Positions 1 through 37,199 of a stretch of 37,199 nt of DNA are shown in pieces. The stretch is taken from IMG/VR virus record IMGVR_UViG_3300023202_000040, positions 1-37,199 of that record, one strand, 5' to 3'. This DNA comes from a virus. A program made the translations under genes and the position numbers. The first letter of the stretch is position 1. Each line of letters starts with the position of its first letter. The notes below the pieces were generated by a model, which was not told where the DNA came from, did no database searches, and saw nothing but the letters and a program-made list of their open reading frames with translations.

Positions 1-99
1 CGGCGACGCCGGCGACGTCGTCGTTGGCAAACGAAAAGCCGGGATTCGCGCTCGAAGCCACCTTGATCAGCACCGGCTTGACCGCCGTCGGGTTGCCGG
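1..99. repeat. Terminal redundancy of the contig (left copy)
   Basis: Bases 1-99 are identical to bases 37101-37199. The minus-strand tail-spike frame runs through this segment in both copies, and joining them gives one continuous 697-residue protein. This is the signature of a circular or circularly permuted genome whose assembler left an overlap at the contig ends, giving a unit length of 37,100 bp. A true 99-bp terminal repeat is less likely because the repeat lies in the middle of a gene. Confidence 0.93.
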
Positions 100-1708
100 T
101 GATGAACGGCTCGATCACGCGGACGGTGGTATTGGTCGAAAAAGTCGAGGAATGCACGGTGCATTCGTATTCGGTGCCACCGACCGTCACGTAGAGGCGC
201 GCGCCCTCGTAGAGGTAGGCCGTGTAGTCGGTGCCGGCCAGCGTGAACTGGTTGTCGCTGACGCGCGTACCGGCGCCCAGATCCTTCGTGATCTGCTTGA
301 GCTGGCCGGTGTAGGACGTCGTGAACCAGCAGTGCCCGGGGCCCTGCCGGCTGATGTAGGGGTCGGCGAAATCGCTGCCCGCGGTGCCGGTCGTCGTCAC
401 CTCGACGCGCGCATCGTGGACGTGGTTCATCGAGCCCTCGTCGTAGAGGATCCCGCCCTTGCCCTCGAAACTCGGCGCAAAGAACTGGTTGTCATTCGGC
501 CGGTTGGTGCCGGAGTGTTCGATGTAGATCGACCACTGGCTGTTGAACGTGATGCCGCTCGTGAGCGCGAAGCGCCCGCCATGGAACTCGTTCTTGTTGC
601 AGAAGCCGGCCGCGCCCGGGTGGATATAGATCGCCCGCTCGCAGTTGAGCATGTTCGCCAGGAAAAACTTGTTGTAGGCGACCGCGGCCTCGGTCGGGAC
701 GTCGATGCCGTAGTCGAAGCCGTCAGCGGTCACGAGAAGATTGGACTCGATCAGGCCGGTGATTCGAAGCGCGGCAACCGTTCCGGTCAAGGCCGCGCCG
801 GACGTGCCGCTGTCGAACACGAGCGAGCCCTTGAGCCTCGCAACGGCCGTCGCACCGTTGCCGATTTTCATCACGTAGCCGGTCGAATCGCTGGCGTGTT
901 TGATGATGCCGTAGCACAAGAACTCGCAGTCGCTGACACTCCAGTCCCAGGATTTTACGAGCCAGGTGCCGGGCGGAATGATGACCTGTCCGGGCTCCTG
1001 AGCACAGACGGCTTCGACAGCAGTAAAGCCCGGCGTATGGTCGGCGGCGCCGACGTCAACGTACCGTGCGATCGAGCGCCTGGGCTGCGTCGCATCGACG
1101 ATTGTCACGGCCGCGTCGATCTCGGCCTGGTCCTTGGCAATGGCTACAAGGCTTGAGCCTTTCGCTGCGTCGTTGGCGGCCAGATCGGCGCGCAGGCTCG
1201 TGTCCTCGCTCGAAGTGACGTCCAGCACCGTTGGAACGCCGCCCGCCGTGAAGCCCAGGACCTTGCCGGCGCGCGTGGTCTGCGTCGGTATCACCATGTC
1301 CTGGCCGGCCTGGGGGTCGTCAATGGCGAGCTGCAGCGCCCGCCCCTGGTCTCGCTCCCGCTCGAGCAGCATGCGGAAAATTGCGGCAAATTCGTCATTC
1401 AGCGCGGCCGGCAGGATGGTCGCGGCACCGCCTGAAAAGCCGGTTAGTCGCTCGATCGGCGTGTCGCGCCAGATCGTGATGAGCTCGCCCGACGTGGTTG
1501 CGCTGGTGAATGTGACCGTGCCGCCGGAATCCTCGCCAACGCCCGAGATCGTGAAATCGGTCCCATACGTCTGATCGACCTGGTCGATCGAAACCTTTAG
1601 CTCATCGGTGTCAAGAATCGGAAACGGAAACGTGAACGCGGTCTCGCCCGTTGAAGTGTGCTGGATGACCGGATCGGTATCCGAGATCGATAGGTTAGCG
1701 GTTGTCAT
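1..1708 (-). CDS. Tail spike / tail fibre, N-terminal 569 residues (continues at 37100)
   Basis: Receptor-binding tail protein, cut by the contig ends; with the part at 36715-37100 it is 697 residues. Residues 1 to about 125 resemble the T7 gp17-type N-terminal domain that plugs a fibre into the tail tube: a polar start, a TAFTFPFPI stretch, a GEDSGGTVTFTSA stretch and a WRDTPIERLTGF stretch. A helical linker rich in Glu and Arg follows. From about residue 205 the sequence looks like the entry to a pectate-lyase-like beta-helix (YVDVGAAD, then VIIPPGTW near 243-249), common in tailspikes that bind or cleave surface glycans. The ATG at 1708 overlaps the stop of the upstream internal virion gene (ATGA). 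The enzymatic activity, if any, and the receptor cannot be read from the sequence. Confidence 0.82.
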   Translation of the reverse strand, partial: MTTANLSISDTDPVIQHTSTGETAFTFPFPILDTDELKVSIDQVDQTYGTDFTISGVGEDSGGTVTFTSATTSGELITIWRDTPIERLTGFSGGAATILPAALNDEFAAIFRMLLERERDQGRALQLAIDDPQAGQDMVIPTQTTRAGKVLGFTAGGVPTVLDVTSSEDTSLRADLAANDAAKGSSLVAIAKDQAEIDAAVTIVDATQPRRSIARYVDVGAADHTPGFTAVEAVCAQEPGQVIIPPGTWLVKSWDWSVSDCEFLCYGIIKHASDSTGYVMKIGNGATAVARLKGSLVFDSGTSGAALTGTVAALRITGLIESNLLVTADGFDYGIDVPTEAAVAYNKFFLANMLNCERAIYIHPGAAGFCNKNEFHGGRFALTSGITFNSQWSIYIEHSGTNRPNDNQFFAPSFEGKGGILYDEGSMNHVHDARVEVTTTGTAGSDFADPYISRQGPGHCWFTTSYTGQLKQITKDLGAGTRVSDNQFTLAGTDYTAYLYEGARLYVTVGGTEYECTVHSSTFSTNTTVRVIEPFITGNPTAVKPVLIKVASSANPGFSFANDDVAGVA

Positions 1709-4167
1709 TCAGTGACCTCCAGGTCGGGCGCCCTGCTTGGCGTCGTTCGGCCCGGCCTCCACCAGTAGCCGGTGCCCTGCTCTCGCGCCCTTCGCTCGTA
1801 GCGGTTAAACCGCCGCCGGGCCCCTTGAGGATCCGCCGCCAGGGCCAGCTGGTCGAATACTTCGCGCTCGAGGACAAGCCGCGAGTACCAAAGCGAGCCG
1901 CCTGGTGTGTACCGCGAGGCAAATCCTACTACATCGGCGGCCAGATCGGGGTCCTCGCCTTTGACAATCTCCTGCACGTTGCCGAGCGTTAACCGGGTCG
2001 CATGCTCTGCCATGTCGACGGACGGCCCGAGCATGGTGGTGATCGGCCCGGAGCCGAACCGGTTGGCATCGTGGAACAAAAAGTCGCCATAGATCCCGAG
2101 GCCGCCGCCCTGCACGAACGCGGCCGCCCAGGTTGCCGGGTCGTCGACGTCGCGCGGATCCTTGCCGCGGGCAATGAGTTTCAGCTGCATCGCCGCCATG
2201 CCGAGCACCGTGGTTGCGATGATCCCGTTTGCGGCATAGGCCGCCGCCGCTGCACCGCCGCGCAGCTGTCGGGCCGCGAGTGCCCGCTGCAGGTGCAGCG
2301 ACAGCACGGCGATCGGGAAAGACTTGAATTGCAGGCCGAGGCGCGCGACCTCGCCCATGATCGTGCCCCGCTGCGCACCGCCGCCGGTCGTGATCACGCG
2401 CGCCAGTGCGTCCGGTTCCGGCACGGCATACAAAATTTCCTCGTTAAGGACTTCCTGCACCCTCGACGCCAGTTGCTGCCGGCGAGATATCGGCAGATCC
2501 TCGCGCGCCATCAGCTGGTCGACGGTGAAAAACTGTGCGCCCTGGTGCTCGGTGAGCGATGTGCGTCGGATCTCATCCCAATCGGCCGCCGTCAGGCCGC
2601 GCGAGCGTATTGCATCGCCGAACGGGCCCTCGATATCGTCGAGCGAGCGGCCGAAATTTTCGGCCAGGTTGGCGCTGAACTCCATCGCAAACGCCCGCCG
2701 GCCGGCGTCGGTCATGGCATTCAGGCCAGAGGCGCGGATGGTGAATTCGGACAATTTGGCGCCGACGTCCGATATCCGGCCGACTGTGCCGCCGCCGGTG
2801 CCGCCGATCTCGGAGAACCGGCCAATGTTCGAATAGGCTTCCGACCAGGACAGCGCCGTGATGCCAATGCGGGTGGCCAGTATTCGGTCGGCTTCGTTGG
2901 CGGGGTTGAGTTGCGACAGGTAGCGGCTGAGCACCTTGACCGAGCGCAAACCATTCCAGCGCGCCGTGAGCTGCATGAATCCCATATCGGAAATTGCCGA
3001 CAACGCGGCCGATCCGAGCGTCGCGGCGACATTCCAGTTTCGGATCGCACCGGCGGCGTGCGCGAGCATAGGCGAGCGATTGGTGTCGCCAGTGCCGTTG
3101 ACGATTCGAAACAGCGCATCATTGTTCTGTCGAGTGATCGGCTTGTCCTCGACGGTGCGAGCGAGATCCTGCAGGTAACGGAAACTCGCCGCCGGATTCG
3201 GCCCCATGACCTCGAGCAGCGACACGTCGCGCGCCATGTCGCGCAGGTGGTCCATCATGCTCGCGTAGACGTTTGGCGAGCCGAAACGGTCCTGGTATTC
3301 GATCCAGGCATCGGCGTCGCGAAATACCAAAAACCGCGCTTCCTGCCGGCGGTTGGCCAGCTTCTTGCCGCCGGCGGCACCCGGCACCATATCGCTCAGG
3401 CCGTTCGTCCGGATGGTTTCATAGACGCCCTGCAATACGACGTCTAACGAGTCCGGCGTAAAGGGCGCGCCAGTCTCGACGTCGATCATGCGATCGATAT
3501 CGACACGCTGCTTGACGAAATCGACCCACTCGCCCTTAGAGACATTGCCAACCGCGACTGAGTCGTGCGCTTGTGGCAAGCCCCAATCGGCGCGTTTAGG
3601 GATTGCCCCGCCGGCGCGGTTGAAGCGCTGGCGCAGAGTCTCTGCGGCTTCCGACCAGGAGCGTGCAAAGGCGCGCGCATCGGCGTCGCCGGTGGTTTCG
3701 CCGAACGCCTCGCGAACCGCATTGCCGAGCATTTTGCGGTTGCGCGACAGGCCGGCCATTCTCGAGCGAAGCTGTGACAGACCATCGGCCATGATCGCGT
3801 GCGCCTGGCCAAGAATCGCACGGCCGCGGGTCTCGACATTCGACCAGCTGGCCCGCCCTCGACTGTCGCGCGCGAGTATCGTGCGCACGCCAAGCGTCGG
3901 CCCGTCCTGGTAGTCGAGGATCCGGCGGCCGTTCTCGGCGTTTCGGATGGCCTGCAGGGCCGCCTGATACTTTTGCAGCCTGACGTCTTGTTTGGCGCGC
4001 TCGATGCCGAGCTCCTCGGCCAGGCGGGCAGCGGACTCGGGCGAGTGTTGTGGGTCCAGCACGAACCGATCGGCGGCGTCGCGCTGCCTGGCATACAGTT
4101 CTTCGGCCTGGTCCCTGGTCATACGGCCCGCCCTGACGGCGGCCTCGACACAATCGGCAAAACTCAT
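1705..4167 (-). CDS. Large internal virion protein (ejected core protein, 820 aa)
   Basis: Probably one of three proteins stored in the capsid around the portal and ejected with the DNA to form a channel across the cell envelope, as T7 gp14, gp15 and gp16 do. That role is inferred from position, immediately upstream of the tail spike and downstream of two other large internal proteins, and from composition. The body is helical and charged. A hydrophobic Ala-rich stretch at about residues 630-660 follows a QFKSFPIAVLSLHLQRAL motif that I associate with large phage virion proteins of this type. The C-terminal tail is Arg-rich. The start at 4167 overlaps the previous stop (ATGA); an in-frame ATG nine codons earlier lies inside the preceding gene and is less likely. 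No lytic transglycosylase motif was recognised. Confidence 0.7.
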   Translation of the reverse strand: MSFADCVEAAVRAGRMTRDQAEELYARQRDAADRFVLDPQHSPESAARLAEELGIERAKQDVRLQKYQAALQAIRNAENGRRILDYQDGPTLGVRTILARDSRGRASWSNVETRGRAILGQAHAIMADGLSQLRSRMAGLSRNRKMLGNAVREAFGETTGDADARAFARSWSEAAETLRQRFNRAGGAIPKRADWGLPQAHDSVAVGNVSKGEWVDFVKQRVDIDRMIDVETGAPFTPDSLDVVLQGVYETIRTNGLSDMVPGAAGGKKLANRRQEARFLVFRDADAWIEYQDRFGSPNVYASMMDHLRDMARDVSLLEVMGPNPAASFRYLQDLARTVEDKPITRQNNDALFRIVNGTGDTNRSPMLAHAAGAIRNWNVAATLGSAALSAISDMGFMQLTARWNGLRSVKVLSRYLSQLNPANEADRILATRIGITALSWSEAYSNIGRFSEIGGTGGGTVGRISDVGAKLSEFTIRASGLNAMTDAGRRAFAMEFSANLAENFGRSLDDIEGPFGDAIRSRGLTAADWDEIRRTSLTEHQGAQFFTVDQLMAREDLPISRRQQLASRVQEVLNEEILYAVPEPDALARVITTGGGAQRGTIMGEVARLGLQFKSFPIAVLSLHLQRALAARQLRGGAAAAAYAANGIIATTVLGMAAMQLKLIARGKDPRDVDDPATWAAAFVQGGGLGIYGDFLFHDANRFGSGPITTMLGPSVDMAEHATRLTLGNVQEIVKGEDPDLAADVVGFASRYTPGGSLWYSRLVLEREVFDQLALAADPQGARRRFNRYERRAREQGTGYWWRPGRTTPSRAPDLEVTE

Positions 4168-7100
4168 TGCGCAGCCTCCCGGCTTATGTTGCAAAGTCGA
4201 ATATCTTCAAGCGCCAGTTCGACGTCGTCCAGCTGGTTTATTGTCTGCCGGGCCGAACGCTGCGTGAGCTCGCCGTCGATCTCGCGAACCACTTGCAAAA
4301 GCTCGCCCTGGTCGTCGGCCAGTTGCTGGTAGCGCTCCATTACGGCCCGATAATCGGTATCGGACACAGTGCCGGTGCGCGTCGATTCACTAGGATCCGC
4401 TGCGTTCTCGCGTACAATAGACCTCGGAGGTTGATCTATGGCAGTACGGTTTTTCGATTGGGAGTTTAGGCCCGCCGCAGTGCGGGATCTGCCTTCGGGC
4501 GGCGAGGACGGCCTGGTAGTCGCCGAGCCCGGCGAAGGCTGGTCGCCCGCTTCGGTTGCCGAAATCCTCGAATCCGGTGAGGAGCTCTCGGCCGAGGTGT
4601 TCGTCACGCGATTCCCCGAAGCGCCCGCCGTCCCGGAAGCCTCGGCCGCCTGAACCCGCGCCCGCATGTCCTCGGGCAACTTCATCATCGCCATTCGCCG
4701 GTAAGATTCATCCGCCCGGGCCAGGGCGGCCGCATATAGTTGCATGCTTTCCTCGGCCATCGCCTGCCGTTGCGCTTTGAGCGCCGGACTCGCGGCAAGT
4801 TCCTCGTCAGGTATGTCTCGCAGCGCTTTGGATATCTCCGTGCCACGGCCAAATTTGGCCTCGGCGATGTTCGGTTCCCATATCTGTACCTCGCCGATTT
4901 GACCGTTTTTAAAGCGCACAAGTACCTTGTGATCGAGATAGCCAAGTCCGCTGTAATGCAATCCCTCATCGAGCAGCTCGAACTCGTCGGCCAGGCGGGT
5001 AACGATCGCGTCGGAGGCGGCGTCCGTGCGGGCAGTAAAGCCGATACGGACGACATCGGTAACGCGCTCAGTACCGTACTTTTTGCGCGTCGTTTTCTTT
5101 TTGACTTCCGTGCGCTTCTTGAGCCCCGGGTTTTTGAGCTCGACGTCGTCACCGAGATCCTCGGCGATTGCGCCGCCCACCCTGGCGAGTCGATTCTGGT
5201 TTGTTTTCGCGTTCTTGTAGAGATCGCCTAACGACCAGCCGCGTTGGCCGGCCAGGAACCGGCGCGCCGCGCGCGGACGTTCGGCCTGCTCGAGATTGTC
5301 GAGCCGGACCGGGCGGCCTTCGACAGGATCTAGCCGAGCCTCATCGCCCGCCGCTTCACTACCCGATCGAGCTCGGCGAGTTTCGCCCCCGCCGTTATTG
5401 CTTTCGAGGACCGCGCGTCGAGCGGTGTCGAGAAAATCGGCGGCGACGTCTGCGGGTTTTTCGCCGCCTTTGACCCGCCGCGCGGCTTCGGTGAGCGCGT
5501 CTGAGATCGGGCCTTTACTGTTCGCGAGCCTTGAGATTTTCGCCTGGGCATCGTTAGCCTCCTGGATGCGTTGCTGATTGGCGGCGCGATCGAGCTCGTT
5601 GCGGCCCGCCTCCTGAATCCTGTTTTCCTCGGCGACCAGGCGGCCGAATACGGCTTTGTCTTTCCTGGCCTCGCGCAGGGCATTATCGAGCACCTGGGCG
5701 CGTTCGAGATACAGGGACTCGGTGATCGACTGCGCGCCGAACAGGTCCTCGGTCTCCACAGTCTCCGTGCCGGCAGTGCGCACCTGGTCGACGATCGAGC
5801 GGGCTTGCGTTTCGTTGGCCGGCTGCGTCTTTCTGAGCACCTCGATCATGGCCTGCTGCAGCTTCGGGTCGCTGGCGGCATCGCCGACCAGCGCGCCGAA
5901 TCGTTCATCGATCACGCCGTTGACGACCTGCATAAACGCATCGTCGTCGAGTTTGGAAAGTCCGCGCGCCTGGCGCACCAGGGCGGACCGTGGCGGCAAC
6001 GGTGGCAGCATGGCATCGCCGAGCTCGCCTAACTCGCGCAGAATCTTCGCCGCATCGATCGGTGAGCCGGTACCCTCGGCCATGTTCTTGATCGCCGCCA
6101 CCCGGCGCGCATCGCCCGCAGTGACGCCATCGACCTCGCGCATGACGAAGCCATTGAGCATGGTCTCATCGGCTGCCTGGCCGGCCTCCCGGGCTCGAAG
6201 CGCCAACGCGCGCCGCTGGTGGCCGTCCGCAATGAACTGGCGCCCGTCCTTGCGCTCCCATATCAGCGACACGCCTGCCAGTCGCCGATCGAACTGGCGG
6301 ACGTCTTTAAGCGCATCCGTGACGCCGGCATCATCGGCGCCGCCTTTGAACTGAAAGGTTCGGGCATCGACGTCGATCTCGGCCGGATCGATATCGACCA
6401 GCTCCCCGGGATCCTCGGCGCGGGTAATTGTCCGATTCATGCCGTCTGCAGGCTCGAATTCTTCTACCACGCTACGCACGTCGACCGCCTCGCCACGTTG
6501 AGCCTGCTGCTGTGCAATGTCGAGCGCGTCCTCATGGACGGCGCTGGCGGGCTCCTCGTTGAGCCTGAGCGGGTTTTGCTCGTCGACCTGTTCAAGCGCC
6601 TCGAGGATCCGCTCTGCCTCGGCCATTTCCTCGGTCTCGACCACCCGCCCGGCCTTTTTAGCGGCCCTGTAACGCGCGAGCGCCCGCCGTGATCCCTCTA
6701 CCCCGGTCCCTATCGCACCGCCCAACAGCGCACCACCTGCGCCGGCAGCGAGCACGTTAAGCGCCGAATCTCTGAGCGTCCACGGCGCCTCAATATCCCG
6801 CTTGAACTGCGCCACCTGCGCCTGAATCGGTATTTCTACCGCCGCCGCGACCGAGCCCTCGATCGCCGCCGTGCGCCCGAACACACCAAGCAGGCTTCGG
6901 CCGGCGCCGCCGGTGGCCCCTGCGGGCAGCGTTGCCAGTACCATTGGATCGGTCATTACGGCCGCACCGGTGCCGACCAGCTGGCCGAAGAATCCCCCGC
7001 GTTCGATTGCGAACTGCTCGCCGGTTCTGAGTTCAGCCGCCTCGGCCTTGAATTCCTCAAGCAGCGCCTGATCGCTCGGCACCCGGCCCGGGTATCGGCG

Positions 7101-7463
7101 TTCGAATTCGAGCACCTCGTTGAAAGCCGCCTGGCCGCGCGGACCGATCGAGCGATAAAACGGGTGGCTTTCGAGCCGCCCCTCGAGCGCCGCCTCGCGC
7201 AAAGTCTTCACAAAGTTCTGCGGCAGCAAGGCGTATTCAGCAGCGAGCTGCTGATTGCCACCGAGCTCGGCGATGGTCTGCGCGCGTTGGTCGTTCTTTT
7301 GCCGCCAGGCGCGCATGGCCGAATTGCTGAGTTCCTCGCGTCGTGTGAGCGAAAAAGCGGCTTCGATGGTCTCGGAAAGCGTGCTCGGCTCGTCGTCCGC
7401 GGTCCAAGGTTCAACGCCCGCCCGCGATCGGTACGCCTTCAAACCGTCGAGAAAGCCGCTCAT
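4164..7463 (-). CDS. Giant internal virion protein with ParB-like and RelA/SpoT-like domains (1099 aa)
   Basis: By position this is the central ejected core protein, between two other large virion proteins. It is a mosaic. Residues 1-145 are helical. Hydrophobic Gly/Ala-rich patches lie near 150-190 and 235-257. Residues about 350-470 look like a ParB/Srx-type domain: VDIDPAEIDVDARTFQF, an EXK-like strand, then ADGHQRRALALR with D413, H415 and R417. Residues about 760-900 carry a RelA/SpoT-type synthetase signature: LKKR at 781-784, K788-790, VTDVVR with D803, GLGY with Y842, then GEVQI with E858, followed by an AKF helix. A Ser/Pro/Thr/Arg-rich low-complexity linker follows (about 935-1020), then a C-terminal coiled coil. 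The gene starts at a TAATG overlap with its upstream neighbour. The domain calls are by eye; whether they are catalytically active is unknown. Confidence 0.72.
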   Translation of the reverse strand: MSGFLDGLKAYRSRAGVEPWTADDEPSTLSETIEAAFSLTRREELSNSAMRAWRQKNDQRAQTIAELGGNQQLAAEYALLPQNFVKTLREAALEGRLESHPFYRSIGPRGQAAFNEVLEFERRYPGRVPSDQALLEEFKAEAAELRTGEQFAIERGGFFGQLVGTGAAVMTDPMVLATLPAGATGGAGRSLLGVFGRTAAIEGSVAAAVEIPIQAQVAQFKRDIEAPWTLRDSALNVLAAGAGGALLGGAIGTGVEGSRRALARYRAAKKAGRVVETEEMAEAERILEALEQVDEQNPLRLNEEPASAVHEDALDIAQQQAQRGEAVDVRSVVEEFEPADGMNRTITRAEDPGELVDIDPAEIDVDARTFQFKGGADDAGVTDALKDVRQFDRRLAGVSLIWERKDGRQFIADGHQRRALALRAREAGQAADETMLNGFVMREVDGVTAGDARRVAAIKNMAEGTGSPIDAAKILRELGELGDAMLPPLPPRSALVRQARGLSKLDDDAFMQVVNGVIDERFGALVGDAASDPKLQQAMIEVLRKTQPANETQARSIVDQVRTAGTETVETEDLFGAQSITESLYLERAQVLDNALREARKDKAVFGRLVAEENRIQEAGRNELDRAANQQRIQEANDAQAKISRLANSKGPISDALTEAARRVKGGEKPADVAADFLDTARRAVLESNNGGGETRRARSGSEAAGDEARLDPVEGRPVRLDNLEQAERPRAARRFLAGQRGWSLGDLYKNAKTNQNRLARVGGAIAEDLGDDVELKNPGLKKRTEVKKKTTRKKYGTERVTDVVRIGFTARTDAASDAIVTRLADEFELLDEGLHYSGLGYLDHKVLVRFKNGQIGEVQIWEPNIAEAKFGRGTEISKALRDIPDEELAASPALKAQRQAMAEESMQLYAAALARADESYRRMAMMKLPEDMRARVQAAEASGTAGASGNRVTNTSAESSSPDSRISATEAGDQPSPGSATTRPSSPPEGRSRTAAGLNSQSKNRTAIDQPPRSIVRENAADPSESTRTGTVSDTDYRAVMERYQQLADDQGELLQVVREIDGELTQRSARQTINQLDDVELALEDIRLCNISREAAQ
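4438..4653 (+). CDS. Possible overprinted antisense small ORF (71 aa)
   Basis: A 71-codon frame lies on the strand opposite the low-complexity linker of the 1099-residue virion protein. It has an unusually good translation start: GGAGG at 4426-4430, seven bases before ATG. A TACAAT hexamer at 4413-4418 could be a -10 box, but I see no convincing -35. The protein begins MAVRFFDWEFRPAAVRDLP and then becomes acidic with alternating hydrophobic residues, a protein-like composition. The sense frame here reads as Ser/Pro/Arg/Thr-rich low complexity, which is what an unconstrained frame opposite a constrained one can look like. No family was recognised. It may equally be a chance ORF in GC-rich DNA. 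Confidence 0.25.
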   Translation: MAVRFFDWEFRPAAVRDLPSGGEDGLVVAEPGEGWSPASVAEILESGEELSAEVFVTRFPEAPAVPEASAA

Positions 7464-9541
7464 TACCTGGCACCGGGATATTCGAGCACGAACGGCTCGC
7501 CGTTATCGCGAACCAGCGGGCGATCGCGGCCATTCTCAGCCGAGACCAGCGACACTCCATAGCGGCCGGCACCGAGCTCGACCAGGCGGCCGCGTTCGCG
7601 CGCGAGAACCAGCAATCTTTCCGGTGTGCCGTTCGCTACACCGGCAAAATCTTCCGGTCGCCAGCTGTCGGACCAGGCTTCGAAAGCGTCCTCGCTGACG
7701 CCCGGCGGGACGGCGACACGACGGCCGTTAAATTTGGCGGTCGGCAACACCTGCTCGAGCGCCTGCTCGAACAGCCCGGGCTCAAAGAGATCGGACAGGT
7801 CGCCGGTCGCGGACTTGAGCTCGGCGTATTTGGCGAACGCGGCGTCGATATATGCCTGTCGCTGGTTTGGCCAGTCGCCCAACGCCGCGCCGATCACGTC
7901 ATCGACCACTGGCTGGTAATCGATGCGCTTCGGCGTGATGCCTTTGTCCGCCGCAAGCACGGCCTGGCCGCGCATGACGTCGCGGGCAAGCGTACCCTGC
8001 CCGGCCATGACCATATTGCCGAGCAGCGCCATACGGGTCTGCCCGTTTTGGTCCAACTGGCCGAGCGTCGCCAGCGCATCATCGCCGGCGCCCGCGGTCA
8101 TGATCCCGAGCAAACCGACGCGCTCCTCGATTTCAGCCTGGTCATAGACCGCGGCCAGCTGGTCGGCTTCGGCGGCGGTGAATAGCGGCAGCGGCTCGCC
8201 GGTCAGCTGCCGGCCGATATCGGTCGCGCCTTGCCTTGCGGTGATCGATTCGGTGAGCTCGGCGGCACCGGAGAAGTCGAGCGGCTCGTCATCGATCAAA
8301 CCCTCGCGATTGACGAAGCCGCGCGGGTCGGTTTGCATAGCCCTGTCGACCTCGGCGCTGGTGTCCTGTAGCGCCTCCAGTAATTGCACCTGGTCTGCAC
8401 TGGCACCGCCCGCTCGTAGGGCCTGCTCGAGCTCGATGAGCTCGGCGTCACGCTGCGAAGTCGGCAACCGCCGGAATCTGTGCACCTCGCCTTGAATCGC
8501 CTGGGCGGCGTCAAAGTCGGCGGCGAGTTCAGGGTCCTGTAGCCATTGCAAATCATCCGCCACCTGTTGCGCCTGCCGATTGTCGGGCGCGAAACCGTTA
8601 CGGAGCACGCTGATGGCGTCCTTGACGCGACCGGTGCGGGCACGCTGTTCGGCCGCCAACGCCGCGGAATCGGTGGCCGCCCGGTCTGCCAAAAGCGAGC
8701 GCTGGCGATTTCTGAGCGTGATCATTTGCCGCGTGACGGCTTCCTTGTCCTCGGCCGTGATGCCGATATTCGACGCCTCGACGTCCTGCCAGCGCGCGAT
8801 CGCGTCGGCGCCCGCCTCAACGCCCTCGGTGCGGATTAAGCGGTCGAAATTGCCGAGCACCTCCTGGCCGACTACCTCGCGCTCGAAATCCTGCTGCAGA
8901 TTTGCCGCGGCACCCTCGTCGAGCAGTTCGCCCTCGACGCCCTCCTCGAGCAGCGCTTCAAGTTCCTGGCGACGCGCTTCGATCAGCGCGACGTCGCCCT
9001 CAAAGGCGGCCGTTTTGGCATCGTCGAGAAAGCCCTCGACGCCGCGGGAGAGATCCGCTGCCGCCTCGGCTTCGAGCTCGCGCTGCTGCTGGTCTATGAC
9101 TTGCAGCTTTGCGCGCCCGGCGTAGTCAGCGATGCGTTGCTGAATGAACGGCTCGAGCTCGGGCGGCGCTTCCGACAGCAAGCCCTCCGAAAGCCCGGCC
9201 ACGCGCGCGTCGAATGCTTCCGGGTCGTTCGGGTGCTCGATGGCGAACTGGCCGACCTGGTCGCGGATATCGGTCTGTACGGCGGCCTGGTGTGCAAGGA
9301 TCGCCCCGCGCCGGCGCGCCCGCCCGCGGATGGTCATTGACTGGCCGGGTATTGCCTCGCCGCCGGCACCGAGTTCCTGGCCCTCCTGGAAACCGGCCTC
9401 GGCGGCCGCCTGGTCGAGCTCCTGGTTTCGGCGCGCGCTGAACCGCTCGAGCTCAGCGGCGAGCACCTGTCCCGGGTCGCCGGCATTCGGGTCGACGCCG
9501 GCCGTCGTCGGCGTCACCTCGCGGGTAAATCGGCGGACCAT
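7463..9541 (-). CDS. Internal virion protein, helical (692 aa)
   Basis: Second of the three consecutive large genes that probably encode the ejected inner core. The protein is highly charged, rich in Ala, Glu, Gln and Arg, and predicted to be almost entirely helical, with several coiled-coil-like stretches (for example AQRGE-, QQQRELEAEAAA- and RRQELEALLEEG-type segments in the first 230 residues). This composition and the length recall T7 gp15-type internal proteins; direct homology cannot be shown by eye. Both ends use TAATG junctions (at 9541 and 7463), so it is translated coupled to the gp14-like gene before it and the 1099-residue gene after it. No signal peptide or enzymatic motif was seen. 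Confidence 0.65.
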   Translation of the reverse strand: MVRRFTREVTPTTAGVDPNAGDPGQVLAAELERFSARRNQELDQAAAEAGFQEGQELGAGGEAIPGQSMTIRGRARRRGAILAHQAAVQTDIRDQVGQFAIEHPNDPEAFDARVAGLSEGLLSEAPPELEPFIQQRIADYAGRAKLQVIDQQQRELEAEAAADLSRGVEGFLDDAKTAAFEGDVALIEARRQELEALLEEGVEGELLDEGAAANLQQDFEREVVGQEVLGNFDRLIRTEGVEAGADAIARWQDVEASNIGITAEDKEAVTRQMITLRNRQRSLLADRAATDSAALAAEQRARTGRVKDAISVLRNGFAPDNRQAQQVADDLQWLQDPELAADFDAAQAIQGEVHRFRRLPTSQRDAELIELEQALRAGGASADQVQLLEALQDTSAEVDRAMQTDPRGFVNREGLIDDEPLDFSGAAELTESITARQGATDIGRQLTGEPLPLFTAAEADQLAAVYDQAEIEERVGLLGIMTAGAGDDALATLGQLDQNGQTRMALLGNMVMAGQGTLARDVMRGQAVLAADKGITPKRIDYQPVVDDVIGAALGDWPNQRQAYIDAAFAKYAELKSATGDLSDLFEPGLFEQALEQVLPTAKFNGRRVAVPPGVSEDAFEAWSDSWRPEDFAGVANGTPERLLVLARERGRLVELGAGRYGVSLVSAENGRDRPLVRDNGEPFVLEYPGAR

Positions 9542-10026
9542 TACGGACCGCCTCGAGCGAGGATCCGCTCGCCGGCGTTCAGGATCGTCGTGGCCGAGCG
9601 CACCGTCGACAGTCGCGACACGCTGGCACGGTTGCGCTTGAGCGCATCGATTCGGGTGCGCGTGTTGAAGTCGTCCACAAATGAATCCTCGGCCGCTCGC
9701 TGTGCATCGGTCATGCTGATATTGGCGACCGAGCCAGACATGGCGAGGCCGGACGCCGCGGCGTTGGCCGACTGCGAGCCGAGAATCGCGACCAGCCGGC
9801 GCCGGCGCTGGATTTCGCGATCCCTCGACGCCGTCGTTTCCCGTCGCTGCGCGAGCTCTAGTTCCACCTCGCGGGCACCGGCTGCCTGGCGCTGTGCGCC
9901 GACACTCAGCGCCGTCCCACCGACCGCCAGCGCAGCGACAGGGCCGCCGAGTGCAAATGCCGTCGCGGTGGCGATCGCCGGCAGTGCGAAGTCGAGATCC
10001 GTGGATTTTTTAACGAAGTCGCCCAT
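9541..10026 (-). CDS. Small internal virion protein, gp14-like (161 aa)
   Basis: A small protein between tail tube B and the large core proteins, the place of gp14 in T7-like virion clusters. Residues about 12-45 are hydrophobic and Ala/Gly-rich (ALPAIATATAFALGGPVAALAVGGTALS), suitable for membrane insertion after ejection. A basic helical region (QRRETTASRDREIQRRRRL) and a stretch of SQSANAAASGLAMSGSVANI follow; small phage internal proteins often have the same order of hydrophobic N-terminus, basic helix and Ala/Ser-rich segment. The assignment rests on position and architecture. The stop overlaps the next start (TAATG). Confidence 0.62.
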   Translation of the reverse strand: MGDFVKKSTDLDFALPAIATATAFALGGPVAALAVGGTALSVGAQRQAAGAREVELELAQRRETTASRDREIQRRRRLVAILGSQSANAAASGLAMSGSVANISMTDAQRAAEDSFVDDFNTRTRIDALKRNRASVSRLSTVRSATTILNAGERILARGGP

Positions 10027-10039
10027 GACCTCCCTCCGA

Positions 10040-12130
10040 TCAGGCTTTACCGACGTCGAGGACGCCGGCCAGGGCCAGAATGTGAAACGGCAACGGCTGT
10101 TCCTGCGTCAGTGTAATTGTCGCATCGCCATCGGTATAGCCGAGCTCGCGTGCAGTGAGCAGCCCGGTATATGGCTCGTCCAGGGTGGCGAACTGGCTAA
10201 CGCCCGGCTGCGAGTCCGGGATCAGCTGGCCGTTGGCAACAATGCCGAGCGAGTTCAGCACCCGCAGACGGATATCGGTGATGCGCTTCCTGGCGCCGAG
10301 TAGCGGCCCGCCGCCGAATTCGACCACGAGCGGCATGGTCTCGACGATCGGCGGCACGAAGTAACCGGCCTCGAGCGACGTGGTTGGCGCTGTCTCAACG
10401 GTAATCTGGCCGCTTGAGTCGACGGTCACATCATCGACCGGCGCCCCGTCGACCAGTACCTGCACGGTTTCACTTTGCAAATGGTCGAAACCGGCCGTCG
10501 TCGTTCCGAGCCCGCTGGTGACGGTCTTGGCTGCATCCAAGCGCGTGTCATAGTCAGCCACCTCGAGCGTGTAAACCGTCTGTCCGTCGCGCTCGCGTTC
10601 GACCAGGTAAAGGATATCGGTGCCGACCGTTGCCACCTGCCTGAGCTTATCGCCTGAGCGTGTGTTGTCCTCGGTCCAGGCGGCAATGTCCTGTGCCCTG
10701 AGCGTGTTGAGAATGGCGCCGGTGCCGTCTGCGTTGATCGTCAGTACATAACTGTCCTCGTCGTCGCTGGTCGACGTCAGCGCCGCCATGCTCGAGATCA
10801 TCGAGAACAGATGCGACGACAGCACCGAAAGCGACGTCGCGTTATACGCCTCCTCGGCCCACAGGAACAGGTATTCGCGGACGGTTTTCTTGTCGCGGGT
10901 GACGAAAAGGGTGGCACCGTCGACCTCGACGGGCGGGATGGCCGAGGCACAGCCGAAACGGGATTGTCTGGGCAGTGCCGGCGCCGGCGTCAACGGCCGA
11001 TCGGGCGAGTAGAACTCGCCGCCGGAGGTGAACAGCTGCAGGTTGCGGCCGGCATAAATCGCCCGAAACGCATTGACCTGGTCGGTGTTCACGGTGACGA
11101 ATATGCCCTGGTCATCGAGCCCGGTTCCCTCGTTGAAGTCGTAAGGATTGAAACCGCCGATCACGGTGCCGAGCAGGGTCTGCGGCAACGATTTAAGGCC
11201 GGCAAAGAGCAACCGGGACTCGTAGAACGTGCAGGCAATCGGCCAGCCGCGGGTGGCGCTGATGGGATCCTCGCGCCTGGGGCTGCCGGTTTGCGTCGTG
11301 GTGAGCGTGATCGATGCGCCGGTGTTGTCGGTATTGCGCCCGGTCATGTCCTCGTAGGCGTCCGCTGAATCGCCCGAGAATGTGATTGTGTACGTGCTGG
11401 CGGCCTCGGATACCGATATCGAGGTATCGGCGAAACCGGTCGGCGGCAGGAGCAGGAGCTCCTCTTTGATGCGCCGCTCGTTGGCGTCGACGTCGGTATT
11501 TGAAAAGACGATCTCCGGCGTTTCGAAGCCATTGAGCTCGAGCTTGTAGCGATCGCCATCGGAAAAGCCGTTGAATACCAGCGTCACAATATGGTTCGTC
11601 GGCGTCGGCGAATCGCTGTCGTTGAAATCGTACTGCGGCAGGTTGACGGTCGAGAGCGTCGACAGGGTCCACAGGTTGTGATCGGTGCCGCGCACCAGCT
11701 GTCGCTGCTCGACATCCGGATGCGTGATGATCATCGTGTCGGCCGACTGCGTGAAATTGAGTTCGAGCGCCTGGGCCGTCGTCCAGGGTGCAGCGAGATA
11801 GTCGTTGCCGCCACCGTTGATATCGGTGATCAGCGCGTAATCCTTGGCGCCTGCTGTTTGCTCGCGGAAAAATTCGATCTTTGAGTCGGTGATGACCAGC
11901 GCGTAATTCTGCTCGGTGTTGAACGAGAACTCGATCAGGCGGCCATTGCCGGCGACGTCGTCGATATGCCGGCGGCCCCACCGCGCCCGGACGCCGCCCT
12001 CTTTCGGACAGACGACGTTGATGCCGCGGAGCATGCCTTGGTAGTAGTGCTGGATATCGGTGCGAGCCGCGAGCCCCGGATTCAGGACCCCGGAGGTGAA
12101 TGCGGTCTGTAGCGGCTGGCGGCGCGCCAT
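10040..12130 (-). CDS. Tail tubular protein B (gp12-like, 696 aa)
   Basis: Forms the nozzle of the short tail in podoviruses, below the gp11-like adaptor. The N-terminus, MARRQPLQTAFTSGVLNPGLAARTDIQHYYQGMLRGINVVC, is characteristic of this family: a short segment leading to 'F.sGvl.P.l..R.D...Y..g......n..p..eGG...R.G'. The remainder is beta-rich with many TV/TI strands, as expected for a propeller-like protein. I place the start at 12130, one base after the stop of tail tube A; an in-frame upstream ATG at 12208 would run back into that gene and gives an Arg/Ser-rich shadow-like sequence. Neighbours on both sides are tail and internal virion genes. Confidence 0.86.
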   Translation of the reverse strand: MARRQPLQTAFTSGVLNPGLAARTDIQHYYQGMLRGINVVCPKEGGVRARWGRRHIDDVAGNGRLIEFSFNTEQNYALVITDSKIEFFREQTAGAKDYALITDINGGGNDYLAAPWTTAQALELNFTQSADTMIITHPDVEQRQLVRGTDHNLWTLSTLSTVNLPQYDFNDSDSPTPTNHIVTLVFNGFSDGDRYKLELNGFETPEIVFSNTDVDANERRIKEELLLLPPTGFADTSISVSEAASTYTITFSGDSADAYEDMTGRNTDNTGASITLTTTQTGSPRREDPISATRGWPIACTFYESRLLFAGLKSLPQTLLGTVIGGFNPYDFNEGTGLDDQGIFVTVNTDQVNAFRAIYAGRNLQLFTSGGEFYSPDRPLTPAPALPRQSRFGCASAIPPVEVDGATLFVTRDKKTVREYLFLWAEEAYNATSLSVLSSHLFSMISSMAALTSTSDDEDSYVLTINADGTGAILNTLRAQDIAAWTEDNTRSGDKLRQVATVGTDILYLVERERDGQTVYTLEVADYDTRLDAAKTVTSGLGTTTAGFDHLQSETVQVLVDGAPVDDVTVDSSGQITVETAPTTSLEAGYFVPPIVETMPLVVEFGGGPLLGARKRITDIRLRVLNSLGIVANGQLIPDSQPGVSQFATLDEPYTGLLTARELGYTDGDATITLTQEQPLPFHILALAGVLDVGKA

Positions 12131-12131
12131 G

Positions 12132-12707
12132 TCAGTACCTGCAGTCGATAAACGGGTTCGGCAGGGGCTCCTGATTCGGCTGCTGCTGCGCGTCCTCGAA
12201 CAGGGCATCGCTTCGCGCGATATCGCGATCGTTGCGCATTTCCGCCGAAGGATCGTCGCCGGTGATGCCTTTGCAGGTTTTGACCGTCAGCTGCGCGATC
12301 ACAAATTCACGGAACCAGGGCGGCCAGTCGCCTTCCTTCACGTAACGAATGTAGTCGATCGTGATCGCGCTCGAGTTGTTGCTCAGGAGCTTTTTGATGC
12401 CCTGGATCTCGTAGTTTTCCGGCGGGAACACGTAAAGCATTTTCAGGTAGTCCGGCGGCAGCTGCCAGGCCGTCGAGTAACGGGCCTCGGGCGCCGCCGA
12501 GAGTTTCGTCAGCGCGGCCTTCTTGGTTGCAAATCGCCAGTTCGATCGCGTCAAGCACGCCTCGGCAATTTGCTGATAGTTCAGGCGCATGATCAGTGCC
12601 GTCTTTGACGTGTCGTTTTCTAAATTGGTGATTTTCTCCTCGCCCATCCGGCCCGTGAGCGCCTGGTTGATGATGTCGAGTTTTGCGAACGTGCTCGGCG
12701 TCGGCAT
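12132..12707 (-). CDS. Tail tubular protein A (gp11-like adaptor, 191 aa)
   Basis: The ring protein connecting portal and nozzle in T7-like tails. The length is typical of the family, which runs close to 190-200 residues. The N-terminal region has the family's usual features: an 'IINQALTGRMGEEKITNLEND' segment, then an ACLTRSNWRFATKKAALTKL helix, then the YSTAWQLPPDYLKMLYVFP segment where the chain enters the beta-domain. It directly precedes tail tube B with one base between them, a normal gp11-gp12 order. Confidence 0.86.
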   Translation of the reverse strand: MPTPSTFAKLDIINQALTGRMGEEKITNLENDTSKTALIMRLNYQQIAEACLTRSNWRFATKKAALTKLSAAPEARYSTAWQLPPDYLKMLYVFPPENYEIQGIKKLLSNNSSAITIDYIRYVKEGDWPPWFREFVIAQLTVKTCKGITGDDPSAEMRNDRDIARSDALFEDAQQQPNQEPLPNPFIDCRY

Positions 12708-12709
12708 GG

Positions 12710-14467
12710 TTATCTCCTGCGTCGGCGGTAGATTACAGGATACGAGCCTGCGGCGGCGGGCGGTGTGCCGCCGACCACCGTCATCGGGCGGGCGATATCG
12801 GCCTCGCTCGCCTGGCCGAGCTGGCGCACCTTGGAGGATCCCGCCAGCGCTTGCGCCGTGTCGGCCTCGCTGGCCTGCGCAACTGTCAGCGTGCGCATAC
12901 CCGTCATAGCCTGCGCGCTGTCGGCTTCGCTCGACTGGCCGACCTGCTTGAGTTTCGAGCTGGCGAACGCGAGCGCGCTGTCGGCCTCGCTCGCCGGGTT
13001 GACGGTCTCAGTGATTACGCCGGCGCCCGCCTCAGTGATCGGGCGAGCGGTGTCAGTCTCCACAGCCTGACCAATCGCCTTTTGCTTGGCCTTGCCGAAC
13101 GGCCGCGCGCTGTCGGCTTCGCTCGACTGGCCGATCGCCTTTTGCTTGGCACCGGTAAGCGCCTGCGCACTGTCGGCCTCGCTGGCCTGGTTGACCTGGT
13201 GCTGCTTGGCCTTAGTCAGTCCCTGCGCACTATCCGTTTCGAGCACCTGGCCGAGCTCGGCGCTGAGTGCGCCGCTCGGTGTAATAGTCTGTGCGCTGTC
13301 GGCCTCGCTGGCCTGACCGATCGCCTTTTGCTTGGCACCGGTGAATGCCTGGGCAGTATCGGTCTCTGTGACCTGGCCGAGCGTGGCCGAAATGCCGGAC
13401 GACGGATTGAGCACGATCGCTGCGATCGTGGAGTAGCTCTCCGTCGCCATGTCGATCGTCGTGGTGCCGGCGTCCGGGTCAAATGCGACGACGTCGAACC
13501 GATGACTATTGATGAGCTGATTGTTCTCCAACGTGTTGTCGTCGGGCGTGATCGATATCGTTGTGCCCGAAAAGCGCTGCGCATAGGCAAGGCCAAGTTG
13601 CCCGACGGAGGACGTCAACACGAGCTGCATGGCGTCGAGGCCGTTAGATGACGTGTTCTGATCGGCGTCCGCGTCGCCCACCAATGCCGCAATACTCGAT
13701 GTATCCACGTCGGAATTGATGTAGACGGGGATTATTTCACCGCCCTCGTCCGGCGCCGAAGCGTTCCACGTCCAGGCAAGGGTGACGTTGCCAATCGTCG
13801 GGTTAAGCAACACGCCAATGCCGGCGTGAGCGCCGTATTGAATCGTCGCCTGGTTTTGCAGCGGCGAAGTGTCAAAATCGACGCTGTCGCCGTCAATAGT
13901 CAGCGAATCCAGGTCCTCGCCGCCGGCCGTGCCGTCCCACATACCAGTAAACACGACGATCGCGGCCGTGCCGGATGGTACGGTAATGCTCGTTGAGTCG
14001 CTTGCCGATCCGCTGGCGTCGACCACCTCGGAGCCAAGAACGCTGTTTGCTGCGTCGGCCACTAGGCCGCCGCCGTCATCATCTTCGGACCACGTGAAAT
14101 CGACCAGTACGCCATCCGCGCCCGGCGGCGCCAGCGGCGCATCGGGCCGGAGTTTGATCGCCTCGCCACTGTAACGGCTTTCCGTGCCGGCGGTGTTGAG
14201 CGCCGTGATAACGAAATAGCAAGCTTCGGCGGTGTCCGGAAGTCCCGCTGTAGTAGTCGACAGCGCCGCCGGATCATCGATCGGCCGGACGTCGGTGTAC
14301 TGGCCGCTCTGCTCACAGCCCCAATATAGCCGATAACCGGCCAAATCGGTGAGCGGCGTTCCGTCCTCGTTCTGTGTCGGCGCGGTCCAGGAATTAGACG
14401 CGGACCATTCCCCGTGCGCCGGCTGAAACGCAAGCGCCGCGGCCGCCAGCGCGATCCAGCGGCGCAT
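12710..14467 (-). CDS. Exported fibronectin-like protein with ten SEADSAQ repeats (585 aa)
   Basis: The protein starts with a Sec-type signal peptide: RR, a hydrophobic Ala/Leu core, and AHG before a likely cut after residue 19. Residues about 22-108 resemble a fibronectin type III domain, with tryptophan and YRLYWG strands and a YYFVITALNTAG-like strand, here CYFVITALNTAGTESRYS. A beta-rich middle domain of about 240 residues follows. From about residue 358 to 566 there are ten repeats of 20-24 residues around GQASEADSAQ-L-T-G-KQKA. The end is penta-arginine. It lies between decoration and tail-tube genes, so it may be a virion-associated adhesin. The signal peptide argues that it is exported from the infected cell. 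Similar ETDTAQ repeats occur in phage and bacterial surface proteins. Function unknown. Confidence 0.7.
   Translation of the reverse strand: MRRWIALAAAALAFQPAHGEWSASNSWTAPTQNEDGTPLTDLAGYRLYWGCEQSGQYTDVRPIDDPAALSTTTAGLPDTAEACYFVITALNTAGTESRYSGEAIKLRPDAPLAPPGADGVLVDFTWSEDDDGGGLVADAANSVLGSEVVDASGSASDSTSITVPSGTAAIVVFTGMWDGTAGGEDLDSLTIDGDSVDFDTSPLQNQATIQYGAHAGIGVLLNPTIGNVTLAWTWNASAPDEGGEIIPVYINSDVDTSSIAALVGDADADQNTSSNGLDAMQLVLTSSVGQLGLAYAQRFSGTTISITPDDNTLENNQLINSHRFDVVAFDPDAGTTTIDMATESYSTIAAIVLNPSSGISATLGQVTETDTAQAFTGAKQKAIGQASEADSAQTITPSGALSAELGQVLETDSAQGLTKAKQHQVNQASEADSAQALTGAKQKAIGQSSEADSARPFGKAKQKAIGQAVETDTARPITEAGAGVITETVNPASEADSALAFASSKLKQVGQSSEADSAQAMTGMRTLTVAQASEADTAQALAGSSKVRQLGQASEADIARPMTVVGGTPPAAAGSYPVIYRRRRR
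12770..13400 (-). repeat. Ten tandem protein-coding repeats (SEADSAQ type)
   Basis: Within the exported protein, ten tandem units have cores GQVTETDTAQ, GQASEADSAQ, GQVLETDSAQ, NQASEADSAQ, GQSSEADSAR, GQAVETDTAR, NPASEADSAL, GQSSEADSAQ, AQASEADTAQ and GQASEADIAR, separated by Lys-rich or Gly/Ala-rich links. At DNA level some spacers are nearly identical: tcgccttttgcttggc occurs three times (near 13076, 13136 and 13320). This makes the tract prone to recombination, expansion and mis-assembly. Confidence 0.85.
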
Positions 14468-14471
14468 GCGA

Positions 14472-14846
14472 TCAGGTAATCGTGAGAATGCAGCCCGTAT
14501 CGTCGCACGAGAGCTCGATATCGTTCAGCGTTCCATCATCGCCCGGCGCCATCAGCTGGCCAATGTTCCTGGTTAGGGTGTTGCTGAATGAGCTGCCGGC
14601 GGCGTTTATAAAACGAAGCTGCACGTCATAGGTGCCTGGTCCCGGGAAGGCGGCCGGAATGCTGCCGCCGGTCGTTGCTATCGTGCCTGCCGGGGCGCCG
14701 TCAATCAGCACCTCGATACTGTCGACCGGGCCGCCGTTGGTCGGCAGCGTGAAATCGAAAGAGTCGATCGAGATCGTAGCAGCCAGGGCGGGCAGTGAAA
14801 GCAGAGTGACGGCCAGCGCGACCGCGAAATAGAAGGCTTTGCGCAT
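14472..14846 (-). CDS. Small exported protein of unknown function (124 aa)
   Basis: The protein begins MRKAFYFAVALAVTLLSLPALA, a clear Sec signal peptide with an ALA cleavage site after residue 22. The mature part of about 100 residues is beta-rich and looks like a small Ig-like fold (DSFDFTLPTNGGPVDSIEVLIDGAPAGTI and GTYDVQLRFINAAGSSFSNTLT). Two cysteines near the C-terminus (SCDDTGC) could pair in the periplasm. The start at 14846 is supported by AGGAG seven bases upstream. It ends five bases before the larger exported repeat protein, so the two probably act together in the envelope or at the cell surface. No family was recognised. Confidence 0.7.
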   Translation of the reverse strand: MRKAFYFAVALAVTLLSLPALAATISIDSFDFTLPTNGGPVDSIEVLIDGAPAGTIATTGGSIPAAFPGPGTYDVQLRFINAAGSSFSNTLTRNIGQLMAPGDDGTLNDIELSCDDTGCILTIT

Positions 14847-14859
14847 CGGAGTACTCCTG

Positions 14860-15330
14860 TCAGGCAGCGCGGAAGAATCCGGCGGAGGCAAGCTCGGCGG
14901 TAATGTCCGAGCCGTCCGGCGTGATCGCAAAATCGTGCTGTGTCAGCGGCTCGATATTGGCATCGGTGCCGGCGCCGGAGTCGCTGTCATAGCACACCAG
15001 CAAATCGGTCCAGGAATCACCGGCGGCGACGGCGGACCACGTTTGATCAGCAAAGTCGAGATCAACGCGGTCATTGGTGTCGTCCGGCGCGAACGCGGTG
15101 AGATCGGTGTCGTCGAGCTCGATGCGCGCATAATTCGTGTTCGTGACCTCAGCCGCGGCGGTCGCGAGCAGCGCCGACAGGGTATCGACGTCCTCGAGCG
15201 TCGCGTCGCTCGCGGCGCCCGCGTCGATCGCAACAATCGTCAGTACCGCGTTCGTCGGGTCCGATTCGTCGACCCGCTTGTAGAGCTCGGCGACGCGGCC
15301 TTTGGCGACATTGAACACAAAGTCAGCCAT
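14860..15330 (-). CDS. Conserved phage structural protein (156 aa)
   Basis: The sequence MADFVFNVAKGRVAELYKRVDESDPTNAVLTIVAIDAG, followed by a DTLSALLA helix, NTNYAR and DDTNDRVDLDFADQTWSA, belongs to a type I have often seen in head and neck regions of podoviral and siphoviral genomes, without a known function. It is acidic, beta-rich and small. Its position between decoration-like genes and tail tubes fits a capsid-exterior or neck protein. The start overlaps the end of the zinc-finger-like gene by eight bases. No catalytic motifs are visible. Confidence 0.65.
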   Translation of the reverse strand: MADFVFNVAKGRVAELYKRVDESDPTNAVLTIVAIDAGAASDATLEDVDTLSALLATAAAEVTNTNYARIELDDTDLTAFAPDDTNDRVDLDFADQTWSAVAAGDSWTDLLVCYDSDSGAGTDANIEPLTQHDFAITPDGSDITAELASAGFFRAA

Positions 15331-15721
15331 CGATTCGCTCCGTCAGATAGAAATTGTGCCGCACGTAGCCGGCCGGATGCTTGCCGTTGGGGCTTGGTTC
15401 GCCGCCATGCTCGGCAGCGACATGCGCCCGCGCCGCGATCTGGCCGGGGAGCTTGTCGCCGCAATGGCAACAATAAATGCCCGGCGGTGCCAGCACCTTG
15501 TAACTGACGTCGTCCTGGCTGTCGATCGTCTTGAGTGTGATCGTGCCGTTTTCAAAGCGGATCCAGCCGTCTGCCAGGGCCTGCTCGATCAGGCGCGTCG
15601 ACGGTTTCCAGATTTTTTGCCCGCGCTTGATCTCGATGCGCCGGGCCGGCGGCCTGGTTTTCGGTTTCTCCGGGTCGAATTTCTTGAGATCCGCCGGATC
15701 ATAGTGCTTTTTCAGGTGCAT
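15323..15721 (-). CDS. Small basic protein with a C2H2 zinc-finger motif (132 aa)
   Basis: The N-terminal 45 residues are very basic and Pro/Lys-rich, likely nucleic-acid or surface binding. Residues 84-105 contain C84-x2-C87-x12-H100-x4-H105, the spacing of a classical C2H2 zinc finger. An extra C85 and H86 lie inside the knuckle. The gene lies in the virion block, coupled to the coiled-coil gene upstream (ATG at 15721 shares bases with its stop). A zinc-binding protein inside the structural module could pack DNA or be a minor head protein. The family is not recognised; the finger is a motif match only. Confidence 0.6.
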   Translation of the reverse strand: MHLKKHYDPADLKKFDPEKPKTRPPARRIEIKRGQKIWKPSTRLIEQALADGWIRFENGTITLKTIDSQDDVSYKVLAPPGIYCCHCGDKLPGQIAARAHVAAEHGGEPSPNGKHPAGYVRHNFYLTERIDG

Positions 15722-16191
15722 CAGCTGCCTCCCAGGCCGGCGATCTTCTCGCGCATGTCGGCAATCGCCTGTCGCAGGGTGTCGCGCTTGTTGGTCTCGG
15801 AGGCTAACAGGTTCTTGACGGCGAGGAGCTCCTCCTCGGCGTCGGTAATCTGCTTTTTGAGATCCGCCAAACGGACGACGTGGGTGGACTCGATTTCATC
15901 GGCCGTATCGGTCGCCTCGCCGATGATCGCCTCGGCCTCGAGCTCGGCCTCGGCTTTGGCCTGTTTGCCCTGAGCGATCGCCTCATCGGCCTGGGCGCGA
16001 TACGCGGCCGCCCTCTCGCCGAGTGCCTCGACGTCGGTCTGAATCTTCGCCCGCCGCTTGTCTGCCTCTTTGACGTGCTGCTCGGCCTGCGCAACGGTCT
16101 CAAGCACGTCCTCGAGGTGTTCGAATGCGCGGACGAACTGCGCGAAACGTCGGGCCTGCTGCAGTGCGCCCTGGGTGGTCAGTTCGCTCAT
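15721..16191 (-). CDS. Coiled-coil structural protein (156 aa)
   Basis: Nearly the whole chain is predicted alpha-helical with heptad character, from QQARRFAQFVRAFEHLEDVLETVAQAEQHV through long Ala/Glu/Lys-rich segments to LKKQITDAEEELLAVKNLLASETNKRDTLRQAIADMREKI. Such proteins sit in virion regions of phages as minor head components or chaperones. The start at 16191 overlaps the stop of the beta-sandwich gene before it. Coiled coils are non-specific, so function stays open. Confidence 0.6.
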   Translation of the reverse strand: MSELTTQGALQQARRFAQFVRAFEHLEDVLETVAQAEQHVKEADKRRAKIQTDVEALGERAAAYRAQADEAIAQGKQAKAEAELEAEAIIGEATDTADEIESTHVVRLADLKKQITDAEEELLAVKNLLASETNKRDTLRQAIADMREKIAGLGGS

Positions 16192-16538
16192 CGGTTGGCC
16201 CTCGCGTAGAGATACACGTCGACGTCGACCGACGTGCCACCGGGCACGCCCGGGCGGACGAAACGCGGTTTTTCGAGGACTTGCGCCATGCCAGCGGCCG
16301 ACAGACTAATGGCCGTGCCGGTGGGGTCATTGAGGCCGGCCCAGGTTGAGCCGTCGTTAGAACCCTCGAATGTGACCGAACCGCCGCCGAAATCGCCCGT
16401 TATCTGTACGCACAGATCGGCGTGCTCGGGCAATTCAACTTCTTCGCCGGTGTCGTTTTCGGTAAGCGTTTCCCACAGGAACATGCGGGAATTCGGCTCG
16501 CCCTCGACGTCCTGCTTTGCTGCCGCGATTTCGGCCAT
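16188..16538 (-). CDS. Beta-sandwich decoration-like protein (116 aa)
   Basis: The central segment DFGGGSVTFEGSNDGSTWAGL, followed by NDPTGTAISLSAAG, is a motif of small beta-sandwich proteins that recur next to phage capsid genes and probably decorate the head. It is acidic. It comes 85 bases after the preceding gene, with a structured GC-rich spacer between, and overlaps the next gene by four bases. Confidence 0.62.
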   Translation of the reverse strand: MAEIAAAKQDVEGEPNSRMFLWETLTENDTGEEVELPEHADLCVQITGDFGGGSVTFEGSNDGSTWAGLNDPTGTAISLSAAGMAQVLEKPRFVRPGVPGGTSVDVDVYLYARANR

Positions 16539-16623
16539 GCGCTGCTCCTAAATTGCCGCCAGCCGAGGCCCCGTGGGCCCGTGACCTCGACCAGCGGCAG
16601 CGATACCCCGAGCGAAGGGGAAC
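16539..16623 (-). other. Structured GC-rich spacer between decoration-type genes
   Basis: The 85-base gap contains nested inverted segments: TGCCGC and GCGGCA as an outer pair, GAGG and CCTC inside, and GGCCC and GGGCC at the tip. No T-run follows on either strand, so it is not a clear intrinsic terminator. It may form an mRNA hairpin that protects or attenuates the transcript between these head genes. Confidence 0.3.
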
Positions 16624-16920
16624 TCAGTCCGAATCGGTGACGGTGAACGCTGTCTCGTTCGAGGTGTCGACCACGCCCGAAGCGTTCGACATTACGATCA
16701 CCTTGCCGGCATCGGAAACGACCAGCGGATCAGCCGTCAGGTCCGAGATCACCATTACGTTGATCTCGTCGCCTACGGCCAGCAGGTCGCTTACGTTGTT
16801 GAAATAGCCCGCGCCGTCGACGGCAGTCAGCGCGTCCTCGGTGAAGTACTTCCAGATCCGCCCGGCGTTGCTGTTGCCGTCCGGACCGACCAGCGTGAGC
16901 CTGTCTTTATCGAGTGCCAT
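16624..16920 (-). CDS. Small capsid-associated protein (98 aa)
   Basis: It lies directly after the major capsid gene with 24 bases between. The sequence has a KYFTEDALTAVDGAGYFNNVSDLL segment, followed by strands GDEINVMVISDLT and VISD/VIVMSNASGVVD; small beta proteins with this pattern are frequent next to capsid genes in podoviruses and resemble head-decoration or head-fibre subunits. No signal peptide or catalytic motif is present. Confidence 0.62.
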   Translation of the reverse strand: MALDKDRLTLVGPDGNSNAGRIWKYFTEDALTAVDGAGYFNNVSDLLAVGDEINVMVISDLTADPLVVSDAGKVIVMSNASGVVDTSNETAFTVTDSD

Positions 16921-16944
16921 GAAACTCTCCTGGTGTGGCGGCGG

Positions 16945-17796
16945 TTACGCCTCGTTGCACTGGACCTTGGCGACGCCGTTGGCGTTGCGGACAACCGATC
17001 CCGCTTTCAGAAGGCCGTTGGCGAGCCAGCTGACTTTCTGCGCGATGTAGTTGACCTCGGTCCGAGGATCGATGCCGGAGGCATAGCCGACCGCCGTCTG
17101 GTGGTAGGCGTAGCAGTCCCGCACGTTGGCCGTGACCGTGAGCCCGCCCTCGTAGCTGGCGCGATCCTCGATCATCTTGAACTGGAAGCCGACGAACGCA
17201 TTGATTTCGCCGTTCACCAGTGCTTTGACGGTGTTGTAGTCCGAGCTCGTTGCCTCGGTGTTGCCGAGCAGGGCCTCCAGCTGCAGCGCACCGATCACGA
17301 TGCAGCGGCCGGCCATCGGCACGCCTTTCTGGTTCAGGTAGCGCGACGCGCGCCTGAGCTTGGCCGGGTTGAGATCGGTGTCGGTACCGCCGACGTCGTC
17401 GGTGACGGTGCCGGCATAGGAGCTCGAGGCGTCCAGCGCATCGATGATGAGCTGATCCTCGCGCCGCGACAGCCCGCCGGCGATCGTCTGCGCGAGTTCC
17501 TGGCGCTCCTGGAAGTTGACCTCGGCCTGGTCGAAGATATCCGTGTATTCCGGCGCGACCCAGTTCTCAAGCGTGACCGTCTGCAGGCTGTGAGAGACGT
17601 CCATCGGCGTGACGTCGGTCTGAGTGGATCCGCGCTGGTGGGCCATGCCTTTGCCCATGCCGCGGAATTTGTAGGTGTCGCCGACGATGCCGGTGCGCAC
17701 CGTGACGGTCGTGCGAAGGCTGCCCATCCCCTGGTACTCGTGGAGCACCTCGGAGTCGAACTGCTGCGCGGCCGCCGATGAAAGTGATTTGGACAT
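16945..17796 (-). CDS. Major capsid protein (283 aa)
   Basis: The main shell subunit, probably with the HK97 fold used by all tailed phages. Diagnostic context: it follows the scaffold gene and precedes small decoration genes. Sequence features seen in podoviral capsid proteins of this size are an N-terminal FDSEVLHEYQGMG segment, an RTGIVGDTYKFRGMGKGMAHQRG loop, a YTDIFDQAEVNFQERQELAQTIAGGLSRREDQLIIDAL long helix and a C-terminal strand with YAYHQTAVGYASG. It has its own GGGAG ribosome site seven bases before ATG and a long leader with two hairpins, unlike most genes here, consistent with high, separately tuned expression. Confidence 0.85.
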   Translation of the reverse strand: MSKSLSSAAAQQFDSEVLHEYQGMGSLRTTVTVRTGIVGDTYKFRGMGKGMAHQRGSTQTDVTPMDVSHSLQTVTLENWVAPEYTDIFDQAEVNFQERQELAQTIAGGLSRREDQLIIDALDASSSYAGTVTDDVGGTDTDLNPAKLRRASRYLNQKGVPMAGRCIVIGALQLEALLGNTEATSSDYNTVKALVNGEINAFVGFQFKMIEDRASYEGGLTVTANVRDCYAYHQTAVGYASGIDPRTEVNYIAQKVSWLANGLLKAGSVVRNANGVAKVQCNEA

Positions 17797-17817
17797 GCGA
17801 GTCTCCCGCTGTACGGA

Positions 17818-17840
17818 ATCGAAAATGGTCTGTTTTCGAT
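17818..17840 (-). promoter_or_regulatory. Leader hairpin upstream of the capsid gene
   Basis: A perfect 8-bp inverted repeat, ATCGAAAA and TTTTCGAT, separated by seven bases. It lies 22-44 bases before the capsid ATG on the transcribed strand. It could stabilise the capsid mRNA, act as a processing site, or be a protein operator. Only the symmetry is seen. Confidence 0.4.
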
Positions 17841-17940
17841 CGCCAGGTGTCCGCGGGAGCGGGCTGGTATCTGCGCCTTACGGTGCGCTAGTCGAGTCTC
17901 GTCAGAGCGGGCTCGTGGACCGAGGTGTCCGGGTGCCGAA

Positions 17941-17971
17941 ACTGGCGCCGAGAATAGCCCCCGGCGCCAGT
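17941..17971 (-). terminator. Strong hairpin between scaffold and capsid genes (possible weak terminator)
   Basis: A perfect 10-bp GC-rich inverted repeat, ACTGGCGCCG and CGGCGCCAGT, with an 11-base loop, 17 bases after the scaffold stop. Read leftward, the stem is followed by only TTT, so an intrinsic terminator would be inefficient. It could lower read-through, block mRNA decay from the 3' side, or flank a weak promoter: TTGCAC, 18 bases and TATTCT lie in and beside it. The remaining bases of the 192-base gap show no ORF. Confidence 0.4.
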
Positions 17972-17988
17972 CGAGTGCAACTTAAAGC

Positions 17989-18942
17989 CTAGCCGACTTC
18001 CTGGTGATCCTCGCCGGGGTATAACTGCTTCCACATGCCGTCGACCTTGGCGCGGTGCTGTTTGTCGTGGTCGTACATGCGTTGCCCCGCGAGCTTATGG
18101 CCATCCGGGAATGTCTTATACTGCTCGGCCTCGATATCGGCGCGCGTGATTCCGACGCCGCCGCCACCGGCACCGGCGGACAGTTGCGCACCGCTTGCTT
18201 TCTGCACCAGTATCTCGATCGCCCGAAACGCATCCGGATCCTGGCCGATGGCCTGGTCGATCGCGCTGGCGCCTTTCTCGCCGAGAGCACGACCGAGATA
18301 CTGCTTGATCGCCGTTACCCGGGCACCAACGTTCTCGCCCAAAGCCGCCATCGCATCGGCCAGGTTGCTTTCATCGGCAGCATTCTCCTCGGCGATCACG
18401 CCGCCCATGTACTGCACGATCCGGTCGTGGGCTTTCTGCGACAGACCCATTTCGGCCGCGACCTTTTGAAATCCCGACAGAAGCGGGTCCTTGGGGTCAA
18501 ACGTGCCGTCGAGACCCTCGGGCGCTTCGGGAATCTCATAGGTGCCGTCCTCGGGTGCGCCGATGAGCTCGGCGGCCGGTCCGAGCTTCTGTTCGAGCTC
18601 GAGCGTGGCGCGGGCCTGCGCGTCGACGGTTTTGTACTTGTCGGCTTTGAACCACTCGGGCGCATCGCCCTCGCCCTGGTTGCCTTCCGACCAGTACCAC
18701 TCAGCCGAGGAGCCGCTGCCCGGGTCGCCATCGCCATCGCCGCCCGCACCACCGGCAGCCCCGTCGTCGCCCTGGCCGCCGGCAGCTGCACCGCTGTCCC
18801 CGTTGTCGCCAGGGTTTAGGATTGTCCCGCCCTGGCCGCCGCTTGCACCGCCGCCGTCGCCACTGCCGCCCTCGCCGCCACCCGAGCCGCCGGCATCGTC
18901 GTCCGGCGCCTGTAGACGGGCAAACAGTCTGCCGAGGAAAAT
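17989..18942 (-). CDS. Scaffolding protein, with an apparent ATT start (317 aa)
   Basis: An internal assembly chaperone that shapes the procapsid and then leaves. The N-terminus is short and hydrophobic/basic (FLGRLFARLQ); residues 13-78 are almost pure Gly, Asp, Ser and Ala; the segment AEWYWSEGNQGEGDAPEWFKADKYKTV is typical of podoviral scaffolds, followed by a helical half and a basic C-terminal tail (DKQHRAKVDGMWKQLYPGE). The frame is open from 18948 to 17989. It has no ATG, GTG or TTG before residue 165, which lies inside the conserved half. The best start is ATT at 18942, which overlaps the previous stop as TGATT, one base away from the common TGATG, with GGGGA nine bases upstream. CTG at 18945 or a sequence error are alternatives. 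Confidence 0.75.
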   Translation of the reverse strand: MFLGRLFARLQAPDDDAGGSGGGEGGSGDGGGASGGQGGTILNPGDNGDSGAAAGGQGDDGAAGGAGGDGDGDPGSGSSAEWYWSEGNQGEGDAPEWFKADKYKTVDAQARATLELEQKLGPAAELIGAPEDGTYEIPEAPEGLDGTFDPKDPLLSGFQKVAAEMGLSQKAHDRIVQYMGGVIAEENAADESNLADAMAALGENVGARVTAIKQYLGRALGEKGASAIDQAIGQDPDAFRAIEILVQKASGAQLSAGAGGGGVGITRADIEAEQYKTFPDGHKLAGQRMYDHDKQHRAKVDGMWKQLYPGEDHQEVG

Positions 18943-19331
18943 CAGGATTCATCCCCGCCGGTGTCGGCTTTGCGGTTGTCGTCGGCGGCATTTTTGCAGT
19001 GCTCGAATACCGCCCGATCTCTCCCGCACAGGGGAATGATCGTGATGCGGTCGCCCGCTTTGAGTGCCCGCTTATAGGCGGTGCGTGGCTGTAATTGCAC
19101 CGCATCGATGATGCCATCGCCGTCGCGCTCGAGAATAAAGCCGAGTTGGTCGGCACCGTGGTCCGGACTGAATGTGAACGGTTGCGGCATGAATGCGTCG
19201 CGCTCGGCCTTTTCCGCCCTCATGCGCGCCTCGGCCGCTTCGGGCGATTCTTCGGTATTGACCGCGTCCTGGTTCGGATCTTCGGCCTCGTTTACTGCGG
19301 GCTCCGCGCCCGAGGGGGTTTGCTCTGACAT
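18942..19331 (-). CDS. Conserved phage protein upstream of scaffold (129 aa)
   Basis: The first 45 residues are acidic and low complexity (SGAEPAVNEAEDPNQDAVNTEES). The rest is a compact domain: FMPQPFTFSPDHGADQLGFILERDGDGIIDAVQLQ, then YKRALKAGDRITIIPLCGRD. The start at 19331 has AGGAG seven bases upstream; an in-frame ATG at 19424 gives an implausible N-terminus. Its stop shares a base with the proposed ATT start of the scaffold gene, so the two are probably coupled, and it may be a head-assembly partner. Function unknown. Confidence 0.6.
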   Translation of the reverse strand: MSEQTPSGAEPAVNEAEDPNQDAVNTEESPEAAEARMRAEKAERDAFMPQPFTFSPDHGADQLGFILERDGDGIIDAVQLQPRTAYKRALKAGDRITIIPLCGRDRAVFEHCKNAADDNRKADTGGDES

Positions 19332-19459
19332 GGTGTTCTCCTTCGCTCTGGTTGATGCCACGAACGGCGCAGGGCACGGTCCCGCTGCCGCCGTGGGCTT
19401 TTGCCGTTGGCTACCCGGCGCCAAACCGTGCTGACGCTGGCGGCCCTCTTGGAGTTCCT
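19332..19459 (-). other. Intergenic leader of 128 bases
   Basis: No ORF was found in this gap. It holds an inverted pair, GCACGGT at 19374-19380 and ACCGTGC at 19425-19431, which can form a long-range stem in the mRNA. The 3' end supplies the AGGAG ribosome site of the gene at 19331. No clear promoter is visible. Confidence 0.3.
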
Positions 19460-19873
19460 CTAGGCCGGGCGGTCGGGCCAGTCCATGCCGATGATCCGGG
19501 CCTCGATGAGTCTTAGCTGCTCGAGCGCCTCGGCCTTGGTCATGTCGACCGCATCGACCTGCAGGATGAGCTCGTCGTCCGGCGTCAGCAACGGGCAGTA
19601 GTCCGCGCCGGTCGCATCGCCGTCGCCAGTGTCCTCGTCGGTCAGCGCGTCATTGTTTTCGAATGAGCCCTTGACGTCGCGCAGGATCAGCGTGCCAGTC
19701 GCACCGGCATCGGTCTGTTCGACCAGGACGCCCGTCGCGCCGGACGAGTCGCCGGTGATCACCTGGCCGACCGTGAAATTGGTGCTCTGGCCGTCGTAGT
19801 CGAGCGCCCGAAGTTCTTCGACTTCGTCTTTGAGACCGCCGCGGGTCGCCCTGAGTGCGAATAAGCCTGACAT
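19460..19873 (-). CDS. Beta-rich virion-associated protein (137 aa)
   Basis: The start at 19873 is chosen for GAGGAG seven bases upstream; a longer in-frame version from 19915 lacks this. The centre has two related beta motifs, NFTVGQVITGDSSGATGVLVEQTD and GATGTLILRDVKGSFENNDALTD, a pattern (F-VG--I-G--SGA-G, then GTL-L---G-F---) widespread in phage tail and head proteins. The C-terminal 35 residues are helical. It lies between the portal group and the scaffold group, consistent with a minor head protein. Confidence 0.58.
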   Translation of the reverse strand: MSGLFALRATRGGLKDEVEELRALDYDGQSTNFTVGQVITGDSSGATGVLVEQTDAGATGTLILRDVKGSFENNDALTDEDTGDGDATGADYCPLLTPDDELILQVDAVDMTKAEALEQLRLIEARIIGMDWPDRPA

Positions 19874-19877
19874 ATCT

Positions 19878-20234
19878 TTACTCCTCGGATTGCGGGCTGG
19901 ATGGCCGCCCGCCACCTTTGTTTGCGAACTCTATCAGATACAGGATTCGCTTGACGACGTCCGCATTACCCTGGCGGATCGCGTCGTGTCGTTCGGTCTG
20001 GTCCGGATTGACGATGCGCTGGCGCAGGTAGCCGTCGATCATGTCCTCGAGCACGTAGCGCCCGGCCGGCGTCGAGAATGCCTGCCGATACATGCTGCAG
20101 TGATCGACCATGTCCTGGTGCTGGCGCGCTCGCTGCTCGTGATCGGCAATGCCGTCGATCTCGTCCCACCCGCCGACCTCGAGCGTACCGGCGCCGAGAT
20201 CGAACTTGAAAAGCGGCGGTTGATCTTTGGCCAT
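19878..20234 (-). CDS. Bbp19-like phage protein (118 aa)
   Basis: The central part, RQAFSTPAGRYVLEDMIDGYLRQRIV, followed by RQGNADVVKRILYLIEFA, resembles the small Bbp19-type family found next to podoviral portal genes (pattern 'F-tpaG--vLedL' then 'G---vv--Il'). The role of the family is unknown; position suggests a head-assembly or packaging accessory. The start at 20234 overlaps the portal stop (TAATG-like junction). Confidence 0.6.
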   Translation of the reverse strand: MAKDQPPLFKFDLGAGTLEVGGWDEIDGIADHEQRARQHQDMVDHCSMYRQAFSTPAGRYVLEDMIDGYLRQRIVNPDQTERHDAIRQGNADVVKRILYLIEFANKGGGRPSSPQSEE

Positions 20235-21781
20235 TACGCCGCCTGCTGCGACTGCGCGATCAATTGCGCGGCCTGCTGTTGTAGCTGCTCGCGCTCGCCT
20301 TCACTGCGTATAAGGCGCGGATCGAGACCGGTTTTCTCGGCCACCCACTGGCCGAGCTCCTCGACCTTGATGCCGAGCGCAAACGATTCATCCGGCACGG
20401 ATTCCTGAGTTTGCTGGAGTGTCAGCAAATCGTCCATGTCCTGGGCCCTTGCGAGCGGCGATAAGTGCTTGAGCTTTAACATACGGCCGTCGAGCCGAAT
20501 GTCGGCCATCGCGCCGCGCTCGGACAGCACATCGATGATTCGGGAGGCGGACGCTTCAACGACTTCGGTTTGCAGCCGGCCGAATGACGAGCCCGCCGTA
20601 TCGACGAGCTCGCGGTGCTCGATCGCGAACTGCGTTGCCGAAATCACCGCGTCGGACGGCTCGCGCAGCATTTGAAACAGCGACCGCTTGATGACGTCCT
20701 GCAACTGCATGAGCACCTCGAAGCCAAGCTGGATATCGCCGGAACGCTCGAGCGCCTTGATGGTCGGATTGCGCTGATCGTTGGACGCGACCGGCACCAC
20801 ACCGCCCGGGGTGATGCGGAAATTGTACGGGTTGAGCGCCGAATCGGCCGTCGCCGTCCACATTCCCGAGACCGCCAGGGCGGCATTGCGCAGGATGAAC
20901 TCGACGACCTTATTGGCGGTCTTGATATCCGGCAGGACGTGCATGATCGGCCCACGGCCGTAGATTTCCCCGGGCGTGACGCTCCAGCGAAACACGATGC
21001 GCGGGTTGGTCCGAAACGGCGCCCGCCAGATCACTTCCTTTTCGTCCTTCCAGACCGCTGAGCCGTTCCACCGCTGCCGCTCGGGGTCGTAAATGACCGC
21101 CTCGAGGAAGTGCAAATCGCGGTTCGGCTCGTCCTGCACGAGCTTTTGAAGTTTCGGCGACGGTTCTGCACCGACCCACTGCCGATCGAGGTTGCGGGCT
21201 TTGACCTTGAGATCCCGATACGTCGTGTCAATCGTCGACTGTGGGCCCTCCTCGAGCGTGAGCTCGGTGAGCGGGACGGCGTTGAAGTTCAGGATCGGCC
21301 GGCCGAACGGGCCGGCGAGGATATCGAACGAGCCCGTACCGATCGCGAGATCCTGAAAAGACTCGTGCACCTGCAGGGCGATATTGGAGTGATTGACGTG
21401 CGAAAACATGACGTCGTTCTGCTCGGCCAGGCGCTCCTTGATGCGCTTGTTTTTCTGCATCATCTTCGGCACGTCCGGGCCGAGTGTGACCTGCGACCAT
21501 TCCCGCCAGGGCGGCATCAGCAATGACTGCATTTTGGTCGCAAACGATGGCACGCCGAGCACGGCGGTCGAGTCGAACACGTCGACGTTGCGCTTTTGGC
21601 CTTTCGAGGTTTCGTAGAACGTATTGCGGTGCGGGATGGCGTACCGGTAGCACTCCTCGAAATGGGAAATCCACGGGTGCTTGATCTCGGCCGCGTCCTT
21701 GTAGCGGTCCATGATCGTCTTGCCGGTCATGTTGTCGGGCGCGGCAGGCCGCCCGCCGAACAGGCTTCGAATTGAAAGCAT
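20234..21781 (-). CDS. Portal protein (head-to-tail connector, 515 aa)
   Basis: The dodecameric ring through which DNA enters and leaves the head, and the docking site for terminase and tail. Features of the podoviral head-tail connector family are a helical N-terminus with KDAAEIKHPWISHFEECYRYAIPHRNTF, then VFDSTAVLGVPSFATKMQSLLMPPWREW, an ALQVHESFQDLAIGTGSFDIL segment, the GEIYGRGPIMHVLPDIKTANKVVEFILRNA stretch and a C-terminal Gln-rich helix. Length 515 is normal for the family. It starts at 21781, coupled to the Gly-rich gene, and precedes the Bbp19-like gene. Confidence 0.9.
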   Translation of the reverse strand: MLSIRSLFGGRPAAPDNMTGKTIMDRYKDAAEIKHPWISHFEECYRYAIPHRNTFYETSKGQKRNVDVFDSTAVLGVPSFATKMQSLLMPPWREWSQVTLGPDVPKMMQKNKRIKERLAEQNDVMFSHVNHSNIALQVHESFQDLAIGTGSFDILAGPFGRPILNFNAVPLTELTLEEGPQSTIDTTYRDLKVKARNLDRQWVGAEPSPKLQKLVQDEPNRDLHFLEAVIYDPERQRWNGSAVWKDEKEVIWRAPFRTNPRIVFRWSVTPGEIYGRGPIMHVLPDIKTANKVVEFILRNAALAVSGMWTATADSALNPYNFRITPGGVVPVASNDQRNPTIKALERSGDIQLGFEVLMQLQDVIKRSLFQMLREPSDAVISATQFAIEHRELVDTAGSSFGRLQTEVVEASASRIIDVLSERGAMADIRLDGRMLKLKHLSPLARAQDMDDLLTLQQTQESVPDESFALGIKVEELGQWVAEKTGLDPRLIRSEGEREQLQQQAAQLIAQSQQAA

Positions 21782-22122
21782 TACGGGATCTGCCTGTTGC
21801 CGCGGCCACCGGAGCCGCGCAAGCCGCTGCCGCCGCCGCCCGACAGGATGGTGCCACCGCCGCCGCTCGTGCCACCGCCACCGCCGCCGCTGCCACTTCG
21901 ACCGGATCCACCGCGCCCGCGTGCACCGGCACCACCGAGACCTGGTGTTATGCCGCGAAACGAGCCGGAACCGAGCAGCGTGCGCCGGCCTCGGCGGCCG
22001 CGCTTAATGGCCTTTAACCGCTCGTTTTCGTCTTCGGTCAATTCGTCGAGTTGCTTGCGCTGGCGGCGTTCGAGTTCTTTTTCCTGCGCGGTTGGGGCGG
22101 GTGTGTCGGGTTTCGATCCCAT
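21781..22122 (-). CDS. Glycine-rich small virion protein (113 aa)
   Basis: The N-terminal half is charged and helical (AQEKELERRQRKQLDELTEDENERLKAIKRGRRGRRTLLGSG) and the C-terminal half is nearly all Gly, Ser and Arg. Proteins with the same 'helix, GRRSLL, Gly-rich tail' order commonly accompany podoviral portal genes. I use the ATG at 22122 because GAGGAG lies seven bases before it; ATG 22137 is possible. The first 119 bases overlap the end of the neighbouring 181-codon gene in a different frame. Confidence 0.58.
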   Translation of the reverse strand: MGSKPDTPAPTAQEKELERRQRKQLDELTEDENERLKAIKRGRRGRRTLLGSGSFRGITPGLGGAGARGRGGSGRSGSGGGGGGTSGGGGTILSGGGGSGLRGSGGRGNRQIP

Positions 22123-22549
22123 CGGTGCACTCCTCATCGAGGTAGCGATAAAGCTGCCAGGGTGTCCAGATTCGCGCCACCGGCAGCCCGAGCAGGGCCT
22201 TAATCTGCTCAACGCATGTCATTGGCCCATTCCACCACCGCCCGCGGATCCCCTGTTTGGCCCGGAATACCTGTACCTCGATGACAATGGCGTCCGGCTC
22301 GACCAGGAGCCTGAGCGCATTTTCATCCGCGCCCGCGACGATTGCAACATCGGTGAATGAACTGTGCGGGTTGAACAGGATCCAGTTGAAGCCGTCCCAC
22401 CTGAGCGCGTAGACGTGCGAGAAGCCTGGCGGAGTGCGAAAGAGTCGGTCCCACCAGTGCCGCTCATTGACCTCGCAGAAAACCACGTACCAGCGTGTCG
22501 GCGCCGTATCGAACAGCGCCGGCGGGCAGCTGAGCAGGCTATAGCGCAT
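22004..22549 (-). CDS. Papain-like fold candidate, conserved phage protein (181 aa)
   Basis: Residues 18-135 form a compact domain: WYVVFCEVNERHWWDRL, then GFSHVYAL with H45, then a Trp-rich GRWWNGPMTCVEQIKALLGL with C112, then RIWTPWQLYRYL. The order His then Cys, with Cys at the head of a helix, resembles circularly permuted NlpC/P60-type peptidases, but this is only a fold guess. The last 40 residues, from about 143, are Arg/Thr-rich and overlap the Gly-rich gene for 119 bases, so they may be unconstrained. It lies between the head-fibre-like gene and the portal. Confidence 0.55.
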   Translation of the reverse strand: MRYSLLSCPPALFDTAPTRWYVVFCEVNERHWWDRLFRTPPGFSHVYALRWDGFNWILFNPHSSFTDVAIVAGADENALRLLVEPDAIVIEVQVFRAKQGIRGRWWNGPMTCVEQIKALLGLPVARIWTPWQLYRYLDEECTDGIETRHTRPNRAGKRTRTPPAQATRRIDRRRKRAVKGH

Positions 22550-23126
22550 CGGCTAAGACGTGCCACCTGGAATCCGACGAGTAGAGCAACACAGCACAGC
22601 CTAACTCGGGCAAAGTCTCGTTGATGCCCTGCGCATGCACGATGCGATTGGCGGCGTCACTGCCGCTGTCCTGGTGCGCGAGCACGAGATTGTTGGAGGC
22701 GTCCATGTTCAGCACGCAGAGAATGCGCCCGGCCACACCGCCGGCAAAGCCGGTAATTGTATGGTTTCCGCCGTCCGGCGTGACCTCGAGAACACTGAGA
22801 CCGGCCAGGCCGTCCGCGTTCGGGTCGTAATCGTTCTCGTCGCCGGTGATCGTATCGGTCAGCCGACCGGTCAACCGGAAAATGCCCGGCAGCGCCTTGA
22901 TCGATAGCGCCCCCTCGTGTTGCGTGACGCTCGATTCGGCGATCCGAGCGTCGTTGAAAGTGCCGCTTATGACTTGCGAGGCGGCAATCGAGCCTTCGAC
23001 CGGCGTCGCACTGGCCTGGGGAACCAGCCGGGAATAGTCCGACAGCACGCGGTCAATGTCACGGATTGCGCTTTCGCTGCGAATGTTGAGCGCGATCGCC
23101 AGGCGGCGCGCCAAATCAAGCGGCAC
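22539..23126 (-). CDS. Head-fibre-like structural protein (195 aa)
   Basis: I start this gene at a GTG at 23126, which overlaps the TerL stop; the frame is open much further upstream but only as a shadow of TerL. Residues about 45-70 read IAASQVISGTFNDARIAESSVTQHEGALSI, a motif shared by many phage fibre and appendage proteins. The rest is beta-rich (SVLEVTPDGGNHTITGFAGG, RILCVLNMDASNNLVLAH, CAVLLYSSDSRWHVL), like the jelly-roll or tip domains that bind ligands. A head fibre or small appendage between terminase and portal is the likeliest role. Confidence 0.58.
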   Translation of the reverse strand: MPLDLARRLAIALNIRSESAIRDIDRVLSDYSRLVPQASATPVEGSIAASQVISGTFNDARIAESSVTQHEGALSIKALPGIFRLTGRLTDTITGDENDYDPNADGLAGLSVLEVTPDGGNHTITGFAGGVAGRILCVLNMDASNNLVLAHQDSGSDAANRIVHAQGINETLPELGCAVLLYSSDSRWHVLADAL

Positions 23127-24771
23127 GAGCGTATACCTCGCGCTCGGTCGGTGTCGGGAACTGGATGATCGAGGCGTCGAATGGCGAGTCCGAGCCGCCC
23201 GGTGTGCCCTGGCCGGCGACGAAGAACTGCCCGCCGGTCTGCTGCTGCGACTTAGATAGCGTCGGATTCGAACCGAATTCCAACATAACGTATTGCAGCG
23301 CCTCGCAGACGTGGGAATAGATGCCTTTGTCGGGCTTGTCGTGGTAGCGCTCATCGCCGAGCAGCTGCACGCGGCGATAACAATACTTGCCGGCCATGCC
23401 CTTGCGCAACTGCCGGCAGCGCGGGTGAATGGCAAGGCCCGGTTTGCCGTCAACAATCTTCATCAGCGGGCTTGCGACCGCCTCGCGGCGCAGGTTGAAA
23501 TCGTTGGTCCTCGCCGGCAAGGCACTCAGGCCGTTGGCGCGCAGAATCATAAACGGCGTGCGCTCGTCGGTTTGTGCCCGCTGGTCGCCGGCCGGATCGC
23601 CATAGAACCGGAACTGGTAGCCCGGATAATCCCGCTGGATTTTGGCGTTGAGTTGCTCTGAGAACCGGGTAATGCCCATGTCCTCGGCGACGAGCTCATC
23701 GATCACGCGCCATCGGCCGTGAATGTCCTGCTGCACGAATACCGCCGCCGGCGTGAGGCCGAAGTCGATGCCGACGCGGATCTCGTGATTCGGCAGCACG
23801 CTCGCCCAATCGGTGCAGTGGAAGCTATCCGTATATTCCGAATAGACCGCCTTGCCGTCGAGGACGAAGCCATATTCGCCATCGAAATAGACCTTGATCC
23901 ATTCCGGCGACTTGCCGGCCGTCTGCTGGTAGTAGCCGGGTTGCAGGTTGCGCAGGTTCTCGGCGTGGGGCCCGCGCCCGCTCGGCTGGCGGAACAAGCG
24001 CCAGCCATCCGGACGCTCGAGCTCGAAGATTTTAAACCACCAGTGATCCTCATCCGGCGGATTCGTGTCCATGATGAGACCGGACCAGTAGCCGCCGGCT
24101 TTAACGATATCGGTCGGCGTCAGGTCCTCGCGAAAGTTGCCGGTCTCGGGATCGGTCAGCGCGTCGACCACCGGCTGGAACACTGCATCGCGGTAGGACG
24201 GAAACCGGCCGATGCGCAGCTGCAGCATTTCGATGATGGCAATCGGGATCTCGCGGGCCTCGTTGACGAACGCCGCCGTGAGCTCGAGCGAGAGCAGTTT
24301 CTTGACGTCCTTGGGGCGGTCCAGGGCCCGGAACATCACGTCGAGCTCGACTTCGGTATTGTCCGACAGCCGTAGCCGGATCTCGTGCGTCATGTCGCCG
24401 CGGTTGAAATTGCCCGTCTGCTCCTCGGGGAACCAGTCGAGCCATGTCTGGATCGTCGTGTCCTGCAATTCGCGATAGGTGTTTCGGATCACCGCCCACC
24501 GCGATCGGCGCTTGCCCGTCGAGTCGACCGGCTGCGTGACCGCCCGCGCCATGATTTCGGCACAGCACGCGGTCGACTTGCCGGAACCGAGCGGCCCCAT
24601 GAGTCCCCGCACCGCGCTCGAGTCGAGGTGAAAAAACGACGTCGTGCGCTCGGCGTTGTAGGTGGTTACTTCCGGATTTTTGCGCTGCCAGGATGGCCGC
24701 GAACCGATCGGCCGGGTCGCGTCAAGCCAGCCATACGAGAGATCCGTTTCGGCCAGGGCGGCCGCCGGCAT
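23116..24771 (-). CDS. Terminase large subunit (551 aa)
   Basis: The packaging motor: an N-terminal ATPase and a C-terminal RNase-H-like nuclease. Walker A is GPLGSGKST at residues 59-67. The Walker B region is LTAAFVNE at 164-171, ending in catalytic E171. The nuclease begins VGIDFGLTPAAVFVQQD with D336, followed by the FYGDPAGDQRAQTDE strand with D392 and a late DKGIYSHVCEALQYV segment that can supply the third acid. Length is typical. It is separated by three bases from the gene before it and overlaps the head-fibre-like gene after it. Confidence 0.93.
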   Translation of the reverse strand: MPAAALAETDLSYGWLDATRPIGSRPSWQRKNPEVTTYNAERTTSFFHLDSSAVRGLMGPLGSGKSTACCAEIMARAVTQPVDSTGKRRSRWAVIRNTYRELQDTTIQTWLDWFPEEQTGNFNRGDMTHEIRLRLSDNTEVELDVMFRALDRPKDVKKLLSLELTAAFVNEAREIPIAIIEMLQLRIGRFPSYRDAVFQPVVDALTDPETGNFREDLTPTDIVKAGGYWSGLIMDTNPPDEDHWWFKIFELERPDGWRLFRQPSGRGPHAENLRNLQPGYYQQTAGKSPEWIKVYFDGEYGFVLDGKAVYSEYTDSFHCTDWASVLPNHEIRVGIDFGLTPAAVFVQQDIHGRWRVIDELVAEDMGITRFSEQLNAKIQRDYPGYQFRFYGDPAGDQRAQTDERTPFMILRANGLSALPARTNDFNLRREAVASPLMKIVDGKPGLAIHPRCRQLRKGMAGKYCYRRVQLLGDERYHDKPDKGIYSHVCEALQYVMLEFGSNPTLSKSQQQTGGQFFVAGQGTPGGSDSPFDASIIQFPTPTEREVYARAA

Positions 24772-24774
24772 AAG

Positions 24775-25221
24775 CTACCAGTCCTCGCCCGGCCGGGTTC
24801 CCCAATCCTCGGCTTTGCCCGGATCTCGATCGATGCGATCCGGATCCAGGCGCACCCAACGAACGCAAGGCAACTTGAGCGGGCCGAGGATCCGGCGATA
24901 GCCCCACGCTTCCCGCCAGGCGAAGCCGTACCAGTAGCGGCCGGCGATCGGCCAGCTGCAGGCCGGGTGTTGCACCTCCTCGACACGCGAGCGCACGCGG
25001 AGCAGGAAAAACCAATCATGCTGGCGGTACGGACTGCCCACGGCTTGCAGCCGGCCCTTGCCTGGGAATAATGCCTCCTGGGCCCAGGGCGCCAGGAAAG
25101 CCCAACCGTGCCCCTCGAGGTAGCCGAACGTGAGCCATGCCAGCGGTAGCCGGCCGTGCATGTGCCGATCGCGCCGCGCCTGTTTGAACGCTTGCGGTGT
25201 GGCTCGGAGTATCTTTCGCAT
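24775..25221 (-). CDS. Unknown Trp/Arg-rich phage protein (148 aa)
   Basis: A basic protein unusually rich in Trp, Arg and Pro (WAFLAPWAQEALF, HDWFFLLRVRSRVEEV, GRYWYGFAWREAWGYRRILGPLKL, a CVRWVRLDP segment). No motif was recognised. It lies between the DNA-binding-like gene and TerL with two- and three-base gaps, so it is probably expressed with the packaging genes. Confidence 0.55.
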   Translation of the reverse strand: MRKILRATPQAFKQARRDRHMHGRLPLAWLTFGYLEGHGWAFLAPWAQEALFPGKGRLQAVGSPYRQHDWFFLLRVRSRVEEVQHPACSWPIAGRYWYGFAWREAWGYRRILGPLKLPCVRWVRLDPDRIDRDPGKAEDWGTRPGEDW

Positions 25222-25223
25222 TG

Positions 25224-25667
25224 CTAGTAACCGTCCGTGTTGTAGAGCACATGCCGAATCTGTTCCGGCTCGTAGTTGAACTGTCCGGCAATCTTGTCGA
25301 TCCAGCCCCTGGGCGCCCGCTGCCGGCCTTCCTTGGCCTCCTGATACAGCTGTTTGATGCGCGCCCGGTCGTCGAATGTCACCTTGCGCCGGCCTAAGCG
25401 CACGCCTCTCATGTCGTCGTCAACAGGTTGGTCGCCGCCGTCATTGTCCGCCGCATCGTCCGCGTCAGTGCGCGGCTTGGGGTCGTCGACGGCGGCGACC
25501 GGTTTCGGTATTGCGACGCGGGCAAACACGTCGGACGGCTCGACCAGGCGGCCGTGCGACAGCATGCCGACGACTTTGCCGTCCATAACGAGCAGCGCGG
25601 TAGCCTTGGGGACGGCGTCGAGCGTAATGACCGGCATGCCCAAAAACTCGAATGGCTCAACGGTCAC
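25224..25667 (-). CDS. Protein with C-terminal helix-turn-helix-like segment (147 aa)
   Basis: Starts at GTG 25667, overlapping the TerS stop (GTGA). The N-terminal 45 residues are a small beta domain (FEFLGMPVITLDAVPKATALLVMDGKVVGML). An Asp/Pro-rich linker follows (about 55-90). The C-terminal 55 residues, VTFDDRARIKQLYQEAKEGRQRAPRGWIDKIAGQFNYEPEQIRHVLY, have the helix spacing of a helix-turn-helix. Between the two terminase genes it could help terminase bind DNA or regulate late genes; both are inference. Confidence 0.5.
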   Translation of the reverse strand: MTVEPFEFLGMPVITLDAVPKATALLVMDGKVVGMLSHGRLVEPSDVFARVAIPKPVAAVDDPKPRTDADDAADNDGGDQPVDDDMRGVRLGRRKVTFDDRARIKQLYQEAKEGRQRAPRGWIDKIAGQFNYEPEQIRHVLYNTDGY

Positions 25668-26113
25668 GCCACACCGCCCTGAGCGTCCGCTACGGCATCC
25701 GGGTGCAGACTCATCTGGAACAGGAATGGCCGGCCGCTGGCATTGCCGTGGTCGATCTTGAAGTGCTCGCGGTAGCTTGGATCGGACTGCTTGATCAGGA
25801 ACATGAGCAGCGAGTCGGAATAGTTCACCTCCTCGCCGACCACCTCGCCCTGGTGCCACACCTCGCGCACGACGCCGGCATAGGCGCGGCGGTGGGCCTC
25901 GTCCTTGAGTACCTCGAGCCCGCACGTCCTGGCGTCCTCGAAGGCGTCGGCGAACTCCTGGTCGATTTGCCGTTTCTCGTAGACCCAGGCCCTCGAGGCG
26001 CTGGCAGCGCGCAAGGCCGATGACACGTTGCCGTGCTTGGCGAGCTCGGCGATGACCTTGTTCAGTTTGACGGATCGCTGCCAGTCGGGCCTTTTTTCCG
26101 CTGTTCGGGCCAT
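25664..26113 (-). CDS. Terminase small subunit (149 aa)
   Basis: The DNA-recognition part of the packaging motor. The pattern is that of small terminases with an N-terminal helix-turn-helix: KVIAELAKHGNVSSALRAASASRAWVYEKRQIDQEFADAFEDA, then EVLKDEAHRRAYAGVVREVWHQGEVVGEEVNYSDSLLMFLIKQSDPSYREHF. The 'YSD-LL-FLLK---P--YR' ending is characteristic. It lies two genes upstream of TerL and is coupled to the next gene by a GTGA overlap. Confidence 0.82.
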   Translation of the reverse strand: MARTAEKRPDWQRSVKLNKVIAELAKHGNVSSALRAASASRAWVYEKRQIDQEFADAFEDARTCGLEVLKDEAHRRAYAGVVREVWHQGEVVGEEVNYSDSLLMFLIKQSDPSYREHFKIDHGNASGRPFLFQMSLHPDAVADAQGGVA

Positions 26114-26122
26114 GTCTGTCTA

Positions 26123-26614
26123 CTAGACGTCGAGGTCTCCCTGAGTATCGTCCTTCTGGACGCCTTCACCGCTGAACGAAAACACGCCCTTACCGCTAAC
26201 CAGGAGATCCTCGAGCATGTCGAGGTGATCGGTCGGGTCGACGCGGATCTGCGCGCTGAGCTCGGCCCGGGTTTTAAGCAGCGGCGCGACCGATACCGAC
26301 TTGAGCACCGCCTCATCGAACTCAGCCAGGTTGTCCTCATCGAGGCCGAGCTTGGCGGTGCCCTTGGCCTTGACGTCGAGAGTGAGCTTTTTCAGCTCCT
26401 TGAGCTGCGGCGTGCCGTCTGTATGCCAGAGGACCTTGAGAACATTGCCTTTGCACTGGACCAGCTCGCCGTGATCGAGTTCCTCGAGCAGGCAGGTGAA
26501 CGAGATATCGCACCGCGGCGCCTTGTTGTCCTTGCCGTGCTTCTCGGTCGTCAGGTTGAGATTGGAGACCTGCATCGGCCGCAGCTCCAGAATTAACTCG
26601 CGTGTCTTACTCAT
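26123..26614 (-). CDS. Unknown protein with acidic C-terminal tail (163 aa)
   Basis: Starts at ATG 26614, overlapping the previous stop (ATGA). A beta-rich first half (ELILELRPMQVSNLNLTTEK, RCDISFTCLLEELDHGELVQCKGNVLKVLWH) is followed by a helical second half ending in QKDDTQGDLDV. A beta domain plus acidic tail recalls single-stranded DNA-binding proteins, but I cannot identify an OB fold. Genes on either side are replication and packaging genes. Confidence 0.52.
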   Translation of the reverse strand: MSKTRELILELRPMQVSNLNLTTEKHGKDNKAPRCDISFTCLLEELDHGELVQCKGNVLKVLWHTDGTPQLKELKKLTLDVKAKGTAKLGLDEDNLAEFDEAVLKSVSVAPLLKTRAELSAQIRVDPTDHLDMLEDLLVSGKGVFSFSGEGVQKDDTQGDLDV

Positions 26615-27081
26615 CGTTTCCCCTTCGGTGACGCGATCGAAATCACCTTCTCGCTCGGTTTGAAGTGATCGACCAGCCAGGACCGCGCCAGCTGGTCGTA
26701 GAATTCGAATGATTCGTCGGCCGCACACTCGGCCGCCTGGGCGGCGATGCCCTTCAAGAGCTCGCCGGTCACGGTACTTTTGAAGCCGGCTTTTTTGACC
26801 AGCGCGTGGATCGTTTCGGCCGCATGACAGTAGTCCTGTCGCTCCATGTTGGCCAGCGAGTAGATCGCGAGCTCGCACACCTGAACCAGGGCGATGCGCT
26901 CCTGCTTGGTCCACCCCGGGCCATCGAGCTTGGTTTTAACCGGCTTCAAATCCGCCGGCGGGAGCTCGCCGGTCTTGCGCCGGTTGGCAATGCCGTCGCG
27001 CATACGCGCCTTGATCTCCTCGAACGACATGCCCGAAATAGGCGGTGTGCGCTTCCAGGATTCGCGGATATCGTCAGACAT
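26611..27081 (-). CDS. Unknown phage protein (156 aa)
   Basis: A mostly helical protein. The basic N-terminus (SWKRTPPISGMSFEEIKARMRDGIANRRKTG) is followed by a long helical part with several Cys residues (VQVCELAIYSL, YCHAAETIH, AQAAECAAD). It ends basic. No family was recognised. It overlaps neighbours by four and eight bases, as expected in this operon. Confidence 0.52.
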   Translation of the reverse strand: MSDDIRESWKRTPPISGMSFEEIKARMRDGIANRRKTGELPPADLKPVKTKLDGPGWTKQERIALVQVCELAIYSLANMERQDYCHAAETIHALVKKAGFKSTVTGELLKGIAAQAAECAADESFEFYDQLARSWLVDHFKPSEKVISIASPKGKR

Positions 27082-27358
27082 GAACTAACTCCGCGTGCGC
27101 CCGTTCCTCGAGCTCGTCTAAGCGCTCAGCGTCAAACGGCCGCCAGTCCAGCACCGTGTCGAGATCGAGCTCGACCTGGCACCGGTCGCGGCGAGTCGCG
27201 CTCAGCATGCGCACGGAACCATCGGCGTTGAAGTAGCCGAGCTCCGGGCGCCGGCTCGAAGCAAAGCGGAACCAGCACAGGATCCGCTCGCCCTTCGGCA
27301 ACAGTGGCTGGCGATCACGCACGGCGAGCCACGTATCGGTCGATTGCGTCGATAGCAT
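27074..27358 (-). CDS. DUF551-like small protein (94 aa)
   Basis: The start at 27358 gives MLSTQSTDTWLAVRDRQPLLPKGERILCWF, matching the 'W--v-dr-P--g-rVl' opening of DUF551-type phage proteins, with a strand pattern up to LDWRPF. Function of these is unknown. It overlaps the end of the nuclease gene by 44 bases in another frame. A longer in-frame version reaching 27586 would be an Arg/Ser-rich shadow of that nuclease and was not used. Confidence 0.58.
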   Translation of the reverse strand: MLSTQSTDTWLAVRDRQPLLPKGERILCWFRFASSRRPELGYFNADGSVRMLSATRRDRCQVELDLDTVLDWRPFDAERLDELEERAHAELVHV

Positions 27359-27806
27359 CCTCTCCACCCCAGGCGACCGCGGCCGCCCAACCGGCGCGCT
27401 CCAGTCGCGCCATGATTTCAAGCTGCTCGGCGTCCGGTTTTGCGCCGTCGTCCGCTTTGAGCTCGAGCACCAGGCCGTGATACCCGCCAATCGCCAGGTA
27501 GAGCGTGTAATCCGGCCACCCCTTGCGGACGCCCTGGCCTTTGAGGATCGCGCCCTCGGTCGGCGTGCGGGCGCCGCCGTTGGCATTGTGCGCGAAATAA
27601 TCGCCGACGCAAATTTCGACGCTTGAGTCCCACGGTGCCGGAATGATCAGCGCGTCGACGTAACGGATCAGTATCCGCCCGGCTTTCTGCTCGGGTCGCC
27701 CGAGGCGGCCCTGGCCGGCGGTGGCCTTGGCGTATTGCCGTTCCACCTGGGCTCGCATGCCTGCCGGCAGCTGGTCGAGGTTTTCATCGGTGATGCGCAT
27801 CGTCAT
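27315..27806 (-). CDS. VRR-NUC nuclease (163 aa)
   Basis: A small PD-(D/E)xK nuclease of the VRR-NUC type, a family linked to resolving branched DNA in phages. The core reads GAILKGQGVRKGWPDYTLYL with P98-D99, then GLVLELKAD with E115 and K117, followed by the Q128 helix and AAAVAWGGEDAIDAI. These give the expected D...ExK active site. The N-terminal 75 residues are an added segment with a basic helix. It probably trims or resolves recombination and replication intermediates before packaging. Start overlaps the previous stop (ATGA). Confidence 0.82.
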   Translation of the reverse strand: MTMRITDENLDQLPAGMRAQVERQYAKATAGQGRLGRPEQKAGRILIRYVDALIIPAPWDSSVEICVGDYFAHNANGGARTPTEGAILKGQGVRKGWPDYTLYLAIGGYHGLVLELKADDGAKPDAEQLEIMARLERAGWAAAVAWGGEDAIDAIDRYVARRA

Positions 27807-28318
27807 TGTGCGGCCGCTTTGGCAATCGCCGAACGTACCTGCGCCAGCGACTTCTCGGCAAGGCCGTCCATCTTGAGCAGGTGCTCATCGGGAATCGCGA
27901 CCACGTCGCCGACTGTCTTGAGCCCGTTGTTTTTGAGCGCCTTGATCGTGAACGTGGTCACGCCGGAAAGCTCGTCGACCGGCATCGACACCGGTACCGG
28001 CGCCGGTATTTTCGACGGATCGATTTTTGTCGCCGCCGGCTTAGGCGCTGGCGGCGGCGCGGCGGGCGTCTCCCCGGCCATGAACCGGTCGAGTTCGATT
28101 TTTGCCATTTCCTGGCCGCAGGCCCGCCGCAGGTCCCTGGCCATCGACGGCACCCACGCCATGCGGCCCATGATCTCGTCGATCGAGTGCCCGGCTATGC
28201 CCTCCGGAATGCCGTGCGCCTCGCCGATTTCCCGCGCCTGTTTGCGCAGTGCGCCGAGTGCCTCGTCAATTTTGGCGTCAGCGCGGGTGCGCGCTACCTG
28301 CATCATGTCGTCTGTCAC
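27803..28318 (-). CDS. Protein with alpha-CTD-like helix-hairpin-helix domain (171 aa)
   Basis: Starts at GTG 28318, overlapping the replication-protein stop (GTGA). Residues 1-80 are helical. A Pro/Ala-rich linker spans about 83-112. Residues 113-167 read VDELSGVTTFTIKALKNNGLKTVGDVVAIPDEHLLKMDGLAEKSLAQVRSAI, which matches the RNA polymerase alpha C-terminal domain pattern ('L---gI-tvgDL------LLk--glg-kSl-eI'). That domain binds DNA and activators. A phage copy could alter host transcription or recruit polymerase; alternatively it is a general DNA-binding helix-hairpin-helix. Confidence 0.6.
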   Translation of the reverse strand: MTDDMMQVARTRADAKIDEALGALRKQAREIGEAHGIPEGIAGHSIDEIMGRMAWVPSMARDLRRACGQEMAKIELDRFMAGETPAAPPPAPKPAATKIDPSKIPAPVPVSMPVDELSGVTTFTIKALKNNGLKTVGDVVAIPDEHLLKMDGLAEKSLAQVRSAIAKAAAQ

Positions 28319-29484
28319 TGGAATGCTCCCATGGCTTTGAGCCGTTGCATTTGCTGGTGTACCGCTTGAACGCGGCGATGGTATCCCTGGATGGTCTCCT
28401 GGATCGTGCTGCCGTCGTCGGCCTTCTCGGTGGTCCTCGGCTGCACTTCGCAACGCGGGTCGTGCATTTGCGCGAGCTCGTCGAGCATGACCGCGATCTC
28501 GGCTTCGAGCACCTGGTCGTTCATGGTTGACGGATTCGGGTCCTGATCCCAGGGGGCTTGACCTTCGTTGGCCGCCCGCACGTTGCAGAAGTCGGCCAGG
28601 CTCATGCCGACATTGCGCCGGGCGGCGCCGGTGATTGCCGGATAAAGCTGTTCGAACGCCGGCTCCTCGCCTTTGACGGAATGCTTGTTCTCCAGCGCTT
28701 CAAGCCGTTGCCAAACGGCGAACTCGTGATCGGTGACGAGACGGCTTTCGCCGCCGGCGAGAATGTCGGCGACGCGCTGGCAGCGGCCGCGGGCATCATC
28801 GGAGTACGTTACAGGGTCTGCCGGCTCGTCGCCCTGGGCGGAATGCTCGTCCTCGAGCAGCGCTTCGATGCGCTCGCGCGGTGTTTTCTCAAGCGTCTCG
28901 AGGCCCTGCTTGGCGATTTCCAACTCGACGAGCTCGTACACAGTCGTTTCCGGCGCGCCCGCATCGACCAGCTGCCGATACAGCGGGTGCTCGAGTACCG
29001 GGTCGGGTTCGGGTTCTGCAGGGGGCGGGTCGACGACGGGCGTCGACTGTTCCACGTGGAGCACAAACCGCTCGATCGACTGATTCATGCGGTGCTCGAA
29101 ATTCGACAGGTTCATAACCAGCGTGTCGGCCAGGTTCTCGATCAACTCGTCGGCCTGGTCGAAATCGTACTGTTGCCGGCGTTCAAGGCCGATTTGCTCG
29201 AGCACGTCCTGGTCGAAGCCGTCAGCGTCCGGTGGGGCGGTGTTGAGATCGGGCCGGCCGATGCCGATGCGATACCAGTCCTCGGTGAGATCCTCGAGCA
29301 GCTGCTGGTCGCGTAGCGACTTGAGCAGCCGCTGCACCGATCGGCGTTTGTAACCGAGCGTGTGCTCTAAGTGCTCGCGGCGCCAGCGGCCTACGCCATC
29401 GCTCGAGGCGTGATGCGCCAGGTAGAGCAAAACCAGCTTCTCGGCATGTGGAATGTCGAGGCCCAACACGTCGTCAATTCGCAT
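28315..29484 (-). CDS. Replication-initiator-like protein with N-terminal winged helix (389 aa)
   Basis: Residues 1-65, VLGLDIPHAEKLVLLYLAHHASSDGVGRWRREHLEHTLGYKRRSVQRLLKSLRDQQLLE, are a winged helix of the kind found at the start of phage and plasmid replication proteins. The middle is acidic and Pro-rich (about 150-180) with helical flanks. The C-terminal part contains a YPAITGAARRNVGMSLADFCNVRAANEG segment and a Gln-rich helix, without a recognised helicase or primase motif. It lies immediately beside the DnaA-box segment and behind a sigma70-like promoter, with GAGGGGG before its ATG, so an origin-binding or helicase-loading role is likely. Confidence 0.6.
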   Translation of the reverse strand: MRIDDVLGLDIPHAEKLVLLYLAHHASSDGVGRWRREHLEHTLGYKRRSVQRLLKSLRDQQLLEDLTEDWYRIGIGRPDLNTAPPDADGFDQDVLEQIGLERRQQYDFDQADELIENLADTLVMNLSNFEHRMNQSIERFVLHVEQSTPVVDPPPAEPEPDPVLEHPLYRQLVDAGAPETTVYELVELEIAKQGLETLEKTPRERIEALLEDEHSAQGDEPADPVTYSDDARGRCQRVADILAGGESRLVTDHEFAVWQRLEALENKHSVKGEEPAFEQLYPAITGAARRNVGMSLADFCNVRAANEGQAPWDQDPNPSTMNDQVLEAEIAVMLDELAQMHDPRCEVQPRTTEKADDGSTIQETIQGYHRRVQAVHQQMQRLKAMGAFQ

Positions 29485-29526
29485 GGTTCCCCCTCACACT
29501 CCCCCTCCAGATTTGGAACTATTATT

Positions 29527-29555
29527 GTTATAGAGACTGCTTACTTTTTGAGCAA
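29527..29555 (-). promoter_or_regulatory. Leftward sigma70-like promoter for the replication/late operon
   Basis: On the minus strand: -35 TTGCTC (29555-29550), 17-base spacer, -10 TATAAC (29532-29527; five of six to consensus). The -10 is 42 bases before the ATG at 29484. It is the clearest host-type promoter before the long leftward gene run. Confidence 0.6.
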
Positions 29556-29587
29556 ACCGAGTATTCATGCGGCCTACAGCCCTTTAC

Positions 29588-29641
29588 TTTGTGGATAAGA
29601 TGTGGAAAAGCTGTGTGCAGCCTGTGCACAGCCTTGGGATA
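29588..29641. other. Probable replication origin with DnaA boxes
   Basis: The gap 29485-29648 has no gene and is AT-rich for this genome. TGTGGATAA at 29590-29598 is a perfect DnaA box (TTATCCACA on the other strand), and TGTGGAAAA at 29601-29609 fits TTWTNCACA, two bases further on in the same orientation. A degenerate third (GGGATAAC, 29637-29644) follows a TGTGCACA palindrome at 29623-29630. Lying next to the initiator-like gene, this fits a host-DnaA-dependent origin. Confidence 0.6.
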
Positions 29642-29648
29642 ACTGCGA

Positions 29649-29936
29649 TCAATTCGACACTTCCGGGTGGAGTGCCAACTCGCCGCGCTCGACGAGCTCA
29701 TCGACCGCCGGGCGGCCCTGGTCAGTAATCCAGTAGACCAGGCCGCCGGTGCCGCCTTTCCCCTTCGGCGCCGGCGTTCGAGCGGAACTGATGAGTTCCA
29801 TGTCCTCGAGTGACGCCAGCGCCCGCTCGCGATCCTTACGTGGCAGGCGCGCCATTGCCTGTGACAGTTCGAAGTGTTTGCGGCGCCCGCCGTGCTTGGT
29901 GAGCAGGTAGAGTACGCGGAGCTCGGCCCGGGTCAT
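29649..29936 (-). CDS. Winged-helix transcriptional regulator (95 aa)
   Basis: TRAELRVLYLLTKHGGRRKHFELSQAMARLPRKDRERALASLEDMELISS, followed by a Gly/Lys-rich wing and GLVYWITDQGRPAVDELVERG, is a small winged-helix DNA-binding domain like MarR or PadR-type regulators. It is the second gene of a two-gene leftward unit and starts in an ATGA overlap with the first. It is the best candidate for the protein that binds the palindromes in the divergent control region. No other domain is present. Confidence 0.66.
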   Translation of the reverse strand: MTRAELRVLYLLTKHGGRRKHFELSQAMARLPRKDRERALASLEDMELISSARTPAPKGKGGTGGLVYWITDQGRPAVDELVERGELALHPEVSN

Positions 29937-30238
29937 ATCTCTTGGCCGGGCACGAGCCGGTGTTTTTCCGCCAGCGATTGATCGGCTCGATGGTCAGCGT
30001 TTCGTAGTCGCCGCTCATCGATACCGACCCTGCAAAGGCTATCGCGCAGAGCAGCTATTAACGCGCAAATCTGGATGACCTCGGCGGCGCAATCAAATTC
30101 GTCATCCTCGATCAGATCAATCAAGAGCGACAGCAGTGCGTGAGTTTGTTGCAGCAGAAGCTCGTCACGGTTCATCGCTCTCTGGCCTTCGCCCGCGTGT
30201 TTTGCGGTGGGATCCTCGGGCCATACGTGGATCGTCAT
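29933..30238 (-). CDS. Small early leftward protein (101 aa)
   Basis: The first 20 residues are polar; then MNRDELLLQQTHALLSLLIDLIEDDEFDCAAEVIQICALIAALRDSLC is a strongly helical, amphipathic segment; the C-terminal 30 residues are basic. No family was recognised. GAGGAG lies six bases before the ATG. It is the first gene behind the leftward CTGGC-N17-GCTAGACT promoter and is coupled to the winged-helix gene, so a regulatory partner or accessory role is likely. An internal ATG (residue 22) is also possible. Confidence 0.55.
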   Translation of the reverse strand: MTIHVWPEDPTAKHAGEGQRAMNRDELLLQQTHALLSLLIDLIEDDEFDCAAEVIQICALIAALRDSLCRVGIDERRLRNADHRADQSLAEKHRLVPGQEI

Positions 30239-30269
30239 TGGTTACTCCTCGCTCGGTGTGTAAGCGCGC

Positions 30270-30299
30270 AGTCTAGCGCGTTCGGGCGGTCTGCGCCAG
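30270..30299 (-). promoter_or_regulatory. Leftward early promoter (CTGGC-N17-GCTAGACT)
   Basis: On the minus strand CTGGC (30299-30295), 17 bases, GCTAGACT (30277-30270). Read as -35 TGGCGC, 17-base spacer, -10 TAGACT, it lies 32 bases before the ATG at 30238. The same motif with the same spacing to a start codon recurs at 35539-35568. The -35 is poor for sigma70, so an activator or another sigma factor may be involved. Confidence 0.5.
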
Positions 30300-30307
30300 C
30301 GCTGGCG
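30294..30307. promoter_or_regulatory. Palindromic operator candidate over the leftward -35
   Basis: CGCCAGCGCTGGCG is a perfect 14-bp palindrome. It covers the -35 element of the leftward promoter, so a dimeric regulator bound here would block or replace polymerase contact. The neighbouring winged-helix gene product is the obvious candidate, by position only. Confidence 0.45.
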
Positions 30308-30314
30308 TTTGGGC

Positions 30315-30343
30315 TTGCGTGGCCGTTCGAACGGGTGTATAAG
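30315..30343 (+). promoter_or_regulatory. Rightward early promoter
   Basis: -35 TTGCGT (30315-30320), 17-base spacer, -10 TATAAG (30338-30343), 39 bases before the ATG at 30382. Spacing is ideal and the -10 is five of six to consensus. It drives the rightward early cluster. Confidence 0.6.
30323..30334. promoter_or_regulatory. Palindromic operator candidate in the rightward promoter spacer
   Basis: CCGTTCGAACGG is a perfect 12-bp palindrome lying wholly between the -35 and -10 elements of the rightward promoter, a classical repressor position. Its sequence differs from the 14-bp palindrome nearby, so two regulators or a degenerate one may act. Confidence 0.5.
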
Positions 30344-30381
30344 GGTGGTGCGTATTGAGTGAACTATCGGAGGATCCTGCA

Positions 30382-30960
30382 ATGAAAACGCTATTTCCCA
30401 GAGCCGCCTACCTGCCCACCGATCGCAAGGTGCGCATTCGGCAGCACGACGACGTCCCGGCTATGATTGCGATGTACGACACGAATGGCGGCCGCACGGT
30501 CGCTTTGGCGTGGCGTGGCAAAGCGCAAAAGCCGGCCCTGCATTACTCATTTCGCTCCCACTGCCGCGCCGAGAAATACGTGCGGGAGTGGCTCGCGGAC
30601 CAGCGGGAAAGCGCCGCCGCCAAGGCGCGCGCCCGGGCCGCAAATAATGGGCCGCACAGCCTGCGCGTCGGACAAGTGCTTTACTCGTCCTGGGGTTACG
30701 ATCAGACAAATATCGATTGGTACGAGGTGACGAAGATCCTCGGCAAGCGTTACGTCGAAATACGGCCGATCAGTAGCGTCGCGGTCGGCGAGCAGGGTGG
30801 ACCGCAGCAAGGTACCGCGCCGGCGGTTGGCAAGTACACCGGAGAGCCGATGCGGAAGGCGGCAGGCTTCGACAATTCGATCAGGATCGCGAGCTACGCC
30901 TTTGCCCATCCATGGGACGGCGAGCCACAACAGGAAACCGGCCACGGTTGGGGGCATTGA
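30382..30960 (+). CDS. Conserved early phage protein of unknown function (192 aa)
   Basis: First gene of the rightward unit. ATG 30382 has GGAGGA eight bases upstream; a TTG at 30355 lies too close to the promoter. The N-terminal part (PTDRKVRIRQHDDVPAMIAMYDTNGGRTVALAWRG, then a HYSFRSHCRAEKYVREWL helix) is followed by VGQVLYSSWGYDQTNIDWYEVTKILGKRYVEIRPI and a KAAGFDNSIRIASYAFAHPWDG ending. I recall proteins with this 'WGYdQTNidfY-V' core in many phages and plasmids, without a known function. It may be an anti-host factor expressed first. Confidence 0.65.
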   Translation: MKTLFPRAAYLPTDRKVRIRQHDDVPAMIAMYDTNGGRTVALAWRGKAQKPALHYSFRSHCRAEKYVREWLADQRESAAAKARARAANNGPHSLRVGQVLYSSWGYDQTNIDWYEVTKILGKRYVEIRPISSVAVGEQGGPQQGTAPAVGKYTGEPMRKAAGFDNSIRIASYAFAHPWDGEPQQETGHGWGH

Positions 30961-30961
30961 C

Positions 30962-31270
30962 ATGAGCAAAGTTATAGACGCCAGCCAGGTCGATAATCGG
31001 CCTGGCGCTTACTACGTCACCGCCCGCGACGGCGATCGGCACTGGCTCCTGAGCGGGCCCTACATCGACGACCATGGCGGCGCGTTGGCGGTCGTCGACG
31101 ACGCGCGGCAGATCGCCCAGGACTCCAACCCGCGCGCTTGGTTCTACAGCTACGGCACGGCACGCATGGAGACGCCCGAGAAAATCGGCAGCCTGCAGCG
31201 CACCGGCACGTGGCCCCTGCCGCGGTCCGCGATCGCGGCAGGTATCACTCTGGACGGAGGTGCGGCATGA
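30962..31270 (+). CDS. Unknown small early protein (102 aa)
   Basis: One base after the previous stop. The sequence DNRPGAYYVTARDGDRHWLLSGPYIDDHGGALAVVDDARQIAQDSNPRAWFYSYGTARM is a small alpha/beta domain that I have seen in phage accessory regions without a name. No catalytic motif is evident. The stop overlaps the next ATG (ATGA), so it belongs to the same message. Confidence 0.58.
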   Translation: MSKVIDASQVDNRPGAYYVTARDGDRHWLLSGPYIDDHGGALAVVDDARQIAQDSNPRAWFYSYGTARMETPEKIGSLQRTGTWPLPRSAIAAGITLDGGAA

Positions 31271-31806
31271 GAGCTTTAAGACATGAAGGTTACGCGGTCG
31301 GCGACCTGGTCCGCGCATGGGATTTCAAGCCGGCCGAGGACCGGCGGGATCGGTTCGTCGACGGCCGGATCGTCGAGGTGCTCGACGTCGACGGCATGCT
31401 GGCCCGCGGCTTCGAGCCCTACCGGGCCTACCGGATCCAGGTGTACCGGGATTCGGCATTTCCCGAAACGCCGCGGCCGGAGATCTTCGCGCCGCTCGAG
31501 GTGACGTTCCTCGAATGGCCCGAGCGGATCCAGTACCTGGCCGAGGTGGGCATGGCCTGGGAGACGCGCGGCTTCGACACGGAATACTCGCCGCGATTCG
31601 AGGCCCTCACCGGCCTCGATCGAGCGATCCCGGCGCATGACTTCCTGAATGCCGGCTTTGGCTTGCGGTCCGTGCCCCTGGCCATGATGCGCGGCGACTG
31701 CCACGACGACACGCTCATGCGGATCTACACGCTGGACCGGCTGCGAGGTTTGAGCCCGGTGCAGCGTGAGCGAGACGCGCAGCGGTGGCTGGCGGTGACG
31801 TCATGA
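31267..31806 (+). CDS. Unknown early protein (179 aa)
   Basis: The opening GYAVGDLVRAWDFKPAEDRRDRFVDGRIVEVLDVDG suggests a small beta-barrel (KOW or Tudor-like spacing), followed by YRAYRIQVYRDS and a helical C-terminal half (YLAEVGMAWETRGFDTEY, DTLMRIYTLDRLRGLSPVQRERDAQRWL). The fold guess is weak and no function is assigned. It is coupled on both sides by ATGA overlaps. Confidence 0.55.
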   Translation: MRALRHEGYAVGDLVRAWDFKPAEDRRDRFVDGRIVEVLDVDGMLARGFEPYRAYRIQVYRDSAFPETPRPEIFAPLEVTFLEWPERIQYLAEVGMAWETRGFDTEYSPRFEALTGLDRAIPAHDFLNAGFGLRSVPLAMMRGDCHDDTLMRIYTLDRLRGLSPVQRERDAQRWLAVTS

Positions 31807-31997
31807 GCGCCCCGGCGAGGAAATGGCGCTACGGTTGCGACCAGCCGGTCGCCGTCTACGTGCCGCGCGGGTGGGACTATCGCGAGATCGAGCTCCCCTG
31901 CGGATCGACCGGCCCGGATGGCGAGGTGGTGCAGTGCGACAGTTGCGCCAGGCACATCACGCCACCCAGGGCGCCGGCCTACGGTGACGACCTGTGA
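31803..31997 (+). CDS. Small four-cysteine protein, possible zinc ribbon (64 aa)
   Basis: Cysteines at residues 12, 33, 45 and 48 (GCDQP, LPCGS and QCDSC) could bind one zinc ion, with the last pair in CxxC form. The rest is polar beta. Such small ribbons in early phage regions often bind host proteins or nucleic acid. ATGA overlap with the gene before and GTGA with the gene after. Confidence 0.52.
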   Translation: MSAPARKWRYGCDQPVAVYVPRGWDYREIELPCGSTGPDGEVVQCDSCARHITPPRAPAYGDDL

Positions 31998-32215
31998 GCG
32001 CCGCGGAGATACTCGAGCAGCACGCCCGCCGTCCGGTGCGGGCGTTCCTGCGCAACGCCGACGTCGAGGCCGAGGAGGCCTTCTGGCGCCTGGTCTACGC
32101 CGATCGGGCCCAGGTGGATTACTCCACGGCCCTGTCGGTCCACAATCAGATCCTTAACTGCCCGCGCCCCGTTCAGGACGTGATCGACGGTTGGCGCCCG
32201 GAGGGCCTGCAATGA
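31994..32215 (+). CDS. Unknown small early protein (73 aa)
   Basis: Starts at GTG overlapping the previous stop. A helical, acidic protein (EILEQHARRPVRAFLRNADVEAEEAFWRLVYADRAQVDYSTALSVHNQIL). No motif was recognised. Confidence 0.5.
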   Translation: MSAAEILEQHARRPVRAFLRNADVEAEEAFWRLVYADRAQVDYSTALSVHNQILNCPRPVQDVIDGWRPEGLQ

Positions 32216-32391
32216 GCAGTAAATTCAGCACACTCCTGTACGGAGATCTCGAGGCGGTCTCCGACATTCTCGAGGGCGACTATCCGCCCCAGGACTTGCC
32301 CGAGGTGCGCGCCGCGCTGTCGAATATCACGCGCCACCTGATTCGCCTCGAGGCCGCCCTCGATGCGGCCCAACCGGAGCTCCCACTATGA
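32212..32391 (+). CDS. Unknown small early protein (59 aa)
   Basis: ATG at 32212 overlaps the previous stop (ATGA). Mostly helical, with LPEVRAALSNITRHLIRLEAALDAA at the C-terminus and an acidic patch before it. No motif was recognised. Coupled to the HD-hydrolase gene by an ATGA overlap. Confidence 0.5.
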   Translation: MSSKFSTLLYGDLEAVSDILEGDYPPQDLPEVRAALSNITRHLIRLEAALDAAQPELPL

Positions 32392-32822
32392 ACCCAAACG
32401 ACGCCACCCTGTTCGCTGGCCGTGCGCACCATGGCCAGGCTTACGGCACCCGCCCCTACCTCGAGCACGTCGCCGACGTCGCCGGCCGTGTCATGGCCGA
32501 CGATCGCGCCAACGACGACGCCATTGTTGTCGCCTGGCTGCATGACGTACTCGAGGACACGAGCGCCAGCAAGCGAGACCTGCAGGCCGCCGGCATCACG
32601 CCTCGCCAGCTGCGCGCGCTCCTGCACCTCACCAGGCACAAGGGCGAGGACTACTCGGCCTATATCGGCCGCGTTGCTCAAGATGAGATCGCCGTCCTGG
32701 TGAAATGGCACGACCTGCACAGCAACCAGGCGATGCGCCCGCGCCCCGACCTTGCCGAGCGCTACGCCGCCGCAATCCAGCGGCTGGCCGAAGTGGTCGA
32801 ATGGCTGGACGACGTCGCATGA
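32388..32822 (+). CDS. RSH-type HD phosphohydrolase, small alarmone hydrolase-like (144 aa)
   Basis: A compact stand-alone HD-domain enzyme resembling the hydrolase half of RelA/SpoT homologues and MESH1, which use Mn to remove the 3'-diphosphate of (p)ppGpp. Seen in order: RPYLEHVADVA with H27; AWLHDVLEDT with H52, D53, E56 and D57, the hallmark HDxxED; a YSAYIGRV helix near 89-96; and VKWHDLHSNQ with K106, D109 and N113, matching the 'KlaDklhN' motif. All metal and catalytic positions I can place are present, so it should be active. It is an early gene embedded in a coupled cluster. Possible roles are lowering alarmone levels during infection, or detoxifying products of a toxic synthetase. 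Other nucleotide substrates are possible. Confidence 0.78.
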   Translation: MNPNDATLFAGRAHHGQAYGTRPYLEHVADVAGRVMADDRANDDAIVVAWLHDVLEDTSASKRDLQAAGITPRQLRALLHLTRHKGEDYSAYIGRVAQDEIAVLVKWHDLHSNQAMRPRPDLAERYAAAIQRLAEVVEWLDDVA

Positions 32823-33232
32823 CCGGCATCGACCGCAAGGCGGCCAACGCGCACGCGCTCAGGATGCAAAAACTGGCGCGCAGCCTGATAGAACCGAAGC
32901 CGGCCGAGGACATGCTCGCCGATGCCCGCAAACTGCAGGTGCAGTGCGCGCAGCTTTTGCGTTTGCTGACGCCCGCATCGCCGATCGGCTCGCGAATTGC
33001 GATTTCCGACCAGGTACAGCCGGATCTCGAGGCAATCCTGAACGATATTGCCGGAGTTCTTTCAGAGATCCTCGAGGGTTACGGGTTTGCGCTGTTTCTG
33101 TTCGAATTTGGCGAGGACAATCTGCTCAACTACATATCGAATGCGCACAGAGACGACATGGTCGCGACGCTCCGCGAGTTTATCGCCGCCCACGAGGGCC
33201 GTATTCAGCCAACCCCCGAGACAGACCAGTGA
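32819..33232 (+). CDS. Unknown early protein (137 aa)
   Basis: Starts at ATG overlapping the hydrolase stop. Almost all helical: HALRMQKLARSLIEPKPAEDMLADARKLQVQCAQLLRLL, a QPDLEAILNDIAGVLSEILEGYGFALFLFEFGE hydrophobic stretch, then a polar C-terminus. No motif was recognised. Its coupling to the hydrolase gene suggests joint expression. Confidence 0.52.
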   Translation: MTGIDRKAANAHALRMQKLARSLIEPKPAEDMLADARKLQVQCAQLLRLLTPASPIGSRIAISDQVQPDLEAILNDIAGVLSEILEGYGFALFLFEFGEDNLLNYISNAHRDDMVATLREFIAAHEGRIQPTPETDQ

Positions 33233-33543
33233 GCGATCGAGGCATTCACGCGACGGTATATGACGAGCTCGGCGAGCGCGTCGGCCACTGCCTGATGATC
33301 GGCCCGCGAATACCGCGCCTGCATCACTCGGACGGGCTGCCGGTGATGTTCGTGACTGAGCACCTCGACGGCAGTCTGATTACCGACCGCCAGGGGCAAA
33401 GTGCCCGCATGCTGGCGTATCCGTCGACGTTGCCAGGGCCTGGTCAATGGCGGGGCCGCTACATTTGGGCAAACTACGAGCGCTTGCCGTTCGTCGCGCC
33501 GATTCCGTTGCACGATCACGAGCAGGAGGATGACCATGGATAA
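33229..33543 (+). CDS. Unknown early protein (104 aa)
   Basis: GTG start overlapping the previous stop (GTGA). Beta-rich with HATVYDELGERVGHCLMIGPRIPRLHHSDGLPVMFVTEHLDGSLI and a Gly/Pro/Trp-rich second half. It ends in an His/Asp/Glu-rich tail. No family was recognised. Confidence 0.5.
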   Translation: MSDRGIHATVYDELGERVGHCLMIGPRIPRLHHSDGLPVMFVTEHLDGSLITDRQGQSARMLAYPSTLPGPGQWRGRYIWANYERLPFVAPIPLHDHEQEDDHG

Positions 33544-33694
33544 CACCAGGCGGTGGCAAAACGCGGAACGCCGGTCGGCCTACTATGCCGGCGAGGCGAC
33601 ATTCTGGCGAAAACAGGCCCGAGAATGGCGCCTGGCGGCGCTGGTGAGCATTGCTCTGAACCTGATGGCACTGGCAGGCGTTTTTTTATTGTGA
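33536..33694 (+). CDS. Small single-span membrane protein (52 aa)
   Basis: The N-terminal 30 residues are basic and polar (RRWQNAERRSAYYAGEATFWRKQAREWR) and the last 20 (LAALVSIALNLMALAGVFLL) form one membrane helix, so it is a tail-anchored or C-in membrane peptide. GAGGA lies before ATG 33536. Being early and away from the lysis cassette, it may act on the host envelope, for example in superinfection control. Confidence 0.52.
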   Translation: MDNTRRWQNAERRSAYYAGEATFWRKQAREWRLAALVSIALNLMALAGVFLL

Positions 33695-34020
33695 TGCCAC
33701 AAGACAGGCGAATGACGCAGACGGCTAAAATCCGGCGCCCGCCAATGCGTTACCACGGCGGCAAGTGGAAACTGGCTCCGTGGATCATCGGGCACTTTCC
33801 GCCGCATCGCATCTACGTCGAACCGTTCGGCGGCGGCGGATCCGTGCTGATGCGCAAGCCCAGGTCTTACGGCGAGGTTTATAACGACGCTTGGGGCAAT
33901 GTCGTCAATGTGTTTCGGGTGCTCCGCGACCATGCCGACGAAATTGAGCGCCTACTCTACCTGACGCCGTTCAGTCGCGACGAGTTCGAGTTGACCAGCG
34001 AGCGCGGTCATTGTGATTGA
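33694..34020 (+). pseudogene. Dam-like adenine methyltransferase, N-terminal fragment (108 aa)
   Basis: Residues 18-100 match the start of D12-class N6-adenine DNA methyltransferases: PPMRYHGGKWKLAPWIIGHFP, YVEPFGGGGSVLM (SAM-binding motif), then EVYNDAWGNVVNVFRVLRD and LTPFSRDEFE. The protein then stops. The catalytic DPPY motif and target-recognition region, which normally follow for about 150 more residues, are missing, and I do not find them in another frame downstream because the next gene begins at 34013. It is therefore either a decaying gene or a minimal protein that binds SAM without methylating. ATG 33694 overlaps the previous stop (TGATG); ATG 33712 is an alternative. Confidence 0.72.
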
Positions 34021-34951
34021 GCCTGACGCCATCGAGGGGGAGCTTGCCGACGAACCGTGTGAGCTCACTGAACGCCGTGAGAGCCGCCAGGCGGCCGTTT
34101 TCAATCCACTCGACGCAGAGCCCGCCAGGTTCGCGAATCAGCTTAAAGCGCGACAGGAGAACTATGACAGCCTGCAGATGCACCTTCGCGGCGTGCTGGT
34201 GCCCGACAAGGATTTTGGCCGGCTACACGTGGCGAAGGACTGCCCGGACGGTAAATGGAACTGCACACGCCGCGGTCACTGGTCCGATTATCAGCTGTTT
34301 GCGTCGGGCGCCGACAAAATACTCGGCATTCTAGGTCTGGCGGTTCGCTATCCGGATCTCGTCGACTACAAGCGCGCGTGCTTGAGCGGCACGAAGATCC
34401 ATGAGGTGATCGTCGACTGCGAGATCCTTGGCCACAGCGAACAGGCGATCGCTCAGGGCGCCGGCGCGTGCTCGAGGAGCGAGAAGAACATGAATGGCGA
34501 CCTGAATCGAACGATTAAGCGGGCCTGCAAACGCGCCCGGGTCGACGCCGTGCAGCGCCTGCCGGTGGTCTCGGCATTATTCGAGGCGGACTTTCTGGCC
34601 GGCGTCGAGAAGGCGGCGCGCGCCAACAAAGGCAACAGCACCGCCAGGCGCCAGCAACAGGTCAAGAATCCTTGGGATACCGGCGCAGAATTGGACGTAT
34701 GCCCGATTTCCAAGAACTACAAAGGCAAGCCGTGGCGCGACATTCCGACCGACGCACTTGAATGGATGGAGTCGAACGTCCACGATAAGCCTGACGTACA
34801 ACGGGCGGTGGCTCGGGAGCTTTCCAAACGGCGCGCCTCTGCGTCACCAGGATCCGGCTCAATACGCACCGGGTCGCCGCCCCCTTCCGATCAGGACGAC
34901 CTGGAAGCCTGGCTCAATGGCGAAACGCCCGCCGGGCGCCCGCCGGAATAA
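34013..34951 (+). CDS. Putative single-strand annealing (recombination) protein (312 aa)
   Basis: Starts at GTG 34013. The core reads CPDGKWNCTRRGHWSDYQLFASGADKILGILGLAVRYPDLVDYKRAC, then EVIVDCEILGHSEQAIAQGAGACSRSE and LNRTIKRACKRARVDAVQRLPVVSALFEADF. The pattern 'Ga-ki---lgl', 'c-i------G-Ga-S-E' and 'N---K-a-KrA-vdA-----s--F--D' is shared by a family of phage and plasmid proteins that I associate with Rad52-like annealing proteins. Near 235-280 a motif CPISKNYKGKPWRDIPTDALEWMESNV resembles the 'GK-kGk-w-diP--yL-W' tail often seen on such proteins. It probably anneals ssDNA in recombination-dependent replication, with the VRR-NUC nuclease. Family membership is by eye. Confidence 0.55.
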   Translation: MIEPDAIEGELADEPCELTERRESRQAAVFNPLDAEPARFANQLKARQENYDSLQMHLRGVLVPDKDFGRLHVAKDCPDGKWNCTRRGHWSDYQLFASGADKILGILGLAVRYPDLVDYKRACLSGTKIHEVIVDCEILGHSEQAIAQGAGACSRSEKNMNGDLNRTIKRACKRARVDAVQRLPVVSALFEADFLAGVEKAARANKGNSTARRQQQVKNPWDTGAELDVCPISKNYKGKPWRDIPTDALEWMESNVHDKPDVQRAVARELSKRRASASPGSGSIRTGSPPPSDQDDLEAWLNGETPAGRPPE

Positions 34952-34963
34952 TTCTGGAATAAT

Positions 34964-35164
34964 TTATCGCCCTTCGGCGCGGGCGCGCTCGATCGCGTCT
35001 TGGAGGTTCTGGCGCGCCTGGTCGTCCTCGGCGAGGAGTTCGTCGAGCTCGGCCTCGCTCAGCGTGTCGCGGCCTTCGGCTTTGGCGGCCCGAATCATTA
35101 CGGTGATCCGGCCCACCTGCAGCGTCAGGTTCAAAAGCAAATCGAGTGCGGCGGAAACGGTCAT
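34964..35164 (-). CDS. Small protein at the end of the lysis cassette (66 aa)
   Basis: A helical, acidic protein (LDLLLNLTLQVGRITVMIRAAKAEGRDTLSEAELDELLAEDDQARQNLQDAIERARAEGR). The start overlaps the lipoprotein stop (ATGA). Small helical proteins of this type accompany lipoprotein genes in lysis cassettes of several phages I have seen. Only 12 bases separate its stop from that of the convergent annealing-protein gene; no clear terminator lies between. Confidence 0.55.
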   Translation of the reverse strand: MTVSAALDLLLNLTLQVGRITVMIRAAKAEGRDTLSEAELDELLAEDDQARQNLQDAIERARAEGR

Positions 35165-35508
35165 GTCGGGTCTCCTCTCAGATACGCCTGCAGTTGTCTC
35201 AGGATCTCGGTGGCGATCGCCAGCTGCCGGGTTGCTTCGGGCTCGTCGCCGGCGGCATAGACTGCCCTGGCGCTGTCAATCAGCGATCGCGCTCTATCGG
35301 CCAGGCCGGCGACGTCGGCCGCCTGGTCGCTGGTGATTTCCTCGAAATCGAGTGCGGTCGTGGTTGCCTGCAATACAGCGGTGTGCGTTGCGATCGCATA
35401 CGCGGTGTATTCCTCGAATGTGTCGGGCGGTTCGACGCCCATACCGGTGCAGGCGGAAAGGATCAGGTAGACGAGCAGGGATGCGAACGGGCGGCAAAGC
35501 GGCAGCAT
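35161..35508 (-). CDS. Lipoprotein, candidate outer-membrane spanin (115 aa)
   Basis: The N-terminus LCRPFASLLVYLILSAC has a lipobox (LSAC) with C20 as the lipidated residue. The mature protein is helical (FEEYTAYAIATHTAVLQATTTALDFEEI, DVAGLADRARSLIDSARAVYAAGDEPEATRQLAIATEIL). It lies directly downstream of the inner-membrane spanin candidate, the place of an o-spanin (Rz1-like), though it is longer than most. It has its own promoter-like motif 31 bases before the ATG, so it could also be a lipoprotein with another role, such as blocking superinfection. Confidence 0.6.
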   Translation of the reverse strand: MLPLCRPFASLLVYLILSACTGMGVEPPDTFEEYTAYAIATHTAVLQATTTALDFEEITSDQAADVAGLADRARSLIDSARAVYAAGDEPEATRQLAIATEILRQLQAYLRGDPT

Positions 35509-35538
35509 AACGGGCCTCCGACTGGTTGCGAGCGGACG

Positions 35539-35568
35539 AGTCTAGCCCGCCCGCCAATCAGTTGCCAG
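35539..35568 (-). promoter_or_regulatory. Leftward promoter before the lipoprotein (CTGGC-N17-GCTAGACT)
   Basis: On the minus strand CTGGC (35568-35564), 17 bases, GCTAGACT (35546-35539), 31 bases before the ATG at 35508. It is identical in conserved bases, spacer length and distance to the start codon to the element at 30270-30299. It would make the lipoprotein gene part of the early or independently controlled set. Confidence 0.5.
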
Positions 35569-35971
35569 ATTTCTCAGCCTCGATTGCCGCAAGCGCCGCC
35601 CGTTGCGCCGCGAGCGCCCGCTGCTTAGCCAGCAATTCGCGGCGGTGGTCATCGGTCCACTCGCCGCCGGCATCGTAGTCGCGGCGGTACTCGAGGCGGG
35701 ATATCTCGTTTTCCAGATTAGCAATGTTGCCTTCGATGATTGCCTTGAGCCCGGCCTCGAGCGGGCGCAGTTCTCTCGCGACGGTGTGCGTGATTTTGGT
35801 ATCGAGATCCTGAGCGAGCGCCGTCGTCACCGTCCCGACGAGGATCGGTTTTAGTATCCACTGCCAGGTCGGCGCCAAGATTATCCCCAGCGCGACGATC
35901 GTCGATGCGGCCGTCTGCAATACCGTGAGGTGTCGAGAATGGCGCACCGGCTCAGGTTCACGCGAAGCCAC
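35558..35971 (-). CDS. Inner-membrane spanin (Rz-like, 137 aa)
   Basis: A short cytoplasmic N-terminus with basic residues, one membrane helix at about 18-38 (TAASTIVALGIILAPTWQWIL), then a periplasmic part that is a long coiled coil (LRPLEAGLKAIIEGNIANLENEISRLEYRR, and RRELLAKQRALAAQRAALAAIEAEKS). This is the layout of i-spanins, which fuse inner and outer membranes at the end of lysis. It is placed after endolysin and holin genes. Homology is not traceable by eye, so the call rests on architecture and position. Confidence 0.6.
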   Translation of the reverse strand: MASREPEPVRHSRHLTVLQTAASTIVALGIILAPTWQWILKPILVGTVTTALAQDLDTKITHTVARELRPLEAGLKAIIEGNIANLENEISRLEYRRDYDAGGEWTDDHRRELLAKQRALAAQRAALAAIEAEKSGN

Positions 35972-35977
35972 CGAGTT

Positions 35978-36220
35978 TTACAGGCGGTTGGCCCGCCGCT
36001 CGATCAGGCGCGCCGCCCACATGATGCCGGTGCGAATCTGCAACAGCAGCCAGGCGATGACCGCACCGCCCATCGCAACGCCCATCGCAAGCGATTTCGG
36101 GTCCGCGGTGTCGACCTCGATCCAGCCAGCGCTCGCCAGTATCGGGACCAGGAAAAACGCCAGCGCATTGCCAATCGCCGGGCCGCCAATCTTTTCGGTT
36201 TGTGTCGTTTTCTCTGCCAT
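35978..36220 (-). CDS. Holin (80 aa)
   Basis: Two hydrophobic segments at about residues 15-33 (AIGNALAFFLVPILASAGW) and 45-64 (LAMGVAMGGAVIAWLLLQIR), separated by a short polar loop, and a basic C-terminal tail (RLIERRANRL). This is the build of a small class II-like holin, which opens the inner membrane to release the endolysin. It follows the endolysin gene directly. Confidence 0.65.
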   Translation of the reverse strand: MAEKTTQTEKIGGPAIGNALAFFLVPILASAGWIEVDTADPKSLAMGVAMGGAVIAWLLLQIRTGIMWAARLIERRANRL

Positions 36221-36715
36221 TTAACTCTCCTCGCGTAGCCGGCGAACCCCAAGGATTCGCGAGCGTGAATAGCGGGCGATCGATACCTGGTTGCCCTGAT
36301 TGCCGCCAAGGATCTCGATCAGGTCGCCCGCGTGGCCTGCATAAAATCCGACATGCCCGGGTGCGTCGATCACCTGCGGACCCGGCTGCGGGCCGGTGCC
36401 GCGCGCCAGTATGACGACGTCGAAGCCGACACGCGCATTTTCTAGCTGGTGCAGCCCTACCCCGCCGCCGGTCGCTGTCAACGCAACCGGTTTGCCGACC
36501 TTGAGCCAGGAGCGCGCCCGCAAACTTTTCGACCGCGGCAGCCTGAGCAGCCAGGCGATGTAATTCGCGAACGCTGAGCACCAGGGCACTTCATCGTTCT
36601 CTGGCCAGCTGGCATCTAGGCGCAGCATTGCAAGCACCTGGGGATTGTCCAGCTGCCCGGTGATTTCCTCGGTGCCGATAAAGCGTTCGGCAATGTCGAA
36701 TGCGGTGATATTCAT
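36221..36715 (-). CDS. Endolysin, TIGR02594-type cysteine amidase/peptidase (164 aa)
   Basis: Degrades peptidoglycan at the end of infection. The pattern is that of TIGR02594/CHAP-like phage cell-wall hydrolases: VPWCSAFANYIAWLL with catalytic C46; GFDVVILARG near 98-106; PGHVGFYAG with H121; and IEILGGNQGNQVSIARYSRSRILGVRRL with N139. Cys, His and a polar third residue are all present. No signal peptide is seen, so it needs the holin next door. The start overlaps the tail-spike stop (ATGA). Confidence 0.84.
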   Translation of the reverse strand: MNITAFDIAERFIGTEEITGQLDNPQVLAMLRLDASWPENDEVPWCSAFANYIAWLLRLPRSKSLRARSWLKVGKPVALTATGGGVGLHQLENARVGFDVVILARGTGPQPGPQVIDAPGHVGFYAGHAGDLIEILGGNQGNQVSIARYSRSRILGVRRLREES

Positions 36716-37199
36716 CAGCTGCTCGCGTGGTTTCCGAATGCCTCGAGTGTGGCCAATATCGCGTTGACTTTGCCGCCCAGGGCATCGAGCGCGGCGTTGA
36801 TGGTGGCGTCGTCACCGGACCCCGAGACGCCGTGCGATTCGCTGGCGTCGGTTACGTGGCTGCGCGATTGTATTGGCGTAGTGACGTCGCCGATCGAAAA
36901 GCGCGGCGCGTAGGTATAGCCGCTGCCGTTGATATCCAGGCCCTTCACGCCACTCACGTCGCGCGTCTGCAGCACGGTATTGCCCGAGGAGCCGCGGGGC
37001 ACCAGCGTCAATGCCGGCCGGTCGTCGCCGAAGCCGCGAATGGTCACGGCGCAGGACATGAGCGCCAGCAGCAGGCGGTTATAGGACACGCTGGCCGCGT
37101 CGGCGACGCCGGCGACGTCGTCGTTGGCAAACGAAAAGCCGGGATTCGCGCTCGAAGCCACCTTGATCAGCACCGGCTTGACCGCCGTCGGGTTGCCGG
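36715..37199 (-). CDS. Tail spike / tail fibre, C-terminal part (continues from base 1)
   Basis: This is the C-terminal end of the tail spike that begins at 1708; bases 37101-37199 duplicate bases 1-99. The new part adds the last 128 residues or so. They are rich in beta-prone and small residues and end in a short predicted helix (AALDALGGKVNAILATLEAF), which could be a trimerisation tip. The stop overlaps the ATG of the endolysin gene at 36715 (ATGA), so tail spike and lysis genes are translationally coupled. A GTG at 37173 is in frame but lies inside the protein and is not a real start. Confidence 0.82.
   Translation of the reverse strand, partial: GNPTAVKPVLIKVASSANPGFSFANDDVAGVADAASVSYNRLLLALMSCAVTIRGFGDDRPALTLVPRGSSGNTVLQTRDVSGVKGLDINGSGYTYAPRFSIGDVTTPIQSRSHVTDASESHGVSGSGDDATINAALDALGGKVNAILATLEAFGNHASS
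37101..37199. repeat. Terminal redundancy of the contig (right copy)
   Basis: Exact copy of bases 1-99. It should be trimmed once when the genome is circularised. The tail-spike coding frame crosses the join without interruption. Confidence 0.93.

What the first reader, a model, noticed from the sequence alone, without database searches (positions are those of the whole stretch)
4766..5186. RelA/SpoT-like synthetase domain inside an ejected internal virion protein
Residues about 760-900 of the 1099-residue core protein show, in order, K/R-rich LKKR...KKK, VTDVVR (D803), a beta-alpha-beta run, GLGY (Y842) and GEVQI (E858). These are the conserved landmarks of RSH and toxSAS nucleotide pyrophosphokinases (substrate-binding basic residues, catalytic Asp, GY loop, EVQI with catalytic Glu). 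If the domain is active and the protein is ejected with the DNA, the phage would deliver an alarmone- or (pp)pApp-type synthetase, or a tRNA-CCA pyrophosphorylase, before any phage gene is expressed. An inactive, structural reuse of the fold is also possible.
Basis: partly seen in the sequence, partly recalled or inferred. Interest (0 to 1): 0.85.

Follow-up and report, generated by a model that had tools for sequence, protein, structure and literature searches.

The report
Swappable toxin slot in phage ejection protein
A short-tailed bacterial virus carries, inside a protein that it probably injects with its DNA, an enzyme domain of the kind that makes bacterial alarm nucleotides, and in related viruses the same spot holds a different toxin-like enzyme or nothing, so it looks like an interchangeable weapon slot.

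Summary
Residues 744-930 of the 1099-aa protein (window 4674-5234, -) form a RelA/SpoT-type synthetase domain. A profile of 38 relatives finds Tas1/Apk1, a (p)ppApp synthetase effector, at E=1.7e-22. The AlphaFold model (pLDDT 96.9) has Tas1 as its best PDB match. K782, D803, R806, E858 and Q860 are invariant in all 38 sequences, so catalysis is probably retained. Pfam alone does not detect it.

The domain is an exchangeable cassette. In this podovirus protein family the same slot, between a conserved body with a ParB-like motif and a conserved C-terminal tail, holds an alarmone synthetase, a zeta-toxin-like kinase, something else, or nothing. Two phages with 96% identical bodies carry different cassettes. 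No immunity gene is linked.

Best reading: an alarmone synthetase, most likely making (p)ppApp or similar, packaged in the virion and ejected at infection. Activity, product and ejection are inferred. Phage proteins fused to such domains are known (polyvalent proteins; MuF-Apk2), so this is a new variant. The window also encodes a (p)ppApp-hydrolase-like protein (32388-32822), but most sampled relatives lack one.

The parts
4164..7463 (-). Gene for the 1099-aa internal virion (core/ejection) protein that carries the domain; its TGA stop overlaps the ATG of the next gene (ATGA, 4164-4167)
   Evidence: position between gp14/gp15-like genes and the next virion gene
5889..6425 (-). Conserved body with an invariant DGHQR motif (residues 347-525); ParB-like by motif only
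   Evidence: alignment A5, 18 sequences; HMM limits; no PDB or Pfam match
4347..5315 (-). Variable cassette slot (about residues 717-1039): RSH domain followed by a Ser/Pro/Thr-rich linker
   Evidence: body similarity to an empty relative ends at residue 716; slot states in relatives
4674..5234 (-). RelA/SpoT-type nucleotide pyrophosphokinase (SYNTH) domain, residues 744-930
   Evidence: Tas1 at 1.7e-22 by profile; AlphaFold pLDDT 96.9, pTM 0.90; Tas1 best PDB fold match
5118..5120 (-). K782, invariant basic residue at the start of the domain (donor-phosphate site by homology)
5055..5057 (-). D803, catalytic Mg2+ Asp; aligns with Tas1 D327 and SaEAS D121
   Evidence: PMC12691689
5046..5048 (-). 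R806, ATP-binding Arg; aligns with Tas1 R330 and SaEAS R124
   Evidence: PMC12691689
4926..4943 (-). G-loop GYLDHK (residues 841-846; family consensus GYFDRK), at the acceptor (syn3) position
   Evidence: signatures from PMC12226406
4884..4892 (-). E858 and Q860 of GEVQI; align with Tas1 E382 and Q384
4167..4346 (-). C-terminal tail after the slot; the tail is conserved across relatives whatever the cassette
   Evidence: tail HMM in 26/31 RSH, 27/28 zeta and 9/11 empty proteins; in the window seen by eye and by alignment to L144, not by the HMM
9541..10026 (-). gp14-like internal virion protein gene
   Evidence: phrog_418, E=3.6e-5
7463..9541 (-). 692-aa gp15-position head/core protein gene
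   Evidence: phrog_992, E=5.9e-25
1705..4167 (-). Next virion structural protein gene (about 820 aa), translationally coupled to the cassette gene
   Evidence: phrog_684, E=7.8e-181; ATG read at 4165-4167
32388..32822 (+). 144-aa small-alarmone-hydrolase-like HD protein; possible, unproven, antidote
   Evidence: best PDB match is a (p)ppApp hydrolase, 7smg, E=3.8e-10; HD residues conserved in A4

Best explanation
The domain is a catalytically competent RelA/SpoT-type nucleotide pyrophosphokinase, nearest in sequence to the Tas1/Apk1 and exported SaEAS enzymes. It sits as an exchangeable effector cassette in the C-terminal slot of a podovirus internal virion protein. Shown: fold, family, retained catalytic residues, purifying selection, gene position, and cassette exchange with a zeta-toxin-like kinase or with nothing. 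Inferred: the protein is packaged and ejected with the DNA, and the domain then uses ATP to pyrophosphorylate a nucleotide 3'-OH in the new host before any phage gene is expressed. The product is most likely (p)ppApp or a (p)ppApp/(p)ppGpp mixture. This would blunt host metabolism, growth or defence, or exclude rivals.
For: Profile hits to Tas1 at 5e-9, 1.5e-15 and 1.7e-22 as the alignment grows, plus SaSAS/SaEAS at 2.8e-7 and two canonical synthetases at about 2e-3 to 3e-3. The Tas1 match covers the whole domain, including its C-terminal GH..YE segment. AlphaFold pLDDT 96.9, pTM 0.90. All 50 listed PDB fold matches are RSH synthetases; Tas1 is best, and SaEAS reaches TM 0.69 with rmsd 3.5. 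Six invariant residues in 38 sequences include K782, D803, R806, E858 and Q860. dN/dS of the module is mostly 0.05-0.23, close to the body, with one pair at 0.43. T7-like order: tail tubular genes, gp14-like, gp15-position, this gene, next virion gene, fibre. Cassette states interleave on the body tree, at least 19 changes. L181 (zeta) and L184 (RSH) share 96.3% aa identity over the body and 90.3% nt over 7.1 kb, then differ only in the cassette. PMC5512222 proposes that such phage proteins are packaged and injected.
Against: No activity, proteomic or ejection data exist for this phage. The acceptor loop is GYLDHK (family GYFDRK) and matches neither the Apk GxN nor the RSH SxH signature; Tas1 K353 falls in an insertion and N370 aligns with K846, so the product cannot be read from sequence. 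Strong (p)ppApp synthesis would drain the ATP that the phage needs. The window's domain is only 40% identical to its closest phage relative.
Confidence: 0.66

Rival explanations
1. The domain is a tRNA-CCA pyrophosphokinase like FaRel2, PhRel or CapRel, and shuts off host translation on entry.
For: Phage-encoded toxSAS that bind tRNA exist (PhRel; PMC11782079).
Against: Profiles find Tas1 and SaEAS, not FaRel2 or CapRel. Translation shut-off would also stop the phage. tRNA-binding residues were not tested.
Confidence: 0.1
2. A (p)ppGpp-type alarmone synthetase that imposes a stringent-like state to redirect host resources.
For: RSH family membership; [quoted passage not shown]
Against: The nearest relative, Tas1, makes (p)ppApp; the SxH guanosine signature is absent (PMC12226406).
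Confidence: 0.2
3. The domain has lost activity and serves a structural, binding or decoy role in the core or in ejection.
For: It lies in a virion structural protein. One relative, L185, has a divergent copy without the E-x-Q motif.
Against: Catalytic residues are invariant in all 38 sequences. Proteins with no cassette exist, and the slot is also filled by an unrelated zeta-toxin-like kinase with conserved P-loop and Asp residues, so no fixed structural role is needed.
Confidence: 0.1
4. A classical polymorphic toxin used by a lysogen against competitors, as proposed for MuF-Apk2, and not an infection tool.
For: Cassette swapping resembles polymorphic toxins; related genes lie in alphaproteobacterial genomes next to homologues of the 829-aa virion protein.
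Against: No immunity gene changes with the cassette; flanks of L181/L184 are colinear and the genes overlap at ATGA. No integrase in the window.
Confidence: 0.12

Closest known systems
Tas1/Apk1 (P. aeruginosa type VI effector, (p)ppApp synthetase; PDB 6OX6)
   Same: Nearest solved relative by sequence (1.7e-22) and best fold match; D327, R330, E382 and Q384 equivalents and the C-terminal GH..YE segment are conserved
   Different: Delivery part is a phage internal virion protein, not PAAR/T6SS; acceptor loop GYLDHK, not GYSGVN; no linked Tis1-type immunity gene seen
Apk2: MuF-fused (p)ppApp synthetase of temperate phages (PMC12226406)
   Same: Alarmone synthetase domain fused to a phage virion protein
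   Different: MuF head protein of prophages with IapK and Aph1 immunity genes downstream; here a podovirus core protein, no adjacent immunity gene, and alternating cassettes in one slot
Phage polyvalent proteins with RelA/SpoT domains (Iyer et al. 2017, PMC5512222)
   Same: Large late-gene phage protein with a RelA/SpoT domain, proposed to be injected; relatives L015 and L041 carry ART-PolyVal and ddrB-ParB domains
   Different: That work reports RelA/SpoT polyvalent proteins from spirochaete and epsilonproteobacterial (pro)phages; here a podovirus internal virion protein with a conserved body and tail around one swappable slot
SaEAS, exported alarmone synthetase of Streptomyces (PDB 8VX3)
   Same: SYNTH fold, TM 0.69; same D, R, E, Q residues
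   Different: Secreted single-domain enzyme, not part of a virus particle

Membership tests
RelA/SpoT homologue SYNTH domain superfamily | SYNTH fold | tested here: met
   AlphaFold pLDDT 96.9; all 50 listed PDB matches are RSH synthetases
RelA/SpoT homologue SYNTH domain superfamily | Catalytic Asp, ATP-site Arg and E-x-Q motif | tested here: met
   D803, R806, E858, Q860 invariant in 38 sequences
RelA/SpoT homologue SYNTH domain superfamily | Match to Pfam PF04607 above its cut-off | tested here: not met
   no hit in the window; one relative at E=0.016. The family lies beyond this model's reach
Apk/Tas1 (p)ppApp synthetases | Sequence similarity over the whole domain | tested here: met
   profile positions 2-163 of 177, E=1.7e-22
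Apk/Tas1 (p)ppApp synthetases | syn3 acceptor signature GxN (Apk1 N370) | tested here: not met
   window GYLDHK, family GYFDRK
Apk/Tas1 (p)ppApp synthetases | (p)ppApp synthesis | not testable with these tools
   needs a nucleotide assay
Apk2 / MuF polymorphic toxins | MuF N-terminal domain | tested here: not met
   no Pfam hit; the N-terminal part belongs to the podovirus body family
Apk2 / MuF polymorphic toxins | Adjacent immunity genes (IapK, Aph1) | tested here: not met
   next gene overlaps by ATGA; no cassette-linked gene in L181/L184. IapK was not sought by profile. A hydrolase-like gene lies about 25 kb away
Phage polyvalent proteins | Large multidomain phage protein among late virion genes, with exchangeable effector domains | tested here: met
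Phage polyvalent proteins | Delivery into the host with the DNA | not testable with these tools
   needs proteomics or fractionation of infected cells
tRNA-CCA toxSAS (FaRel2/CapRel) | tRNA pyrophosphorylation and tRNA-binding basic residues | not tested
   profiles do not bring these enzymes up
T7-like internal virion proteins | Gene order tail tubes, gp14, gp15, core protein(s), fibre | tested here: met
   phrog_394, phrog_376, phrog_418, phrog_992, phrog_684, T7 tail-fibre N-terminal domain

The most novel reading that the evidence does not exclude
A family of podoviruses arms its ejection apparatus with interchangeable toxin enzymes without dedicated immunity genes. In this phage a virion-delivered alarmone synthetase gives an immediate pulse of alarm nucleotide, which a phage-encoded (p)ppApp-hydrolase-like protein later removes, so that the host is stunned and then released for phage replication.
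Probability: 0.15. Interest if true: 0.9.

Novelty: new variant of a known kind. Interest (0 to 1): 0.7.

Why it matters
It suggests that podoviruses can deliver enzymes that act on host nucleotide pools or cell-wall precursors within the ejection apparatus, before any phage gene is expressed. Near-identical proteins with an alarmone synthetase, a zeta-toxin-like kinase or no cassette give natural matched sets for testing what ejected effectors do for a phage. It also joins three lines of work: toxSAS toxins, MuF polymorphic toxins and phage ejection proteins.

Tried and rejected
Pfam, NCBIfam and PHROGs scans of the single protein gave no RelA_SpoT call; only family profiles worked. tblastn of the domain against annotated phages found nothing. 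A link between the synthetase and the hydrolase was tested and not supported: among records with an RSH domain, only the 115-kb L030 record also had a hydrolase gene, and none of a further 21 records did, including the closest relative L144 and the RSH-bearing L157 and L217; similar HD proteins occur in 468 phage records. The HD_4 hit inside L041 was judged spurious: no HD motif there and no hit with the better profile. The search for a T7-type RNA polymerase was uninformative because its control did not ring. L181/L184 as an assembly chimera is unlikely: the contigs carry different dataset numbers and differ at about 10% of bases in the shared part. Literature searches for such a slot in internal virion proteins found nothing, but the library is partial.

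Full report
OBSERVATION. The window is an IMG/VR virus record of 37,199 bases. The 1099-aa ORF at 4164-7463 (-) exists and holds the landmarks at the stated coordinates. No Pfam, NCBIfam or PHROG model calls a RelA/SpoT domain on the protein, and tblastn of the domain finds nothing in annotated phages. IMG/VR contigs do hold relatives, as do bacterial genome contigs, mostly alphaproteobacterial and some gammaproteobacterial.

FOLD AND FAMILY. A profile of 13 relatives finds a single PDB chain, Tas1, at 5.2e-9. With 20 relatives: Tas1 1.5e-15, SaSAS (SaEAS) 7.1e-5. With 38: Tas1 1.7e-22 over almost the whole domain, SaEAS 2.8e-7 and two canonical GTP pyrophosphokinases at 0.0019 and 0.0033. These profiles include the window. 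A profile without it still finds the window domain, at 4.9e-43 for a nominal 100,000 sequences. The best PDB fold match is Tas1 (E 2.0e-6, TM 0.66), and all 50 listed matches are RSH synthetases. Coordinates of the model were not available, so the D803-E858 distance was not measured; co-location follows from alignment with Tas1, where the equivalents lie in one active site.

CATALYTIC RESIDUES. Residues invariant in all 38 sequences are K782, D803, R806, E858, Q860 and Y910, with mean column identity 33%. By the printed Tas1 alignment (chain index plus 21), D803, R806, E858 and Q860 match Tas1 D327, R330, E382 and Q384. PMC12691689 lists R330, E382 and the Gln among ATP-site residues, and its crystal used the D121A mutant of SaEAS. 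Two listed residues differ: K353 falls in a Tas1 insertion and N370 aligns with K846. The syn3 loop reads GYLDHK (family GYFDRK), against GxN in Apk and SxH in RSH (PMC12226406). The acceptor, and so the product, cannot be assigned from sequence. Nei-Gojobori dN/dS for the module is mostly 0.05-0.23 with one pair at 0.43, similar to the body.

GENE CONTEXT. On the minus strand the order is tail tubular A and B (phrog_394, phrog_376), a gp14-like internal virion protein (phrog_418, weak), a 692-aa head protein (phrog_992), the 1099-aa protein, a virion structural protein (phrog_684), and a tail fibre with a T7-type N-terminus (Pfam match just below its cut-off). The stop of the 1099-aa gene overlaps the next start as ATGA, so no immunity gene fits between them. 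Packaging and ejection are inferred from this position and from T7-type biology (own knowledge).

THE SLOT IS POLYMORPHIC. Of the 79 new loci examined, 18 carry an RSH domain at E<1e-3, one of them the divergent L185, and 32 carry a different domain. The profile of that second domain finds zeta toxin at 6.2e-12 and PezT at 1.0e-10. No locus has both. In the set of full-length proteins, which is enriched for RSH by the earlier searches, the counts are RSH 31, zeta 28, none 11, other 12; L185 is among the 'other' there because of a stricter cut-off. A C-terminal tail follows the slot in 26 of 31, 27 of 28 and 9 of 11 of the first three classes.

EXCHANGE. On a tree of the body the three states need at least 19 changes. 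For RSH alone 17 are needed, and well-supported branches force 12 (quick method; several long branches are uncertain). The clearest pair is L181 (zeta) and L184 (RSH): 90.3% nt identity over 7.1 kb ending inside the gene, unrelated cassettes of about 1.1 and 1.5 kb, then similarity again from the tail onward. Their bodies are 96.3% identical over 728 residues. L153/L161 (zeta/RSH) and L156/L158 (empty/RSH) show the same pattern. No extra gene changes with the cassette in L181/L184. This argues for a modular effector and against a structural role. In other relatives the RSH module sits before the body motif (L014), beside ART-PolyVal and GNAT domains (L015), with ddrB-ParB (L041), or fused to a Mu-type portal (L037), and one protein has two RSH modules (L047).

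A POSSIBLE ANTIDOTE. A 144-aa HD protein at 32388-32822 (+) has a (p)ppApp hydrolase as its best PDB match (7smg, 3.8e-10) and keeps the HD residues. It could remove the product later in infection. But 468 phage records have similar proteins, and of the sampled records with an RSH domain only L030 also has one. The pairing is a hypothesis.

MECHANISM. Most likely the protein is packaged, ejected early, and its C-terminal enzyme pyrophosphorylates a nucleotide in the new host. Shown: fold, residues, selection, position, exchange. Inferred: ejection, activity, product, benefit. A strong (p)ppApp synthetase would compete with the phage for ATP, so low copy number, low activity, or later hydrolysis may be needed.

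KNOWN OR NEW. Iyer et al. 2017 (PMC5512222) already describe RelA/SpoT domains in phage polyvalent proteins and MuF fusions, and zeta-like kinases fused to MuF, and propose injection. MuF-Apk2 synthetases are biochemically proven. New here, as far as the partial literature library shows, is one podovirus internal virion protein slot in which an alarmone synthetase, a zeta-like kinase or nothing alternate on near-identical backbones, without linked immunity. Hence: new variant of a known kind.

Noticed in passing
window 32388-32822 (+): 144-aa HD protein most like a (p)ppApp hydrolase (PDB 7smg, 3.8e-10) in the same genome as the synthetase domain.
   Followed up: partly
window 1-1708 and 36715-37199 (-): The open tail-fibre frame at the left end and the open frame at the right end would join in frame, so the record may be a complete, circularly permuted genome; inferred from the ORF list only.
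   Followed up: no
L181:4969-8289 and L184:5002-8712: Near-identical bodies with different cassettes (zeta-like kinase versus RSH domain).
   Followed up: yes
L047:4584-11507: A 2308-aa protein in an uncultured Pseudovibrio contig has two RSH modules (residues 379-559 and 727-903).
   Followed up: no
L185 residues about 776-958: Divergent RSH-like cassette in which E-x-Q is not kept; perhaps inactive or altered.
   Followed up: partly
L155 C-terminal region: The slot seems to hold a second ParB-like domain (VDGHHR motif) in place of RSH or zeta; seen by eye.
   Followed up: no
L037:3276-5522: RSH module fused to a Mu-type portal protein (Pfam Portal_Mu 3e-32).
   Followed up: no
window 33553-34020 (+): D12-class DNA adenine methyltransferase match covering only the first 71 of 253 model positions; the gene may be truncated or frameshifted.
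   Followed up: no
L046 (HQ332136.1): Dunaliella viridis virus SI2, listed with an algal host, has a major capsid protein 52% identical to the window's and an empty-slot version of the protein, so it looks like a bacterial phage.
   Followed up: no
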